Shown here in pieces: positions 1 through 64,000 of a DNA stretch of 64,000 nucleotides (positions are counted from its first letter, which is position 1; every line of letters starts with the position of its first letter). Below the pieces are notes generated by a model. The model was not told the DNA's origin. It did no database searches and saw only the letters and a program-made list of their open reading frames with translations. The DNA lies in the NCBI RefSeq assembly GCF_007748195.1, contig NZ_CP037920.1, positions 3,535,501 to 3,599,500 of the forward strand, given 5' to 3'. This DNA comes from Gimesia aquarii. Lineage in GTDB: Bacteria > Planctomycetota > Planctomycetia > Planctomycetales > Planctomycetaceae. Made by a program: the position numbers and the translations under genes.

Positions 1-344
1 ACGAGAACGGCGGTAGCGCTGCCGCAAGACTCGCACTGCCTTTGACGCTCGATTCGAATGGTGGTTCCAATGGATCCCGTAGCAAAAAAGCAAAGCGAGA
101 GTTCCATGTGGAAACGGAATTACTCATTCATGGGACCTCAGACCCGCAAGCAGAGGTCACATTATTAGGAGAGAAAATCCCGGTTAGCAAAGAAGGGCGG
201 TTTGCCCTGCGTCTCAGCCTACCCAATGGTAGGCAGGTAATCCCAGCCGTCAATACCTCTTCGAATAAACGTAAGCAACAAACTATTGTGCTTGCGATTG
301 AACGTAATACCAAAGATCTCGAGCCCGTTCAGCTCGACGAGTAA
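1..344 (+). CDS. C-terminal part of a DUF4912-type protein (partial)
   Basis: The reading frame is open from the left edge (first full codon at base 3), so the gene starts outside the window; the TTG at 42 is probably internal. The visible tail has a Gly/Ser/Lys spacer followed by a compact beta-rich module: ELLIHGTSDPQAEVTLLGEK, then a strand around GRFALRLSLPNGRQVIPAV, then KRKQQTIVLAIERNTK. This 'pre-G-x-T-x-P-x-A-x-V-x-L-x-G ... dG-x-F-x-x-R-x-x-L-p-d-G-x-q' pattern matches the end of DUF4912 proteins as I remember the family. No enzymatic role is known to me. It converges with the radical SAM gene, separated by a strong hairpin at 371-397. Confidence 0.6.
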   Translation, partial: ENGGSAAARLALPLTLDSNGGSNGSRSKKAKREFHVETELLIHGTSDPQAEVTLLGEKIPVSKEGRFALRLSLPNGRQVIPAVNTSSNKRKQQTIVLAIERNTKDLEPVQLDE

Positions 345-370
345 GGAAATCGCGCTCGCAACGCCAAATG

Positions 371-397
371 ACTGACAGAGAGCGCTTCTCTGTCAGT
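371..397. terminator. Hairpin between convergent genes
   Basis: Perfect 11-bp stem ACTGACAGAGA / TCTCTGTCAGT (371-381 and 387-397) with a 5-base loop. It lies 26 bases past the stop of the DUF4912-type gene and overlaps the stop codon of the radical SAM gene (393-395). There is no clear T-run on either side, so it may be a bidirectional terminator or an mRNA 3'-end stabiliser. Confidence 0.45.
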
Positions 398-1265
398 CGG
401 CGTTTCCGTAATAGACTTCAGTGGTGAGACCCGTTTTTTCCTTCACCTTTTCCGCAATCTCATCAACTTGCGCAGAACTAAGCGAAGTTACATAATCTTC
501 TGTTGTACGACGTGCTATCGTATAAACCTGAACCAGCTTAATCTCGCCTCCTGACTCAATCACTTCGTTGAGCCGATCACAGTACGCGTCGATTTCTGCT
601 GCATCAGGTGGTTGCTGATTCACCAGCATAAACAAGCTCTGAATCACAATCGGTCGCTGTTTCGCGACGAGTGCGATGTTATCCAGAATCTGTTGAAATC
701 GAATTTTGGTGCGATCAATGGTTTTGAAGTAGCTCTCCGTGCCGGCGTCAAGCTTGGCCCAGATCTCTCCTTGATTTTCATCTAATAGTTTGAGTGCGTT
801 TTGGGTACTTTCCCGATGGAACATACTCGCATTGGTGATTAATACCATTTTGACATCATGCGCTTGATGCTTCTTTTTCAAGTCGGCCACTTCTTTGACA
901 ATGTTGTCAAAATTTTTGTAGGTTGTCGGCTCTCCATCGCCCGAAAATGCGATATCGTTCAGCCTTCGCAGCGCTTCAGGCACCGTAGCAAACTTCGGAT
1001 CTTGATAAATTTCCCCACTCATGACGAACTTCAGCATGTGATCAAGCTCTGCCAGCAGCTGTTCGAAACCGACAAAGCGGGTTTCCGATTCTTCCCTGCG
1101 ATCAACTTGACAGTAAATACAGTCAAAATTACAGATTTTGTCGGGGTTGAGATTCACACCGATCGAAATTCCCTTACTGCGCCGGGATAAAACCGGGTAA
1201 ACAAACTTATTCTCGTGATAAGTTCGTTGATGCTGCGAGTGCAGAGGCAGTGATGATGATGGCAT
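393..1265 (-). CDS. Radical SAM protein
   Basis: A 290-residue protein with the radical SAM cluster motif CxxxCxxC as CNFDCIYC at about residues 45-52, followed by the glycine-rich and TIM-barrel pattern of the superfamily (FSGDGEPTTYKNF near residue 110, where the GGEP-type SAM-binding strand should be). It should bind a [4Fe-4S] cluster and cleave S-adenosylmethionine. The basic N-terminus followed by SKGISIGVNLNPDKICNFDC resembles an uncharacterised radical SAM subgroup related to wyosine/molybdenum-cofactor-type enzymes. The substrate cannot be told from sequence. It stands alone, with ilvC 195 bases upstream on the same strand and a terminator between them. Confidence 0.85.
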   Translation of the reverse strand: MPSSSLPLHSQHQRTYHENKFVYPVLSRRSKGISIGVNLNPDKICNFDCIYCQVDRREESETRFVGFEQLLAELDHMLKFVMSGEIYQDPKFATVPEALRRLNDIAFSGDGEPTTYKNFDNIVKEVADLKKKHQAHDVKMVLITNASMFHRESTQNALKLLDENQGEIWAKLDAGTESYFKTIDRTKIRFQQILDNIALVAKQRPIVIQSLFMLVNQQPPDAAEIDAYCDRLNEVIESGGEIKLVQVYTIARRTTEDYVTSLSSAQVDEIAEKVKEKTGLTTEVYYGNAD

Positions 1266-1396
1266 AGTTCAATTTCCAGAACAAAGTACTCGACTTACTC
1301 TTTTTATATGACTGGTATCTCAGAAAGACAAGTGGAACTTGATTAGTTATCACTCAAGGCAAACAATCTGTACATCTTACTGCGATTTACCATAAA

Positions 1397-1434
1397 AAAT
1401 GCGGTAACGACTATACGAAGCCGCTACCGCATTT
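1397..1434 (-). terminator. Rho-independent terminator of ilvC
   Basis: Inverted repeat AAATGCGGTA (1397-1406) and TACCGCATTT (1425-1434), a perfect 10-bp stem with an 18-base loop. On the minus strand it is followed by TTTTTT, and it sits 26 bases past the ilvC stop. Confidence 0.75.
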
Positions 1435-1459
1435 GTAGTTAAATTTACCGCAGGTGGGA

Positions 1460-2464
1460 TTAGACTTCTTTCGAATCAATCCAGCTCATCATGCGGCGAA
1501 GTTCTTTACCAACTGCTTCGATGGGATGCTGTCGATTCAAGCGTCGAATCGCTTTGAATGAAGCCTGGTTCGCTTTGTTTTCCAGCAACCAGTTCTTGGC
1601 GAATTCACCATTTTGGATCTCTGTCAGAATCTGCTTCATTTCTTTGCGGGTTTCCTCAGTGACGATACGAGGGCCACTGGAATAGTCGCCATACTCGGCT
1701 GTATTGGAAACGCTGTATCGCATGTAGTTCAATCCACCCTGGTAGAACAGGTCAACGATCAGCTTCAATTCATGCATGCACTCAAAGTATGCCATTTCAG
1801 GCTGATAACCAGCTTCAACGAGTGTATCATAACCGGCTTTGACCAGTTCACTGACACCGCCACAAAGAACGACTTGTTCGCCAAACAGGTCGGTTTCTGT
1901 TTCTTCTGCAAAGCTCGTTTCAATCACACCACCACGAGTTCCGCCGATTCCCTTCGCGTACGCGAGAGCCAGTTGGCGGGCACTATCAGAGGCACCTTCG
2001 ACCAAAGCAATCAATGAGGGAACGCCACCGCCTTGGACATATTCGCTACGAACCAGATGCCCCGGACCTTTCGGAGCGACCAGAGCAGCATCAACACCAG
2101 TAGGTGGAACGACCTGGTTAAAGTGGATGTTAAACCCATGCGAGCAGAGCAGCAGATTTCCCTTACTCAGATTGGGAAGAATTTCGCTTTTGTAGAGATC
2201 GCCCTGAACTTCATCAGGTAGCAGAATATTGACTAAGTCACCCGCTTTGGTGGCTTCCGCAAGAGGCACGGGATCAAAGCCATGGCTGACAGCCAAATCG
2301 TAATTTTCGCTCCCTTTGCGTTGTCCAATAATGACATTGCAGCCACTGTCGCGAAGGTTTTGAGCTTGTGCATGTCCCTGGCTTCCGTAGCCGAGAATCG
2401 CGATGGTCTTGTCTTTGAGCAGCGACAAGTCTGCGTCATCATCGTAATAAATTGTAACTGCCAT
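1460..2464 (-). CDS. ilvC: Ketol-acid reductoisomerase
   Basis: Catalyses NADPH-dependent isomeroreduction of 2-acetolactate and 2-aceto-2-hydroxybutyrate, the second step of valine/isoleucine synthesis, in the cytosol with Mg2+. The 334 residues equal the usual class I length. The Rossmann NADP site is clear ([17 protein letters not shown] near residue 26), as is the family segment [15 protein letters not shown] (about 130-144). The C-terminal knotted domain carries the metal-binding acidic residues in [10 protein letters not shown] and [12 protein letters not shown]. The start ATG ([10 protein letters not shown]) has a weak AGGAT upstream. ilvN lies 170 bases upstream on the same strand, so the two are probably cotranscribed; the large subunit ilvB is not in the window. 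Confidence 0.97.
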
Positions 2465-2634
2465 AATCCTGATCTCTTGTATTGATGTAATGCTGAAAGA
2501 AGCAGAACCGGTTCCACTTCGATTAGAACTTCTTTAGTCAAATCGTTGCCATCAAACATTCTTTTAGGCAACGCTCTGCGTTGTGGGACAAAACAGCCGT
2601 GAATAGTTAGTCTGCTGTTTGTCTGGTGGAATGA

Positions 2635-3150
2635 TTAAACAGTTTCCACTGCCTTTGAACCAGAGTCTGCTTTGACTGTTTCGGAACGTAACAGTGCGAT
2701 TCGTCCTGTACGCACGATCTCCAGAATTCCAAAAGGCCTCATCACATCGATGAATGCATTGATCTTGGATTCCTGACCTGAGATTTCGATCATCACGTTT
2801 TCAGAGCTCACGTCAACGATTTTCGCACGGAAAATGTCGACTAATTCACGAATTTCTGATCGTGACGTTCCCGAGGTCGAGACTTTCATCAGCATCAGGT
2901 CACGCTCTACATAGTCCTCGCCGGAAAAATCGACCACTTTCACAACGGTTACCAGCTTTTCTAACTGCTTTCGGACCTGATCCAGTTTGTTGTAATCCCC
3001 TACGACAAAGGTAATTCGGGAAAATTCGGGTTCTTCCGTTTCACCGACAGCCAGGCTCTCGATGTTAAACGCACGCGAAGCGAGCATGCCTGAAATATGG
3101 GCCAAGACACCCGGTTGGTTCATGACTAATGCAGAAAGAACGTGTTTCAT
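2635..3150 (-). CDS. ilvN: Acetolactate synthase small (regulatory) subunit
   Basis: Regulatory subunit of acetohydroxyacid synthase, which binds valine and activates the catalytic subunit. The 171 residues fit the long form (IlvH/IlvN type). The N-terminal ACT domain is evident (HVLSALVMNQPGVLAHISGM, then FNIESLAVGETEEPEFSRIT), and the C-terminal ALS_ss_C domain contains RSEIRELVDIFRAKIVDVS and the conserved MRPFGILEIVRTGRIALLR. It precedes ilvC on the minus strand. The catalytic subunit must be encoded elsewhere. The symbol ilvH would serve equally well. Confidence 0.95.
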   Translation of the reverse strand: MKHVLSALVMNQPGVLAHISGMLASRAFNIESLAVGETEEPEFSRITFVVGDYNKLDQVRKQLEKLVTVVKVVDFSGEDYVERDLMLMKVSTSGTSRSEIRELVDIFRAKIVDVSSENVMIEISGQESKINAFIDVMRPFGILEIVRTGRIALLRSETVKADSGSKAVETV

Positions 3151-3490
3151 CCCAAAACCTTAATGTGTAATTCAATCAAAAACAGGGGTAACGTGAAAAT
3201 CACCGAAGCGTTTAGTTTAGTCTTGTCTCAGAGCACGAGCAAGTCCCGACGTCGATATCTCAGTGCACTCGGCTGAGGATCAGGCGGGTTAGACCGATTA
3301 TGTGCCTCTCTCATCAGTGGACTGGACAGGGGAAAGCCGAAATGGGTTCGTTTTGACTTCCCGGCGGGGGGAGTCTTTCATTTTGTACATTCAGTCAATA
3401 CCATGGTTTTGACAGTCGAATGTGACTCTGTTTTAATAGTCAACCAGTTTACCGCTGATTTTTTCTCCTTATATCTGATCGAGAGCACGG
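3151..3490. other. Divergent intergenic region ilvN / recJ
   Basis: 340 bases with no convincing ORF. It separates the minus-strand ilv genes from plus-strand recJ and must hold promoters for both. A clear sigma-70-like promoter for recJ is annotated at 3409-3437. For ilvN I see only a weak candidate on the minus strand (TTGCTC, 17 bases, TAAACT, around 3210-3240). No leader peptide or attenuator hairpin was recognised. Confidence 0.6.
3409..3437 (+). promoter_or_regulatory. Sigma-70-type promoter of recJ
   Basis: TTGACA at 3409-3414 is a perfect -35 box. A 17-base spacer follows, then TTTAAT (3432-3437), five of six matches to the -10 consensus. The recJ start codon is at 3491, giving a leader of about 45 bases. 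Confidence 0.65.
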
Positions 3491-5254
3491 ATGACTCAAA
3501 ACTGGCGATTTGCTCCTCACGATGAATCTCAGGTCCGCCGTCTCAGTGGGGAAATGCGGATCTCTCCACTTCTTGCCCAGGTCTTAATTGCAAGAGGACT
3601 TCAAGATGCAGCTGCGGCGCGGAGCTTCATTGACGCTAAAATGAACGACCTGCTGGAGCCCAGTTCCATGCCGGGCATCGAAGACGCAGCCGACCGCGTG
3701 ATCGCCGCGCTAAATGCCAAACGTCGCATCACCATTTACGGCGACTACGATGTGGATGGCATGACCTCCACCAGCATTCTGCTCCAGTGCTTAACATTAG
3801 CAAACGGAGAGTGCGACTATTACATTCCCAACCGTCTGGAAGATGGATATGGATTAAGCTGTGACTCGATTCAAACATTGCACGAAGAAGATCCACAGCG
3901 GCTCGTCATCACCGTCGATTGTGGAATCACCAGTGTGAAAGAAGCGGCACTCGCCAAAGAGCTGGGGCTGGAGCTGATCATCACCGATCATCATCAAATG
4001 AGCGATGAACTTCCCGAGGCGGCGTGTCTGGTACATCCCCGCTTGCCCGGCAGTACGTATGAATTTCCTCATCTCTGCGGGGCAGGGGTTGCTTTAAAGT
4101 TGGCCTGGGCCGTGTGTCAAAAATTGGGCGATGGTCAGAAAGCATCGCCTCAAATGCGCGAGTACCTCAAGTGCGCAGTCGGGTTGGCAGCGATTGGAAC
4201 CGTGGCGGATGTCGTTCCCCTGCTCGGTGAAAACCGAGTGCTTGTGAAATACGGTTTAAGCGCCTTCACCGAAAGAGCGCCGTTAGGTTTGCTGGAACTC
4301 TTGAAAGTCGCGGAAATCAAGCCCGACCAGAAACTCGATACCGAAGATATCGGCTTCGCCATTGCGCCACGCTTGAATGCCGCAGGTCGACTGGGGCAGG
4401 CAAGGCTGGCTGTCGAACTGTTAACCACCACAAATCAGGATCGCGCGACTCAGTTGGCGGCTTACCTCGACGAGCTGAATAAAAATCGCAGAACCGTGGA
4501 ACGGCGGATTCTCAAACAGGCCAAAGAAATGGTCGATGAGAATGAAGACTGGGCCGACCATGCGACACTGGTCTTAGCGCATGCAGACTGGCATCCCGGC
4601 GTGATCGGCATCGTCGCCAATCGAGTCGCCGAGCATTATGAAAAGCCAACCGTCATGATTGCCCTGGATGCGAACTCGCAAACTGGACAAGGCTCCGCGC
4701 GGTCGTTTGCAGGCTTTGATTTGCATGCCGGCTTCACAGGTTGTTCCGAACACCTGATCCGCTTTGGCGGTCATCAGGCAGCCGCCGGACTCAAAATCGC
4801 GGAAGAGAAAATAGAGGACTTCCGACGCGCGTTTGCCGAATTTGCAGCCTGTGCGCCACAGCCCTCTGATGAAGAGTTACAGATGCGGATCGACGCCGAA
4901 GTCTGTTTAAACGAAATCACAAAACAGGCAGTGCAGGAGCTGGACCGCCTTGGACCATTCGGACAGGAAAACCCACGGCCCCAATTTGTAGCGACCCGCG
5001 TTGATCTCGCAGAGCCGCCGCGCACGATGGGAGAAGGGGGGCGGCATCTTTCATTGGTCTTCCAGCAACACAAAACCAAGATCCGCGCGATCGCCTTTGG
5101 CAAAGGCGAATGGGCCAACCAGATGCAGGAAGACGGCGGTCCATTCTCCATCAGCTTCGCTCCCAGCATCAATAAATTTCGCGGTTTCGAAAATGTGCAG
5201 TTGCATTTGAAAGATTGGATCTCCGAAAAATCAACCGCACCACTACCTTCCTGA
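3491..5254 (+). CDS. recJ: Single-stranded-DNA-specific 5'-3' exonuclease RecJ
   Basis: RecJ degrades single-stranded DNA 5' to 3' in recombination, mismatch and base-excision repair. At 587 residues it has normal length. The DHH phosphoesterase domain is visible: motif [14 protein letters not shown] (near residue 81, metal-binding aspartates), the AVITVDCG-like strand ITVDCGITS, and DHH in [12 protein letters not shown] (near 165). The DHHA1 domain carries [11 protein letters not shown] (near 423), and a C-terminal OB-fold follows ([12 protein letters not shown] onward). The gene is preceded by its own promoter and has no cotranscribed partner; the next 600 bases are gene-poor. Confidence 0.96.
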
Positions 5255-5862
5255 TCTTCAGTGCTCATTTTGAACTTGACGCCGCCGTGCAGAGAGTGAA
5301 ACTCCTGATTTATGTCTCGCGCGCGCGAGGGAAAAAATTCGGAATGCTGAAGACTTCTGCCCCTGTGGATGTCATCACTATAAAACCCCCTCGTTTGAGC
5401 AAGCTTTCAAAAATCGCTAGCAAAACCGGTTCCCGATCTTCACTAATTTGACTACCGATTTGCACCCTGGATGAGCTCAAATCGTGTTTCCACTCGTCAC
5501 GAATTAACCAACTCTCAGACAAAACTGCGCAAATATCAAACTTGACCACCTCCCGCCATTCGCGATGATAGTTGAGGTTCAAACAACGAACCTTCCAACA
5601 ACAAGAAAGAAAGGAGCTAAAACGAAAAAACAAACACCACATAACAGATCCTCCTTGAAAGGAATCAAATCAAACACACCAGGCAGCCGCAACAAAGCAC
5701 TGCAATTGCTGCAGCACAAAGACTGCCCAACAGATTCTACCCGATAGACACGAACAGATCGGAGATGAAGATTGTGCAGGTGTTGTAAGAACTGAAAGTC
5801 AAAGCATTGAGATCCAGAATTCGTTGTAGTGTTCCCTACTCGGTGCAGGACAGAGGTTGGAA
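5255..5862. other. Gene-poor stretch after recJ
   Basis: About 600 bases with no secure gene. It contains a 14-base perfect palindrome CTCGCGCGCGCGAG (5316-5329) and an AC-rich tract at 5580-5660. One minus-strand ORF (5310-5642) has a coding-like stretch and is listed separately as doubtful. Plus-strand ORFs here look like chance. Confidence 0.5.
5310..5642 (-). CDS. Doubtful small ORF, unknown
   Basis: A 110-residue frame beginning MWCLFFRFSSFLSCCWK and continuing through a plausible globular stretch (REWREVVKFDICAVLSESW, then DREPVLLAIFESLLKRGG) without stops. The middle has amino acid use like a real protein, while the first 25 residues look like translated intergenic DNA, so if it is a gene the start may lie further in or it may be a remnant. 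No family was recognised and no clear ribosome binding site is present. Confidence 0.25.
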   Translation of the reverse strand: MWCLFFRFSSFLSCCWKVRCLNLNYHREWREVVKFDICAVLSESWLIRDEWKHDLSSSRVQIGSQISEDREPVLLAIFESLLKRGGFIVMTSTGAEVFSIPNFFPRARET

Positions 5863-6270
5863 TTACAGTGAATCATTCGAACTAGAGTCGGGGCAGCCAT
5901 TGCTCTCCATGCGCTTGTTCGGTGTCCTCTCGAGAAGCCAGAAGGCGATACCAAAGCTGATATACTCGACGAGTATAATAAGCCAGTTGATGTTGGCAAA
6001 AAATGAGATAAACATGACAACAAGAACTGCTATCAGAGAAACTATCGCAACAAATATCCTCCTGCGATAACTACCTTTCATTCGAGCCAAAGTTATTGTT
6101 CCTGCAATCGCGATCGGAAGATAGACGCAGATCCAAATACCATAGTAGAATCCGACTGCCCCAGCAAACTTCGGATCTCCTCGATCTAGCAACATCACTA
6201 AGATCCAGATCACACCCCACCCACCAAGGAAGTAGCCAAATAAAAAAAGGAACGGTGCAAACAGTTTCAT
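5863..6270 (-). CDS. Small integral membrane protein, unknown
   Basis: 135 residues with four predicted membrane helices: residues 2-27 (FAPFLFLFGYFLGGWGVIWI), 40-62, 72-92 (FVAIVSLIAVLVVMFISFFA) and 95-112. The short C-terminal tail TPNKRMESNGCPDSSSNDSL is hydrophilic and out of character with the rest. It is read from DNA (CGAACAAGCGCATGGAG on the minus strand) that looks like the left end of an integron attC-type site, which would explain the odd tail. No family was recognised. It is isolated and faces away from the next genes. Confidence 0.6.
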   Translation of the reverse strand: MKLFAPFLFLFGYFLGGWGVIWILVMLLDRGDPKFAGAVGFYYGIWICVYLPIAIAGTITLARMKGSYRRRIFVAIVSLIAVLVVMFISFFANINWLIILVEYISFGIAFWLLERTPNKRMESNGCPDSSSNDSL

Positions 6271-6777
6271 TTCTTCACCGAACTTGTTGTTTATCTATAA
6301 TCCCTTGTTTATGTGTTGTGCTGATAGGGATCAAAAATGTGCAAATGACCGATTTTGTTTCGATATGATGTCACAGAGGCTTAATACTTCTCATTAACGT
6401 TATGAAATATAGGGGAAACTCATCATTCAGGAAACAACCCGTTTCCTTTATCTCATAAACCCCATTTGATTTTCGCTTAAAAACTATTCACGGCTTGATT
6501 TGGGTTAATTGTAGTAACTTGATCAGCACAAATCTATTTTGTGTCGAATATTTCCTGCTTGCCTGAAGTATCAGGGCTCAAGGAAACAATAATGGACCAG
6601 GTCTCTTATTGGTTATTGGTGTTTGACCGGGTATTTACCAGACATATATTGTTAGCATAAAGTGTCAAAGGAGTTATTTCTTGAACTGAAATTCCGAGAG
6701 AGTATCATGTTTAGTATATATGATATGAATCCCCTAGTGTATCCGATTAACGACTATGACAGCTTGAGATTTAGACA
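6271..6777. other. AT-rich intergenic region with dispersed repeat copy
   Basis: About 500 AT-rich bases between divergent small genes. It contains the first copy of the AATAATGGACCAGGTC repeat (6583-6604). An ORF at 6662-6865 overlaps the following gene out of frame and is not believed. No promoter with both boxes was found. Confidence 0.5.
6583..6604 (+). repeat. Dispersed short repeat, copy 1
   Basis: A 22-base segment with core AATAATGGACCAGGTC that is identical to 8295-8316. Related copies lie at 7393-7410 and 10406-10423. The centre GACC-A-GGTC is an inverted repeat. It sits upstream of the DUF4274-like gene. Confidence 0.7.
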
Positions 6778-7386
6778 ATGGCAAAGAAGGTTCGAAAGAA
6801 AACGAAGGCAGAACTGGCTGATCCTGCTTTTCGCAAACGTGCTACCACTCAATCTAAGGTGCTAACACTATCCTATTCTGAATGTGATAAACTAGCAAAA
6901 TCTAGACATCAATACATTCTAGATGTGGCGGCCAGTGAATGGATCAACCGCTTTGAGAGCATAGACGACGATGCTGCTTTCGAGAAAGAGTGTCGCAAGT
7001 GGGACAAGTTGCGACGGGAATTCGTGAAGTCAGTTTCCAAACCTCTCGATATTCACTGCTTTACTTGCAACTATGATGCGTCGAATGGCATGAAGCCACT
7101 GATTCAGTTGGGAAAACACCCATCGTGTGATGCTGGAACTGCGCTTCGTCTTTTCTGGGTATATGAACCAGTCTTCTATTATTCTCAATATGCTACGATT
7201 TCAGAATGCGCTTATGAAGAAGATCAGGATGCGATGAGACTTCTCAAGGCTATAGAGCGTCGATTCAAGAAAAGTAACTTCAAGACACACAAGATTTATT
7301 TTGACCCAAAACCTTGGCTTGAGGCATGTGAAGTTGATCTCGAATCGCTCCGGCTACCAGATTCGATGCTTGTGTCCGTTCCCTAA
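6778..7386 (+). CDS. DUF4274-like protein
   Basis: 202 residues, soluble, with a basic N-terminus (MAKKVRKKTKAELADPAFRK). The centre contains a pattern I associate with DUF4274 immunity/stress-type proteins: FTCNYDASNGMKPLIQLGKH followed by PSCDAGTALRLFWVYEP. This is the 'Y-N-w-d-D-G ... I ... h-p-x-C-D-x-G-T-A-L-x-l-F-W' signature. The biochemical role is unknown to me. It starts with ATG and runs alone, with copies of the 16-base repeat on both sides and an attC-like half site downstream, consistent with a cassette-like unit. The ORF is convincing; the family assignment is moderate. Confidence 0.6.
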   Translation: MAKKVRKKTKAELADPAFRKRATTQSKVLTLSYSECDKLAKSRHQYILDVAASEWINRFESIDDDAAFEKECRKWDKLRREFVKSVSKPLDIHCFTCNYDASNGMKPLIQLGKHPSCDAGTALRLFWVYEPVFYYSQYATISECAYEEDQDAMRLLKAIERRFKKSNFKTHKIYFDPKPWLEACEVDLESLRLPDSMLVSVP

Positions 7387-7392
7387 AAAAGT

Positions 7393-7410
7393 AATAATAG
7401 ACTAGGTCTC
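7393..7410 (+). repeat. Dispersed short repeat, diverged copy
   Basis: AATAATAGACTAGGTCTC, two substitutions from the core AATAATGGACCAGGTC plus shared flank. It begins 7 bases past the stop of the DUF4274-like gene. Confidence 0.55.
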
Positions 7411-7540
7411 TTTTGTTACTTCATATCTCATTTCGCATCGACTTTCCAACGGATTGGACCTATGATGAACTGTACGAATTCAACTGGCAAGATCTTAAGA
7501 ATAAACCCAATTGCTTCAACAAAATCGACTACGATGCAAT

Positions 7541-7590
7541 CACATAACAACGTCGTTCGCCGCGGCCCGGTGAACAGTAACGTTAGGTGC
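7541..7590 (+). other. Possible attC-like recombination half-site
   Basis: CACATAAC (7541-7548) and CGTTAGGTGC (7581-7590) resemble the outer inverted core sites of an integron attC. The intervening CGCCGCGGCCCGGTGA is like the inner right half of attC sites recalled from planctomycete gene cassettes. The left inner half is missing, so this would be a damaged site. It lies immediately before the next gene (start 7601). Confidence 0.25.
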
Positions 7591-7600
7591 AAGGATAGAT

Positions 7601-8176
7601 ATGGCGCAGAATCCATTTTATGTTTATGCCCTAAAAGATCCTAGGGAGAAACCGGCTAAAACTTTCTACATAGGAAAAGGTACTGGTAATCGTGCTTGGG
7701 AGCATCAAACACAGATTGATGATTCAGAAAAAGGGAAAGTGATTCAGGCCATTCATGACGCAGGTCTTTCTGTTCTCCACACAGTCATCTCTGATAATTT
7801 AACCGAAGAACAATCGCTAAAAATCGAAGCGGAGCTTATTTCAGGATTTGGTATCAGATCTCAAGGTGGTTTACTTACTAACCGCGTTAAACCAAACCCA
7901 AATAATATTTCCAAACGCATCAAGGTAAACATACCTGATGGATGTTATGAAAAGGCTCAAATGGGCTTAGGCATACTTAAATCAGCAGTTATGGAGCTAG
8001 CTAAGGCAAACCCTGAAGGTATTAAAAACTCTGATGCGGCTAAATATCTTGGTTTGCAGTCAGATTATGGTGGTGGTTCTAAAGATTATTTAAGCTACAG
8101 TGTACTAGGCATTCTAATGAAAGAAGGCCGTATAGTTCGCGACGAGAAAAAGACGCATATTGCAAAGTCAGAGTAG
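7601..8176 (+). CDS. GIY-YIG nuclease-domain protein with C-terminal winged-helix-like region
   Basis: 191 residues. The N-terminal 100 residues are a GIY-YIG nuclease of the LEM3-like type: FYVYALKDP (the 'GIY' strand), FYIGKGTGNRAWEH ('YIG' with the following Lys and Arg), and the catalytic-type glutamate in the helix KIEAELISGFG. The C-terminal 80 residues (LGILKSAVMELAKANPEGIK, then NSDAAKYLGLQSDYGGGSKD and SYSVLGILMKEGRI) look like a winged helix for DNA binding. Such a pair suggests a DNA endonuclease, perhaps restriction-like, but no methyltransferase lies nearby. Start ATG is supported by AAGGA 7 bases upstream. The gene is flanked by attC-like half-sites. Confidence 0.75.
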   Translation: MAQNPFYVYALKDPREKPAKTFYIGKGTGNRAWEHQTQIDDSEKGKVIQAIHDAGLSVLHTVISDNLTEEQSLKIEAELISGFGIRSQGGLLTNRVKPNPNNISKRIKVNIPDGCYEKAQMGLGILKSAVMELAKANPEGIKNSDAAKYLGLQSDYGGGSKDYLSYSVLGILMKEGRIVRDEKKTHIAKSE

Positions 8177-8207
8177 GCACCTACCTAGTCAATCAACTTC
8201 GTGCCTA
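8174..8207 (+). terminator. Weak hairpin at the end of the GIY-YIG gene
   Basis: TAGGCAC (8174-8180, including the stop codon) pairs with GTGCCTA (8201-8207) around a 20-base loop. No T-run follows. It could be part of a cassette recombination site rather than a terminator; the following bases (CGCCGGTTATTGGGGCGTTA, 8211-8230) resemble an attC right half. Confidence 0.3.
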
Positions 8208-8294
8208 TGGCGCCGGTTATTGGGGCGTTATCCAATAAACTCATTCGTTTCTTCAGACGTCCTGTAATTCGATCGTTTTAAAAGACACTCTTTA

Positions 8295-8316
8295 GAAACA
8301 ATAATGGACCAGGTCT
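8295..8316 (+). repeat. Dispersed short repeat, copy 2
   Basis: Identical over 22 bases to 6583-6604 (core AATAATGGACCAGGTC). It lies 20 bases beyond the 3' end of the minus-strand winged-helix gene. Confidence 0.7.
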
Positions 8317-8335
8317 TTTTTGGGGTGGTTCATTC

Positions 8336-9466
8336 TCATTTGATGTTGAATGCCACCACGTTGCATCCATTGAATTTGGCGAATGCCAACAATTTTGATC
8401 CCATTTTTTTCTGTAATAATGACTGGTCCACGTTTTTTTCGTAGTGAATGGATTGAATCATCAACTTGTGATTGCTTCGATCTGCTTTGCAATCAATCCG
8501 GGCGACAAATCGGCTGCCCTGGAGGACCGGCAGAGAAAAATAGCCATACTTTCTTTTGGGTGCAGGGACGTAGCATTCAATCTTATAATCAAAATCAAAA
8601 AAGGTGATCAGCTTATTTCTTTGAATGATCAAATTGTCAAACGGGGATAAGATGTGAATTTTAGAGCCGACCCTGGGGATGTTCTCTAATGCTTGTCTGA
8701 GGGCAAAATAAGGCTCGTCAACTCCTTCTACAGCGACTTGGGATATCTCGCCGGCAGCCACCATTTCGTTGAGGGTCTTCAAAACGGTTTTCTTGGTTTG
8801 CGCTTTGCGCATGTAGGCAATTTCGCTTACAGAGGCTAAGCCATGATGTTGCAGCGTTCGTTGAATCAGGAATCGGGCATAGTCGGTTTCGCTCGGTAGT
8901 GTGGTGTCAACAGAACCAGGAATCACATTCTCCGGGAGATCGTATACTTTCTGGAATCCCTCACGGCGGGTGATTTCCAGTTTGCCTTCAAGAAACAGTC
9001 TCTCTAACGCTTTTTTGGCTGGTTTCCAATCCCACCATCCCGATTTCCCTTTCTTTGTCATCTCAAAGTCTTTGGATCGAAGCGGACCTTCTTTACGGAT
9101 CCTGGTTAAAACCTGTTTCATCATTTTCAAGTCTTTGGGATACCAGGAAGTCTCGCGTTTTTGAAATTCTTTCTTCAGTGGTAGCGAAAACCGGTAGTCT
9201 TTCATTGGCAGGTAAGAGGCGGCATGGCTCCAGTACTCAAACGCGTCTCGTGATTCAATGAGATTGTCCAGGTCGGTTGGACTATATTTTGGGTTTCGAC
9301 TCCAGAACACATGGTGATGAGCACGCTCCACGACAGAGATGGTATCAATCTGAACGTACCCCAGATGCTCAATGATTTGCACGGGATCTAAAGCGGGGCC
9401 TGACAGCTTCTGACTAGCCACCATTAAACGTTGTGCAGATTTCAATGGCAACTCGATCGTTTTCAT
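8336..9466 (-). CDS. YcaQ/AlkX-type winged-helix DNA-binding protein
   Basis: 376 residues from the ATG at 9464-9466 (MKTIELPLKSAQRLMVASQ); the frame extends upstream to 9562, but that part is not conserved-looking. Family pattern of HTH_42 (YcaQ) proteins: HLGYVQIDTISVVERAHHHV, then AFEYWSHAASYLPM (W-x-H-A-x-x-x-P), WWDWKPAKKALERL and LSPFDNLIIQRN near residue 275. Known members (YcaQ, AlkZ) are DNA glycosylases acting on interstrand crosslinks or alkylated bases. The motif holding the catalytic QxQ/QxD residues appears here as GYVQIDT, fitting the QxD form. It is alone on the minus strand. Confidence 0.8.
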   Translation of the reverse strand: MKTIELPLKSAQRLMVASQKLSGPALDPVQIIEHLGYVQIDTISVVERAHHHVFWSRNPKYSPTDLDNLIESRDAFEYWSHAASYLPMKDYRFSLPLKKEFQKRETSWYPKDLKMMKQVLTRIRKEGPLRSKDFEMTKKGKSGWWDWKPAKKALERLFLEGKLEITRREGFQKVYDLPENVIPGSVDTTLPSETDYARFLIQRTLQHHGLASVSEIAYMRKAQTKKTVLKTLNEMVAAGEISQVAVEGVDEPYFALRQALENIPRVGSKIHILSPFDNLIIQRNKLITFFDFDYKIECYVPAPKRKYGYFSLPVLQGSRFVARIDCKADRSNHKLMIQSIHYEKNVDQSLLQKKMGSKLLAFAKFNGCNVVAFNIK

Positions 9467-9761
9467 CTCGGGGATTTTTTTAGAGAACCTAAAAGGATAA
9501 TAGATCGACACAATCAGGCAACGTCCATTCTGCACCTGCCTGGGAATGATAAAGTTGCGCAAAACACATCAACGTGAGCGTAGAAAACGAAGTGTAAAAC
9601 CTCAAGTAAGAACTTGACTCGATCTTCTATTTTCCAAAAACAATTTCTTTATCGTCAGGATGGAAAAAGAGAGCAAGAATTATTTAGTTCAGCCAAGTCT
9701 TTAAAAGTTATTTTGAGAAGCGATTTTTTTCGAGCTTTGTTCTACCATTCAATTGAGTCGC

Positions 9762-10277
9762 TCATTTTGTGATTCCCCAGTTTGTTGTGGTTTTTAAACC
9801 CTGTGGTTCAACCACAATCATGGGAACGAAATACGGACGCCAGTGCCATGGGACGGCATCTCTTTCTGCAAGTTCAGCCGGGTTCTTACCAAGTTCTTTA
9901 TATAAAGCGTACTCAGCTGGTGGTCTTCCTACCATGCGACCTAGTTCGTATCCCTTGAGGATGCATCGCGTTTTGGTGGGAAGTCGAACATTGTCGACTT
10001 TGATTAGAATCGTCTTTTCCAGTTTTTTACCATCGACCGTGTCGATGACAATCGTATTGGATTCGACCTTTCCGTTGCCCTCATACAGCACACCTTCTAT
10101 TGTCAGATAAGTTCCAAGTGTGGCATTTAAATAACCACCAGGTTGGCGTGGTCGGAGAGGGGTTTTTTGTGCCGACTTGGTCACTTCTGGGGATTGAGCA
10201 TAAATGACTCTCACATTACCGGTTACAATGACCAATATGAGTACAGTAATAAGATAGAAGCAGGGAACGTGTTTCAC
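9762..10277 (-). CDS. Secreted protein of unknown function
   Basis: 171 residues with an N-terminal signal peptide (CFYLITVLILVIVTGNVRVI, cleavage likely after YAQ). The mature part has a beta-rich region (YLNATLGTYLTIEGVLYEGN) and a C-terminal PWHWRPYFVPMIVVEPQGL. No known domain recognised; it resembles planctomycete exported hypothetical proteins. GTG start at 10275-10277 with AAGGAG 8 bases upstream. Not linked to neighbours in an obvious operon. Confidence 0.65.
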   Translation of the reverse strand: MKHVPCFYLITVLILVIVTGNVRVIYAQSPEVTKSAQKTPLRPRQPGGYLNATLGTYLTIEGVLYEGNGKVESNTIVIDTVDGKKLEKTILIKVDNVRLPTKTRCILKGYELGRMVGRPPAEYALYKELGKNPAELAERDAVPWHWRPYFVPMIVVEPQGLKTTTNWGITK

Positions 10278-10405
10278 GACAAGACTCCTTCAGGGCATGG
10301 ACTGTGGTTACACTAAACGATTCTCTCTATGGTATTGCAGAAATTCCTGACAATACAAGATACGATAACCAGAATCGAACTGAAACATTCTCCGAAAAGA
10401 GAAAA

Positions 10406-10423
10406 TATTAATGGACTGGGTCA
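10406..10423 (+). repeat. Dispersed short repeat, diverged copy
   Basis: ATTAATGGACTGGGTCAC, matching AATAATGGACCAGGTC with three substitutions. It lies just beyond the 3' end of the sigma factor gene. Confidence 0.45.
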
Positions 10424-10453
10424 CTTTGAGGTACCTTGGTTCGTATTCCCATA

Positions 10454-11032
10454 TTAGCAATCGCCGGTATCACAAGATGGGTTACCTTCTGCTTTGCACT
10501 TGAGAATGTTTCCCTGTCTGTCGAACTGGAACTGGCAGCACTCTTTCAGCATTATTTCAAGAGTTTTACGGCCGCGTTGAACTCGGGATTTTGCTCCAGA
10601 GAGATATATTGATTCTCGCTCAGCGATTTCCTTTTGTGAGATGCCTTCCAGTTCGTACAGAGAGACGGCACGCTGTTGATCTTCAGGTAAATGGTGAATC
10701 AAAGCGGTCAGGCAACCGGCAACTTCTGTGTTCAGATTCTCAACGCTTTTCATTTCGGCAACTGCGTTCTGCGCGAGGTCATCATTTGGCACATCTCGTT
10801 TTTTGCGAAAATGATCAATCACGGCATTACGTGTGATTTGAAATACCCAGGCTTCCAGCCGCTCGATTTGATGGAGGTCCTCGATCTTTTGATGAATGCG
10901 GAGGAACACCGATTGTAAAATGTCATCCACATCCGCTGCCGAATTCACGCGCGAACTGACAAACTGGCGCAGCCGATCACTCAGCTCGCGCCAGATTTGT
11001 TCGGTTGTGATGTGGGAACTCTGGTCTTTCAT
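10454..11032 (-). CDS. sigZ: RNA polymerase ECF-type sigma factor, SigZ-like
   Basis: 192 residues from the ATG at 11030-11032, two bases after the stop of the upstream cysteine-rich peptide gene. Sigma region 2 is clear (DVDDILQSVFLRIHQKIEDL, then RLEAWVFQITRNAVIDHFRK), and region 4 is LPEDQQRAVSLYELEGISQK with the recognition helix SGAKSRVQRGRKTLEIML. The tail is unusual: CCQFQFDRQGNILKCKAEG, ending in NPSCDTGDC, so five cysteines follow region 4. SigZ proteins have the CCQFxFDxxGN tail. No anti-sigma factor gene is present. The tail and the coupled cysteine-rich peptide suggest metal or redox control, which is inference. Confidence 0.88.
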   Translation of the reverse strand: MKDQSSHITTEQIWRELSDRLRQFVSSRVNSAADVDDILQSVFLRIHQKIEDLHQIERLEAWVFQITRNAVIDHFRKKRDVPNDDLAQNAVAEMKSVENLNTEVAGCLTALIHHLPEDQQRAVSLYELEGISQKEIAERESIYLSGAKSRVQRGRKTLEIMLKECCQFQFDRQGNILKCKAEGNPSCDTGDC

Positions 11033-11034
11033 TG

Positions 11035-11184
11035 CTAACAGCAACCCGATTGATCAGATTGAGAACGCACCTTGTTTGGGCAACAACTTTGTGTAGCACA
11101 ACAACAAACACAGCAACAGTTTATTGTACAACACGCGTTGTTTTCATCACACTTAGAACTGTTTTCATTCGATTGATCAGTCAT
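11035..11184 (-). CDS. 49-residue cysteine-rich peptide coupled to the sigma factor
   Basis: The ORF could start at 11292, but the ATG at 11182-11184 has a strong ribosome binding site (AAAAGGAG, 5-base spacer), giving MTDQSNENSSKCDENNACC. The peptide has 13 cysteines in 49 residues, including runs CCTINCCCVCCC and CC doublets at 34-35 and at the C-terminus. This is metallothionein-like in composition but matches no metallothionein family I can name. Its stop (TAG, 11035-11037) is two bases from the sigma factor ATG, so translation is coupled. A role in binding or sensing thiophilic metals, or in a disulfide switch, is inferred. Confidence 0.7.
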   Translation of the reverse strand: MTDQSNENSSKCDENNACCTINCCCVCCCATQSCCPNKVRSQSDQSGCC

Positions 11185-11300
11185 TTTTTCTCCTTTTCGA
11201 ATTCGTGAAAATGGGACAGTCACTCGTTCCGTCACACATAAAGACGTATTGAATTCGAAAAAGACGCAACTCTGACCAGTTTTTTCATTCAATCAATGAA

Positions 11301-11334
11301 AAGTGTTCGGGTAACCTGAGTCGCCCGAACACTT
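11301..11334 (-). terminator. Terminator after the receiver-domain gene
   Basis: Perfect 11-bp stem AAGTGTTCGGG / CCCGAACACTT (11301-11311 and 11324-11334) with a 12-base loop, followed on the minus strand by TTTTC. It lies 24 bases past the stop of the receiver gene. Confidence 0.7.
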
Positions 11335-11357
11335 CACTCGTGCCACGCTTGGTGGTC

Positions 11358-11813
11358 TTAAATGATCGCATCCTCTGCAAGGCATTTTTTCTTTTTTTGA
11401 AGTGAGGCGTAATGAGCTACTAAATTGATAAGTTTGTCACGATCGACTGGTTTGGTTGTATAATTATCACAACCGGCGGCAACACAGGAATCTCGATCAT
11501 ATAGACTGGTATGAGCGGTGATGGCGATAATCGGACTGGTATAACCTGCATCACGTAATTTTTTTGTGGCTTCATTTCCATCGATTGACGGCATCTGAAT
11601 ATCCATCAGAATGACGTCAAAGGGGAACCCGTGATCACGCGCTTCCATAGCAAGATCGTAGGCAATCTGCCCATCTTCCGCGATGAACACTTCAGCGCCC
11701 GCCTGCTTCAAGTAATATGAGACCAGCCTTTGGTTATCGGGCATATCTTCCGCTAAAAGAACCCGGCATTCGAGCTGGTTCTCCTGGTCTGTGGATTTGT
11801 CTTGATCGTTCAT
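11358..11813 (-). CDS. Stand-alone response regulator receiver protein
   Basis: 151 residues, a single REC domain: acidic pair AED at 21-23, phosphoacceptor Asp71 in VILMDIQMPSIDG, conserved Thr in AITAHT and Lys in TTKPVD near 121. There is no output domain. The C-terminal YASLQKKKKCLAEDAII is short and basic. The sequence is like the receiver modules of hybrid histidine kinases (DNQRLVSYYLKQAGAEV, IQMPSIDGNEATKKLR), so it may be a phosphotransfer partner for a kinase encoded elsewhere; no kinase gene is nearby. A hairpin terminator follows. Confidence 0.88.
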   Translation of the reverse strand: MNDQDKSTDQENQLECRVLLAEDMPDNQRLVSYYLKQAGAEVFIAEDGQIAYDLAMEARDHGFPFDVILMDIQMPSIDGNEATKKLRDAGYTSPIIAITAHTSLYDRDSCVAAGCDNYTTKPVDRDKLINLVAHYASLQKKKKCLAEDAII

Positions 11814-12085
11814 GATGAAGTTAGGCCTTTCTTCCGATACAAATGAGATTTTCCATCTGTTGAGCGTATCAACTCACGATTTCCGTATATTCAGACACTG
11901 GGTATCAAACTATAGAACACAATCGATGTCCGTGTGGGGAGGTAATCATCTGCATTTGTTTAAAAAAGAGAGGGCTAAGTCCCTCTGAATGCCTTAAAAG
12001 ATTTACCTCCATTCTGAGGTCCGGAATTCGAAAAGTCTTGCGAAACGATGGTCCCGTTCTCTTCAATGCCTTCCACTGACTGTCA

Positions 12086-12580
12086 TTAGGAAACGGCAAT
12101 CGACTCCAGCTCAGCAAGATGGCTGTCGGTATGGTGAAACATTTCTGTGAGGTGTTGACCAATCTGACCGTCGCCTTCCTCATCAGTCACCGAAGCAGTG
12201 ACATTCATTAACAGTTGTCTGGCGTTTTGCAATCGATCCAGGACCTCAGTGTGTGTATGGCTGCGTGCCCATCTTGCTTCGCGCTCATTATGCGTATCAG
12301 CATCGGGCCACGGGGCGTCTGGTGCTATCTCAAGATCAGTACCCCCATACCACTCTTCCACAGGGATTTCTGGACCGCCACGAAACATACCTTGGATGAC
12401 AGGCAGGCTTGTTTCTTCCCAGAACGCAAGATGGGCCAACATCTCCTTCACGGTCCAGCCATCACGGATACGTCGGTCAAAGCCTTCAGTTCCTAAACGA
12501 TTAATAACACGTGCCAGACGTTCCCGACTGGATTCAAGAAGTTTAAGTTTTTCGCTCGCCCACTTGCTCTGAGATCGCAT
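12086..12580 (-). CDS. DinB/MDMPI-fold protein
   Basis: 164 residues, all-alpha. The pattern LLESSRERLARVINRLG, then DGWTVKEMLAHLAFWEET (first metal-ligand His) and EMFHHTDSHLAELES (second and third His) is that of the DinB/ClbS/MDMPI four-helix-bundle superfamily. Members are metal-dependent thiol transferases or have unknown function. W-T-V-K-E-x-L-A-H-L-x-x-W-E is typical of the DfsB/DinB_2 group. It is alone and not linked to any pathway gene. Confidence 0.75.
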   Translation of the reverse strand: MRSQSKWASEKLKLLESSRERLARVINRLGTEGFDRRIRDGWTVKEMLAHLAFWEETSLPVIQGMFRGGPEIPVEEWYGGTDLEIAPDAPWPDADTHNEREARWARSHTHTEVLDRLQNARQLLMNVTASVTDEEGDGQIGQHLTEMFHHTDSHLAELESIAVS

Positions 12581-12841
12581 TTGTGGATTCCTTAGGAATG
12601 TTTTTTGTCCAGATGTTAAATCTGGCTAGAATATAAACAGACATTTAAGCATGACAAACTGTAAAAATCGTATCAAACTCAGGTGGTCTTTATCAAACGC
12701 AATGATCAAAAATGAATTGATTGTGTTAACCGAACCTCGCGTCTCTTAACGATGTCAGAAGATTCGAGTAAAACAGCATTCTGGTCTGTTCAATCTCCTT
12801 TTGTATGCCTCCTTTGCCTCGTAATAATGAAAGCCCATCTC

Positions 12842-13435
12842 ATGACCTGGTTAGAACCGATTACTCTTAATGGCCCTGGTGTTCGACTGGAACTGCTTGA
12901 TCAACGGCATCATGACGATCTTGCTGAGGCAGCGAGGGATGGCGCACTGTGGGAGCTCTGGTATACCTCCGTGCCTGGACCCGATGGTGTGGCAGCAGAA
13001 ATTCAAAGACGACTTGATTTGTTCGAACAGCAGCGAATGCTGCCCTTTGTGATTATTGAAGAATCATCGAACAAGGCCGTCGGTATGACCACATACATGA
13101 ATGTCGATGCAGCGAATCGGCGGGTTGAGATTGGATCAACCTGGCTCCGCAAATCGGTGCAGAAGACAGGACTTAACACGCAATGCAAACTACTCTTACT
13201 GACACATGCGTTTGAAGTATTGGATTGTATTGCCGTCGAGTTCCGAACGCATTTTTTCAACCGACAGAGTCGCGCTGGTATCGAACGTCTGGGAGCGAAG
13301 CTCGACGGAATCTTGCGAAACCATCAGATCTCACCGAACGGCACACTGCGAGACACGTGCGTTTATTCCATCATCGCCAGCGAATGGCCTACGGTGAAAG
13401 CACATCTGACATTTCAGGCAACACGTTCTCGTTGA
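12842..13435 (+). CDS. GNAT acetyltransferase, RimJ/RimL-like
   Basis: 197 residues from the ATG at 12842 (MTWLEPITLNGPGVRLELL); the frame opens earlier at 12752, but that part is not typical. It is a GNAT fold of the RimJ/RimL type: PFVIIEESSNKAVGMTTYMN, VEIGSTWLRKSVQKTGLN (in place of the usual E-I-G-Y-W-L pattern) and VEFRTHFFNRQSRAGIERLG, the last matching 'V-E-x-x-T-x-x-x-N-x-x-S-x-x-a-i-e-r-l-G'. It would acetylate an amine using acetyl-CoA; substrate unknown. Its last 114 bases recur in diverged form at 13777-13890. Confidence 0.82.
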   Translation: MTWLEPITLNGPGVRLELLDQRHHDDLAEAARDGALWELWYTSVPGPDGVAAEIQRRLDLFEQQRMLPFVIIEESSNKAVGMTTYMNVDAANRRVEIGSTWLRKSVQKTGLNTQCKLLLLTHAFEVLDCIAVEFRTHFFNRQSRAGIERLGAKLDGILRNHQISPNGTLRDTCVYSIIASEWPTVKAHLTFQATRSR

Positions 13436-13505
13436 AAGAGATTCGTAATACGATACTTGACTCACTGTATTTGTTTCTGTTTTTTTGCAGTAGAGTTCAG
13501 TATTT

Positions 13506-13730
13506 TTATTGGTCCTGATGAGGCAAGTGTTGTAGAACAGGCCATTCCGCGAAAGCCAGAAAATAGATTAGTACAATATTTACGATTGGAACTAAGATTC
13601 CAAGACTGATCCAGCCAGGGAACCCCGCTTTGGAACAGATCATCCAAAAGGGAGTCACTACGAAAATCAAAATGATTCCGATGGTGAGCAGTTCTAAAAG
13701 GCCGGGCATGAGAATGAATACGGTAGGCAT
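13506..13730 (-). CDS. Small membrane protein, DUF5684/DUF805-like
   Basis: 74 residues with two hydrophobic helices (LLELLTIGIILIFVVTPFW, and ISLGILVPIVNIVLIYFLAF). The segment ICSKAGFPGWISLGILVPIVN is like the 'KAGxPGWxxxIPxYN' signature of small bacterial membrane proteins of the DUF5684/DUF805 type. Function unknown. It lies between a GNAT gene and the decayed copy of that gene's tail. Confidence 0.6.
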   Translation of the reverse strand: MPTVFILMPGLLELLTIGIILIFVVTPFWMICSKAGFPGWISLGILVPIVNIVLIYFLAFAEWPVLQHLPHQDQ

Positions 13731-13776
13731 AGGTAGAGTTTCCTTTGGTTTGCTGATTGAAGTCCGTTTATGGAGT

Positions 13777-13890
13777 CATCAGATCTCAGCTAACGGGACG
13801 CTACGAAATACGTCTGTTTATTCCATTATTACAAGCGAACGGCCAAACGTGAAAGCACACCTGACTTTTCAAACAACACGATCATGTTGA
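13777..13890 (+). pseudogene. Remnant of a GNAT acetyltransferase (C-terminal 37 codons)
   Basis: This stretch aligns without gaps to 13322-13435, the end of the intact GNAT gene, including the stop codon. I count 24 differences in 114 bases (about 79% identity). The frame reads HQISANGTLRNTSVYSIITS against HQISPNGTLRDTCVYSIIAS. Many changes are synonymous or conservative, so the duplicate was probably under selection before its front was lost. Upstream sequence does not match the acetyltransferase. Confidence 0.75.
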
Positions 13891-13896
13891 ATACGA

Positions 13897-14751
13897 TTAG
13901 AACACGGCACCCATGAAATCCGACCATCGATTGCGGTCGACAAAACCGTAGTGGCCGGCGTTTTCCCAAACATGAGTTGTGCAATCCGGTAATCGTTCTG
14001 CAAGACGAAGTGGCATTTTAATATCAAGGATATCATCGGCATCGCCGTAGAACAGTTCGACATGCTGATTGATCTCTTCCGGATCAAATCCCCAATCCCA
14101 GAGCGCCATGATCATTTCATAGATTCCTTCGCCCCCCTGAACCATGCCGGTGGTAAAAGAGGCTTCGAACATTTCGCGTTGTATCGGATCGCGAAGAAAA
14201 GTTTCCGCATCAGAGGGATCTTCCTGCGCGGTTGTCTCAACGAAGCTCGGAATATCTTTTAATGCTCTTTTTGCTTCACTATTGGAAGCCCATTTAATGA
14301 TGAAATGGAGGTGATGGAGTTTTGCGATCAGTTTCAGGTCTTTGTTGATCATCAGTTTGCCCATCCCTGGCTCATCGAGGGGAGAGACTGGTGAGGCCAG
14401 AACAATCTTCGTCACCCGTTTTGGGAGACGGTAGGCAATGGCGAGCGCATGAGGTGATCCACCCGAATGCCCCGCCACTGCAAATCGGTCTAATCTGAGT
14501 GAATCGGCTAACTCTTCCATGTCTTTGCCCCAATCGACCATCTTGCGTTTTTTTTGTGGAGAGGAGATACCCACTCCCGGTTGATCGGCGGCAATGACAC
14601 GGACACCCAGAGATTTGGTTAACGACTCGTCAGGGTTACGGATCAGTCGTGAGTCCGAAAGGCCGTGATTGAAGATCACTGGCGTACCATTTGGATCACC
14701 GTATTCGTCGTAGGCCAGAATTCGACCATCACTGAGCGTTAGTTTTTCCAT
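13897..14751 (-). CDS. Alpha/beta hydrolase
   Basis: 284 residues of alpha/beta hydrolase fold: oxyanion-region strand GTPVIFNHGLSDS, then VRVIAADQPGVGISSP, nucleophile elbow GHSGGS with Ser96, acid residue probably in YGDADDILDI, and catalytic His in NAGHYGF. The D-Q-P-G-x-G-x-S-x-P pattern is common in the esterase/haloperoxidase group. Cytosolic, as no signal peptide is seen. Substrate unknown. It is 115 bases downstream of an exported-protein gene on the same strand. Confidence 0.88.
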   Translation of the reverse strand: MEKLTLSDGRILAYDEYGDPNGTPVIFNHGLSDSRLIRNPDESLTKSLGVRVIAADQPGVGISSPQKKRKMVDWGKDMEELADSLRLDRFAVAGHSGGSPHALAIAYRLPKRVTKIVLASPVSPLDEPGMGKLMINKDLKLIAKLHHLHFIIKWASNSEAKRALKDIPSFVETTAQEDPSDAETFLRDPIQREMFEASFTTGMVQGGEGIYEMIMALWDWGFDPEEINQHVELFYGDADDILDIKMPLRLAERLPDCTTHVWENAGHYGFVDRNRWSDFMGAVF

Positions 14752-14865
14752 CTTGTATTCCGAGAATTGAGGGGGACTTTTATTTTCGGTAGCGCGTTTT
14801 TTAACTCTTCTCGTTGTTATGTTTGTTGTACCTGCCGAACGGCGTCCAGACGCCTTGAATTTTGA

Positions 14866-15507
14866 TCATCCTTTTTTGTCTTCCAGGATAACTTTCACTT
14901 TGACTGGAGGCGTGGTGACTTCGTATTTCTTGGGCTTGTTTTTTGGCTTTTTGTCATCGGGTAAGGGAAACGCTGGTAGCCCTGTGTAAACTGTATACGT
15001 GGCGGTGATCGTATATTCTCCCGGTTCGCTCCAATAGAACCAGGGAGTGCCGCCGTTTGGGTTGAGTGAGTCGATTGAGAGGCGATAACTCTTACCCGGC
15101 GCTATGGTCGGCTGGATGCTGCTGCCTGAAGACGCTCCTGATATTGATTTCAAATTATCCGGTTGCACGACTCCCGGTCCCTTAACTGTTAAGTCAGGGT
15201 AGCTAATCGCCCCTTTCGGCCAGATCATCACGTTCTCTTTACTGATATTCTTGAGTTCCAAAACAAGATCGACTTGCGGTGCAGCGGGTAGCTTGTCGCT
15301 GTCGGTTTCAGCTTCGATTCGCTTACGAAAGGCTTTTCCGCGGCGTTTTGGGGACAGGATGTATTTCGATTGATTCACGATTAATCTGGCTTCCACAGGC
15401 GAAGCCTTCGATTTTTTTATCGGTTCCTCTGCCAACAGGGGGACTGAGGTCGATATGAGGCAAACGATGACAGGCAATGATATGAAGCGGTTTGAATACA
15501 CAATCAT
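14866..15507 (-). CDS. Exported protein of unknown function
   Basis: Start chosen at the ATG 15505-15507 (MIVYSNRFISLPVIVCLIS), which has AGGGA upstream; the frame is open to 15561. A signal peptide of about 27 residues ends at PLLAEE. The mature part is beta-rich: VDLVLELKNISKENVMIWPK, then an immunoglobulin-like strand pattern ending in WSEPGEYTITATYTVYTG, and a lysine-rich tail. It looks like an Ig-like or BsuPI-like extracellular domain, common in planctomycete exported proteins. Function not known. Confidence 0.65.
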   Translation of the reverse strand: MIVYSNRFISLPVIVCLISTSVPLLAEEPIKKSKASPVEARLIVNQSKYILSPKRRGKAFRKRIEAETDSDKLPAAPQVDLVLELKNISKENVMIWPKGAISYPDLTVKGPGVVQPDNLKSISGASSGSSIQPTIAPGKSYRLSIDSLNPNGGTPWFYWSEPGEYTITATYTVYTGLPAFPLPDDKKPKNKPKKYEVTTPPVKVKVILEDKKG

Positions 15508-15699
15508 AATCCCTGTTAGAATATTGACCGATGACGAAACGCAAATGAAATAAAAACGCATGCTTTCGTTCTTCAGTTTACGCTATCTGATTATAGATGA
15601 GCCGTCAAGAAAATTATCCTCAAGATTACAGGCGATGAACTGTTGAGCGGGCATGAAGAGATAATTTCGCTTTAAGATGCCGTCACACACAAAAGTCGC

Positions 15700-15705
15700 T
15701 ATAAT
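15700..15705 (+). promoter_or_regulatory. Possible -10 box for the YdjM-like gene
   Basis: A perfect TATAAT at 15700-15705, 67 bases before the likely start at 15773. No convincing -35 box lies 16-18 bases upstream. Confidence 0.3.
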
Positions 15706-15758
15706 CCTGGACTGAAAGAAAGAATTTGATTTCATTTCAAATAACAAACGAGTTGATC

Positions 15759-15765
15759 AGGGAGG
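15759..15765 (+). promoter_or_regulatory. Ribosome binding site deciding an ATT start
   Basis: AGGGAGG at 15759-15765, seven bases before ATT (15773-15775). The first ATG-like alternative in frame is TTG at 15806, which has no Shine-Dalgarno sequence and would cut off the conserved PFTPFHFCPG start. Confidence 0.6.
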
Positions 15766-15772
15766 ACAACCA

Positions 15773-16276
15773 ATTCCGTTTACACCATTTCACTTTTGTC
15801 CGGGATTGCTCGCCAAAGCGTTTAGCCCTCGTTATTTCTGGCTTACTTCGTTTGTGTTGGCAAATGTCCTCATTGATTTAGAAGTTCTTTACTATCTCAG
15901 CAAAAATGACCCACCAATTCATCGATACCTGCACACCTATCTTGGTGGCATTGTCATGGGGGTATTCGCCGGTTTGCTGATGTTTGCTGTCATTCAGATA
16001 GCATGTCGGGTTTTACCAGCACATTCGCGCTGGAGAGTAAAGGTAATACAGGCACCAAAATTACAACTGCTCTGGCAATCGCTAATTGCCGGTCTCATCG
16101 GTGGGGTGACTCATATTTTTCTGGACAGTCTGATGCATGAAGAGATGAATCCGTTTTGGCCAATTGCGGATGGAAATGGATTGGCTGGGATGGTCAGCGT
16201 CGGCACTCTTCATATCGGGCTGGCAGTGACTGGCCTCTTCGGCCTGATATTCAGGCTTCTGCTTCGCGAATCGTGA
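15773..16276 (+). CDS. YdjM/DUF457-like membrane metal-dependent hydrolase, ATT start
   Basis: 167 residues if read from ATT (15773): (M)PFTPFHFCPGLLAKAFSPR. Related planctomycete proteins, as I recall them, begin MPFTPFHFGPG, so the conserved start is present but the codon is ATT; a strict ATG/GTG/TTG rule would start at TTG 15806 and lose 11 residues. Membrane helices cover about 15-32, 50-75, 95-115 and 135-160. Conserved polar residues fit a membrane-bound metal hydrolase: HF, LIDLE, HRYLHT and THIFLDSLMHEEMNPFWP. Function of the family is unproven. The next gene, another GNAT, starts 113 bases downstream. Confidence 0.65.
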   Translation: MPFTPFHFCPGLLAKAFSPRYFWLTSFVLANVLIDLEVLYYLSKNDPPIHRYLHTYLGGIVMGVFAGLLMFAVIQIACRVLPAHSRWRVKVIQAPKLQLLWQSLIAGLIGGVTHIFLDSLMHEEMNPFWPIADGNGLAGMVSVGTLHIGLAVTGLFGLIFRLLLRES

Positions 16277-16389
16277 GAATTCCGTTTTCTTCGCTGCCTT
16301 TTACAGCTATAAACGGTGTTTCAGAAAGTTTGATCTACTGCATCTTGCAGGCTGTGAAACTAAGGCAGTATTATGCACTTGTATTCCGT

Positions 16390-16926
16390 ATGATCAGCGA
16401 TTTTGAGTCGGGGGACATCCAACTGATACGCGACGTGAAGGAAGAAGATGCGAAAGATATTTGTGAAATCTATAATCACTATGTCACAAATTCCATAATC
16501 ACATTTGAAGAGAATGTGGTAACTGCTTCCGAAATGCAAGGACGTATTCGGGACATCACTGCAACCTTGTCCTGGCTCGTTTATGAAGATCAGCAAACGA
16601 TTCAGGGCTATGCTTATGGCAGTCAGTGGAAGAGCCGCTGCGCTTATCAATACTCGGCAGAAATTACGGTCTATCTGGCCCATGATTCAGTCGGAAACGG
16701 TATAGGTAGTTTACTTTATCAGGAGTTAATTGATCGTTTACGCAGTCTTTCTTTTCATAGTCTGATCGCAGGAATTGCACTTCCTAATCCAGCCAGCATT
16801 GCGTTGCATGAGAAAATGGGATTTGAGAAAGTAGCACATTTCAAAGAAGTTGGCTGGAAAATGAATCGATGGATTGATGTGGGTTACTGGGAATTAATCA
16901 TGCCGAATACCAATCCAGTACAATAA
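16390..16926 (+). CDS. GNAT acetyltransferase, phosphinothricin-acetyltransferase family
   Basis: 178 residues from the ATG at 16390; the frame opens at 16156, but that part is the shadow of the preceding gene. Pattern of the Pat/Bar group: IRDVKEEDAKDICEIYNHYV, TNSIITFEE, then IQGYAYGSQWKSRCAYQYSA and the acetyl-CoA loop HDSVGNGIGSLLYQELIDRL, then NPASIALHEKMGFEKVAHFK and the C-terminal GWKMNRWIDVGYWEL. Pat-family enzymes acetylate L-phosphinothricin or, more often, methionine sulfoximine and related amino acids. Actual substrate uncertain. Confidence 0.88.
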   Translation: MISDFESGDIQLIRDVKEEDAKDICEIYNHYVTNSIITFEENVVTASEMQGRIRDITATLSWLVYEDQQTIQGYAYGSQWKSRCAYQYSAEITVYLAHDSVGNGIGSLLYQELIDRLRSLSFHSLIAGIALPNPASIALHEKMGFEKVAHFKEVGWKMNRWIDVGYWELIMPNTNPVQ

Positions 16927-16970
16927 CTCTTTGACATCAATCAAATACTCAGTCAGCAGGCGCCTACATA

Positions 16971-16982
16971 TATAGCGCTATA
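16971..16982. promoter_or_regulatory. 12-base palindrome
   Basis: TATAGCGCTATA is a perfect palindrome in the gap upstream of the gene at 17160. It could be an operator; there is no partner copy in the window to support this. Confidence 0.2.
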
Positions 16983-17159
16983 GCGCGACTAAATCAACGA
17001 CTCCTTCAGATAACTCCCTCCAATCATGTTTGTTCGAGCGTTGAAACTATAAAATAAATTCAAGTTGAGTAATCCTCATAATCGATAAATTAACAGACGT
17101 GTACCTGTGTTAAAAGTTAGTGATGCTAACTGGTGGTTTTTGTGATCTGGGGGATTGCT

Positions 17160-17999
17160 ATGAAAATTGACTCAATTAACTCTAGTAGTCTGTTGACTCA
17201 ATCACAAAAACGAGAGCAGGACCACCAAATTCAAAATCTCTTTAGTGCGCTGCTGACCGAAGCAGGACGTAAAGGATATGCCTCGGCTCAGCCTATAGAT
17301 AGCCAGCAGCCGCTCACGGAAAATATTCAAAAAACCTGGGACAGTTGGTTTACGGGGGAATTGGGAGGTCGTTACACGCAGGTTCAAAATCCTGACGAGT
17401 TGAAGCACACCTACGGCGAAATCCTTGTGCGGGCGCACAATGAGGGGGGATATTTTGATCCCAAAGGTTTCCTGCAAAGTCTGTCTCATGACGAATTAGC
17501 GGTGATTCAAAAAGTTCAAGGGCTCGCCAGTGAAATCGATGTTGAGTCTTTAACGGAAGAAGGTGCATTGAATTTGCTTTTGCCACCTGCAGCGCAAGTC
17601 GACTTGAACCAAGATGGATTGACGCGCAGTGGTTTGGCATACGGCATCAAGTTTCCTGATAGCAACACTCCTGCTGAAGTTGTCAACGCCTGGGAAGAAG
17701 CAACTGAGGGTATGAGTTTTCGCGAGCTTGCTTTCGCTCAGTTTCAAGTGATGTTACCAAAGCTTACCTCAAATATAGTACTCGATGAGAACGGCTCATT
17801 TCTGCATCGGTATGAACCTGGAGATGCCGGGTTCAAAAATCCGATGGCAACCTCTGATTATTCATATGTAACAGCGGCAAAAGATCAATTAGCATCGCTC
17901 GAATTTATGAAAAACGAACTGCCAGCTGAACAATATGAGCGTCAAAAATCGTTTTGGAGCAAGTTTCAGCAGTCGCTGATTGAGAATGGTGCTGAATAA
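17160..17999 (+). CDS. Hypothetical soluble protein, unknown
   Basis: 279 residues from the ATG at 17160 (MKIDSINSSSLLTQSQKREQ), chosen for the GGGGGA upstream; a frame extension to 17133 adds only nine residues. No signal peptide or membrane helix. The N-terminal Ser/Gln-rich stretch is like the start of flagellar or secretion-associated proteins. The middle contains a single EF-hand-like loop (DLNQDGLTRSGL), then conserved-looking SNTPAEVVNAWEEATEGMSF. I do not recognise the family. It is monocistronic as far as can be seen and faces the minus-strand protease gene. Confidence 0.6.
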   Translation: MKIDSINSSSLLTQSQKREQDHQIQNLFSALLTEAGRKGYASAQPIDSQQPLTENIQKTWDSWFTGELGGRYTQVQNPDELKHTYGEILVRAHNEGGYFDPKGFLQSLSHDELAVIQKVQGLASEIDVESLTEEGALNLLLPPAAQVDLNQDGLTRSGLAYGIKFPDSNTPAEVVNAWEEATEGMSFRELAFAQFQVMLPKLTSNIVLDENGSFLHRYEPGDAGFKNPMATSDYSYVTAAKDQLASLEFMKNELPAEQYERQKSFWSKFQQSLIENGAE

Positions 18000-18054
18000 G
18001 TGCTACATAAAATAACCAGAGATATTCTTTTCGAAACTCTTGTGTCTTAGCGAC

Positions 18055-18819
18055 TTAGTTTTGCTTCTTTCGCCATTCTAGTAGCTCTTGATAGAGATCA
18101 GTCTCCGACAGTTCAGTCTTTACAATTTGCTCGTACGACATGCCTTTGGTAGCGATTAAATATTCAATCAATAGACGCCAGCGAACGTAGTGTGGCGGAA
18201 CAATCACTCCTTCAGAGATCTCCATCCAGTTCTCATTGCCTCCTGAAGTCGCGACATGCATTTCGTATTGATCTAAGAGTGAGGAAAGGTGGTAATCAGG
18301 TGCGTTTCGATCACGGAGATGTGAGACGTACTCGGCATATCCTTCTCGTTTCCATGACGCGGTGTTGTTATGCATTCCATAGTGTGCGTTTTCCAGGCAA
18401 TGTGTCATTTCATGTGCCAGAGTGCGAACAAGATCCATTTCCAAAACGGGGCCAACGAGTCGTAAATGGTCCAAATCAATTCCACCATTCAGAAAAACGA
18501 TATTGCGTGATGCTTTTGCTAAGACCGGTTTGGCTAAGAGGCTTTCTAATCGACGGTAGTTAGAATTGGAAATCAACAATACGTTGAGCTTGGAATGATT
18601 CGAATACAGTTCAGAGCTTTGAATTAATGGAAGAAACTCATCGATGACATTTTTCCAACGTGGATCAACTTCTGATTCCGAATGAATGGTAATATTTCGA
18701 TGTGTGAGGGTATGCCGAAACAGCGATTGAGGGAAGCAGAGTACCCAGGCGTATGCACTGATTGGTATAAAGACCAGCAAGGCTACAAATAAGATCAGTT
18801 TTTTTTTGCGTAATTTCAT
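18055..18819 (-). CDS. Membrane-anchored zinc metallopeptidase-like protein
   Basis: 254 residues. N-terminal helix LILFVALLVFIPISAYAW anchors or exports the protein. The zinc motif HEMTH (His136, Glu137, His140) is followed about 20 residues later by REGYAEYVSH, whose glutamate would be the third ligand, as in gluzincin/peptidase MA-like enzymes. LNVLLISNSNYRRLESLL before the motif is also like that family, where it precedes a chaperone-like zinc-protease fold. It probably faces the periplasm. The 18833-19285 gene is 13 bases upstream and likely in the same operon. Confidence 0.75.
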   Translation of the reverse strand: MKLRKKKLILFVALLVFIPISAYAWVLCFPQSLFRHTLTHRNITIHSESEVDPRWKNVIDEFLPLIQSSELYSNHSKLNVLLISNSNYRRLESLLAKPVLAKASRNIVFLNGGIDLDHLRLVGPVLEMDLVRTLAHEMTHCLENAHYGMHNNTASWKREGYAEYVSHLRDRNAPDYHLSSLLDQYEMHVATSGGNENWMEISEGVIVPPHYVRWRLLIEYLIATKGMSYEQIVKTELSETDLYQELLEWRKKQN

Positions 18820-18832
18820 AATCTGGAATACT

Positions 18833-19285
18833 CTACTCTATTTCGCTAACAGATTCCGCTGATTTATATTTTTCCTTTCTCTTTTTGAGATAACCATACA
18901 AAAACAATCCAGGCAGACTTAACAGGGCAAGCGGCAGGAACCAGCGATCCATAAAGGAATTGACGACTCCTTCCTGTTTGTTTTCAGGATTGATCAGGAC
19001 AGCAACCGTTTTCCCTTTTTGCCGCTCACAATGGGATTTGCTGCCATACCAGCGTCCCGTAATGCGTGCGCCATTTTTTGTTTCAACGACATAAGCATAT
19101 TTCGATTTATGCTTGAAGCGTTTTCCCGTACATCCCACCACGGTGCCAGTGTCATGTTCAAATTGAGTGAGGTACCAGGTTGTTTTTCCCAGTTCATAAA
19201 CGCCAAAAACGGGGACAGCGCAGACCATCAGAATGATCACCGCACTGAACGTGTAACCAAAAATATATAAAAGCACTTTTTTCAT
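18833..19285 (-). CDS. DUF3592-like membrane protein
   Basis: 150 residues with membrane helices at about 5-30 (LLYIFGYTFSAVIILMVCAV) and 112-132 (FLPLALLSLPGLFLYGYL). The loop between them has the DUF3592-type pattern: GTVVGCTGKRFKHKSKYAYV, then KTVAVLINPENKQEGVV. Function of DUF3592 is unknown. It is followed 13 bases later by the metallopeptidase-like gene, so the two may work together at the membrane. Confidence 0.65.
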   Translation of the reverse strand: MKKVLLYIFGYTFSAVIILMVCAVPVFGVYELGKTTWYLTQFEHDTGTVVGCTGKRFKHKSKYAYVVETKNGARITGRWYGSKSHCERQKGKTVAVLINPENKQEGVVNSFMDRWFLPLALLSLPGLFLYGYLKKRKEKYKSAESVSEIE

Positions 19286-19319
19286 GTTGTTTTGTCGGGT
19301 CGTCCGTGAAGATGCAGGG

Positions 19320-19568
19320 CTACTCAGGATTATAGTCGAGTATGAATTTGGCTACGAAAACAGATCGCCCATGCTCATCATAGCTCCAGGCAAACATTTC
19401 TTGAACACATTCCATCACACGTTCATATTCGCCAACGACTACAGTTGCTGTGGGACCAGGAGTGACGCGCAGGCCTTCATACTCCTTCAATTTTTGGATA
19501 AAGGCTTGAATCAATTCCCGATAGCCTTCTTGAAAGGGATACATGCTTATTTCGACTGTAGTTATCAT
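19320..19568 (-). CDS. YkoF/MTH1187-like thiamine-binding-fold protein
   Basis: 82 residues: ITTVEISMYPFQEGYRELIQ, then PGPTATVVVGEYERVMECVQ and FVAKFILDYNPE. The N-terminal 'E-x-S-x-Y-P' strand followed by an amphipathic helix and 'T-x-x-x-V-x-G-e-x-e-x-V-m' matches the YkoF-related ferredoxin-like fold family, some members of which bind thiamine or its pyrimidine. The ligand here is not known. Located 34 bases upstream of the DUF3592-like gene on the same strand. Confidence 0.7.
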   Translation of the reverse strand: MITTVEISMYPFQEGYRELIQAFIQKLKEYEGLRVTPGPTATVVVGEYERVMECVQEMFAWSYDEHGRSVFVAKFILDYNPE

Positions 19569-19629
19569 AGTAGCTTTTTCATCCTTTGCGATTGTATGTT
19601 ATTTGGAAAAATTCCATGAAGTCGGCATC

Positions 19630-20001
19630 TTAGACCCACCTTTTGACAGCTTCGACAGAATCAAAGGGAGTGCTGTTGAAAGCGATCTTCGCATTCGGAG
19701 CTTCTGCATGAATTGTATTGATGATCTTTTCAAAGAGTAGGAAGTGATCGGGATCAATTCGAACGCCAGCACCGACTAAGACAATATCAGGAGTAAACTC
19801 TTTGAGATCTGTGGTCAGTTGTTGCTCTGCGGTTTCTCCGGTATCCGTCAAACACCATTTCGCCTCATAGCCGAGTTCGATTAGATTTGTGTGAACATCA
19901 GAAAAGGCTGCTTCTAATTTTTCCACTGATAATTCTGGCCATTTCTCGAAATTTACGACCGATGATTTTAAGCCGACTAAAAGCACAGACGTCTTCTGCA
20001 T
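19630..20001 (-). CDS. Hypothetical cytosolic protein
   Basis: 123 residues: KTSVLLVGLKSSVVNFEKWP, then a helix-rich centre and FTPDIVLVGAGVRIDPDHFL, ending NTIHAEAPNAKIAFNSTPFD. It looks like a small Rossmann-type (receiver-like or NAD-like) fold found as a single protein in many proteobacteria. Function unknown to me. It lies 61 bases upstream of the YkoF-like gene in the same direction, so cotranscription is plausible. Confidence 0.6.
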   Translation of the reverse strand: MQKTSVLLVGLKSSVVNFEKWPELSVEKLEAAFSDVHTNLIELGYEAKWCLTDTGETAEQQLTTDLKEFTPDIVLVGAGVRIDPDHFLLFEKIINTIHAEAPNAKIAFNSTPFDSVEAVKRWV

Positions 20002-20119
20002 GAGGGCATCCTTTCGGTTACTTGCAGGTTACGACACAATCCCAAGCACAAAAATTGTATAACGAATGTCACTGAGTGAAATGATTCAGAACGTTTCATT
20101 GAGTTGACGCATCGAGGAA

Positions 20120-23100
20120 TTAAATTTCACTGATCAACTCAATTCCCGAGATAACAGGTGGATGTGCTGAATCATTTACCGGAATCAATTCAATCTCAAT
20201 TTTGTCTGATGCGGGAATATTTTTAAACTCTTTGACCAGACTGTGCATTGCCTGACCGGTTTCTCTGAGAATATCCAGATTATCAATGGCAGGTGTTCCC
20301 TGTAAGCGAACCTGGAATTGTCGGTTTCCCGGTTTCATATTCTCATCAGGCTCGGTAAATGTCAGTCGGATCGTATACCGATTTGCTGGAGGAGTGGCTT
20401 TCGTTTTTGCTGCTGTTTTTTGCTGCTGCTGTTTCATTTTGGTTTTGAGAACAAGCCGTGCGGAGCCTGATTTCGCCCCCTTGTACGATTTGGCGATGCG
20501 TGTGCCTGTTCCCGTAAAGAGAAACGAAATCGCATTTCCTGGTTTCCAGTTTTTCTTTGACAGGACACTTTTGATAATGGAAGTCAAATCAGGTGTCGCT
20601 TGTGCTGTGCCCACGGCACCGACTTTTGACCATGCAGGGGGAGTCCATTCCACATAAGCCTTGGATCGCTTTCGAGAGGAAAGATTCCGTTTTGTTTCCA
20701 CGTACGCTTTGGAATTCGCGACATCTTCGGTTTGAATTTTTAGTTGACAGCGCGAATCGCCTCTTTCATCAACGGTAAATTGAATGTAGGCAGATTCTAA
20801 ATCGTCAGCCGATAACAGTGGAATGTCTGTAAAACGGAGTGCGACCACTTGTGGGTCCCCGGCATCAAGGCCGAGTTCCAAATCGCTACTATGCAGTTTG
20901 ACTTCCCCCTTCGAATCCTCTTCTGCATCATCTTCGACACCGGCGATTGGGATTCCCTCAGGTGTCATCGTGTCCTTGTTCTGATTGATGGCGATGGTGA
21001 TTTTTTGGGGGTTTTCAATTCCAGAAGCAGCGACCCAGTTCAAACTGCCAGAGGGAGAAGGTTCTCTCATTTTGAGTGTATGGTGTCGAAACGGGACAAA
21101 TTGTTTGTTAGAAATCTTGACCTTGAGATCTGGAGATTGTCCACCCACACTTGGATAATCGAGCCAAAGGGTGCCATTTTTTGCCCGACGATCTCCGGGA
21201 GCACCAAAGTTAATACCTGCCTGTTTGACCAATGAAGCAGAATCGGAACCGCTGCCTAATTCACTATTGGTCCAGATTTCAATTTCCGGCATGTGAATCA
21301 ACGCCAGAGAAGTCTGGTTCTGGTATGAGCAGCTACAAGTGCGCGTGTAGTCCGGCGCGTTTAAGACTCCATTAGCTACGACCAAATTGGAAGTGCAACT
21401 GGATTTGAAACCACCAAAATTTCCGGTGCCGCTTTTTGATTCCAGATCATAAAATCCGGCGGCTCCCGATCGAAACGTCAGCAGGTTTTCACTGGCAATG
21501 ACGTAATTACAACCATAGGTTCGTGAAAACTTCAGCGACTCTTTTTGCTTTGTAATCGGATTGATAATCGAATAAGGCGTTCCGTCTAAAATATTGAACG
21601 CCCCGCCTGAGACTTCGTAAGAATTAGCCGAGGTGATGATGAGGTCGTTATGCAATACACAAGGTCCCGTATAACGTTGGTCTTTATTCTGCCAGATGAT
21701 GGATCCATCTTTGCCGCGGTAGGCTGTCATGCCTTGTCCGACTTCATCACTCAAACGGTCTTTGGCACGCGCTCCCGCCTGAAGCAGCAGGTCATGTTTT
21801 TTCGAGTAGCCCAACCACGAACCGAAGATGCTTTTATTGGTCGACCACAGTTCTCTTCCAGTGTGGATATCAAAGCAGACGATGCGATATTTTGTGGGAT
21901 CTGCCATTCCGCGACGCGAAAGTTTTTTCTCGGCGCTGGCAGGGAGCTTATCCAGGCAATAAACACGCTTGCTTCCTACGACGATTCCATTATGTAAAAA
22001 AGAATGCACGGCAGCGGTTTCCCAGAGTTTCTTGCCAGAATGACGGTCATAGGCAATGAGTCCGTTGCTGGCGGAAAGATCGGCTGCCGCAGGTCCGTCT
22101 TTCCCTGGTTTCTCATCGATTTTCTTACCATAATGTGCAAATCCATTGCCGGCGAATAAGATGTGTTCAGAGACGGCGATGAAGGCCCAGTCATTTTGGG
22201 GATTTGGTAATTTGATGATCCGCCGCGTTTTCCCATCCGTCGCATTCAGAACATGGCATTCCGAACCGATGGCGAGATAGACTTCATCAGAGGTTGCAAT
22301 ATAATTCGTGCCACGCGCATTGGCACCCGGAATATGTTTCTGATTGTATTGAGTACTGAGAGGGGTGTCTTTATAGGTCGTATTGAAATAAATGCCGAAC
22401 GTTCCCAGATCGTCAAACTCTCTTCGCCAGAGAACTTCTCCCGTATAAACATCGCGTGCACTGAGACTGTTCATTCCTTCCAGAAACGTCCGGCCGCCGA
22501 CAACCTGCTCGGGAGGACCATGTCCATGTCGGGGCAGAATATCATCGTGTGTGTTTCCGCCAAACCAGAGAACGCCCAGGGGTAGCTTTACCCGTTTGTC
22601 ATTCGACTTGACGGTGTTGGCAATATCACCATATTGGTGGGTCCAGTCGGCTGAGTCAGGTAACGCTCCCTTGCGCTCGATGAGAAACTGTTCTGCACGT
22701 CCGGTATAAATTGCCTTCGGCAGTGCAGCCTTGTGAAAGATTGCGACGGTTTCACGCGTGGACCTTTTCTCATTCTGCGGCATACAGATCACGCCGCCAT
22801 AAGGTCGAACGGAGCGGTAGATTTGTTTGAGTTGTCTGGCATCGAGGGATTCCATGAACGCCTCGCTCAATAATGTCAGCCGTGCGATATGTTGTGGTGC
22901 CTGGAATGATTCAGGGGTTCCTTCGTGAACGGTAATTCGAGAGCCGTACAATCCGAGTGAATCATATTTGGTTCGTAACCTCTGGACTTTGGCTGGATCC
23001 TGTCCGATGACGATGAAACGTAATTGAGACTGATCCAGAAAGGCATCGAGTAGCGATTCTTGATCTGCACCATAGCAAATTGCGTAACCTTTTTTTGTTT

Positions 23101-24454
23101 TCGCTTTTTCCAGCAGGGTGTTTGCTGTTTCAATAGATTGAGGATCAGAGAGTAATGATTCTGGTTTTGGTTTCGTTTGTGGCGACAGTTTCGCTGGTTT
23201 ACCAAATGCTTTGATGTCTCCATTTAATGTCACGGCAAACAATTTCTCATCGGCTGCCAGCAACCGTAAAACCTGACTCTTTAAAGGGAGTTGCCAGGCG
23301 ATTTTTGGCTTTTGTTCTGGTGAGGTCGGGAGAGTAATCGCGGACAGCGTTTTTTCCCCTGCCGCATACAGTCGATTTCCTGCGCGGATCAGATCGCCTT
23401 GGCCATCAACGTCGAGGGACCACAAAGCCTGATGGTTTTTTTTGTAGGCCTGAATTAAAGGTCGTTTGTTTTTCAAAATGGCAGAGTAGAGCATTTTGTC
23501 ATCAAGCACCGGCTCATTATGCACATACAGACTGGGTAGCCCCGTTTTGAGATTGTAGGTTCGCACACCGCGATAACGAGTGTGGACAAAGAACTCACTT
23601 TCGTTACTAATGACAAAAGAGCCACCATTTCCTTTACCACCGAGGTGAAAATATTTGAGTTTCCCTGTCTTGCGATCAAGTGCCGCGGGAACAGACCGAC
23701 CACCGGGAACTAACAAAAGCTCTTCTGTTGCAACTAAAGTTCCCTGTGGTGCAACACCCGCAAACGAAGGGGCACTGTGTGGCTGTTTGATATAGCTGGC
23801 ACTGGTAGAGTCATTGACCCAGACGACATTTCCTGTTTCCGCATCAAGGGCGTAGATGAAAGTGCCCATGAATGGCCAGATGCTGGCGGCAAAATAAATC
23901 GTATCATCATACAGTACGGGGCCACCTCGGGCAGGCCACGCGGAAATGACACGTTTATTTCCTAATGCTTTTTGCGCAGCCGGAGCGCCGCGAAATTTCC
24001 AGACCAGTTTTCCCGTCTCTGAATTCAGGCAATATAAATAGCCATCATCACTGACCGTATAAACGCGGTCTTTTGTGGCAACAGGGGAAAATCGAATGGG
24101 GCCATCGGCGTAAAATGTCCAGAGTGTGTTGCCATCTTCTGTATTAATGGCGATTAACTTATCGGAATCATTGAAACCAACAAACATGCGTTTGCCATAG
24201 ACGACGGGTTCGAAAACTTTGTCGTAGGTCATCAAATCGTTATTGAGGGGATCATCCCAGACCTGCTCACGTTGACCGAAAGAACGCGTCCACAGTGGTG
24301 TTAATTGATCGGGTAAACCATCTGGGGATGCAGCGGTGTGCCCCGCATCGTAACGCCACATCGGCCAGTTACCGGCTACTGCTGATGACGGTAACGACGA
24401 GAGTGTTAACATCAGGAGACTGAGGACTCGGATGGTATTTAATGAATTTCGCAT
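20120..24454 (-). CDS. Giant exported PQQ-type beta-propeller protein with methyltransferase-like insert
   Basis: 1444 residues from the ATG at 24452-24454, which has AGGA upstream. A signal peptide of about 28 residues ends at SAVAG, followed by NWPMWRYDAGHTAASPDGLP, the usual PQQ-repeat start. PQQ-like repeats (for example LIAINTEDGNTLWTFYADGP) fill residues 30-430. Residues about 440-580 are a Rossmann methyltransferase-like insert (CYGADQESLLDAF, VIGQDPAKVQRLRTKYDSLG, RSVRPYGGVICMPQ), then propeller repeats resume to about 1100. Residues about 1220-1370 are a DNRLRE-like jelly-roll (SAYIQFTVDERGDSR ... YVEWTPPAWSKVG). No catalytic role is evident for the insert. Probably periplasmic or cell-surface. 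Confidence 0.85.
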   Translation of the reverse strand: MRNSLNTIRVLSLLMLTLSSLPSSAVAGNWPMWRYDAGHTAASPDGLPDQLTPLWTRSFGQREQVWDDPLNNDLMTYDKVFEPVVYGKRMFVGFNDSDKLIAINTEDGNTLWTFYADGPIRFSPVATKDRVYTVSDDGYLYCLNSETGKLVWKFRGAPAAQKALGNKRVISAWPARGGPVLYDDTIYFAASIWPFMGTFIYALDAETGNVVWVNDSTSASYIKQPHSAPSFAGVAPQGTLVATEELLLVPGGRSVPAALDRKTGKLKYFHLGGKGNGGSFVISNESEFFVHTRYRGVRTYNLKTGLPSLYVHNEPVLDDKMLYSAILKNKRPLIQAYKKNHQALWSLDVDGQGDLIRAGNRLYAAGEKTLSAITLPTSPEQKPKIAWQLPLKSQVLRLLAADEKLFAVTLNGDIKAFGKPAKLSPQTKPKPESLLSDPQSIETANTLLEKAKTKKGYAICYGADQESLLDAFLDQSQLRFIVIGQDPAKVQRLRTKYDSLGLYGSRITVHEGTPESFQAPQHIARLTLLSEAFMESLDARQLKQIYRSVRPYGGVICMPQNEKRSTRETVAIFHKAALPKAIYTGRAEQFLIERKGALPDSADWTHQYGDIANTVKSNDKRVKLPLGVLWFGGNTHDDILPRHGHGPPEQVVGGRTFLEGMNSLSARDVYTGEVLWRREFDDLGTFGIYFNTTYKDTPLSTQYNQKHIPGANARGTNYIATSDEVYLAIGSECHVLNATDGKTRRIIKLPNPQNDWAFIAVSEHILFAGNGFAHYGKKIDEKPGKDGPAAADLSASNGLIAYDRHSGKKLWETAAVHSFLHNGIVVGSKRVYCLDKLPASAEKKLSRRGMADPTKYRIVCFDIHTGRELWSTNKSIFGSWLGYSKKHDLLLQAGARAKDRLSDEVGQGMTAYRGKDGSIIWQNKDQRYTGPCVLHNDLIITSANSYEVSGGAFNILDGTPYSIINPITKQKESLKFSRTYGCNYVIASENLLTFRSGAAGFYDLESKSGTGNFGGFKSSCTSNLVVANGVLNAPDYTRTCSCSYQNQTSLALIHMPEIEIWTNSELGSGSDSASLVKQAGINFGAPGDRRAKNGTLWLDYPSVGGQSPDLKVKISNKQFVPFRHHTLKMREPSPSGSLNWVAASGIENPQKITIAINQNKDTMTPEGIPIAGVEDDAEEDSKGEVKLHSSDLELGLDAGDPQVVALRFTDIPLLSADDLESAYIQFTVDERGDSRCQLKIQTEDVANSKAYVETKRNLSSRKRSKAYVEWTPPAWSKVGAVGTAQATPDLTSIIKSVLSKKNWKPGNAISFLFTGTGTRIAKSYKGAKSGSARLVLKTKMKQQQQKTAAKTKATPPANRYTIRLTFTEPDENMKPGNRQFQVRLQGTPAIDNLDILRETGQAMHSLVKEFKNIPASDKIEIELIPVNDSAHPPVISGIELISEI

Positions 24455-24505
24455 CAATTATTCCTATGAGTCTATTTACTCGAGCAACTTTTTCAGAGCC
24501 GTCGT

Positions 24506-24676
24506 TTATGGTTCTTTACCGGATTTGAGGTGGATACAGACCGTCAGGATTCCCCAGATGAGTAACAAAAACCCTGCAATTTTCCAGAACAGGGCCCATT
24601 CTTTGTCCAAAGTCGAAAAGTAGAGAAAGCTGCCACCGGCCATGATCGCAAACAGATCATCCTTATACTTTTTCAT
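24506..24676 (-). CDS. Small membrane protein, 56 residues
   Basis: A short ORF not overlapped by other genes: MKKYKDDLFAIMAGGSFLYF, then KIAGFLLLIWGILTVCIHLK, ending SGKEP. Two hydrophobic helices at about 8-20 and 30-50. A purine-rich AAAGAG precedes the ATG. It lies 52 bases upstream of the giant propeller gene on the same strand. Not recognised. Confidence 0.5.
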   Translation of the reverse strand: MKKYKDDLFAIMAGGSFLYFSTLDKEWALFWKIAGFLLLIWGILTVCIHLKSGKEP

Positions 24677-25005
24677 GAACTCTTTCTGATTTTAACAAGG
24701 GAAGTCCCTCACTATGGTTAATTTATGAATAATTTGAAAGTTGCTAAGCAAAAACAAGGAAGTAGATCATCTAAACTGATAGTTTTTTGACAGAAAATGG
24801 GAGGTCAGTCTCAAAAGTAGCTAAGATTAAGGGTTTCTTGGCGATTTTAGTATTAGGGAGCTGGAGGGCGGATCAATGAGATCACTCTTGTATTGCTCCA
24901 AGTTGATTGTACAATTGAATATACAACAAATGTAAGTGATCACAGTCTTCTCTTTTCTGATCGATCTGATCATATTTTGCGGCCAATCTAAAGGACTGTA
25001 TTAAA
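24677..25005. other. Divergent intergenic region
   Basis: 329 AT-rich bases between minus-strand 24506-24676 and the plus-strand cluster that starts at 25006. It must carry the promoter of the long plus-strand cluster, but I could not identify one with both boxes. No ORF. Confidence 0.5.
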
Positions 25006-26670
25006 GTGTTGAGTGTTTCAATACATCATCACAGGCGACGTTTCAGGACAGCGGTTGCCCATCTCTTTGTACTCCTGTTCGTTCTGCTTTCGTTGGCGAT
25101 TTTCCCATACGGCTCCATTTTTGCGTCCGAACCAAAACCCAATGTCCCCAGTGAGAGTCTTTCAGGCCAGATTGACCAGCTCATCGATCAGGCGAAAGAA
25201 CGGGAAGGAGTCGTTTCCGCACCTCGTTCGACCGATGCGGAATTTATGCGACGGGTCTCGCTCGACCTTTCAGGGAAAATTCCGCCTGTTTCCGAGTTAC
25301 GTCTTTTTCTTGCGGATCCGGATCCCAAGAAACGCGAAAAACTGATCAATCGTTTGTTAGACACTCCCGGTTTTGTCGTTCACTTTACCAATATCTGGCG
25401 TTCCATCCTTTTGCCGGAAGCGGGAACCGACCTGCAGGCACGGGTACAGATCCCCGAATTTGAAGCCTGGTTGCGATCTCAGTTGAGGGAGAATACCCAT
25501 TATGATGAGATCGTTCGACAAATCATCAATGCCCCTCTTGCTGTTAATCGTAATCAAGCAGAATCAGACACGTCACAGGGGTTAACGCCGCGGGCGTATT
25601 ATATTGCGAAGCAATTCAAGCCAGAAAGTCTCGCGGCCAGCACTTCACGCGCGTTTTTAGGCGTGCGAATTGAATGTGCGCAGTGCCACGATCATCCGTT
25701 TGATAAATGGAAACAAGAGCAGTTCTGGCAATATGCGGCTTTCTTTTCAAACGTGGCTCCTGCGCAACAGGGAGGGGTGGGCGCTGTTTTGAACGTCACA
25801 GAAGTTGTAGGAAAACCGCAAATCAAAATTCCCGATACAAATCGGCTCGTTGAAGCCAGTTTTCTTGATGGAGTCCAGCCTGATTGGGAACAAGAACAAC
25901 TCAATCCACGTCTGCGACTCTCCGAGTGGGTCACCTCACCTGAAAACCCGTACTTTGCGAAAGCAACAGTCAATCGCGTTTGGAGTCTCTTTTTTGGCCG
26001 TGGCCTGATTGATCCCGTTGATGATTTTTCAGCGTCGAATCTTGCCACACATCCCAAACTGCTTGATCTGCTGGCAACGAAGTTTCAGGAACATGATTAC
26101 GATTTGAAATATCTGATTCGTGAAATTGCAAACAGCCAAACTTACCAGCTGACCAGCCGCCAAACAGATCCGAGTCAGTCTCGTACTGAATGGTATGGAA
26201 AGATGCCAACACGTGGATTAACGGCAGGACAAATCTTTGCCAATCTGATTCAAGCGACAGGTTTTTTTCAACAAACGACAGAGGCGAATGGAAATCTGTT
26301 TGGGCCTGGAATGAATGACCCCCAGACCGAAATCTTTGAGTTATTTAAGTCTGACTCTGAGAGTCGACTGGAACCCAGGGCAACTATTTTACAAGCACTG
26401 GCTCTGATGAATGGTACCTTTGTGACGAATGCGACCAGTCTGGAACAATCAGACGTATTTACGGCCATCGTTGATTTTCCAGGACTTTCTGTCGAACAAA
26501 AAATTGAAGCATTTTTCCTGTCTGCTTTAAGTCGTAAACCTACGGACGCTGAATCGCAGCGTCTTGCAGATTATGTGAAGTCGCAAGCTTCGGAAGAGGA
26601 CAGAACACACGCTTATGCAGATTTATTTTGGGCGTTATTAAACAGTAGTGAGTTTTTGTTGAACCATTAA
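25006..26670 (+). CDS. DUF1549/DUF1553 exported protein
   Basis: 554 residues, GTG start at 25006. Signal peptide: FVLLFVLLSLAIFPYGSIFA (cleavage near residue 41). DUF1549 begins with REGVVSAPRSTDAEFMRRVSLDL and includes VRIECAQCHDHPFDKWKQEQ (near 220), whose CxxCH resembles a haem-c site; DUF1553 follows, with SEWVTSPENPYFAKATVNRV and FGRGLIDPVDDFSASN (about 330). The usual N-terminal PSCyt1 cytochrome domain is absent. These proteins abound in planctomycetes, but their biochemistry is unknown. The EF-hand gene starts one base after the stop, so they are co-expressed. Confidence 0.9.
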   Translation: MLSVSIHHHRRRFRTAVAHLFVLLFVLLSLAIFPYGSIFASEPKPNVPSESLSGQIDQLIDQAKEREGVVSAPRSTDAEFMRRVSLDLSGKIPPVSELRLFLADPDPKKREKLINRLLDTPGFVVHFTNIWRSILLPEAGTDLQARVQIPEFEAWLRSQLRENTHYDEIVRQIINAPLAVNRNQAESDTSQGLTPRAYYIAKQFKPESLAASTSRAFLGVRIECAQCHDHPFDKWKQEQFWQYAAFFSNVAPAQQGGVGAVLNVTEVVGKPQIKIPDTNRLVEASFLDGVQPDWEQEQLNPRLRLSEWVTSPENPYFAKATVNRVWSLFFGRGLIDPVDDFSASNLATHPKLLDLLATKFQEHDYDLKYLIREIANSQTYQLTSRQTDPSQSRTEWYGKMPTRGLTAGQIFANLIQATGFFQQTTEANGNLFGPGMNDPQTEIFELFKSDSESRLEPRATILQALALMNGTFVTNATSLEQSDVFTAIVDFPGLSVEQKIEAFFLSALSRKPTDAESQRLADYVKSQASEEDRTHAYADLFWALLNSSEFLLNH

Positions 26671-26671
26671 A

Positions 26672-28363
26672 ATGCAACACATCTTCAGAAAATTTTGTTG
26701 GATGCTGGTTGTCTGTCTGTGGGGAATGATTGGAAATTCCCACATGCTGGCAGGTGAAGTACGACCTGAAGCTAATGATGATCAACACAAACATGCAGCA
26801 CAAAGAATTGTGTTACTCGCGCCTTCTGCACCCTTCATCATTGAATTAAGTGTGCTGGTTGACAAAGAAACTTTTCGTACGACGACGACCGATTACATTG
26901 ACAGGCTGTTTCGTTCACTGGATCGTGATCAAAACAATTTTATCGATCTCAAGGAAATGGAAAACGTTCCGGCCTTTGGCATTAAACAATATGACCAGGG
27001 GACTCCTGCCCAGCGCATGAAAAAACTTGAGTTTCCGCCAATGGATAATCGACTCAGTCTGGCTGAATTTGCTTCGTACCTGCACAGCGCCCAGGGAACT
27101 GCGTTTCGGATTACAGGTACTCCGTCACGTACTTCTCAAGCGATCGAATTGTTTCGCAAATTGGATCAGAATGGTGATGGTTCGATTAGCGATGCGGAAT
27201 TCATGGCAAGTTCGAAAACGCTTTTCATGTATGATCGCGATGAAGATGAAGTCTTTAATGTCGCCGAGCTACAGCCGTTTGGGAGTGATCCCAACAGAGT
27301 CGGTGCGCAGCCGGTTGTTCGTCAGGTTGTGGAAACACCATTTCGCCGCTTAGACAATGATCAATCAATTAAAGATTCGATCTCTGAGTTATTCAAGAAA
27401 TATGTTGAGCACGCGAATGCTGAGAAAACTACACTCTCAGTGAATTGTTTCAAATCGGGAGATCCTGATGCCATGGCGCGCGTGCAAAGTTTTGATCGTG
27501 ACAGAGATGGTTTTTTAAGTCACGATGAGCTGTTTGTCTACCTTCAAAATCCCGTTATCGATGTCCAGTTACAAATTACACTACCACGGAAGCAAAGATT
27601 TCGTCCCCAACTGAAATTACTTAAAAAACAGTCGAATCGGATGAGTGAGATTGAACCCGTCTCAAACTCTAAGTTAAAATTACGCGTAGATGGCCTTCTT
27701 TTGGAACTGAGAGCGAAAAGTTCGCGTCATATGTTTGCGGACAACGTCCGTTTTTATCAGACACGATTTCGCGTCGTCGATGCTGACAAGAATGGATATC
27801 TGAACCAATCTGAATTTATGCAGCTCAATATACCAAAGCTGGATTATAAGAATGTGGACCAGAATAAGGATGATATGTTGACCGTGAAGGAGCTAACAGA
27901 TTCTCTCATCAAAGATACCTTAGCTGTACAGAATCAGGTTGTCATGACCGTGCAAAATGATGGGAAATCGTTATTTGAAATTTTGGATACCGATCTGGAT
28001 CGGCGTTTAAGTCCACGTGAATTACAAAAAAGTGTACAACGTGTGCGAGAATACGATGGAAATCGTGATCGTTCGCTGGATGTGTCTGAGCTCCGCGGGC
28101 ATTTCAAATTAACATTCGAGTTAGGAAAACCTGAGTTATTTGTATTTGATCCACGAATGAATTCGATGGCTATGGGGCAGGGGAGAGCGGTGCAGCGCAC
28201 ATCAAGCGGACCACGCTGGTTTCAACGTATGGATCGAAATCGTGATGGTGATATTTCTCCCAGGGAATTTCTGTTTGATCCCTCTTTATTTATAAAACTC
28301 GATACGAATCACGATTCTCTGATCAGTCCTGCGGAGGCAGAGGCGCTAAAAGATAATCAATAA
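26672..28363 (+). CDS. Exported protein with ten EF-hand calcium-binding loops
   Basis: 563 residues; signal peptide MLVVCLWGMIGNSHMLAG. Ten EF-hand-type loops can be read: DRDQNNFIDLKE, DQNGDGSISDAE, DRDEDEVFNVAE, DRDRDGFLSHDE, DADKNGYLNQSE, DQNKDDMLTVKE, DTDLDRRLSPRE, DGNRDRSLDVSE, DRNRDGDISPRE and DTNHDSLISPAE. Two (DTDLDRRLSPRE, DRDEDEVFNVAE) lack the glycine at loop position 6, so some hands may not bind. It is separated by one base from the DUF1549/1553 gene. Calcium binding is inferred from the loops; no other domain is recognised. Confidence 0.9.
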   Translation: MQHIFRKFCWMLVVCLWGMIGNSHMLAGEVRPEANDDQHKHAAQRIVLLAPSAPFIIELSVLVDKETFRTTTTDYIDRLFRSLDRDQNNFIDLKEMENVPAFGIKQYDQGTPAQRMKKLEFPPMDNRLSLAEFASYLHSAQGTAFRITGTPSRTSQAIELFRKLDQNGDGSISDAEFMASSKTLFMYDRDEDEVFNVAELQPFGSDPNRVGAQPVVRQVVETPFRRLDNDQSIKDSISELFKKYVEHANAEKTTLSVNCFKSGDPDAMARVQSFDRDRDGFLSHDELFVYLQNPVIDVQLQITLPRKQRFRPQLKLLKKQSNRMSEIEPVSNSKLKLRVDGLLLELRAKSSRHMFADNVRFYQTRFRVVDADKNGYLNQSEFMQLNIPKLDYKNVDQNKDDMLTVKELTDSLIKDTLAVQNQVVMTVQNDGKSLFEILDTDLDRRLSPRELQKSVQRVREYDGNRDRSLDVSELRGHFKLTFELGKPELFVFDPRMNSMAMGQGRAVQRTSSGPRWFQRMDRNRDGDISPREFLFDPSLFIKLDTNHDSLISPAEAEALKDNQ

Positions 28364-28416
28364 GACACCACTAATTGATAGCAGGTAATCCTTCTACCAG
28401 ATGAGGGGAAGCGAAA

Positions 28417-30045
28417 ATGAAATCTATGGATAAATCAAATCATCTCATTCAACAGGTGCAACGACGTCTGGCCATCGCGAGTTGGGGGCGTAGCCTGTTT
28501 ATTGCATTCGTTTGTTCTTTAGCTGCTTACCTAGCAGTCTTGTTGTATAGTCGTTTTTCGGGCTATCTCAGAGACTGGTTTACTTTGGAATCGGCTGGCG
28601 TTGTCTTAATTGCAACATTCTTGTTGGCTTGTCTGATCTATCGCAAACCAGGCAAAGAGCAAGCCGCACGGCTCATTGATCAAAGCCAGGGAACAAAAGA
28701 CCTGTTTTTAACCATGACAATGTTGGAAAGTGCAGTCGGCAACTACAAGCCGCTGGTTGTGAAGGACGCAGAACAGAAAGCGGGAAAAATCAGGCCTGCT
28801 CAGATTGTCAGTTTTGAGTGGGGCAAGCGTTTAGCCGTTTCATGCGCGGGAGCCGTTTGTCTGTTTTTAGTATTACAATATGCTCCGCAGTTTGATCCAT
28901 TTGGCAAAGTTGAAGCTGCCGAGGTTGAAAAAGAAAAAGTAAAAGAATTCGAAAGTTCTAAAAAAGCAACCAAAGCCAGAATGGCTGACTTAAAGAATAA
29001 AGATAACGGAGAAGGGGACGAAGAGTCTAAAGATGTCAAAATGGCTGTGGAAAATTTGAAATCCGATTTTCGAAAAATGAAGCCTGGGAAAAAACAACAG
29101 AATTCGAAGACTCTCGCCGGGCATCAGAAATCTCTGGGTGGTAAGTGGCGGAAGATTGCTGAAGAGAAAATGAAAGGTCTGATGATGAAAAGCGATCAGG
29201 CTCAGAAATTTGGGGGAATGTCGAAAAATGAAGGCATGAAGAAGTGGAATAAGGAACTACAGGAAGGTTCGACGCAATCTCTCACAAAAGAAATGGATGA
29301 ATTAAAAGAACAGCTGAAGCGATTGATGAAAGAGACTGATCCTGTGAAACGGGAGCAGTTAAAAAACGAAATCCAGAAAAAACTAAAAGAAATGGAATCA
29401 TTCGCACGCGAACAAACAAACTCCAAAGCGATGGCCGCGGCATTGAAACGCGCTATGAAACAAATGCAAATGGCACAATCCAAAGGAATGAATCCAGATG
29501 AAGCATTCAAAGAAGCAATGCAATCTATGGATCTGGCCAAAATGGAACTGAAAGAAATCGCACAGTCTGCCAAAGATATGAAAAAGCTCGAAGAAGCACT
29601 GAAAGTGTTACAAATGGCCAAAAAGGCAAATGATAAATCTGGTCTGGATGGGGAAGCATGTGAAAACTGCATGAGTCTTGAAGATTATGAAGAACTGTAC
29701 GCAGAGATGATGGGAGAAATGGCGGGCGAAGGAGAAGGAACCGGTGGGGAAGGCCAGGGAGGCGGAGCCAAAGTTGATGAAGATGATACTGGCGACAAGG
29801 GATTCAAAACTGAAAAATCGAAATCGGCGATCACCGCTGGTAAAGTTCTGCTCTCATTCAAAACTAAGGGGCTCAGCGACCGGGGAGAGGCCAAAAAGAG
29901 CTATAACAAATTGATGACCGATCTCAAACAGGGCATGAGTGAAGCAATCATACAGGAGCAGATTCCCCCTGGTTATCATGAAGGAATCAAAAAATACTTC
30001 AATTCACTTGAGAAACAACCTAAAGAAACAACATCCAAGAAATGA
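28417..30045 (+). CDS. Membrane-anchored, lysine/methionine-rich coiled-coil protein
   Basis: 542 residues with two predicted helices near the N-terminus (SLFIAFVCSLAAYLAVLLYS and ESAGVVLIATFLLACLIYRK) and a third around 145 (LAVSCAGAVCLFLVLQYAPQ). The rest is a long charged coiled coil rich in Lys, Met, Glu and Gln (MKSDQAQKFGGMSKNEGMKK), with a Gly/Glu linker MAGEGEGTGGEGQGGGAKVD. It resembles DUF4175-type planctomycete envelope proteins. ATG has GAGGGGAAG upstream. The next gene starts inside its stop (ATGA overlap at 30042), which ties it to the iron-transport-type genes. Confidence 0.7.
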   Translation: MKSMDKSNHLIQQVQRRLAIASWGRSLFIAFVCSLAAYLAVLLYSRFSGYLRDWFTLESAGVVLIATFLLACLIYRKPGKEQAARLIDQSQGTKDLFLTMTMLESAVGNYKPLVVKDAEQKAGKIRPAQIVSFEWGKRLAVSCAGAVCLFLVLQYAPQFDPFGKVEAAEVEKEKVKEFESSKKATKARMADLKNKDNGEGDEESKDVKMAVENLKSDFRKMKPGKKQQNSKTLAGHQKSLGGKWRKIAEEKMKGLMMKSDQAQKFGGMSKNEGMKKWNKELQEGSTQSLTKEMDELKEQLKRLMKETDPVKREQLKNEIQKKLKEMESFAREQTNSKAMAAALKRAMKQMQMAQSKGMNPDEAFKEAMQSMDLAKMELKEIAQSAKDMKKLEEALKVLQMAKKANDKSGLDGEACENCMSLEDYEELYAEMMGEMAGEGEGTGGEGQGGGAKVDEDDTGDKGFKTEKSKSAITAGKVLLSFKTKGLSDRGEAKKSYNKLMTDLKQGMSEAIIQEQIPPGYHEGIKKYFNSLEKQPKETTSKK

Positions 30046-31085
30046 ATCAAAATGTAGGGGGGCGACCTGTTTCCGGATGGCGCATTCTGGCAATCGTCGA
30101 GTTTGTTGCCATATTAGCAATCGGATTGGTCTTTTTTTATCGCCAGCAGGACGAGGCTCTCGTTGTCTATTGCGCGCATGATGCCGTATTCTCCGAAGAG
30201 ATACTCAATGCGTTTGAACAAAAAACCGGAATCAAAGTCGAACCGCGCTTCGATACCGAAGCGACAAAATCATTGGGCTTGACAAATTTAATCATCCGGG
30301 AGCAAGATCATCCGCGCTGTGATGTCTTCTGGAATAATCAAACATTGGGAACAGCAACTCTGAAAGAACAGGGACTACTGGAAACGTATCAAGGCGACGG
30401 GTATGAGAGAATTCCCGCAAAGTTTAAAGACCCTGATGGAACCTGGACAGGCTTTGCCGCACGATTGCGAGTGTATATTACCAACACTGAAAAGCTGACA
30501 GCGACCAGGGAGAGCATCGAACAGAAACTCTCTGGCCCGCTAAATGACGTTGCTATTGCCAAGCCACTCTATGGCACCACATTAACTCACTTTACTGTTC
30601 TCTGTGATGCGTGGGGATTGGATCGACTAAAAACGTGGTATCAGTCCCTTCAGGAAAGAAACATTCAGGAGACTTCGGGCAACGCTGGTGTAAAGAATCT
30701 GGTGGCCAGTGGTTCCTGTGCCTTGGGGTTTACCGATACAGATGATTTTTTTGTTGCCGTCGATGATGGAAAACCAGTCGCTTCATTACCGATTACGGTC
30801 GACGAACAAACAATTCTCATTCCCAATAGCGTGGCCATTATCAAAGGCACAAAAAGACGAAAGCAGGCGGAAACTTTAGTCAATTATCTTCTGTCTGAAG
30901 AAGTGGAACTCAAATTAGCTCAGTCACAATCACGCCAGATACCTTTAGGGGATGTGAATTGGGACCAAGTTCCGACTGAAGTCAGAGAATTACAACCTTA
31001 TGTTAAGAATGCCTATCCTTTAGCGAATTTAGTCAAAGAACGAGAAAAAGTATTGGCCTGGCTCGAATCGGAGTATTTGAAATGA
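30042..31085 (+). CDS. ABC transporter solute-binding protein, ferric-iron (FbpA) type
   Basis: 347 residues with an uncleaved-looking N-terminal anchor (ILAIVEFVAILAIGLVFFYR). The mature part follows the periplasmic-binding-protein class used by FbpA/AfuA: VVYCAHDAVFSEEILNAFEQ, KTGIKVEPRFDTEATKSLGL, CDVFWNNQTLGTATLKEQGL and the tail VNWDQVPTEVRELQPYVKNA. Iron is the likely ligand by family, but 2-aminoethylphosphonate binders share the fold. Its stop overlaps the permease start (ATGA), and an ATPase gene follows, giving a complete importer. Confidence 0.85.
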   Translation: MNQNVGGRPVSGWRILAIVEFVAILAIGLVFFYRQQDEALVVYCAHDAVFSEEILNAFEQKTGIKVEPRFDTEATKSLGLTNLIIREQDHPRCDVFWNNQTLGTATLKEQGLLETYQGDGYERIPAKFKDPDGTWTGFAARLRVYITNTEKLTATRESIEQKLSGPLNDVAIAKPLYGTTLTHFTVLCDAWGLDRLKTWYQSLQERNIQETSGNAGVKNLVASGSCALGFTDTDDFFVAVDDGKPVASLPITVDEQTILIPNSVAIIKGTKRRKQAETLVNYLLSEEVELKLAQSQSRQIPLGDVNWDQVPTEVRELQPYVKNAYPLANLVKEREKVLAWLESEYLK

Positions 31086-32557
31086 GCTTGGCCACAATAT
31101 GTGGCGTGACCGTGTTACGCAGTCTGGTGATTTCGATTCTAGCAGTCTTCGTCTCCAGGCATTTGTCAAAACTTGTTGAAGCGAGGCATTCAAAACGTTC
31201 GTTTTTGTTGTTTGCTTTAATATTGGCTCCCTTATTGGTGCCTGATTTGATTGTGGGTTATGTCTGGTCGTTGATGGTTTTAAAACTGTCACAGTATCCT
31301 TTTTTAATCGAGTTGGTGTATTCAAGTCTTGTGTTACTGAAAGTGGTTCCCGTGGGAATTATTTGCTTCTGTTTTGCGGCTCCACCTCTGGTGACTTCAG
31401 AGGCCGACTTCATCCGGAAATCGGTTCGGTCCGCCTCTGCTCAGATTTCGGGAATCGCTGCGCAATGGAGTTTCTTCTTCTGGAAAAATGTGTTACGTTC
31501 TTTTCCCATCTGGGCACTCCTGTTTCTGCTCGCCTTTCAAGAATTTGAAATGGCGTCTCTTATTTACCGGGATTCATGGACTGTATCGATCTTTGATGCA
31601 CAGGCAAGAGGCGTCCCTCTTCACGAAGCACTTTCCTTTCTGAAGGTTCCCCTCTGTGTTGAACTATTACTCGTTACCGGAGTCGCACTCTTATTAAGTC
31701 GAATGCAAAAACAACCGCAATTCAAGCAGCATTCCGATTTCAGAAGCAATTCGGTCTTTTCACAAATGAGTTCGTTAGTCTATTTGCTGATTGCATTTTT
31801 AGTGATCGTGCTCATTCCATTCAGCTTGACCGGGGGAGGTGGGCTGCGTGCGATCGGGAGTTTGTTCCGAAACCAATTGCAGTTGATGGGCATCCTGCAG
31901 GAGAGTGGTTGGGGGCTGCTGTATGGAATCACCGCTGGAATTGCAGCCTGGGGGCTTGCTTCATTTTTCTTTTCGGAAAATCGATCTCGTCAATTAAAAA
32001 TGCTCGGCTTGATATTCTGCCTGCCGGGGTTGTGTGGTTCACTGACATTGGCACTGGTAATGGCGTCACTCTTTTTATCAGACTATGGTCACTGGTTATA
32101 TGATACCCCAGTGCCACTTTTTATCACTCTCGTATTGTTTCTGTTTCCCAGAGCTGCGTTCTTGAAGTTGATATTTCGATCTCAATGGCAGCGCGAACCT
32201 CTCTTTTTAGCTCGTTTATTAAGTCACTCCCCAAATCAGAATCAGATGAAAAATGGAGGACGTTTACAATGGATTGTAAGTGGGCGGATGCAATATTGGG
32301 CGGTGGTGTTGCTCGCATTCTGGGCCTATTGGGATGTAACGATCAGCTCTATTCTGGCCCCCAATAATGCAATGACATCTTCTGTTCGATTATATAACTT
32401 AATGCATTATGGCCAGAATTCGATTCTGTCGGCGATGACCTTTCTGAGTTTTTGCATCCCTGTGTTAGCCAGTCTTTTACTGTTACCCGTTGTCAAAAAG
32501 CTGTGGATGCTTACTTTAGATCAAAAGCACGTCACTAAAACTGTGTCAACTTCATGA
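31082..32557 (+). CDS. ABC transporter permease, ferric-iron (FbpB) type
   Basis: 491 residues with about 10-12 membrane helices in two halves, like the double permeases FbpB/AfuB. The EAA-like loops are recognisable: RSASAQISGIAAQWSFFFWK (first half) and NGGRLQWIVSGRMQYWAVVL (second, weak). The conserved signals are looser than in proteobacterial iron permeases. Starts inside the stop of the binding protein and ends inside the start of the ATPase gene (ATGA at 32554), so all three are translationally coupled. Confidence 0.82.
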   Translation: MSLATICGVTVLRSLVISILAVFVSRHLSKLVEARHSKRSFLLFALILAPLLVPDLIVGYVWSLMVLKLSQYPFLIELVYSSLVLLKVVPVGIICFCFAAPPLVTSEADFIRKSVRSASAQISGIAAQWSFFFWKNVLRSFPIWALLFLLAFQEFEMASLIYRDSWTVSIFDAQARGVPLHEALSFLKVPLCVELLLVTGVALLLSRMQKQPQFKQHSDFRSNSVFSQMSSLVYLLIAFLVIVLIPFSLTGGGGLRAIGSLFRNQLQLMGILQESGWGLLYGITAGIAAWGLASFFFSENRSRQLKMLGLIFCLPGLCGSLTLALVMASLFLSDYGHWLYDTPVPLFITLVLFLFPRAAFLKLIFRSQWQREPLFLARLLSHSPNQNQMKNGGRLQWIVSGRMQYWAVVLLAFWAYWDVTISSILAPNNAMTSSVRLYNLMHYGQNSILSAMTFLSFCIPVLASLLLLPVVKKLWMLTLDQKHVTKTVSTS

Positions 32558-34413
32558 ATATGAGAACTCAACAATCTGAATCTTCTCTATGGTCGCTGAA
32601 GCAAGTCAGTCTTCGCGGGGGATCCGGCGACCGTTTAGTTGACGTAGATCTTGAGATCCCTCAAGGCATCACTGCCATTATGGGATATTCGGGAGCAGGA
32701 AAAACATCTTTGCTGAACCTGCTGGTTGAGTATGAGCGTCCCCATCAGGGAAGTGTAGCACGTAGCAACCACTGTTTTCCGTCTGACTCTGCGGTCGAAA
32801 CTTTTTGGGTGCCGCATTCATTGGGTTTATGGCCACAATATGATGTTCAAGAACATCTGGTGCTGGTTCATCCTGCCCCCGAGACACTTAATGAAACCGT
32901 AGAAGAATTATTGAATGCTTTTCGTCTGACATCAGTCAGGAAAAAATATCCGGGGCAACTCTCTCAAGGCGAAGCATCCCGTTTATCGGTGGCTCGAGCA
33001 TTGGCCAGTCAGGCGAAGGTATTGGTCATGGATGAACCTTTAGTGCACGTGGACCAGGCACATTGGCCTTTATATTGGGATGCCATTCGCCACTATTGTG
33101 AAAAAAATAAAACTTCGCTGGTATTTTCAACACACATGCCAGAGTTGGTATTAAAAGAAGCACAGCATGTTGTCTGTTTAGATGAAGGAGCCGTGGTCTA
33201 TGCGGGGGCAGTGCATGATCTTTATTATGCGCCCCCATCGTATCAAATCGGGATGTATCTAGGACCGGTGAATGATCTTTCTGATGTGAAGATACAGTCG
33301 GATCAAAATCAATCAGAAACGATCACACTCGTCCGTCCGGAACAGCTAACGCTGATAAAAGAGGAGTCCAGTGAATGGGAAGTCCGCCAGACGACATTCA
33401 GTGGCGCGCTTGAGAAAGTCGAAACGGTTCATCATCAAACTCAATCAAATCAAACCTTTTACCATCGACCTCCACGTGCAACGTTGAAACCGGGGGATCG
33501 CATATCGATTCATTTGTTACTGCTCCTTTTTTGTTTGTTGACTTGCTTTGGTTGTCATTCGGATTCTGCTCCCGAACTTTCGTTTCCAAAGATTGTTCAG
33601 TGGTCCCTTCCTTCTGAGGGAACCAAGGTTCCTGCGCCGCGCAGTGTGAATGTCGGACCGAAGGAAGAACTTTATGTACTTGATAACGCCGGACGTGTCT
33701 TAGTTTATAATCCTGAGAATGAACTTGTCAGGAAATGGATGATGCCTGACTATGATGTTGGCAAACCGGAGGGAATTTGCTTCTTGAAGAATGGTCAAAT
33801 CGCAGTCGCTGATACCCATTATCACCGGGTTGTGTTTTTTGATGATCAGGGAAACGTCCAAAAAATGCTGGGGGAACAGGGAGAAGGGCCTTCGCAATTT
33901 ATTTACCCGGTTTCCATTGTTCAAGACCCCTCTGGTAACATTTATGTCGGCGAATATGGAGGCAATGATCGAGTTCAGAAATTCTCAGAAGAGGGCGAGT
34001 TTCTGTTAGAATTTGGAGAACATGGGACTGAACCGGGGCAGTTTGAACGGGCTTCCGGGATGGTCTGGCATCAGGGAAAAATCTATGTGGCAGATGCCAG
34101 TAATAATTGCATACAGGTATTTTCAGATGAAGGTGCCTTTTTAGAAGTTTTAGGCACGAAAACTGGGGGAATTCCACTCTATTATCCATATGACATTGCC
34201 ATTGATCGTTCCAAAGAGGAATTTTACATCGTGGAGTATGGGGCAGGCCGTATTACAAAAACAGATTTAGAAGGCAGAGTTTTAGGCAGATTCGGGAAGA
34301 CAGGCAGTAAACAAGGCGAATTCGTCACTCCCTGGGGAGTTACAGTAAATTCAAAAGATCAGGTGTTCGTGGCTGACACTGGTAATCGTTTAATCGTAAA
34401 ATTAATACCATGA
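32554..34413 (+). CDS. ABC ATPase fused to a lipoprotein-like NHL beta-propeller
   Basis: 619 residues in one uninterrupted frame. Residues 1-240 are an ABC ATPase: Walker A GYSGAGKTS, signature LSQGEASR, Walker B VLVMDEPL, H-loop STHMPE. Residues 250-320 look like a TOBE domain (TITLVRPEQLTLIKEE, then ATLKPGDRISIHL). The last TOBE strand runs directly into a hydrophobic core HLLLLLFCLLTCFGC (320-334), like a lipoprotein signal with a lipobox Cys334. Residues 345-619 are six NHL repeats (for example GKIYVADASNNCIQVFSDEG). It therefore spans cytosol and periplasm, or the propeller is made separately from a non-ATG start or freed by processing. Iron-type importer ATPases normally end after TOBE. 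Confidence 0.85.
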   Translation: MNMRTQQSESSLWSLKQVSLRGGSGDRLVDVDLEIPQGITAIMGYSGAGKTSLLNLLVEYERPHQGSVARSNHCFPSDSAVETFWVPHSLGLWPQYDVQEHLVLVHPAPETLNETVEELLNAFRLTSVRKKYPGQLSQGEASRLSVARALASQAKVLVMDEPLVHVDQAHWPLYWDAIRHYCEKNKTSLVFSTHMPELVLKEAQHVVCLDEGAVVYAGAVHDLYYAPPSYQIGMYLGPVNDLSDVKIQSDQNQSETITLVRPEQLTLIKEESSEWEVRQTTFSGALEKVETVHHQTQSNQTFYHRPPRATLKPGDRISIHLLLLLFCLLTCFGCHSDSAPELSFPKIVQWSLPSEGTKVPAPRSVNVGPKEELYVLDNAGRVLVYNPENELVRKWMMPDYDVGKPEGICFLKNGQIAVADTHYHRVVFFDDQGNVQKMLGEQGEGPSQFIYPVSIVQDPSGNIYVGEYGGNDRVQKFSEEGEFLLEFGEHGTEPGQFERASGMVWHQGKIYVADASNNCIQVFSDEGAFLEVLGTKTGGIPLYYPYDIAIDRSKEEFYIVEYGAGRITKTDLEGRVLGRFGKTGSKQGEFVTPWGVTVNSKDQVFVADTGNRLIVKLIP

Positions 34414-37400
34414 AGATCAAAGAACTCTATCATCAATTGGTTCCGAAACCACGTATCGCCTTGACTTGGATGCGTGCGCTACCTTTGATCTTTTTTCTTC
34501 TCTTTTATGCCGCTCTTTGCATCAGCCTCGAATTGTCTGGTGTTTTATTATTTGCCCGACCCTGGGCCTTTGGTCTGATTCTGTTTTCGATCTGGATCTG
34601 GTGGCTTTCGGTCGCCGGTTATGGAGGCTTGAGTAAAGGCAGAGCGCTGGCTGCTCTAGTCTCTCGGCTATTAATGTTGGGCCTCTTTGTGATGCTGATC
34701 GCCGAACCTCGCTCGGTCCGTGTGCGGGATGTCATCTCTGTCGTCTATGCCGTTGATCTTTCTGATTCAATTGGTGAATCATCGGTGGATTCTGCTTTAG
34801 AATTTGTCACAAAGACAGTTACTGAAAAACCACAGACCGATGAAGCAGGTTTAGTTGTATTCGGGCGCAATTCTGCCGTGGAGCTTCCACCTCGTGTCTC
34901 TTTTCCGTTTGAAGCATTGAATTCGCGAATTGACCGCGACGCGACAAATTTGCAGCAGACGCTTTCCTTGGCAGCAGCGATGTTACCCGAAGAAAATCGC
35001 GGACGTATCGTTTTAATCAGCGATGGAACGGAAACCGAAGGTTCCATCTCACAAATCCTGGATGAGCTGAAGTCGCGCGGCGTTGCCGTTGATGTCCTTC
35101 CCATCCAGTATGAATACGATAAAGAAGTCTGGCTCGAAAACCTGGAATTGCCACGGTTTGTTAAACTGGGTGAGAATTATGAAGCCGCTGTTGTACTGTC
35201 TTCTTTGAAAGATGGCACCGGCAAGCTCGTGCTTCGTGAAAATGGCGAGCCGATATATGAAGAGGATGTGACTTTCAAGGCAGGTAAGAATCGTTTTGTT
35301 GTTCCCATTTATTTACGGTCTGCCGGCTACTACGAATATTCGGCAACGATTGAAACAAAACGCGATGAAGATCAGATTCGCGAAAACAACACAGTGATCA
35401 ACTACCTCTTTGTAGAAGGAGAAGGCAAGGTTCTGGTTGTGACGGATCCCGCTGGAGATGATCGCGACTGGGAACCTTTAGTCAAAGCGATTCGTGAAGG
35501 TGAACGCAATGTAGAGACCATTTCCGCCTATGAATTTCCCGGTGATTCATTGTCGCTAATGCCCTACGATGCGATTCTGTTCGTCAATGTCCCCGCCGAT
35601 GCCTTTAATGTGATTCAATTAAAGGCCGTGCATGATTCCATCTTCAATCAGGGAATCGGATTCATGATGGTGGGGGGTGAGAATAGTTATGGTCCGGGGG
35701 GATATCATCGTACGGTCATCGAAGATGCACTCCCTGTGACGATGGACATCACAAAAAAGAAAGTGCTTCCCAAAGGCGCCCTTGCCATCATCTTACATAC
35801 CTGTGAATTCCCGGAAGGGAATACCTGGGGAAAACGGATCACAAAACAGGCCATTAAAGTGCTGGGAGCACAAGATGAAGTCGGCGTGTTAGTCTATGAT
35901 TACATGAATGGCGAAAAGTGGCTCTTTGAACTGATGCCCGCCGGTGACTACGAAAAAATGGTGCCCAAAATCAATGGCGCCCAAATTGGCGACATGCCGA
36001 GCTTTGTAAACACCATGGAGTTAGGGTTGGAAGGGCTCATCAAAAGTGATGCGGCCACAAAGCACATGATTATTATTTCAGATGGCGATCCACAACCACC
36101 CTCTCCCAAGTTAATCGGCCGATTTATCAAAAATAAAGTCAGCGTCTCAATGGTGGCGGTCTTTCCGCATGGAGGCCGTGATATCTCAACCATGCGAGGA
36201 ATCGCAAGTGCGACAGGGGGGCGATATTACTTTCCTTCAGATCCCAATCAACTGCCGTCGATATTCATCAAAGAATCAAAAACGCTGAAACGGAGTATGA
36301 TTCAAAACGAAACCATTACACCTGAAGTCGGAATGATCTCCTCCGTTCTCAAAGGAATTGAAGCAATTCCACCTCTGCACGGTTATGTGTTAACAACAAT
36401 CAAACCCAGGGCAGAAGGTGTTTTAAACGCACCCGAGAAGAAAGAAGCAGAAGGTGATATTGATCCCGTCCTGGCGTTCTGGCGTTATGGACTTGGTACA
36501 ACCGCCGCATTCACTTCTGATTTATCTCCGAACTGGGGAGCGGATTGGGTGAATTGGGATCACTACAGTGCGTTTATTAAGCAGTTAATGATAAAAATCT
36601 CGCGTGTTCAAAAACAAGCACATCTCAAGATGTGGAGTCACACCAATGGGAACAATGCGACAATCATGGTCGAAGATTTTCATCCTGAAGAATCGTTTTT
36701 GAATGTGGCGGCTCGCATTTCAGGTCCTCATGATAAAAAAGAAACGGTTGTGCTTAAGCAGGTCAGCCCTCGCCGGTATCAGGCTTCGGTTCCTCTTTGG
36801 GGGAAAGGCCGCTATCAAGTGATGGCGATTGGAAAATCAGGAGACCGTGAAGACCACGCCAATGGTGGTTTTATCGTTCCCTATTCTCCGGAATTTCTGC
36901 GGTTTCGTTCGAATCCCATTGTTTTAGAAGAAATTGCAGAAAAGACAGGCGGGCAAAGGCTGAACCCAGACAAGGCAGCAGAAGTGATCTATGGACGTCG
37001 CGCGCCCAAACAAAGTTCCAATCCTATATTCGACTGGTTTCTGATTGCCCTGGCCATATTAGTGCCATTGGATGTAGGCATCAGACGCGTTCAACTCGAT
37101 TGGTATGTGATCAAAAGCTGGTTTGGGTTCGGTTCAGAACAAAAAGCAAGTACGGTAACGATGGGAGCGTTACTGCAACGGAAGCAAGGCGTTGTTGAAG
37201 AATTAGATTTACGCAAAGGGAAGACATCGGGTGCAGCGAAACAGACGACTTCTCAATCCACGATTTCCCAATTGCAAGCACAAAAGCAAAAATCAACCAG
37301 ACCAAATTCTAAAGCAGAAAATACCCAAAAGAAAAAGACCGACAAGACAACAAATCCTCCAGGTACCAAAACGGCAACCGATTCTGGTGATAATGCAACC

Positions 37401-37457
37401 ACAACCGGACGATTACTGGATCTCAAACGAAGACGACAATCGGAAGACGAAAAATAA
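34410..37457 (+). CDS. Membrane protein with two vWA domains and a GATase-like domain
   Basis: 1015 residues. N-terminal helices ALPLIFFLLFYAALCISLEL and WAFGLILFSIWIWWLSVAGY. First vWA at about 110-245, with MIDAS motif DLSDSIGES (VVYAVDLSDS). Class I glutamine-amidotransferase-like fold at about 335-450 (GFMMVGGENSYGPGGYHR), without an evident catalytic Cys. A second vWA-like domain runs at about 455-625 (ends HMIIISDGDPQPPSPKLIGR). A further helix (WFLIALAILVPLDVGIRRV) near 873 is followed by a Lys/Thr/Gln-rich tail. Starts in the stop of the ABC-NHL gene (ATGA). MoxR lies just downstream, its usual AAA+ partner. Confidence 0.88.
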   Translation: MKIKELYHQLVPKPRIALTWMRALPLIFFLLFYAALCISLELSGVLLFARPWAFGLILFSIWIWWLSVAGYGGLSKGRALAALVSRLLMLGLFVMLIAEPRSVRVRDVISVVYAVDLSDSIGESSVDSALEFVTKTVTEKPQTDEAGLVVFGRNSAVELPPRVSFPFEALNSRIDRDATNLQQTLSLAAAMLPEENRGRIVLISDGTETEGSISQILDELKSRGVAVDVLPIQYEYDKEVWLENLELPRFVKLGENYEAAVVLSSLKDGTGKLVLRENGEPIYEEDVTFKAGKNRFVVPIYLRSAGYYEYSATIETKRDEDQIRENNTVINYLFVEGEGKVLVVTDPAGDDRDWEPLVKAIREGERNVETISAYEFPGDSLSLMPYDAILFVNVPADAFNVIQLKAVHDSIFNQGIGFMMVGGENSYGPGGYHRTVIEDALPVTMDITKKKVLPKGALAIILHTCEFPEGNTWGKRITKQAIKVLGAQDEVGVLVYDYMNGEKWLFELMPAGDYEKMVPKINGAQIGDMPSFVNTMELGLEGLIKSDAATKHMIIISDGDPQPPSPKLIGRFIKNKVSVSMVAVFPHGGRDISTMRGIASATGGRYYFPSDPNQLPSIFIKESKTLKRSMIQNETITPEVGMISSVLKGIEAIPPLHGYVLTTIKPRAEGVLNAPEKKEAEGDIDPVLAFWRYGLGTTAAFTSDLSPNWGADWVNWDHYSAFIKQLMIKISRVQKQAHLKMWSHTNGNNATIMVEDFHPEESFLNVAARISGPHDKKETVVLKQVSPRRYQASVPLWGKGRYQVMAIGKSGDREDHANGGFIVPYSPEFLRFRSNPIVLEEIAEKTGGQRLNPDKAAEVIYGRRAPKQSSNPIFDWFLIALAILVPLDVGIRRVQLDWYVIKSWFGFGSEQKASTVTMGALLQRKQGVVEELDLRKGKTSGAAKQTTSQSTISQLQAQKQKSTRPNSKAENTQKKKTDKTTNPPGTKTATDSGDNATTTGRLLDLKRRRQSEDEK

Positions 37458-37486
37458 TACGAATTTTATTCTGTGGAGTGAGTAAT

Positions 37487-38503
37487 ATGAATCAGCCAGA
37501 AGTCACTGAAGAGCCTACAGTATTGCAGGCGGAAGCGGACCATTTTAAAAAGGTATTCAACGAAGTTCGTTCTGAAGTCGGCCGTATGATTATTGGCCAG
37601 GAACGGGTTGTCGAATCAACACTATATGCGTTGTTTTGTGGCGGGAATGTTTTACTGGAAGGGGTTCCCGGACTGGGAAAAACAGAACTCGTCAAAGCAC
37701 TTTCCAAGGTATTGGAATTAGAATTTCAACGGATTCAATTTACACCTGACTTAATGCCGGCGGACATTATCGGTACCAATATCATGAACACCGATGAGAC
37801 GGGAACTTATCGGTTTGAATTCCGTAAAGGTCCGATTTTCACTCAACTGTTACTGGCTGATGAAATTAACCGTGCGTCTCCCAAAACACAGTCTGCTTTA
37901 TTGGAAACAATGCAGGAGGGGACTGTCACAGCAGCGGGAACCCAATATCGGCTTGACCAGCCCTTTTTTGTGCTGGCGACTCAGAATCCCATTGAGCAGG
38001 AGGGGACCTATCCGTTACCCGAAGCGCAATTGGACCGCTTTTTGTTTAAGGTCAATGTTCCTTTTCCGAATCGGGCTGAACTGAACACAATTGTGCAGCA
38101 AACGATTCTAAGGCAGCCGGTAGAGTTGAAGAAACTATTGAATAGTGAGCAAATTTTAGAATTAAGAAAGCTCCTGGAGAAAGTCGTTGTTGTGGAACCA
38201 ATTCGTGACTATGCCATTCGGCTGGTGCTCTCGACACATCCCGGAACCGACTTTGCTACTGAAGAGGTCCGCCGTTTTATTCATTGGGGAGCCAGTCCGC
38301 GAGCTGCACAATCTTTGATAAAATCTGCACGCGTTCGTGCTCTCAGTGAAGGGCGGGCACATGTCGCCTTTGAAGACATTCGTTATTTTGCCAACGAAGT
38401 ACTCCAGCATCGGGTGCTCTTGAACTACGATGGCCAGGCAGAAAATATCAATGTGACTGACTTGATTGAGCAGAACTGTAAAGAACTACCAGAGAAGGAA
38501 TAA
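37487..38503 (+). CDS. MoxR-family AAA+ ATPase
   Basis: 338 residues from the ATG at 37487, which has GGAG 8 bases upstream (an in-frame GTG at 37478 is less well placed). Walker A GVPGLGKTE (residues 59-67), Walker B LLADEINRASPKTQSALLE, then FVLATQNPIEQEGTYPLPEA and QLDRFLFKVNVPFP, which are diagnostic for MoxR. The C-terminal lid is RFIHWGASPRAAQSLIKSAR. MoxR ATPases act as chaperones that insert metals or assemble complexes together with vWA proteins. It is followed by a DUF58 gene (6 bases) and a vWA gene. Confidence 0.95.
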   Translation: MNQPEVTEEPTVLQAEADHFKKVFNEVRSEVGRMIIGQERVVESTLYALFCGGNVLLEGVPGLGKTELVKALSKVLELEFQRIQFTPDLMPADIIGTNIMNTDETGTYRFEFRKGPIFTQLLLADEINRASPKTQSALLETMQEGTVTAAGTQYRLDQPFFVLATQNPIEQEGTYPLPEAQLDRFLFKVNVPFPNRAELNTIVQQTILRQPVELKKLLNSEQILELRKLLEKVVVVEPIRDYAIRLVLSTHPGTDFATEEVRRFIHWGASPRAAQSLIKSARVRALSEGRAHVAFEDIRYFANEVLQHRVLLNYDGQAENINVTDLIEQNCKELPEKE

Positions 38504-38509
38504 TCAGAA

Positions 38510-39415
38510 GTGTCGGAGGGAACTCAAGCGAATCAATATACTTCTTTGTTTGATAATAAAACATTATCAAAGTTGGAGAGGTTGCGTTTAAATCCAACGC
38601 GGCGCCTGACAAATCGAAGTCGTGGTGAGCATCTTTCCGGTAAAGGGGGAACGAGTACAGAATTTTCAGATTATCGGAATTACGTTCCCGGTGATGATGT
38701 GCGCTATATTGACTGGAATATCTTTTCCAGGCTGAATCGTCCCTTCATGAAACAATATCAGCATGAAGAAGAAATGCATGTGGTGCTTATTCTCGACGCC
38801 TCTTCTTCCATGGACTATGAAGATAAGTTTTTGCGTTGTAAGCAACTGGCTGCTGCGTTTGGTGTGATGGGGCTGATGAATTTTGAAAAGGTCAGTGCCT
38901 ATTCCTGCAATCACAAAGGAGGACGCCCCGTAAATTTGTCGCCTTGCACCGGTCGCATCAGTATGAAGCGTTTATTTGATTTTCTCTCTTCGATTGAAGC
39001 CGGTGGTGATTCTCCGATTGAAGCAGCAGTCGAAGATGTTTTACGTTCACATCGCGGACGCGGCGTGGCCATTGTGCTTTCTGATTATGAATCATTTGGT
39101 GATTTACAACGTCCGTTTAACATGCTCTTTAGTGCGGGTTTGGAAATCTTTGGGGTGCAAATATTAGCACCTTCTGAAATCGATCCCGAAATTAATGGTG
39201 ATTTACGTTTAGTTGATAGCGAATCCGGGCAGACTCTGGATATTTCTTCAGCCGGAGATTTGTTGGGATTGTACCATGAACATCGTGCCTTGTTAGAGGA
39301 TCATCTGGCGATGCTCTGTCGCCAACGTTCCGGACGATTTTTGACGACCAACAGCGGTGATACTTTGGAGCATGTCCTCTTTGATGTATTGCGTCGGAAA
39401 GGGTGGGTCAGATGA
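38510..39415 (+). CDS. DUF58 domain protein
   Basis: 301 residues, GTG start. The DUF58 signature is clear: SRGEHLSGKGGTSTEFSDYR, then NYVPGDDVRYIDWNIFSRLN and, near residue 95, LILDASSSMDYEDKFLRCKQ, the vWA-like MIDAS pattern (DASSS). It is the usual partner of MoxR, and the gene order MoxR-DUF58-vWA is conserved in many bacteria. Cytosolic. Ends in an ATGA overlap with the following vWA gene (39412). Confidence 0.95.
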   Translation: MSEGTQANQYTSLFDNKTLSKLERLRLNPTRRLTNRSRGEHLSGKGGTSTEFSDYRNYVPGDDVRYIDWNIFSRLNRPFMKQYQHEEEMHVVLILDASSSMDYEDKFLRCKQLAAAFGVMGLMNFEKVSAYSCNHKGGRPVNLSPCTGRISMKRLFDFLSSIEAGGDSPIEAAVEDVLRSHRGRGVAIVLSDYESFGDLQRPFNMLFSAGLEIFGVQILAPSEIDPEINGDLRLVDSESGQTLDISSAGDLLGLYHEHRALLEDHLAMLCRQRSGRFLTTNSGDTLEHVLFDVLRRKGWVR

Positions 39416-41295
39416 ACTTTTGGCCTGGCTTTTACTCACTACCAGGAGCCTGGTACCTGTTATTGCTGATCCCATTGGTGGTCTTTTATTTTTTGAAATT
39501 AAAACGCCCCCATAAAAGTGTTCCCTCATTGGCCCTTTGGAGCCAGGTGATCAACGACCGTCGCGTCAATTCGCCATTTCAAAAATTCAAACGTAGTATC
39601 TTACTGTTGCTGCAAATTCTTTTACTGCTGTTTCTGGTTCTGGCTTTGATGCAACCCTATGTACAGAGCGGGGCAGAGCGGGCAGAATATTTACCAATTC
39701 TGATTGATTGTTCTGCCAGTATGGCAGCAACAGATCCGGAAACAAAAAAATCACGCTTGGAACTTACGAAGGAACGTGTTGGCGAAATTATTGATAATTT
39801 GCTGCCTGATCAACGTGTTTCCTTAGTCGCTGTTAGCTCGACAGCACGTCGATTGACCGACTTTACGGATAATCAACGTATTCTGAAACAGTCCCTGGCT
39901 GGACTAACCGTTGATGATGTCCCCAGTAATCTGGAAGATGCCTTGCGGATGACACAAGCCCTCTCTAGGACCGTGCCTATTAATACGGTGCTTTTTTATT
40001 CAGACGGAAACTTCCCTCAGGAAGTCAATTTTGATCTACCTTTTGATCTCAATTACCAGTTGCTTCCCTTAGCGGGGTCCAATGTGGGAATTACTTCATT
40101 TAATGCACGAAAAAACCAGACGGGAAACTGGGATGTCTTTATTCGAGTTGAGAATTCAGAAAAAAATGATAGTCCTGCCACGGTCGAGTTATTGCAAGAT
40201 GGAGAGAGCATTGCCAAAGAGGAGATCGTCTTAGGGAAAGGGGATTCACAACGCCTGGAGTTTTCCGTGAATGCCGATAAAAAATCGTCTCTGGAAGCGA
40301 TTTTGACTCCTGGTAGCTACGATAGTTTAGCTGCTGATAATCGCGCCTTTCTCAATATTCCTCAATCACGCTCATTATTAGTGTTCGTTGATCCGGATCT
40401 CGCCAGTTATCGTTATGCGTTAGACGAGAACAAAGATCTGGTGTTATATCCCGAGCAGGATGGCGCTGCCGGCCCTCCGGAGTATGACCTGGTCATTTCT
40501 TCTTCTGAAAAAAATATGGATAAACAGGCATTGATCAAGCTGGGCGTCGGTTTTGTGCCTGAGGATTTAAAAAATTATGTTTTGCTCGAAACAAATTTAA
40601 CAGATGTTGTTGACTGGAACCGTAGTTCCGCATTATTGCGGCATGTGGAATTGGGTGATGTGCAAATTACGGAGCAGCCCGTTTGGGCAGAGAATGCAAA
40701 AGTAGAAAACCTGGAAGAACTGGGTTACGAAGTCTTAATTCATGGTCGATTGGGGCCACTCTTATTGCAAAAACGTAACTCAGACGGGCTGGAGTTTTAC
40801 TTTCTGTTCAATACAGATCGTTCCACCATGCCTTACCGAGTTGGTTTCCCGATTATGGTTTCGAATCTGATACAGCTGACTTTACAGGAAGCCGGTATTG
40901 CGGAAGTGCAGGCCTCAGCAACCCCACTCTTACCTGCCGTCGAGTACGTGCCAGAACATAAATACAACATTAAAACGCCGGGTGGGAAACAGCTGACTGC
41001 CGAAAGTAACAAGAATGGCATTGTTTCAGGAGTCGCCGCTTTGCAAGTGGGGAAATACACAATCAGTGGTGAAGGTGCAAAATCAGATCAAATTAGTGTA
41101 AGTTTATTGAACCCCATGGAAACATCCCTCGTTTCCGTTGATGAAATTCAGTTTAGTGAAGTTCCGGTTTCTGCAGCACAAACGCAAATCGACAGCGATA
41201 AACCACTTTGGAGCGAATTTGCATTGATTGCCTTTGTATTACTCTTGTTAGAGTGGTGGTATTTCCAGCGTCGACCGGGTGGGATTCCTGCATAG
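39412..41295 (+). CDS. BatA-like vWA membrane protein
   Basis: 627 residues from MNFWPGFYSLPGAWYLLLLI; the ATG lies in the stop of the DUF58 gene. N-terminal BatA helices: YLLLLIPLVVFYFLKL and ILLLLQILLLLFLVLALM, joined by KRPHKSVPSLALWSQVINDR, which is typical. A vWA domain follows with MIDAS DCSASMAATDPE near residue 99 (ILIDCSASMAATDPETKKSR). The middle is beta-rich and probably periplasmic; a C-terminal helix ALIAFVLLLLEWWYFQRRPG ends the protein. It may be regulated or remodelled by MoxR. Confidence 0.92.
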   Translation: MNFWPGFYSLPGAWYLLLLIPLVVFYFLKLKRPHKSVPSLALWSQVINDRRVNSPFQKFKRSILLLLQILLLLFLVLALMQPYVQSGAERAEYLPILIDCSASMAATDPETKKSRLELTKERVGEIIDNLLPDQRVSLVAVSSTARRLTDFTDNQRILKQSLAGLTVDDVPSNLEDALRMTQALSRTVPINTVLFYSDGNFPQEVNFDLPFDLNYQLLPLAGSNVGITSFNARKNQTGNWDVFIRVENSEKNDSPATVELLQDGESIAKEEIVLGKGDSQRLEFSVNADKKSSLEAILTPGSYDSLAADNRAFLNIPQSRSLLVFVDPDLASYRYALDENKDLVLYPEQDGAAGPPEYDLVISSSEKNMDKQALIKLGVGFVPEDLKNYVLLETNLTDVVDWNRSSALLRHVELGDVQITEQPVWAENAKVENLEELGYEVLIHGRLGPLLLQKRNSDGLEFYFLFNTDRSTMPYRVGFPIMVSNLIQLTLQEAGIAEVQASATPLLPAVEYVPEHKYNIKTPGGKQLTAESNKNGIVSGVAALQVGKYTISGEGAKSDQISVSLLNPMETSLVSVDEIQFSEVPVSAAQTQIDSDKPLWSEFALIAFVLLLLEWWYFQRRPGGIPA

Positions 41296-41325
41296 ATAAC
41301 GTAAGGAAAGAGAGAATTCGCCTTT

Positions 41326-43506
41326 ATGATTCAGAAACGTCTGTTTTATTTATGGTTGTTTTTCTTTTTAGCGCCCGGGGCTTTGCCTGCGCAGACCTTT
41401 CCATTAGTGGTCGATATTCGGCAATTGTCGCAATTTCCCAAAGGTAATGGCCCGGTTTCGTTTGTCTGGCAATGTCAAGTATCAGCGACAGGACTTCTTG
41501 AGGGGTATTTTCTGGTCACCGTACATGACGGCGTCGAAAAATTTGGAACATTCAGATCACATGATGTTGCCATGCATGCGGGCTTCCATGAAATCCCGAT
41601 GATGCTGCCTCCCATGAAAGTGGATAATCCCTATTCGGAGGTGAAGCTGAAGCTCAGCTTCGTCACTCCGAATCAGCAGTACGATTTTAAAGATGAATAT
41701 TCGTTGCGAGTCGGTCAGCGTTTTCAAAGAACGTTTGCAGTGGGAGTCTGTGACCCATTTGATATGAGCATGTCGAAAGACCTGAAGGAATTTTTGGAAC
41801 GATTGGACTTTGAGTCAATCAGTCCTAAAGAACCGATTAAAATAGACTTTCAGAAGCTCAGTCGATCAATTCCTAATGTGGGCATGTTGAGAAATCAGCC
41901 GTTGTCTTTAAATGTCAAAACGGTTTCCATTCATCTGCCTCCTCCTGATTACCCTCAACTACCCATTGATTGCCACCAGTATGATATTCTGGTGATTACA
42001 GCACGTGGTTTCGCGCAACTGGAATCAAGAAATCTGAAAGCCATTCATCAGTGGGTGCGGTCGGGAGGCAGCTTGTGTTTACTTGCTGGTCCTGTTTTAG
42101 AACAACGACAGGTTCAGTTTATGAATGACCTTGTCGAAACTAAGAATGCGCCGCCCTTTCTGATTGACTCAGAAGGTAAGCTCGTAATGGACCAGTCAGA
42201 GCAGGTCTGGTCGCAGCGAACCGGATGGGGCAGGAGTGTGATTGTGCTGTCCGAAGCGCTGAAAGAAAAGCGTCTTACCGCTTCTGAGCTGAAACAGATT
42301 CCCTTTTTTTTATGGAAGCTGCGCGAATCACAAAGAAGTTATTTTGATAAACAAGAAAAATGGGATTATGAAAAACTGGTCGATGCATTCATAAAGACAC
42401 AAAAGAGAACAGATTATCGCAACATGAATGCATATTCTGCCAATCAGGTATTTAATTTGAATTATCGACCGATCTCTACAGGGGGGGCGGTTGTCACTGA
42501 CCTAATGCCGGCTGAATTACGGATTGTTCCCTCCTGGGTGATTGCATCAATTCTCCTGGGGTATGTGCTCATCATTGGTCCGGGTGAATATTTTATTCTT
42601 GGGAAATTTCGGTTGCGGCGCTTTACCTGGATCACATTCCCCATCATTTCCATTTGTATTGCCTGTCTCGCATTTATCGTATCTGATCACTACATGCAGA
42701 CATCCTATGAACGAAAATTACTGACAATTCATGATTTGGACAGACAGGGAAAGCCTGTCAAAGAAAATCAAATTGAATTGTTGTTCACAGGTTCCTACCA
42801 AAAAATCGAGACAAACATCAAGTCCGGACTCTTCACTCCCTTGAATCATACAGAATTAGGGATGGCGCAGAATTACAACATGTATGCTCGGAACAGAGTT
42901 CAATCATTGGTCGGACCTCCGCTTTATGCAGGATCGATTCCTACTCAATACTCGGTTTATCAGTTGATGCCGCAATGGACACCTCAACTGAATCGCATCA
43001 TCAAGAATTATCCAGATGAATTGCAGACAAAATTTGACTGGTCATCGATTCAATTAAATCAGCTTCGTTCGAATCAAGGGCGAGTCAAGATACGGAAACA
43101 AATCAAAACTGCTTTTGGTAACCGGGCTAAAGTCATGGTTTATCAAGGGCAGAAGAATGGAGAAGTCAAAAAACATCCACTCTTTAAAAAAACAGATAAT
43201 CCGCGGAATCGAAATAATTATCGGTCAGAACAAGATTATGCCTTATTCAATGAGTATTACCAGAATTATCCACACTATTACGGAAATAATAGACTACGGC
43301 GTAATAGTTTCATGGATGATTTGTGTGTTCGAAGTCAAAACGGTCTTTTTCAAATTGTTTCACAAACATCACCCTCAGGTGGTCAAAATTATGAGGACTT
43401 GAGTATTCTGGATCCTTCTGATCCCAGTCAATGGTTAGTTGTCGTTTATGTTCCCGGTAATGAGCAGGACACGATTTATCGGCAACTTATTGTGGCAGAA
43501 AAATAA
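41326..43506 (+). CDS. Envelope protein of an ABC/vWA cluster, GldG/DUF4350-like in part
   Basis: 726 residues. Signal peptide LFFFLAPGALPAQT. A GATase-like stretch (QYDILVITARGFAQLESRNL, then HQWVRSGGSLCLLAGPVL) resembles the DUF4350/GldG-type sugar-dehydrogenase-like fold. Two helices at about 400-450 (WVIASILLGYVLIIGPGEYF and ITFPIISICIACLAFIVSDH) are followed by a 270-residue C-terminal domain with many Asn/Tyr residues (NYRSEQDYALFNEYYQNYPH). The 638-residue protein at 46363 has the same layout, suggesting paralogy. Its job may be to connect the ABC export pair to the envelope; not proven. Confidence 0.72.
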   Translation: MIQKRLFYLWLFFFLAPGALPAQTFPLVVDIRQLSQFPKGNGPVSFVWQCQVSATGLLEGYFLVTVHDGVEKFGTFRSHDVAMHAGFHEIPMMLPPMKVDNPYSEVKLKLSFVTPNQQYDFKDEYSLRVGQRFQRTFAVGVCDPFDMSMSKDLKEFLERLDFESISPKEPIKIDFQKLSRSIPNVGMLRNQPLSLNVKTVSIHLPPPDYPQLPIDCHQYDILVITARGFAQLESRNLKAIHQWVRSGGSLCLLAGPVLEQRQVQFMNDLVETKNAPPFLIDSEGKLVMDQSEQVWSQRTGWGRSVIVLSEALKEKRLTASELKQIPFFLWKLRESQRSYFDKQEKWDYEKLVDAFIKTQKRTDYRNMNAYSANQVFNLNYRPISTGGAVVTDLMPAELRIVPSWVIASILLGYVLIIGPGEYFILGKFRLRRFTWITFPIISICIACLAFIVSDHYMQTSYERKLLTIHDLDRQGKPVKENQIELLFTGSYQKIETNIKSGLFTPLNHTELGMAQNYNMYARNRVQSLVGPPLYAGSIPTQYSVYQLMPQWTPQLNRIIKNYPDELQTKFDWSSIQLNQLRSNQGRVKIRKQIKTAFGNRAKVMVYQGQKNGEVKKHPLFKKTDNPRNRNNYRSEQDYALFNEYYQNYPHYYGNNRLRRNSFMDDLCVRSQNGLFQIVSQTSPSGGQNYEDLSILDPSDPSQWLVVVYVPGNEQDTIYRQLIVAEK

Positions 43507-43550
43507 AACACCACTTCTAACGATTAATTTAAAGAAGAATTTACATCCCA

Positions 43551-44498
43551 ATGAGCATACAACCTCCCATGGTGGAAGTGAAAGATTTGTGGGTCCGTTA
43601 CGGAACGTATGAAGCCGTGAAAGGTATCTCTTTTTCCATTCCGAAAGGAGAAGTCTTTGGTTTTATTGGTCCTAACGGTGCCGGCAAGTCATCGACAATC
43701 AAAGTCCTCGCCACATTACAACGTGATTATGAATGTCAGTCAGTCAAAATAAATGGAATTTCTGTTGGAAAAGCACCACATTTAATTCGAGAGATGATCG
43801 GCTATATGCCTGATTTTTTCGGCGTTTATGAAGATTTGACTGCCAGGGAATATCTTCATTTTTTTGCAGCCGCGTATCGTATCGCTCGCAGCAGAAGAAA
43901 AGCGATCGTCAACGATGTGCTGGAATTGACAGATTTAACAGAAAAAATCGACGCACCCGTTGATTCCTTGTCACGTGGAATGAAACAGCGCTTAGCACTT
44001 GCACGAGTCTTGCTTCACGATCCTGATTTATTGTTGCTCGATGAACCAGCCAGTGGACTGGATCCCCGTGCCCGTATTGAAGTTCGGGAACTACTGGTCG
44101 CGTTAAAAGAGATGGGGAAGACCATTATCATTTCGAGCCATATTCTCCATGAATTATCGCAGCTTTGTACCAGTATCGGGATTATCGAAGCCGGTCAATT
44201 TGTGACGCAAGGGTCTTTAGATCATATATATAAACGTTTGGAATTGAGCCGTATCATTCATGTGCAGATTGTGGGTGAGATGAATGGTATTTGCCAAACC
44301 ATTGAAGAGATCGATGGTGTGAAATCTGTCAGTGCGCAAGCAGATCGTCTGGCGATTCAGTTACAAGAAGATCAATTGGCGGTTGAGGAACTGCATGCCA
44401 AGATCGCTGAGACTGGTGCTAAAATTCGCATGTTTCAGGCGGAAGCCATGGATATGGAGACGGTATTCATGAAGCTGACGGAAGGGAAGACCGCATGA
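43551..44498 (+). CDS. ABC transporter ATPase (CcmA/GldA-like), first module
   Basis: 315 residues. Walker A GPNGAGKSS (about 40), signature LSRGMKQRLALARVLL, Walker B LLLLDEPASGLDPRARIEVR, H-loop ISSHILHEL. The C-terminal 80 residues (IIHVQIVGEMNGICQTIEEI) form the small domain usual in ABC-2 exporters. Strongly similar to the ATPase at 48272 (LSRGMQQRVSLARVLV and the same DEPASGLDPRARIE string), so they arose by duplication. It ends in an ATGA overlap with its permease. Confidence 0.92.
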   Translation: MSIQPPMVEVKDLWVRYGTYEAVKGISFSIPKGEVFGFIGPNGAGKSSTIKVLATLQRDYECQSVKINGISVGKAPHLIREMIGYMPDFFGVYEDLTAREYLHFFAAAYRIARSRRKAIVNDVLELTDLTEKIDAPVDSLSRGMKQRLALARVLLHDPDLLLLDEPASGLDPRARIEVRELLVALKEMGKTIIISSHILHELSQLCTSIGIIEAGQFVTQGSLDHIYKRLELSRIIHVQIVGEMNGICQTIEEIDGVKSVSAQADRLAIQLQEDQLAVEELHAKIAETGAKIRMFQAEAMDMETVFMKLTEGKTA

Positions 44499-46363
44499 AA
44501 TTGAGGAAATTCCAGGTCAGCCTTCCACTGTTGTCTAAAGAATTAGTCGAAATGGCGAATCGTCGGCGAACCTATATCGTCAGGACGATCTATGCGCTCT
44601 TATTTCTGGGATTTGTCGGTTTTATTTATCTCGAGTCAATTTCCGGTCTCCAAAATAATCCCATGGCCATTCTCGGTCGAGGGCGCGAAATATTTGAAGC
44701 CATGATTTATTTGCAATTTACGGCAATCTACCTTTTTCTACCCGCGATCACTTGTAGCGTGATCACTCAGGAAAAAGAACGCAATAGTCTGGGATTGTTA
44801 TTAATCACCCGGTTAAGCCCCTCCACAATCATTCTGGAAAAATATCTGGGGCGTTTAATCACGATGGTTACGTTTCTCATGTTAGGGCTTCCGATTTTAG
44901 CATTTGCCTATTCACTGGGTGGCGTTTCGCTGGCCATGTTTATCAACGCACTCTGGCTCTTATTGATCACCATGCTTCAAGTGGCCGCACTCGGAGTCAT
45001 GTGTTCCAGTTTTTGTCGCACAACGGTATCTGCCTTTATTGCGACTTACATTCTTGGTTTTATCATGCTGTTTGGCCTGATTATCATATACGAGCTCAAT
45101 TTGTTCTATCTGGGTGACGTAATACGATCGTTCACTCGCTCACTCCAAAACACTCCATTATTATCCGATTATATTCGTCGAGGTGGTGAAGAGCTTTGTG
45201 CGATTATGTTTGCACCTTATTGGTTTGATCGTTTTTCCAGGACCGGAGGGATTGCTTCTGTAGTCGGCACATTCATATTAAGTATTCCCATCATCATCAG
45301 CACTTTTATGTTTCTGATTTTTGCACATTATTTTCTGATCCGCCGCGCTTTTCTTCCCGCGCGAAATTATTTATTGAATGCGTTCAAATCGTTGGATCGA
45401 GTGTATAATAAAATTAATCACAATCGCATCACGCGCGGAATCATACTTGTAAAAGAACAGATAAAATTACCGGAATATGCCCCGATTGCCTGGCGTGAAA
45501 CATCGAAGAAGTCGCTGGGTACATTTCGTTATCTGTTTCGAATTCTCGTCGCACTTGAAGTTCCGATACTTTTCATCTGTATTATTATTGCGACTGGTAG
45601 CCCAAACCCCGTGGTTGATGGGGCAGTCATTCTATTGTGGTTACTATGGGGCTTGACTGTCTTGCTGTTGGCGGTATCAGCAACGAGTCTGATTTCCGGG
45701 GAACGCTCACATGAGACACTGGATGTGCTCTTGACGGTGCCCATTTCGGGAAAAGAGTTAATGCGTCAGAAAATTGCGGGTGTAAAACGATTGTGCCTGG
45801 TGCTATTGATTCCTCTGTTAACGATTGTGCTCTTTGAGGCCTGGTGGAAATGGGAGTATACCTATATTACCTCGGGATATCGAAATCGATATGCCACTCA
45901 ATGGTTTGCCTATCTCGTTGGATCCTTGATCACACTGAGTATCTATTTGCCGATGCTGATTTGGTTCTTCTGCTGGATCGGGATGAAGGTGAAATCACAA
46001 ACGAAAGCCATTTTGACTGCATTAGGCTTGATCATCGTCTGGTGCATATTACCATTTATTTTAGCGTTTCCTATTTTTATGCTGAATCCCTCATTTGACG
46101 AAGATTCGATCATCTATGGTATATTTCTCAGCCCGGCTTCATTTGTGGTGATCAATGAAATCGCCGAATTTCATGAGTTTGGAACTCCCTGGATTCCACT
46201 ACTTGTGAACACCATCATTTATGCTGGCTGCTTAATGCTTTTTCGATCTCAATGTCTGAATCACATCGATGAGAATTTAGGCCGCTTGAGTGACCAGGAT
46301 TACCATATTGATCGTTCCGCGAAAATTCCAGTCAGTGATCAACCTATTTTTAGTTCAGAATAA
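44495..46363 (+). CDS. ABC-2 type permease, first module
   Basis: 622 residues with about 12 hydrophobic helices. The ABC-2 pattern SVITQEKERNSLGLLLITRL (E-K-E-x-x-x-x-L-x-L-L-x-x-x) is present near residue 90, and a second copy near 410, SLISGERSHETLDVLLTVPI, shows that the protein is a double-length permease (two fused halves). It probably exports lipid, glycan or a peptide; family members include GldF. Start overlaps the ATPase stop (ATGA), and its stop overlaps the next gene (TAATG at 46363). Confidence 0.88.
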   Translation: MKLRKFQVSLPLLSKELVEMANRRRTYIVRTIYALLFLGFVGFIYLESISGLQNNPMAILGRGREIFEAMIYLQFTAIYLFLPAITCSVITQEKERNSLGLLLITRLSPSTIILEKYLGRLITMVTFLMLGLPILAFAYSLGGVSLAMFINALWLLLITMLQVAALGVMCSSFCRTTVSAFIATYILGFIMLFGLIIIYELNLFYLGDVIRSFTRSLQNTPLLSDYIRRGGEELCAIMFAPYWFDRFSRTGGIASVVGTFILSIPIIISTFMFLIFAHYFLIRRAFLPARNYLLNAFKSLDRVYNKINHNRITRGIILVKEQIKLPEYAPIAWRETSKKSLGTFRYLFRILVALEVPILFICIIIATGSPNPVVDGAVILLWLLWGLTVLLLAVSATSLISGERSHETLDVLLTVPISGKELMRQKIAGVKRLCLVLLIPLLTIVLFEAWWKWEYTYITSGYRNRYATQWFAYLVGSLITLSIYLPMLIWFFCWIGMKVKSQTKAILTALGLIIVWCILPFILAFPIFMLNPSFDEDSIIYGIFLSPASFVVINEIAEFHEFGTPWIPLLVNTIIYAGCLMLFRSQCLNHIDENLGRLSDQDYHIDRSAKIPVSDQPIFSSE

Positions 46364-48279
46364 TGATTTCCCATCTACTCATAAAAAATCTGAATCGACT
46401 AATCAAACGCCAATTACTCAGCGTTGGATGCCTTGGTTTATTACTATGCTTCCCATCATTGACTTATGCACTTGAAATCGAAGAAGTGATATGGGGGTTT
46501 AATAACCAGTCAACACAAGGGAAGTGCATTCCGCTTTCGTTGCTATTAAGCAATAATACTCCCGAAGTATTTGATGAGTTGATGCAATTAAATCGGCAAC
46601 AATACAATGGGTCTAAAGTTGGCGCACCACTATTTCGTGCAGTCTACCTGGCGCCCTTCAGTTCAAAATGGGTTCAGTTTTATCCCTATATTATCGACCA
46701 GGGTCAGAATAACTGGTCTCTGAACTGGGGGCCACGTTTTATTTACAGCCGAAAAGTATCCAGTAGAAGTAACGCCTCAGCTATGGATGAGAGTGGAGGC
46801 CGTGACTCTTCACGTATTATCTTAACTGGTATGGATGCACTCTCAAGAAGTGGAAGGCATTTCAAGCAATTTCCAGAAGAACTCTTTCCTCCGTTTGTCA
46901 CTGCGACAGATTCTTTGGATGAAGTGATTTTGGATCATGTTCCCAAACGCTGGGAAGCTGCGCGGAGAGGGGCATTTATGGATTGGCTCTATCAGGGAGG
47001 CGTTCTCCATTTGCTCCCGGATTCTTCGGGAGATAATCTGGTATTTTCAGATACGATGAATGAGTTGAATGCTCCGTTTGAACATTTCCGAGTTGGTTCA
47101 GGGCTTGTCATTCGTCATCAAGGTAATCTGAAACAGATTGATAAAGAAAAACTCAAATTAGAAATTCAAAAAGTCCATGCGACTCAATTATCGAGCCTTG
47201 ATATTCCCGAATCATTACAGAAAAGAAAGAAAAAACCGAACACAAATAATCAGACGAATGATGACTATCGGTATGGCGACACCAACGCAGGATTTCTTCA
47301 GAAGCTCTCTGATATCTCCCGTCCTGAACACAACTGGGAATTGATTTACGTAATGACGATATTGTACATATTCATGATTTATCCTGGGTGTTATCTCTAC
47401 AATAAGAGACAAAAAGGATATCGAAGTTCTTTGCTGTTTCTACTCATCTCAGTAGCACTGTTTAGCACGATCTTTTGGACGATTGGGAAACGTGGTTACG
47501 GTGAAACGACAACGATGAACAGTTTAATCATCGCTCAGCCTTTGCAAGATGGTCAATATGACTTGACGGGGTGGGTCAATTCGTTTGTAACAGATGGTGC
47601 TGAATATCAGTTTTCACTCACCGGTGATGGCCCCATCTATTCAACCGCTCAAGAAACGGAAAAAATAAAAGGAGGGATTATTAATGGGGCGGAAGGAAAA
47701 TTTATTGCAGATATTCCGCCATTTTCTGATCGACGATTTATGTATCGCATAAAATCAAAATATAAGTTACAAGATTTCGAACTGATCGACCAGAAGATTG
47801 GAACAAATTCAAATCTTGAGATTATCAAAATTCGGGTGAATTCTGCGTTACCAGAAAATATAAAACGAATTCAAGCATTGTATGGTCGTGCATTGTATGA
47901 TCTGAAACAGAGTCCAGAAGCAGGCAGCCTGTTCCTGGTACTTGGCAATCAACGTACTCCTCTTTCCGCCTGGAATTCAAAGTTAGATTCTGATGAACTT
48001 TATGGTCGTCAATTTGGTTATGGGGAGGAAGAGAAAGATCCTTCAAAGATCTATGACAGCTTGTATGAAAGACTTGTATTGAAAAATCTAAACATTGAGA
48101 AACCCAGCCAACTCAATCAATACCAGGGTGACTTATCCCATTTACAATTATTTATTTATTGCGATCTTCCGGATGAATTTAAACTGAAGACGAACGTACA
48201 AGGATCACAACAAGGGCGCGTATTGTTTACAAACCAGTTAGCGCTCCTTGAGAAAAAGGATAACAGCAAAAATGACTGA
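46363..48279 (+). CDS. Envelope protein, paralogous in layout to the 41326 gene product
   Basis: 638 residues. Signal peptide LLSVGCLGLLLCFPSLTYAL. N-terminal beta-rich domain, then a GATase-like region (RRGAFMDWLYQGGVLHLLPD). Helices around 325-375 (WELIYVMTILYIFMIYPGCY and YRSSLLFLLISVALFSTIFW) are followed by a C-terminal periplasmic domain (MNSLIIAQPLQDGQYDLTGW). It has the same order as the 726-residue protein upstream: export signal, GATase-like, two helices, C-terminal domain. It starts at TAATG after the first permease and ends overlapping the second ATPase start. Family unresolved. Confidence 0.7.
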   Translation: MISHLLIKNLNRLIKRQLLSVGCLGLLLCFPSLTYALEIEEVIWGFNNQSTQGKCIPLSLLLSNNTPEVFDELMQLNRQQYNGSKVGAPLFRAVYLAPFSSKWVQFYPYIIDQGQNNWSLNWGPRFIYSRKVSSRSNASAMDESGGRDSSRIILTGMDALSRSGRHFKQFPEELFPPFVTATDSLDEVILDHVPKRWEAARRGAFMDWLYQGGVLHLLPDSSGDNLVFSDTMNELNAPFEHFRVGSGLVIRHQGNLKQIDKEKLKLEIQKVHATQLSSLDIPESLQKRKKKPNTNNQTNDDYRYGDTNAGFLQKLSDISRPEHNWELIYVMTILYIFMIYPGCYLYNKRQKGYRSSLLFLLISVALFSTIFWTIGKRGYGETTTMNSLIIAQPLQDGQYDLTGWVNSFVTDGAEYQFSLTGDGPIYSTAQETEKIKGGIINGAEGKFIADIPPFSDRRFMYRIKSKYKLQDFELIDQKIGTNSNLEIIKIRVNSALPENIKRIQALYGRALYDLKQSPEAGSLFLVLGNQRTPLSAWNSKLDSDELYGRQFGYGEEEKDPSKIYDSLYERLVLKNLNIEKPSQLNQYQGDLSHLQLFIYCDLPDEFKLKTNVQGSQQGRVLFTNQLALLEKKDNSKND

Positions 48280-49231
48280 GCCGATTTTTAGTCAACCTGT
48301 GATTGATATTAAAAATATATCACATTCCTTTAAAGGTCATCGCGCTTTGCAAGGAGTGAGCTTTCAAGTCGAACCCCAGTCTTTACATGGATTTGTAGGG
48401 CCTAACGGTGCAGGAAAAACGACTACGCTGAAAATTATCTGTACTTTATTACGCCCTCAGGCTGGCAAGGTGGAAGTGTTTGGAAATGATGTGGTTGCAT
48501 CTGTAAAAGAAATTCGTAAACGCATTGGTTTTATGCCTGACCACTTTAGTACATATCGCCAAATGACAGTATTTGAATATCTGGACTTTTTTGGGGCGGC
48601 GTATGGATTGAGTCTGGAGCAGCGCGATCAGGTCATTAATGATGTATTGACGTTAACGGACATGGATGGACGGAAAGATTCGCTGATCAGCGGATTATCA
48701 CGGGGAATGCAGCAACGTGTTAGCTTAGCGCGTGTCTTAGTGAATGACCCCGATTTATTGTTGCTGGATGAGCCAGCCTCGGGTCTCGATCCTCGTGCGC
48801 GTATTGAACTGATGGAAATCTTACAGGAACTGAAACGGATGGGAAAAACGATTTTTATCAGTTCTCATATCTTGAGTGAGTTGGCCGAACTGTGTGATAG
48901 TGTCACTATTATTGATCGTGGAAAAGTGAAATATAGTGGTACGATGGATGGGTTACTAACACATGAGCAGGAGCATCCCTGCTATAAGCTGACATTGGAA
49001 TCTGAAGTAGAAGGCTTAGTCGAATCTTTAGGAAACGAGCCAGGTGTGATGGAAGTAGAAAAAACAGACCGACCTCGTGAGCTGCGAATTTCGTTTGACG
49101 CGAGCCTCACCACGACAGGCAATCTATTATCAAAAATTATTGAATTACAAGGGGAAATTGAAAGCTTCCAAAGAGACAAAAAGCATTTGAATCAGGCATT
49201 TTTAGATTTAACAGAGCAGGGAGTTCGTTAA
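48272..49231 (+). CDS. ABC transporter ATPase, second module
   Basis: 319 residues from the ATG at 48272 (ATGACTGA overlap with the upstream stop); the frame extends to 48248, but that start would overlap more deeply. Walker A GPNGAGKTT, signature LSRGMQQRVSLARVLV, Walker B LLLLDEPASGLDPRARIELM, H-loop ISSHILSEL. C-terminal region VMEVEKTDRPRELRISFDAS. Close paralogue of the ATPase at 43551. Coupled to the second permease through TAATG. Confidence 0.92.
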   Translation: MTEPIFSQPVIDIKNISHSFKGHRALQGVSFQVEPQSLHGFVGPNGAGKTTTLKIICTLLRPQAGKVEVFGNDVVASVKEIRKRIGFMPDHFSTYRQMTVFEYLDFFGAAYGLSLEQRDQVINDVLTLTDMDGRKDSLISGLSRGMQQRVSLARVLVNDPDLLLLDEPASGLDPRARIELMEILQELKRMGKTIFISSHILSELAELCDSVTIIDRGKVKYSGTMDGLLTHEQEHPCYKLTLESEVEGLVESLGNEPGVMEVEKTDRPRELRISFDASLTTTGNLLSKIIELQGEIESFQRDKKHLNQAFLDLTEQGVR

Positions 49232-50790
49232 TGTTTCAAGGAACGTTTGCATTGTTCAACCGCGCATTAAATGTCGACTTCCGTTTGATGCGAACGCATC
49301 TGTTTCGATTTCTCTTTGCGGTCATGATTCTTTTTTTTCTCATGTCAGCTCATGTAACGAGTCGGGCGATAGGCGCCAGCGGTCTGGTTTTATTTTCGCA
49401 AATTATTTATCTCAATTTTGTTGTTATTTTAATGGCAGGGATCAGTATTTTTGCGACTGCGATTACGGAAGAAAAAGAAGAACAGACGATGGGCTTGCTT
49501 TTGATGGCGGGAGTGAATCCGATCTCGCTTATGTTGGGAAAGTCGATGCCACGGTTGGTGACCGCTTTATTGTTGCTCTCAGTTCAATTCCCGTTCACAT
49601 TGCTCTCAATTACATTAGGCGGTGTGACTTTAGCGCAAGTCATTGCTGCCTACTCCGCACTAGCCGCCTTTTTGTTTTGTCTCGCTAATCTGGGTCTTCT
49701 CTGTTCTGTTGTGTGTGCTCGATCGCGTTCTGCATCGACTCTGGTTGTGATTGCTTTGGCTTTCTTTTTCTTAGGTTTTCCATTTTTAGAGTGGGTTTTC
49801 AATGTGATTCAGTCTGAAAACTGGATCACGAAGGGAGCACTGCTCGCGAACTCCATAGAAACAGTCTTTGACTGGCGGAATCAAATTTCAGTTTTGAGCC
49901 AAATCAACTCGATTCTTGCTACTGGGTTCAGTGATTCTCCCTGGGGAATTCCATTCTGGGGGCATATTGTTTTTGGATTCATCTTGTTTGTTTTTTCATG
50001 TATGTTATTTAACCGATTTGCATTGATTGATGTGGGGTTGAGTCCAGGACGCGGCGTCATTTCAAAAAAGAAAAGTCATACATTTTCTCCCAGCCGCACC
50101 TGGGACAATGCGTTAATGTGGAAAGACTTCTATTTTCTCAATGGCGGCGTTGGGATGACATTAATTAAATTTGTCTGTTATGGCATCGCTCTATTGGCGT
50201 TATGTATTTTTATTGGATTTTCCTCAAATCAATGGGATTTGGATTTAATTGGGTATACCGTCTTTTGGTCAATGTTTCTTGTGATCTTGATTGAAATCAG
50301 TCTTATTTCAGCGCGCATCTTTCAAGTTGAGATTCAGTGGAATACCTTGGTTTCGACGGCAATGTTACCACAATCAATGGCACGGATTGCTTATTCCAAA
50401 CTGTCAGGATGTCTGCTCAGTCTTATTCCCGCCTGTTGTTATCTTATGTTTGGAAGCTTATTCATCATTGATGAAATCTTTTCAGCACTCGATGAAATAT
50501 TGCCAGAACCAACATTTTGGATGATGTGCGTAGAAGTGTTCTTTTTCTGGCACTTAACCGCATTTTTATCAACATATATAAAATGGGGCGCTTTGCCACT
50601 GGCTTTTGTATTAATGTGGGTCGGGAATACCACTTTCTTTATAATGGTGAGTATAATTTCAATAGGAGGGGGAGTAGGGCAGGATGTGTTTGAAGCACTG
50701 TCTTTATTCTTTTCTCTCGGTTTACTCGCTTGTATCGTTGGTTCCCATTTCTTAATTAAAGAACGGTTGGTTCTACTGGCGTCTAAATAA
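49231..50790 (+). CDS. ABC-2 type permease, second module
   Basis: 519 residues with about 10-12 helices. The ABC-2 motif appears as AITEEKEEQTMGLLLMAGVN near 85. Unlike the first permease (622 residues), the second half is shorter, so the modules have diverged. Coupled to its ATPase by TAATG. The following gene starts 41 bases later and encodes an unrelated Tat-exported protein. Confidence 0.88.
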   Translation: MFQGTFALFNRALNVDFRLMRTHLFRFLFAVMILFFLMSAHVTSRAIGASGLVLFSQIIYLNFVVILMAGISIFATAITEEKEEQTMGLLLMAGVNPISLMLGKSMPRLVTALLLLSVQFPFTLLSITLGGVTLAQVIAAYSALAAFLFCLANLGLLCSVVCARSRSASTLVVIALAFFFLGFPFLEWVFNVIQSENWITKGALLANSIETVFDWRNQISVLSQINSILATGFSDSPWGIPFWGHIVFGFILFVFSCMLFNRFALIDVGLSPGRGVISKKKSHTFSPSRTWDNALMWKDFYFLNGGVGMTLIKFVCYGIALLALCIFIGFSSNQWDLDLIGYTVFWSMFLVILIEISLISARIFQVEIQWNTLVSTAMLPQSMARIAYSKLSGCLLSLIPACCYLMFGSLFIIDEIFSALDEILPEPTFWMMCVEVFFFWHLTAFLSTYIKWGALPLAFVLMWVGNTTFFIMVSIISIGGGVGQDVFEALSLFFSLGLLACIVGSHFLIKERLVLLASK

Positions 50791-50830
50791 ATGTCACTGT
50801 CAAAATTAGTTCCGAGGAAGAGAAGTTCTT

Positions 50831-51727
50831 ATGAGATCAGAAATCAGTCGTAGAAAGCTTTTACAAAATTCAGGTGTCATTGCTGCCACTGCTTTGGGAT
50901 GGGGTACTCAGCATTCAATTGCCGGTGAGAATAAAGAACCGCAACCTCTGAAAGGAAATATTAACCAGTCTGTAGTTCACTGGTGCTTCAAAAAATATTG
51001 GGATCTTGAAAAAACAGCTCAGGTCGCGAGTCAACTTGGAATGAAGAGTGTGGAATTAACTCCGGCTGAAAATTGGAAAACACTTAAGAAACATGGTCTG
51101 ACTTGTGCAATCGCTTCCAGCCATGGGTTCAAAAAAGGGTTTAATAATCCAGAACATTGGGATCAATGCATCGAAATTCTGCGGAAGCGAATTGATGAAT
51201 GTGCCGCGGGAGGTGTCAAGAGTGTGATCACATTTACTGGCATGCGAGATGGTAAAATTAATGATGAAGAAGGAGCCAAAAACTGTGTTACCGGTTTGAA
51301 GAAAATCATTGGGCATGCAGAGAAAAAGAAAGTGAATGTTTGTTTGGAAATGTTAAATTCACGTGATGATAGCCATCCCATGAAAGGTCATCCTGGTTAC
51401 CAGGGGGACAAAACCGAATATTGTATCGATATCATCAAGCAAGTTGGTTCTCCGCGAATGAAATTGTTATTTGATATTTATCACGTCCAAATCATGGATG
51501 GCGACGTTATTCGCCGAATACGGCAACATAAAGATTATATTGGTCACGTTCACACCGCTGGAAATCCCGGGAGAGGTGAATTAGATCAGAAACAAGAGAT
51601 TAACTATCCTCCGATCATGCAAGCTCTACAAGAAATTGGATACCAGGGTTTTGTCGGTCAAGAGTTTATCCCAACACGAGATCCCTATCAGGGGCTAAAG
51701 CAGGCTGTTGAACTTTGTGACGTGTAA
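50831..51727 (+). CDS. Tat-exported TIM-barrel protein, hydroxypyruvate isomerase-like
   Basis: 298 residues. The N-terminal SRRKLLQNSGVIAATALGWG is a twin-arginine signal. The rest is an xylose-isomerase-like TIM barrel of the Hyi/IolE group: LGMKSVELTPAENWKTLKKH, then VNVCLEMLNSRDDSHPMKGH (metal-binding Glu), MKLLFDIYHVQIMDGDVIRR (the D-x-Y-H-x-Q pattern) and IGHVHTAGNPGRGELD, with the late Glu in GQEFIPTRDP. The reaction is probably aldose/ketose or hydroxypyruvate isomerisation on an exported substrate. A terminator hairpin follows. Confidence 0.85.
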   Translation: MRSEISRRKLLQNSGVIAATALGWGTQHSIAGENKEPQPLKGNINQSVVHWCFKKYWDLEKTAQVASQLGMKSVELTPAENWKTLKKHGLTCAIASSHGFKKGFNNPEHWDQCIEILRKRIDECAAGGVKSVITFTGMRDGKINDEEGAKNCVTGLKKIIGHAEKKKVNVCLEMLNSRDDSHPMKGHPGYQGDKTEYCIDIIKQVGSPRMKLLFDIYHVQIMDGDVIRRIRQHKDYIGHVHTAGNPGRGELDQKQEINYPPIMQALQEIGYQGFVGQEFIPTRDPYQGLKQAVELCDV

Positions 51728-51767
51728 CCGAAAACAGCCTGGCTCGATCATCTTCCTTTAACAAAAG

Positions 51768-51805
51768 AAAGGCGGGAAAGAAACATCAGTTTCTTCCCCA
51801 CCTTT
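51768..51805. terminator. Bidirectional terminator between convergent genes
   Basis: Imperfect 17-bp stem: AAAGGCGGGAAAGAAAC (51768-51784), loop ATCA, GTTTCTTCCCCACCTTT (51789-51805), with mainly G-T type mismatches, followed by AATTTTATTG on the plus strand. It lies between the TIM-barrel gene (ends 51727) and leuB (ends 51828). Confidence 0.7.
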
Positions 51806-51827
51806 AATTTTATTGTCTCGAGCCATT

Positions 51828-52901
51828 TCAGGCTAAAAGTTCCTGGAGTACAAAACTTCCCATTTCACTCGTTGAGATCGGGTTTCCGCCTGCGGCGATA
51901 TCGGCGGTTCGGTGCCCCGCTGCGAGAACTCGGTCTACGGCACTTTCCACAGCTTTTGCTTCTGTTTCTAATTGCAATGAATGACGTAGTAACATGGCAG
52001 TCGCCAGGATGGTGGCTAATGGATTGGCAATGCCTTGTCCCGCAATATCAGGCGCTGAACCATGAATCGGCTCATACAAACCGGGGCCGGATTCTCCCAA
52101 TGAGGCAGAGGGGAGAAGTCCTAAAGAACCTGGCAACATCGATCCTTCGTCAGTCAGGATATCCCCAAACATGTTACCGGTAACCACGACATCAAAATCG
52201 GAGGGTCGGGAGATTAAATGCATTGCCATCGCATCGACGAGCACGACTTCATATTCAATATCGGGGAACTCGTTTTTGACGACGTCTTCCGCTACCTGAC
52301 GCCACAGACGGGAAACTTCCAGAACATTCGCTTTATCAACGGAGGTCAATTTACCACCACGGTTTCGTGCAGACTCAGCCGCGAGTCGCACAATGCGCGC
52401 GATTTCCGAGGTAGTATAAGTCATCACACTAAACGCTTTTTCTCCATCAGGGTGCTCCATTCTTCCCGACTCACCAAAGTAAATTCCCCCGGTTAATTCG
52501 CGGAAAAACAGAATGTCTGTGCCCTCAATGATTTCCCGTTTTAGCGGAGAAGCATCGAGTAACTCGCTATAAGGTTTAATGGGTCTTAAATTTGCGAAAA
52601 GGCCTAACTCTTTTCGAATTTGTAGTAACCCGGCTTCAGGACGGGTTTTGGCAGAGGGGTCATCCCATTTGGGACCGCCGACTGCTCCCAGGAGGATTGC
52701 CTGTGATGCTTTACAAGTTTCTAAAGTCTGTGGAGGCAGGGGATCACCAAACTCATCAATGGCATTTCCACCCATTGGACAGGAGGGCGTCTCAAATTGA
52801 TGGCCGTATTTTTCAGCAATTGTATCCAGAACACGTTTGGCTTCCGCTACGATCTCAGGCCCAATTCCATCACCGGGTAATAATGTAATCCGAGCTTCCA
52901 C
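51828..52901 (-). CDS. leuB: 3-isopropylmalate dehydrogenase
   Basis: Oxidative decarboxylation of 3-isopropylmalate with NAD+ in leucine synthesis. 357 residues, normal length. GTG start at 52899-52901 ([20 protein letters not shown]). Signatures: [11 protein letters not shown] at the start, [21 protein letters not shown] segment [20 protein letters not shown] (about 98-117), the metal/substrate region [40 protein letters not shown], and the NAD-binding [20 protein letters not shown]. Monocistronic in the window, away from the ilv genes. Confidence 0.97.
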
Positions 52902-53346
52902 TGTCGTTTCCTCGCTTCATTTCTCATGTCTTGGTAAATCAGGTCATTTTGAATACAGAAAGGCCAATTTAACGACTAGGATACTAAAACTCCAGCCGGC
53001 CCCATGTTGCATTTCTAATTGTAAGCAAACTTAATGCAGCCACAAAGACACTTTTTTCAGTTGTGTTCAGTATTTCCTATGATCCAAAATATCGATACAA
53101 CCGGACGGTAAAAAAAGATGCCTATTTTTATTCGCTCTGCAAAATCAAGAGATCAGACGATGATTCCGATAAAAAGAGTGGAGCTTACTATGTTCAAACT
53201 GTGTTAGTAGTGGGCTAAACTTAAATTTTGTCGTCGATTCGCATTTAAAGCTCTGAAGGTCAGGAAGGTACTTCGGGAAAAGGGCTCGCGCTCAGGAGGG
53301 GCAAGCGGAATAGAAATCGATGTATGTTACAGGACAGGGACATCGC
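52902..53346. other. Divergent intergenic region, G-rich leader near its end
   Basis: About 445 bases between leuB and the small membrane gene. No credible ORF. The last 80 bases contain a purine-rich stretch (GTCAGGAAGGTACTTCGGG, then GCTCAGGAGGGGCAAGCGG) that could fold as a leader RNA; it matched no riboswitch class I can recall. Confidence 0.45.
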
Positions 53347-53619
53347 ATGTTTCGCTCAACGTTTTTTGCTACCGGCTTATTTGTAATGCTTACAGGCGCT
53401 TCATTCCTGTTTGTTGACAAACTGGTACTCAGTCATAAAGTAACAACTCAAGAACCACAACAGGTTCGGGAACCCGAATTTCGCGGTTTTTTAGGAATGA
53501 CCTCTTTGAATAAAGACAAACAAGAAGAGTTGAATCCTCCAGACTGGGCTGCATTCAGCCTGATGTCAGTCGGTGCTGTGACTATGTTGTACGCTGTGGC
53601 TTTACCCAAACGAAATTAA
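53347..53619 (+). CDS. Small membrane protein, unknown
   Basis: 90 residues from the ATG at 53347 (MFRSTFFATGLFVMLTGASF), preferred over the ATG at 53320 because GGGAC lies just upstream and the hydrophobic helix then starts at the N-terminus. Two helices: FFATGLFVMLTGASFLFVDK and WAAFSLMSVGAVTMLYAVAL. The loop between them is charged (TTQEPQQVREPEFRGFLGMT). Planctomycete-type small protein with no known function. A strong terminator follows. Confidence 0.6.
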   Translation: MFRSTFFATGLFVMLTGASFLFVDKLVLSHKVTTQEPQQVREPEFRGFLGMTSLNKDKQEELNPPDWAAFSLMSVGAVTMLYAVALPKRN

Positions 53620-53645
53620 ACGTACAACCTCATAACCGTATATCG

Positions 53646-53681
53646 AAACAGCAATGAATCCGAGCGGATTGATTGCTGTTT
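53646..53681. terminator. Strong bidirectional terminator
   Basis: AAACAGCAAT (53646-53655) pairs perfectly with ATTGCTGTTT (53672-53681), and the loop itself pairs (AATCCG / CGGATT). TTAAT follows on the plus strand. It serves both the small membrane gene and the convergent gene ending at 53688. Confidence 0.8.
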
Positions 53682-53687
53682 TTAATA

Positions 53688-54320
53688 TTAGTCACCTAAA
53701 CGAATTGTTGTCCACAAACTCGGGTCTTGTCCATAGGGAAATTCCTGACCAACAGTCATGAATTGTTCTCCCAGTTCTGAATCAGAAATAGCATAATAAA
53801 AGCCAAGTTGTGGATATGCTGCGGGGTCAAATCCATACAGCACTGATGCAGGAAGCCAGGCTTCTAATTCATATCCAGCCGAATTAACTTTCGACCAGAG
53901 CTTGATTTCGGAAAGGTCACAGGTGGGGGCATCACTTTGTGCCCGATTAATAGGAAGCTGAGAACAAACAGGCTTTTGTTGTTTGCCAGCTTTCCCGACA
54001 GGATGGAACTCAAACAGGTGACAATAACGATTGGCTCGATGGATTGTCTTTGTATCTCGAGTATCGATCCATATCTGAAAATGTTCAGTCGTTGTGGTGG
54101 GATGTTGTTTTTGATCGACTTTTATACCAATGCCCAGCCCCTCTTTATTCCAGGCAAGTTTGAGTTTACCCCATTGCCCCGACTTTTTCTCAAGACTCAA
54201 ATTTGGAAGTAAAGCGGATTCCGGCAGGTTTAGTAATCTGCCTCGTTTGTGAGGAATCTCTGTCAGCTCGGGTAAAGCGATGGAGTGACGAAACAAAAAT
54301 GAATGAGGAATAATAGACAT
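53688..54320 (-). CDS. CBM9/DOMON-like domain protein
   Basis: 210 residues from the ATG at 54318-54320. No signal peptide. A beta-sandwich pattern typical of CBM9/DOMON domains: LKLAWNKEGLGIGIKVDQKQ, then TEHFQIWIDTRDTKTIHRAN and YELEAWLPASVLYGFDPAAY, GFYYAISDSELGEQFMTVGQ. The order (strand with 'D-x-f-x-i-w-i-D-T-R') is that of the CBM9-like domains that bind glycans, but the absence of a signal and of a catalytic partner leaves its role open. The UvrA paralogue is divergent from it. Confidence 0.65.
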   Translation of the reverse strand: MSIIPHSFLFRHSIALPELTEIPHKRGRLLNLPESALLPNLSLEKKSGQWGKLKLAWNKEGLGIGIKVDQKQHPTTTTEHFQIWIDTRDTKTIHRANRYCHLFEFHPVGKAGKQQKPVCSQLPINRAQSDAPTCDLSEIKLWSKVNSAGYELEAWLPASVLYGFDPAAYPQLGFYYAISDSELGEQFMTVGQEFPYGQDPSLWTTIRLGD

Positions 54321-54487
54321 CTTCAACTATCGAGTGGGTCGAAAAAGAACTTTTAAAAATTAGACTATTCCAGAATCATATCAATTGATAATCTTTGATA
54401 CCATCGAGCGGCTTACATAATCCTGGTAAACACATTTTTTCAAATCAAATACATACTGCAAAACCATGAAGTGCGCGAAAGTGCCCT

Positions 54488-57010
54488 ATGTCGAAGCAAA
54501 ATGAGAATTACATCCGAATTCGGGGCGCACGCTGCCATAACCTCAAAAATATCAATGTGGATCTACCCCATAATCAATTGACTGTCGTTACTGGGGTGAG
54601 TGGAAGTGGGAAAAGTAGCCTGGTATTTGATACGATTCATAGCGAAGGTCAACGGCGTTTTATCGAAAATATGTCTCCTGGTACACGCCAGTTGTTAAGC
54701 CAGATGCAACCAGCTGATGTTGATCAAATTAGTGGATTGCCGCCTACCATTAGTATTGATCAAGTGCAACGATCGCAATCCCGCCGAAGCACTCTGGCGA
54801 CGATGACCGAACTGTATGATTATTTTCGTTTGCTCTACGCGCAACTGGGAACCGTCTATTGCAGTCAGTGTGAACAGCCACTTCACCAGCAGTCTGCAGA
54901 ACAGATTGTCGATTTGATCCTCAAGTTAGAACAACGACAGAAAGTGATGATTCTTTCTCCGCTGATTAATGCGAAAAAAGGAGACCATACCGCGCTTTTA
55001 AATAAAATTGCAAAAGAAGGATTCGTTCGCGCCAGAGTCGATGGTGTTGTCATTGATGTGGCCCAACCACCAGACCTCCAGGAAAATGATTACCATGACA
55101 TTGAAATCATTATTGACCGGATCATTGTCAAGGAAGGAATTAATGCGCGCCTTAAAGAGTCTGTTGATCTCGCTTTAAAACATGGTAATGGGACCTGCAT
55201 TGTCAGTCAGGAAATGGAAAGTGGGTGGTCAGACCGTTTTTTGAGTACAAGACTCGCTTGTGGAAGATGTAGCCTCAGTTTTCCCGATCCCGAACCGAGA
55301 AGCTTTAGTTTTAATAGCCCTTATGGCGCATGCCAATTCTGTCAGGGACTGGGAGTAATTGAAGACGACTCAGATAAGGAACAAACCTGTCCCGAATGTC
55401 AGGGAGCCCGAATCAATAACTATAGTCGTTCAGTGAAACTAAGCGGGAGCTCAATTGATCAAATCATGAGTCAGACCGCTCCCGGAGTTTTAGCATGGAT
55501 TGCGACTTGGAAAAACAATGAATTAAAGTCATCTTCTACGAAAGACCAGGAAATTGCCAACCAAATTATGCCAGCGATTAAGAATCGATTAGAGTACCTT
55601 TACGAAATTGGCCTGGGATATATCGGATTAGGTCGTTCTACTCGCACTTTATCGGGGGGCGAACATCAACGAGCCCGATTAGCAGCTTGTCTAGGTTCTG
55701 GTTCGACGGGGGCCTGTTATATTCTCGATGAGCCGACCGTTGGTTTGCATGCCAGTGAAACAGAAAAGCTGCTCCAGATTCTGAACAGACTGAAACAATC
55801 CAGAAATACGGTTGTGGTTGTCGAGCACGATTTAGATGTCGTCCGCGCATGTGATTTTCTGCTTGATCTTGGTCCACAGGCAGGAGAGCAGGGAGGGGAA
55901 GTCGTTGCCAGCGGCACTTATCAGCAGGTTATTCAAAACACAAAATCCTTTACAGCACGCGCTTTGAATACCAAATTTCAGTTCAATCGTTCAAATATGC
56001 CAGATAAAGATGACATTCATGAGGAGATCGTTCTGACTGGTGCCCGATTTCATAATTTAAAAGATGTCATTTTTAAAGTTCCATTACAGAAACTGGTTTG
56101 TGTTACCGGGGTCAGCGGTTGTGGGAAAAGCTCACTTGTAATGGACACTTTAGTTCCCGCTTTACAAAATGCAATAAAGGGAAGCCACGATCATTCTTTG
56201 GAGTATCAGTCGTTGGAAGGAGCGGATCAACTCCAGCATGTCAGAAAAATTGATCAATCTCCTATTGGAAGAAGCGGCCGATCAAGTCCCGCCACTTTTT
56301 GTGGCGTCTGGGACGAAATACGTAAACTATTTGCAAAAACAAAAATAGCTCGCATACGTGGCTATACTGCCAGACGCTTTAGTTTTAATGCGAAAGAAGG
56401 GCGTTGTGCCACGTGTCAGGGGCAAGGTTTTCGTCGCATCGATTTACAATTCCTTCCCGACATTTATTTACCCTGTCGCGAATGTAAAACGAAGCGATTT
56501 AATCGACAGACATTATCTGTAAAGTACCGAGGAAAATCTGTCAGTGATCTATTGGAAATGTCGATTGATGAAGCGACCACTTTTTTTGAGCAAATTCCCA
56601 AAGTCAGCAAAGTCTTGCGAATTCTCAAAGAAACTGGTTTGGGTTACCTCGCATTAGGACAGCCTTCGACGATGCTCTCAGGAGGAGAAGCCCAAAGGCT
56701 GAAACTGGCAACTGAATTAGCCATAGGTAGCACCGGGAATACACTTTTTGTTCTGGATGAACCAACGAGAGGGCTCCATGCAGCAGATATTGACCGATTA
56801 TTGAAACTATTGCGACGATTGCTCCAACAAAATCATTCCGTTTTGATGATTGAGCATCATCCACAGGTCATGCTCGCAGCAGATTGGATTGTTGATCTCG
56901 GCCCTGAAGGAGGAGAAGCTGGCGGGCATATTATTGATGAAGGGACTCCTGAGGAGATTGCCTTGCGACAAGCAGGACCAACAGGCCAGATGCTAAATCG
57001 TGCTTTGTAG
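54488..57010 (+). CDS. uvrA: UvrA-family excinuclease ATPase (paralogue)
   Basis: 840 residues, about 100 shorter than canonical UvrA (near 940). Two ABC modules: first Walker A GVSGSGKSSLVFDT (about 36), signature TLSGGEHQRARLA, Walker B YILDEPTVGLHASE; second Walker A GVSGCGKSSLVMDT (about 540), signature MLSGGEAQRLKLAT, Walker B FVLDEPTRGLHAAD. Zinc cysteines CSQC, CGRC, CQFC, CPEC in the first half, CATC and CREC in the second. A UvrB-binding-type region (PLINAKKGDHTALLNKIAKE) is present. Sites of shortening lie around the first ABC core and between modules, as in UvrA2-type proteins. It may act in damage recognition or drug resistance, not necessarily as the main UvrA. Confidence 0.88.
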   Translation: MSKQNENYIRIRGARCHNLKNINVDLPHNQLTVVTGVSGSGKSSLVFDTIHSEGQRRFIENMSPGTRQLLSQMQPADVDQISGLPPTISIDQVQRSQSRRSTLATMTELYDYFRLLYAQLGTVYCSQCEQPLHQQSAEQIVDLILKLEQRQKVMILSPLINAKKGDHTALLNKIAKEGFVRARVDGVVIDVAQPPDLQENDYHDIEIIIDRIIVKEGINARLKESVDLALKHGNGTCIVSQEMESGWSDRFLSTRLACGRCSLSFPDPEPRSFSFNSPYGACQFCQGLGVIEDDSDKEQTCPECQGARINNYSRSVKLSGSSIDQIMSQTAPGVLAWIATWKNNELKSSSTKDQEIANQIMPAIKNRLEYLYEIGLGYIGLGRSTRTLSGGEHQRARLAACLGSGSTGACYILDEPTVGLHASETEKLLQILNRLKQSRNTVVVVEHDLDVVRACDFLLDLGPQAGEQGGEVVASGTYQQVIQNTKSFTARALNTKFQFNRSNMPDKDDIHEEIVLTGARFHNLKDVIFKVPLQKLVCVTGVSGCGKSSLVMDTLVPALQNAIKGSHDHSLEYQSLEGADQLQHVRKIDQSPIGRSGRSSPATFCGVWDEIRKLFAKTKIARIRGYTARRFSFNAKEGRCATCQGQGFRRIDLQFLPDIYLPCRECKTKRFNRQTLSVKYRGKSVSDLLEMSIDEATTFFEQIPKVSKVLRILKETGLGYLALGQPSTMLSGGEAQRLKLATELAIGSTGNTLFVLDEPTRGLHAADIDRLLKLLRRLLQQNHSVLMIEHHPQVMLAADWIVDLGPEGGEAGGHIIDEGTPEEIALRQAGPTGQMLNRAL

Positions 57011-57176
57011 ATTTTAGCAATCGGTTAAGGTATTCTAGTCACGCATGAACGTCGATTTCTGATTCTACAATACATATGATTGCTAATGAATCAATTTGAA
57101 AAAGTTAGAATTTCAAAAATGAAATCAATCCTTTATTATTCTGTTTGAAAATAATGTAATCCTACCAGAGTGACCA

Positions 57177-57635
57177 ATGAATCTATTTCAAGAATATGGA
57201 ATCTCTTTCGAATATCCTGATGATTGGGAACTTTCAAAAGAGGTGAATGAAACCAACGGAGAAATCCAGGTGAGTGTGAGTGGTGGTGATTCCTCCTTCT
57301 GGATGATTTCATTATTTCTTGCAGAAATCTCGGCGGAAGAACTACTTGATCGTGCGTTGGAAGTCTTCCAGGACGAATACGATGAACTGGATATTTACAA
57401 AAAAAAAGTCAAGTTAGCTGGCAAAGACTGTCTGGGGCGTGACATTGAATTTGTATGTTCTGAATTAATTAACAGTGCATTTCTACGTACATTTGAAGCC
57501 GAGTTATTTACTGCGTTTGTTTTATATCAAGGAACAGACCAGGACTTACAGAGATCCTTAAAGGATCTCGAAGCAATCTCAGAAAGTCTGGACTGTTTTG
57601 ACAGTGATTTTGATGATTATTTAAAAATTGTATAA
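57177..57635 (+). CDS. Hypothetical protein, PsbP/DcrB-like fold possible
   Basis: 152 residues: NLFQEYGISFEYPDDWELSK, then VSVSGGDSSFWMISLFLAEI and a final acidic tail SDFDDYLKIV. The 'f-x-i-x-Y-P-d-d-W' start with alternating strands resembles the PsbP/DcrB/Mog1 fold. No signal peptide, so it should be cytosolic. Function unknown. ATG start; the following 185 bases carry a promoter-like element. Confidence 0.6.
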   Translation: MNLFQEYGISFEYPDDWELSKEVNETNGEIQVSVSGGDSSFWMISLFLAEISAEELLDRALEVFQDEYDELDIYKKKVKLAGKDCLGRDIEFVCSELINSAFLRTFEAELFTAFVLYQGTDQDLQRSLKDLEAISESLDCFDSDFDDYLKIV

Positions 57636-57676
57636 GTAAATTCTTCTCTGTAAGTTAAAACTTTCGGATTCCATGA

Positions 57677-57706
57677 TTGCTTCCCAAAGTTATTCAGTTC
57701 TATAAT
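57677..57706 (+). promoter_or_regulatory. Promoter-like element before the DUF2582 gene
   Basis: TATAAT at 57701-57706, preceded with an 18-base spacer by TTGCTT (57677-57682). About 115 bases upstream of the DUF2582 ATG. Confidence 0.4.
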
Positions 57707-57820
57707 GGGGAGCATCATACACCGCACTCATGTTAAGTTAAATATTGGATTTCGCTAGGGTTGGAATAAAAACACTTTCTATTTCTGGAATCTGTGGGTT
57801 TATAGTTCAGGAGCCATCTA

Positions 57821-58048
57821 ATGTCTGTGGAAATTGAATCCCATGAAGTCGAAAGCATTGGTGTTGTGGCAGGAGTTGTCTGGGAATATTTAAGTGAACA
57901 CGAACCTGTCACATTAAGTAAATTATCTCGCGAAATCGATGCACCGCGTGATCTTGTTATGCAAGCTGTCGGCTGGCTTGGCAGAGAAGGAAAAATTGAA
58001 TTCCATAAAGGCACGCGGAGTAAGCTCATATCGCTCGTGAATGAATAA
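57821..58048 (+). CDS. DUF2582 winged-helix protein
   Basis: 75 residues, a single winged helix-turn-helix: VVAGVVWEYLSEHEPVTLSK, then LSREIDAPRDLVMQAVGWLG and EGKIEFHKGTRSKL. This matches the DUF2582 pattern 'G-x-x-A-G-x-I-W-x-x-L-x-x-x-g-x-x-s-l-x-x-L' and 'A-l-G-W-L-a-R-E-g-K-I'. Likely a DNA-binding regulator of unknown target. No autoregulatory site visible. Confidence 0.8.
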   Translation: MSVEIESHEVESIGVVAGVVWEYLSEHEPVTLSKLSREIDAPRDLVMQAVGWLGREGKIEFHKGTRSKLISLVNE

Positions 58049-58080
58049 AATTAGTTTAAGTCAAAGCCGATCTTTCATTT

Positions 58081-58102
58081 CAGAGAGCCGGGCACCTCTC
58101 TG
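58081..58102 (+). terminator. Small hairpin after the DUF2582 gene
   Basis: CAGAGAG (58081-58087) and CTCTCTG (58096-58102) around an 8-base loop, 32 bases past the stop. No T-run. Confidence 0.35.
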
Positions 58103-58156
58103 CTAATAAAGAGTCGGGTTAACTTGCCTGTGAATTGCCCTGAAGGGAGAAATTCG

Positions 58157-59110
58157 GTGGTCACCGACTCCAATGTCACAGAACTGTTTCAGCAAGCACG
58201 TCAGCATTTAAAAAAACAGCAAATCGGCGATGCAATTGATGCGTATCAGAGAATCATCAGCCTCAAACCAGCTGAAAAAAAAGCACATTCAGGCATTGCA
58301 GCCGCTTATTTTCAGTTAAAGCGGTATGAAGATGCGATTAAACATTTTGAAGAACTAACGCGACTCTCACCTGCTGAAGCTTCACCTTATATTAACATGG
58401 GTGCAATTTACAATCGCATGGGGGAATATAAGCAGGCGTTGAGTGTGCTGCGTAAAGCAGTCCAGAAAGATAAAAAATCTGCAGATGCCTTTTATAATAT
58501 GGGGATTGCGCACAAAGGATTAAATCAGCTAAGCATGGCAGTCACTGCCTACAAGCAGGCGATTGTGTTCGATCCTGAAATGGTTGATGCACATTTCAAT
58601 CTGGGGAATGTTTATCTGGAAATGAAAAATCATACCCAGGCACATTTAAGTTTTACGAGAACTCTTGAAATTTCGCCCCAGTTTAAAAAAGCTGCCAATG
58701 CACTGAAAAATCTGAATACAGAAACAGAAAAAGAAAAGCAGAAAATCAATCCTTTCGGAAGGCTGGTCGATGAATCAGCGTTGAGAAAAAAGAATATCTC
58801 CTCGGCATCAAAAATTCTTTCTCCAGAAGAACGAGAAAAAGATCGGAAGGAAATTCACGATCTATGCAATGAAATACAAGATGCAGCTCATGCTATCGTC
58901 GACGATTTTAAAAAAGGTTTTACTCCCAGTTTGCTTAATTTAAATCGGTGTATTTCACAGGGAGAAAAACACTACTCAGAGCTGGAAGAGGCTAATGATC
59001 AGTTTCAAAAAAATGTAAATTCATTACATAACATCCGAAAACTACTTAAGCACAAGATGCTTGAACTGCGTGCCCATGAAGAGATGGTGAATGCCATTGA
59101 CGTGGATTAA
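58157..59110 (+). CDS. TPR-repeat protein
   Basis: 317 residues from the GTG at 58157, which has GGGAG 8 bases upstream; the frame is open from 58124. Five tetratricopeptide repeats fill residues 10-190, for example AIDAYQRIISLKPAEKKAHS, SGIAAAYFQLKRYEDAIKHF, and DAFYNMGIAHKGLNQLSMAV with the A-x-x-x-F-x-x-A-l pattern. The last 120 residues are a charged, probably coiled-coil region (EREKDRKEIHDLCNEIQDAA). No signal peptide. Likely a cytosolic scaffold; partner unknown. It converges with comEC without a clear terminator. Confidence 0.9.
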   Translation: MVTDSNVTELFQQARQHLKKQQIGDAIDAYQRIISLKPAEKKAHSGIAAAYFQLKRYEDAIKHFEELTRLSPAEASPYINMGAIYNRMGEYKQALSVLRKAVQKDKKSADAFYNMGIAHKGLNQLSMAVTAYKQAIVFDPEMVDAHFNLGNVYLEMKNHTQAHLSFTRTLEISPQFKKAANALKNLNTETEKEKQKINPFGRLVDESALRKKNISSASKILSPEEREKDRKEIHDLCNEIQDAAHAIVDDFKKGFTPSLLNLNRCISQGEKHYSELEEANDQFQKNVNSLHNIRKLLKHKMLELRAHEEMVNAIDVD

Positions 59111-59150
59111 TGAAAGATGCTTATTCAATCTGTATCTCTATTTCGTTTCA

Positions 59151-61760
59151 TTATTCTCTTGAGCGAAAAGGTGTTATCTTAAGCTTTCCTGCGTCATTAA
59201 TCAGGCAGGTAATTGCACCTTCAGATGTAGTGGAAAAGATGTTCGTATTCGACGCATAAACTTTTTCCAAGTGAGTCGCAGTCTGCTTTTTACCACCACT
59301 GATTATCAGGTATCTCGGATTTGCCCAGCGAGCTAATTCCGTCGTATTGGCTGAAAGGCTGCCATGATGTGGGGAAAGCAGGACATCGAGAGGGGCCGTG
59401 ATTGGTTCAGACAGTAACTGGTTCAAGCCTTCTCCTTCTAAATCTCCCGTCAACAGAATTTGACGTCCCTTGAAGGTAATCAGGATTGTAAGGCTTGCTG
59501 GATTATCATCTTCATATATTTCTGAGAAGCGGGGATGTAGCACTTCAAGCTTAACCCCAGAATCAAATGCAATCTGATCGCCTTTTCCAATAATCTTGAC
59601 AGGCACATCATGCTGAATTGCCGTATCACACAGGATAAGAGGACCCTTTTGGTTTTGGCTTAGAAATGCCTGCGGGAATGCTAGTTCTCTGATGTATTGA
59701 TTCGAGATTAATTTTGTGGCTGCATTAAAATGATCACGATCAGCATGTGAAATTAAGAGCAAATCGATCCTTCTAATTCGATGATCCAGTAGTGTGTTTT
59801 TGATTTTGGAATACGTCTGCTCAACAGGGGACATCGAGCCGGCATCGTAGAGTATCGTCTTACCATCTGGTAGTTCGAGCAGGATTGAAATTCCATGGTT
59901 TACAGCAATGAAAGTACAGCGAAACGAAGTTGATTCTGGTACACACAGAGAAACAAGTAAGCCAACGATGATCCAGATAGGAATGATTGACACGCGAAGC
60001 TTATGGAATAAATAGTTCCAACCGAGTTTCAAATTGACTTGAATAGGCAGAATGATGAACACGAACAGTGAATAATAGACTATCAGCCACCATAGAGGGG
60101 GGGCCGGTAACTCTAAGTGGGAAAAAGGAATTGAAGAAGCACACTCAACAATCCAAAGTAATAGTTGCACACTATAGTCAAAGCAGGCTCCAAACAGATT
60201 GCCTGAAAAGGGAATGAGTGAACCCACAAATATGAGTAAGTAGCCCAATAGTAAAATGAGGAACAAAAAAGGGAAGATCAGAGTATTGATTAATAGCCCA
60301 ATGGGTGCAATCAGCTTAAAGTGATAGAGCACTAAAGGGGCTGTGACGATCCAAATAAAAGCGGTCACGAGAAAAATACTATACAGTAAACGGAAATATC
60401 GAATTGAAAACCATTGCAGAGGTGATTGTAGTGAGGGGTTACTGGCCAAAAATCGCCATCGCAAGGGAACCCAAGACTGTTGAAACGGGTTTTGATAAAA
60501 TTCCTGCTGAACCGTCCAGAGGATCGCAGAAACCGCGAGGAACGATAGTTGTGCGCCGACATCAAATAAATCTGTTGGGTTGATGACTAAAATAATGAGT
60601 GCGGAAAGACAGACAAGATTTAAGGTTGTGATTGCTCTCCAGTTTATAAGTCCTAAAGTAACAAGGACACAAAATGAAGCAGCTCTCAGAATCGGCGGAC
60701 GAATTTCAATTATCGAAAGATAAAACAGAATCGCGCAAATGAGTAAGCTGACAGAAATCGATCTCGGTAAATTCAGAACATGACAAATCCCCCATACAAA
60801 GAGTGCAAAAAAACCAATGTGTAGACCTGAGATCGCTAAAAAGTGAATCAAACCTGTTTGGCTGAATTTCTTTCGCGTTGCTGAAGAGAGTTCGGATCGA
60901 TCTCCCAGTAAAAGGGCGAGTCCAATCGCTTGAGTTTGTTCGCTGGTATGCTTTTTGATTTGTTGTGCAAATCTGTTATGAAAATAATGACGTAGAGAGA
61001 ACCACGAAATCGCATCTCGTTTCGAAACAATATTGGCAGCGTGTGACGACTTGACTCGTAACACAGCACCAATTTGCTGTTGACGAAAATAAGTCTGAAT
61101 GTCGAAATCATGTGGGTTCTGCTGACTGGAAAACTGTTTTAATTCGCCACACACTTCAATGAGATCACCAACAGAAAGTAGGGGAAGTTGGTCCCGTTTC
61201 ATTTGATGAACCGGATCAGAAATTGTGACATAAACTTTTCCAGTTACGGGAATCTTTGCTGCATCGGAGATGAGTTCTCTGCAATCGAGAATCAAATTGG
61301 TTCGTTGGGTAGGCTGATCTGGATCAAACTGTTCTTCATCTGCCGGAATCTCGGTTTGTGGCTTTGTACAAACTGTTCCCATCACTCGAACGATCTTTGC
61401 ATTTGGATCTTGTTGATTGTCGTTCTTCAGTACGCGTGTGATATGATGAGGAGGATGACAAAACCAGAATTTATGATGCCGCATTCCTCCCAGGCAGACG
61501 ACCAGGAGCAAAAGAATTACTGTAGAAAGAGAATTTCTCTGAATTCGGTAGCTGATAATCCAGGAAATCGTGGTTAGACCACCAAGAATCATCCAGTCAA
61601 ATAAGTCTGGATGAAAATAGAAATCCAACAGAATTCCCAGCGAAAAACTAACAAATACGCTTAATGCAGGGGAGCGATTTGAATCTTTCGGAGCAAAGTC
61701 CACATTTAGTTCAGGATCAGAAGCGAGGGCAGAGGGTTCGCGTTTTGGAATGGACACCAT
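59151..61760 (-). CDS. comEC: DNA internalisation protein ComEC/Rec2
   Basis: Membrane channel for transforming DNA. 869 residues. N-terminal helices, then a competence domain with about ten helices, including the family hallmark FLAISGLHIGFFALFVWGIC and IGLALLLGDRSELSSATRKK. After about residue 620 there is a metallo-beta-lactamase-type domain: ISILLELPDGKTILYDAGSM, LLISHADRDHFNAATKLISN (the H-x-D-x-D-H site) and LLTGDLEGEGLNQLL, LDVLLSPHHGSLSANT. It lies 15 bases upstream-to-downstream with the gene at 61776 on the same strand, so the pair probably forms an operon, although the functions seem unrelated. Confidence 0.95.
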   Translation of the reverse strand: MVSIPKREPSALASDPELNVDFAPKDSNRSPALSVFVSFSLGILLDFYFHPDLFDWMILGGLTTISWIISYRIQRNSLSTVILLLLVVCLGGMRHHKFWFCHPPHHITRVLKNDNQQDPNAKIVRVMGTVCTKPQTEIPADEEQFDPDQPTQRTNLILDCRELISDAAKIPVTGKVYVTISDPVHQMKRDQLPLLSVGDLIEVCGELKQFSSQQNPHDFDIQTYFRQQQIGAVLRVKSSHAANIVSKRDAISWFSLRHYFHNRFAQQIKKHTSEQTQAIGLALLLGDRSELSSATRKKFSQTGLIHFLAISGLHIGFFALFVWGICHVLNLPRSISVSLLICAILFYLSIIEIRPPILRAASFCVLVTLGLINWRAITTLNLVCLSALIILVINPTDLFDVGAQLSFLAVSAILWTVQQEFYQNPFQQSWVPLRWRFLASNPSLQSPLQWFSIRYFRLLYSIFLVTAFIWIVTAPLVLYHFKLIAPIGLLINTLIFPFLFLILLLGYLLIFVGSLIPFSGNLFGACFDYSVQLLLWIVECASSIPFSHLELPAPPLWWLIVYYSLFVFIILPIQVNLKLGWNYLFHKLRVSIIPIWIIVGLLVSLCVPESTSFRCTFIAVNHGISILLELPDGKTILYDAGSMSPVEQTYSKIKNTLLDHRIRRIDLLLISHADRDHFNAATKLISNQYIRELAFPQAFLSQNQKGPLILCDTAIQHDVPVKIIGKGDQIAFDSGVKLEVLHPRFSEIYEDDNPASLTILITFKGRQILLTGDLEGEGLNQLLSEPITAPLDVLLSPHHGSLSANTTELARWANPRYLIISGGKKQTATHLEKVYASNTNIFSTTSEGAITCLINDAGKLKITPFRSRE

Positions 61761-61775
61761 GACCCCACTCTCGAC

Positions 61776-62726
61776 TTAGTGTTCCTGAGGTAAATGCAAA
61801 TCAACTTGATTATGCATGGTATAAAGCCGAAAACGTTTACCATCTGGAATCAGAAGCCCACTTGATTGATTCGCTGAAGAGGGGGTTAGCGGGTTTCCCG
61901 AATACTTGACCCAGTGTATGAGATCTTTTGATGCCGCAATATTTGTGGTCCACAAGGAAGGCTTTTGAGCGGCAGCGGTTCCATGGTAAATCATATAATA
62001 AACTCCCTGATACTTCAGAATCTGATTTGTGGCAATCATCTTCTGATCATAGGCATTGGGGCCCGGGATCAGCACCGGACGATCTTCATTGAGATTCGTC
62101 CAGACTTTTAAATCGGTTGAGCGAGCGAGCCAGATTCCCGCATCTCGTCTTTCGTAAAAGAGGTACCAATGTCCGTCTTCATACCAGACTGTGGGGGTTC
62201 CATAAGGACCTTTTGGAATCGGGGAGCCGTTTGCGAGTCGGACATCCAATGGTCTTACTCGTTTCCAGTTGATCGCATCAGTGGAGGTGAGGTGCTGTGC
62301 AATATCATGCTTGCCTTCTGCAAACATGTGATAAATGTTTCCCTGTTTGATGACCATCATATCTTCCACCCAATGGTCTTTGTATATTGGATTGCAGGGA
62401 GAACGTGTCCAGTGTATTCCGTCACAGGAATAGGCATAACCTAGCATTTTCAAGCCTGCTCTGGTGCCATCATAGCCTGTGAACCACATATGATAGAAGT
62501 TTCCCTCTTTGAGGATCCAACCACGTTCACGTATTTTTACGTCCCAATGTCCGGGGCCTTCTGCTTCGAAGATCGGATTGTTTTGATAGGGAACAAAATG
62601 GGTGAGCACTTTAGGAAAAACAATATCTTCAGCCGAAGCAGTATTACTTACACTCAAAATAATTGAGAGTAGTAACAAACAATGATGAAATAACTCAGGA
62701 CATGCTTTCAGAACAATCTTAGCCAT
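61776..62726 (-). CDS. Exported five-bladed beta-propeller protein, glycosidase-like (GH43/32-related)
   Basis: 316 residues with signal peptide LLLLSIILSVSNTASAED. The propeller pattern of GH43/GH32/DUF377-type proteins repeats: NFYHMWFTGYDGTRAGLKML, YAYSCDGIHWTRSPCNPIYK, NIYHMFAEGKHDIAQHLTST, WYLFYERRDAGIWLARSTDL, and YYMIYHGTAAAQ. A catalytic triad cannot be assigned from sequence alone, and the family contains many uncharacterised planctomycete members. Probably periplasmic, acting on glycans. It precedes comEC by 15 bases in the same direction. Confidence 0.8.
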   Translation of the reverse strand: MAKIVLKACPELFHHCLLLLSIILSVSNTASAEDIVFPKVLTHFVPYQNNPIFEAEGPGHWDVKIRERGWILKEGNFYHMWFTGYDGTRAGLKMLGYAYSCDGIHWTRSPCNPIYKDHWVEDMMVIKQGNIYHMFAEGKHDIAQHLTSTDAINWKRVRPLDVRLANGSPIPKGPYGTPTVWYEDGHWYLFYERRDAGIWLARSTDLKVWTNLNEDRPVLIPGPNAYDQKMIATNQILKYQGVYYMIYHGTAAAQKPSLWTTNIAASKDLIHWVKYSGNPLTPSSANQSSGLLIPDGKRFRLYTMHNQVDLHLPQEH

Positions 62727-62883
62727 TTTTTCCCAATCATCAGGTTTCTAGAGTTTCCTCTCCCATCTTGCAGGAGATTCGCTATTATACGCAAGTCACT
62801 TTGAAAAATACAAAGAACAACAAATGAAATTTCAATACGCCTTAGACTATGGCTATTAGAAATAAAATTCAAAAGGTAATTCC

Positions 62884-64000
62884 ATGTCAGATACAACTGC
62901 ATTACTTGATATTCAGGGATTGAAAACTTACTTTCACACGAGCCGTGGCGTTGTGAAGGCTGTGGAAGATTTGACGATCAAAATTGAAAAAGGAAAAACC
63001 CTGGGTTTAGTTGGTGAATCTGGTTCAGGAAAATCAGTCACTTCTCTTTCCATTATGAAACTGCTTCCCGAAGCCGCGGCAGAAATTGATGCTGGATCAA
63101 TCTCTTTCCTGGGGAAAGACCTTGTCAAGTTGTCTGATCCAGAAATGCGCGGGATTCGTGGCAGCGAAATCAGCATGATATTCCAGGAGCCAGGCACTTC
63201 TCTGAATCCTGTTTTTCGTGTGGGAAAGCAAGTGATGGAAGCCATTATGCTACATCAGCAGGTTAGTTCCGTGGAAGCAAAACAGAGAACGATTGCCCTT
63301 TTCCATGAGGTGGGGATCTTAGACCCCGAACGCAGGTTTTCAAGTTTTCCTCATGAAATGTCAGGAGGCCAGAAGCAGCGTGTGATGATCGCGATGGCCT
63401 TAAGCTGTAATCCGGAACTTTTGATTGCCGATGAACCGACCACAGCGCTTGATGTCACAATCCAGGCACAAATTCTCAATCTGATTCGAAAATTACGCGA
63501 CGAGCGTGGCATGTCTGTTTTATTTATCACCCACGATTTGGGGGTGATTGCTGAAATTGCCGATGATGTCGCCGTGATGTTCCGTGGTAAATTAGTTGAG
63601 TACAAACCCGTTGTCGACATTTTTGAAAAACCCGAACATCCTTATACAAAGGGTTTGCTGGCTTGTCGGCCTGCATTAGATACAACATACAAGCGACTTC
63701 CGACCGTTTCTGATTTCATGGATATTGAAGAATCTGATGCGGGAGATTACACAATCCGTGAAAAGAAGTTTGATGAGAGTCAGTTTTTAAAACTCACTTC
63801 ATTGGGGCGTAAACGATTATTACATCCCCGCTCAGAATTAGAAAAGATAGAGTATGAGTGGAATGAAGTCAAAGACCTTCCCGAGACTCAATTTGTCAGC
63901 GATGGCGAAGAACCTATCTTACGGCTGGACCAGTTACAGGTTTACTATCCGATAAAAAGTGGAATATTGAGACGAACCGTCGATCATGTCAAAGCGGTCG
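62884..64000 (+). CDS. Dipeptide/oligopeptide-type ABC transporter ATPase, partial at the right edge
   Basis: Begins at the ATG 62884 and continues past the window end, 372 codons seen. First ABC domain (residues 8-255): Walker [15 protein letters not shown]-loop [12 protein letters not shown], signature [13 protein letters not shown], Walker [20 protein letters not shown]-loop [13 protein letters not shown], then the oligopeptide-type tail [19 protein letters not shown] 70-80-residue linker follows, and from about residue 347 a second ABC begins ([20 protein letters not shown]). The gene is therefore a DppD-DppF-type double ATPase. Permease genes are not in the window. Confidence 0.9.

Follow-up and report, generated by a model that had tools for sequence, protein, structure and literature searches.

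A single gene of the planctomycete Gimesia aquarii encodes an ABC ATPase, an internal lipoprotein-like signal and an NHL beta-propeller in one continuous frame. On balance, and by a modest degree, we favor the view that this is a natural polyprotein gene, the product of which would be processed by Lgt and LspA at Cys334 of an internal type II signal. The gene is located in the window analyzed here, a 64,000-nucleotide stretch of contig NZ_CP037920.1 to which all coordinates refer.

Results

Organization of the fused gene

The gene (32554–34413, + strand) is a single ATG-initiated frame of 619 amino acids with zero stops. The fusion is real, as the first-pass annotation had it in proposing one uninterrupted frame from ATPase to propeller. 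With no other stop in the ATPase, every full ATPase chain must run on into the signal. The ABC ATPase domain (residues 12–235; 32587–33258, +) was assigned from Pfam and conserved residues, with the ABC_tran match covering residues 30–163 (1.9e-22). Walker A (GYSGAGKTS, residues 44–52; 32683–32709, +), the ABC signature (LSQGE, residues 136–140; 32959–32973, +), Walker B with the catalytic Glu, and the H-loop are all present. Conservation among the fused proteins is close to complete: K50, S137, G139 and H194 are each found in 78/79, and D160 and E161 in 79/79. These motifs, and a TOBE-like C-terminal region, are shared with importer ATPases of the CUT1/FbpC/PotA type (1z47, 2it1, 3fvq, MalK, PotA). 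Unlike these, the window protein has a signal and a propeller after its C-terminal ATPase region, and the Q-loop position is occupied by His88 (32815–32817, +) where Gln is expected; among the 71 fused proteins in which the motif could be read, 65 have a residue other than Gln (2/73 were unreadable).

The TOBE-like region (residues 240–316; 33271–33501, +) was assigned from TOBE_2 in relatives. The TOBE domain of the earlier description is only partly borne out, since the window protein itself has no Pfam match here and TOBE_2 matches 7 of 20 fused relatives (E<=0.1). That this end runs straight into the signal was supported: residues 313–320 (33490–33513, +), with R316 and H320, belong both to the TOBE-like end and to the n-region of the signal. 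The hydrophobic h-region follows (residues 321–333, ending in G333; 33514–33552, +) and leads to the lipobox cysteine, Cys334 (33553–33555, +), which is identical in 79/79 fused proteins. The join is indeed a hydrophobic core ending at this residue. The NHL beta-propeller occupies residues 353–619 (33610–34410, +). In Pfam, this half matches NHL (4e-27) and, more weakly, a '6-bladed beta-propeller' model. The six NHL repeats proposed at first are compatible with this fold, yet none of the models gave a count of six, and Pfam gives four stretches in the window protein (E<=0.1). By sequence, its nearest solved structures are the NHL propellers of TRIM2 (the best, 1.8e-39) and TRIM71, and the PknD propeller (1rwi) is also among the solved relatives. 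Both halves are under purifying selection within the genus (pN/pS 0.32 for the ATPase and 0.16 for NHL).

The neighboring genes include those of a putative importer. An extracellular solute-binding protein (30042–31085, +; Pfam, SBP_bac_8/11 families), with weak similarity to 2-aminoethylphosphonate binding proteins, is followed by a putative permease with 11 hydrophobic segments (31082–32557, +), the gene of which shares its last 4 nt with the fused gene; six of six members of this permease family gave no Pfam match. Downstream, the gene of a vWA/GATase1-like membrane protein (vWA1; 34410–37457, +) shares its first 4 nt with the end of the fused gene. A permease-ATPase-NHL fusion in genome G023, a 1155-aa open frame, was considered and rejected, the permease match being in another frame.

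A lipoprotein-like signal inside the chain

The signal is not N-terminal but follows more than 310 ATPase residues. The charged residue closest to the hydrophobic run on its N-terminal side is R316, 17 residues ahead of Cys334. Across 73 fused proteins, the last charge before the hydrophobic run is R or K without exception and lies 12–18 residues from the Cys (median 13). The Cys is preceded by G in 71 of these and by S in the other 2, as counted by a finder restricted to G, A, S, T or N at this position. Cys334 is the sole invariant Cys column when the fused proteins are compared with the window protein (66/79 for the next best). A simple scan of the 38 open frames of at least 200 aa in the window, for a hydrophobic run with K/R ahead of it and G/A/S-Cys behind it, gave two matches: this segment and one at residue 75 of frame 28405–30042. 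Judged from the sequence, then, the segment has the n-region charge, the h-region and the small residue before Cys of a putative type II signal, and the genome holds one LspA gene and one Lgt gene. The predicted topology is a cytosolic ATPase and an exported propeller; a charge bias in 67/73 fused proteins, in which net charge is higher before the segment than after it, fits this expectation.

The main alternative is that the same segment is a signal anchor that is never cleaved, leaving a bitopic protein in which the propeller stays on the ATPase as a periplasmic sensor or docking arm. We consider this rather unlikely, if well worth weighing. A precedent for the layout is PknD of Mycobacterium tuberculosis, described in PMC3140968 and PMC1262709 as a cytosolic kinase with one transmembrane segment and an NHL propeller. 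The likeness consists of a cytosolic ATP-using domain, a single membrane segment and an extracytoplasmic NHL propeller; PknD differs in being a kinase, while the family studied here has an ABC ATPase, an invariant lipobox-like Cys and split genes in relatives. The 19-residue stretch 317–335 scores 2.13, hydrophobic enough for a transmembrane segment. Over 11 residues, mean Kyte-Doolittle values are 2.82 for fused segments versus 2.30 and 2.27 for separate signals, and this greater hydrophobicity would suit an anchor and speaks against cleavage. So does the weak lipobox of the window protein, which has Cys at -3 and does not fit a PS51257-like lipobox pattern. The fused proteins are looser at this position: the pattern is found in 44/73 of them (5/16 in the window's genus) versus 31/38 split and 9/10 ATPase-less propellers (40/48 for the latter two together). 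Conversely, a plain anchor has no need of a Cys that is never replaced, and the uncharged run is short for an anchor (15 residues or fewer in 46/73) and resembles that of separate lipoproteins, the medians of which are 14 and 16.5. The distribution of the propeller, below, also bears against permanent attachment.

The first-pass annotation had also raised an internal non-ATG start for the propeller. In a reading of this kind, the propeller would be made from its own start inside the ATPase C-terminus, besides the fusion. We regard such internal initiation as improbable. There is a TTG at 33514 and a purine-rich GGGGGA near the junction, and 66/73 fused genes have an in-frame ATG, GTG or TTG between codons -26 and -8 relative to the Cys. 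These codons total 169, which is 1.5 sd above synonymous shuffles (155.3, sd 9.3); shuffling, however, leaves such a codon in 64.4 genes (sd 2.5), so that there is no clear excess. Seven of the 73 genes lack any candidate codon, and no single position is conserved. Synonymous divergence at the junction (0.61–0.78 over residues 309–335) is near the mean of 0.694 (sd 0.106). It falls to 0.30 at residues 607–615, just before the vWA1 start, although this dip belongs to a wider one from residue 589 and is not a clean control. Shine-Dalgarno scoring was uninformative because the motif occurs in just 1 of the 48 propeller genes that are split or ATPase-less and must have starts of their own. Even with an internal start, the ATPase would still be produced solely as a fusion.

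Fused and split loci

We searched 170 genomes, of which 128 matched and 42 had no match at 1e-38, the latter including one from the window's genus that is 74% complete (G015). Five of the 128 were left unclassified (G112, and G024, G033, G090 and G106 with matches at or near a contig end). The 123 classified loci of the family comprise 74 fused genes, 38 pairs of adjacent separate genes, 10 propeller genes without an ATPase upstream and one locus set aside (L110) as probably frameshifted in its NHL half. One of the 74 (L143), its contig cut in the ATPase half, was counted as fused rather than as ATPase-less and is outside the counts based on 73 or 79 proteins. The fused loci span 26 genera of the family and include single-contig genomes; outside the class, the fusion is found in four genomes, and also in two MAGs titled Verrucomicrobia. 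Relatives consistently encoding the two parts as separate genes, the finding that the first-pass annotation had set against its own reading, were not encountered.

Could the fusion be an artefact of annotation or sequencing, or a read-through that is recent and neutral? Defects do occur: an in-frame TAA interrupts the ATPase half in one fused MAG (G036), the match in G114 crosses two TGA, and L110 is apparently frameshifted. The breadth of the 74 loci and the purifying selection on both halves make this explanation very improbable, and the continuous junction in 74/123 classified loci excludes sequencing error as a general explanation.

The split class was defined by an ABC ATPase scoring above 60 bits upstream and nothing more. 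In 27/38, the alignment of this ATPase to the window protein extends to residue 300 or beyond, which places the end of many separate ATPases close to the start of the h-region in fused proteins. In four split loci (L071, L072, L077 and L106), the ATPase match stops at residues 215–224, so the TOBE-like end may be missing or the ATPase may be a different one. Flanks were short in two of the ten loci without an upstream ATPase (L035 and L045). The separate planctomycete NHL lipoprotein genes belong to the same propeller family, have a similar signal and often lie near vWA/MoxR/DUF58 genes, with vWA1 downstream in many loci, as in the window. They differ in having their own start, an N-terminal signal and no joined ATPase. 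Other families of the class contributed six loci in which the propeller gene is present with no relatives of the ABC genes within 11–12 kb, and a vWA1 relative is nearby in four of these; this persistence argues against the propeller being a fixed arm of the ATPase.

On the best propeller trees, the fused state changes at least nine times. These trees were built by a quick method and contain 42 and 46 forks with weak support; well-supported branches force just 3–4 of the nine changes. With the outgroup left open, nine changes are required whether the root is fused or unfused; with the outgroup coded as unfused, nine are required for an unfused and 11 for a fused root. Long branches prevented placement of the out-of-class sequences. 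Such repeated swapping of fused and split forms counts against the uncleaved bitopic protein and is what one would expect were the two arrangements rendered equivalent by processing. We also considered whether fusion is linked to loss of the Q-loop Gln, as Gln is present in 6/71 readable fused versus 30/38 split proteins. This link was rejected in spite of these strong raw counts, since the pattern follows clades; a comparison of independent pairs (four pairs on starred branches) was not significant (median p 1).

Discussion

The invariance of Cys334 together with the repeated switching of states leads us to favor processing at this residue, one of the outcomes that the first-pass annotation had foreseen. 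In the polyprotein model, one ribosome would make the ABC ATPase, its TOBE-like end, the internal type II signal and the NHL propeller as one chain. The ATPase part would fold in the cytosol, and the short hydrophobic run, with R/K ahead of it, would insert with its N-terminal side inside and its C-terminal side outside, such that the propeller is exported. Lgt would then acylate Cys334, and LspA would cleave just before it. One product would be an ATPase, probably serving the importer of the solute-binding protein and permease encoded upstream; cleavage would leave a short hydrophobic tail at its C-terminus, which is a point against this model. The other would be a membrane-tethered periplasmic NHL lipoprotein. 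In effect, these products would equal those of the split genes of relatives.

A comparable arrangement is the cytochrome b/c1 polyprotein of Bradyrhizobium, fbcH, in which an internal export signal allows one chain to be cut into two proteins. Both are single genes with an internal export signal for two proteins; in fbcH, the N-terminal part is polytopic and the cut is made by signal peptidase I, whereas the gene described here has a soluble ABC ATPase and a type II signal. No description of fbcH was found in the available part of PMC6256036, and in our literature search we recognized no paper on it, on the present fusion or on a similar LspA-cut polyprotein.

An internal lipoprotein signal behind a soluble domain is easily overlooked by methods that search the beginning of a protein, and such a chain may be mistaken as a whole for a cytosolic ATP-binding protein. 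Without cleavage, an importer ATPase would be tied directly to a periplasmic propeller, which might act as a sensor or docking arm. With cleavage, LspA would have a role in polyprotein processing, and gene fusions through the lipobox could be maintained, since processing would reverse them. In its widest form, which we put forward tentatively as a nearly balanced judgement, the general lipoprotein pathway of Lgt and LspA would serve as a polyprotein-cutting step that yields an ABC ATPase in the cytosol and a lipoprotein in the periplasm, in a 1:1 ratio; with fused and split genes equivalent after processing, lineages of Planctomycetota may have switched between the one-gene and two-gene states on many occasions.

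Results

The gene at 32554-34413 starts with ATG and runs for 619 codons in a single uninterrupted frame, bearing out the continuous ATPase-NHL frame of the first-pass annotation, and it shares 4 nt with the preceding gene and 4 nt with the following one. In the product, Pfam places ABC_tran at residues 30-163 (1.9e-22) and NHL repeats in the C-terminal part (4e-27), where a 6-bladed propeller model also matches; by sequence, the nearest solved structures to this part are the NHL propellers of TRIM2 and TRIM71. ATPase and propeller are bridged by GDRISIH-LLLLLFCLLTCFG-C334-HSDSAPEL. Purifying selection acts on both halves (pN/pS 0.32 for the ATPase and 0.16 for NHL in 16 genomes of the genus). 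The TOBE domain of the same annotation fared less well: the window protein has no TOBE match and TOBE_2 is found in 7/20 fused relatives, so that a predicted TOBE-like end of the ATPase is weakly supported. Catalytic residues are retained in the ATPase. Alignment with 2it1 places His88 (32815-32817) at the Q-loop position, where Gln is expected. Among fused proteins with a readable motif the residue is other than Gln in 65 of 71, as against 8 of 38 at split loci, where ATPase and propeller are adjacent separate genes; Gln is thus rare in the former (6/71) and common in the latter (30/38). This association of fusion with Gln loss tracks clades and has no significance on independent pairs.

The cluster encodes, in order, an EF-hand protein, a weakly DUF4175-like protein, a solute-binding protein, a putative permease, the fused protein, a large vWA/GATase1-like protein, MoxR, DUF58, and a BatA-like protein, the names EF-hand, MoxR, DUF58, and BatA being assigned by reading the sequences. 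The putative permease (31082-32557) has 11 hydrophobic segments, and neither the window protein nor the five relatives tried with it gave a Pfam match at E<=0.1. A YNLMHYG-like motif recurs in the family. With a Q-loop lacking Gln and a permease lacking a Pfam match, the importer is unusual. The solute-binding protein (30042-31085) bears a weak resemblance to 2-aminoethylphosphonate binding proteins. Its residues 15-33 form a long hydrophobic segment in which no lipobox was seen on inspection; the protein may therefore be membrane-anchored instead of released. Downstream, the product of 34410-37457 is a membrane protein of 1015 aa that combines vWA and GATase1-like domains. Much of this order is found again in genomes outside the class. 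In other families of the class, the 11-12 kb examined at each of six loci contain the NHL gene but no relative of the ABC genes; four of these loci have a relative of the vWA/GATase1-like protein close to the NHL gene.

A search of 170 family genomes gave matches in 128 at 1e-38. By rule, 123 loci were classified as 73 fused, 39 split, and 11 without the ATPase; after correction, which excluded one locus, these became 74, 38, and 10, and relatives compared for one gene or two are accordingly not consistently split. Fused loci spread over 26 genera of the family, and in the window's genus 16/17 genomes have a match, fused in all 16. In a phylum sample of 392 genomes, 29 matched at 1e-60, five of them from outside the class: the gene is fused in four of these, and the fifth has ATPase and propeller as neighbouring separate genes. 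Two MAGs titled Verrucomicrobia (L154, L156), which may be mislabelled bins or reflect transfer, have the fused gene and the permease. On quick trees built from the NHL part, with signal and ATPase excluded, the fused state requires at least nine changes, of which well-supported branches force 4 and 3. With the outgroup left open, nine changes follow from either a fused or an unfused root; with the outgroup coded unfused, an unfused root needs nine and a fused root 11. In one MAG (G036), an in-frame TAA lies within the ATPase half of the fused gene (L049 4210-4212). Contigs of two others, G024 (L046 3592) and G033 (L050 1), both stop at (Y/F)HR codons just before the junction, which may be chance or an assembly break.

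No stop precedes the propeller, so full ATPase chains always continue into the signal. The internal propeller start suggested earlier, which would be additional, is not supported by the sequences: ATG, GTG, or TTG occurs near the signal in 66/73 fused genes, compared with 64.4 (sd 2.5) in synonymous shuffles, and is absent from 7/73; such codons total 169, compared with 155.3 (sd 9.3). Across 16 genus genomes, synonymous divergence at the junction (nine-codon windows, residues 309-335) is 0.61 to 0.78, close to the gene-wide mean of 0.694 (sd 0.106). It drops to 0.30 at residues 607-615, immediately ahead of the next gene's start, but since low values also occur at 10-24, 535-543, and over a wider stretch from residue 589, a dip need not mark a start, which leaves this control less than clean. 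The unusually low divergence at residues 589-615 (34318-34398) extends past the overlap with the next start.

The junction was compared in 79 fused proteins (73 from the family, four from outside the class, and the two MAGs). Cys334 is identical in 79/79, the second-best Cys column of the window protein being C208 with 66/79. In the family, the preceding residue is G in 71/73 and S in 2/73, the finder being restricted to G, A, S, T, or N at this position. In 73/73 an R or K provides the last charge ahead of the hydrophobic run, with 12-18 intervening residues (median 13) before the Cys; the window protein has R316 in this role, 17 residues ahead of Cys334 and with H320 between. The uncharged run is similar at split (median 14) and ATPase-less loci (16.5), and 67/73 fused proteins obey the positive-inside rule. 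At split loci the ATPase alignment extends to residue 300 or further in 27/38, and several split ATPases stop where the fused hydrophobic run starts (...GDHVWLAVSD* in G026; ...GQRVRIKVLS* in G078). Fusion therefore appears to join the TOBE-like end to the h-region, and basic residues of that end would double as the n-region.

Discussion

Cleavage of a polyprotein at an internal signal has a precedent, e.g. in the product of the cytochrome gene fbcH. The layout of a cytosolic enzyme with an NHL propeller is also known: two papers describe PknD, a receptor kinase of Mycobacterium tuberculosis, as a kinase, a membrane segment, and an extracellular NHL propeller (PMC1262709, PMC3140968). In the window protein, the enzyme is instead an ABC ATPase. 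What is apparently new is the fusion of an ABC ATPase with a lipoprotein at a lipobox whose Cys is invariant, family-wide and beyond the class, which was recognised in no literature searched (few subscription papers were covered).

The main rival to processing at this Cys is an uncleaved, PknD-like bitopic protein. It would accommodate the greater hydrophobicity of fused segments (2.82, against 2.30 for split and 2.27 for ATPase-less signals) and a lipobox that is loose at -3, a PS51257-like pattern being matched by 5/16 proteins in the genus and 44/73 fused proteins, compared with 31/38 split and 9/10 ATPase-less ones. An invariant Cys, a short run resembling that of separately encoded lipoproteins, and repeated switching between fused and split genes speak against it, and for these reasons we favour a polyprotein processed by Lgt and LspA, the enzymes of the lipoprotein pathway, for each of which the genome has one gene. 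Lgt and LspA would act at the junction; the ATPase part, ending in a short hydrophobic tail, would remain inside, and the propeller would become a lipoprotein on the outside.
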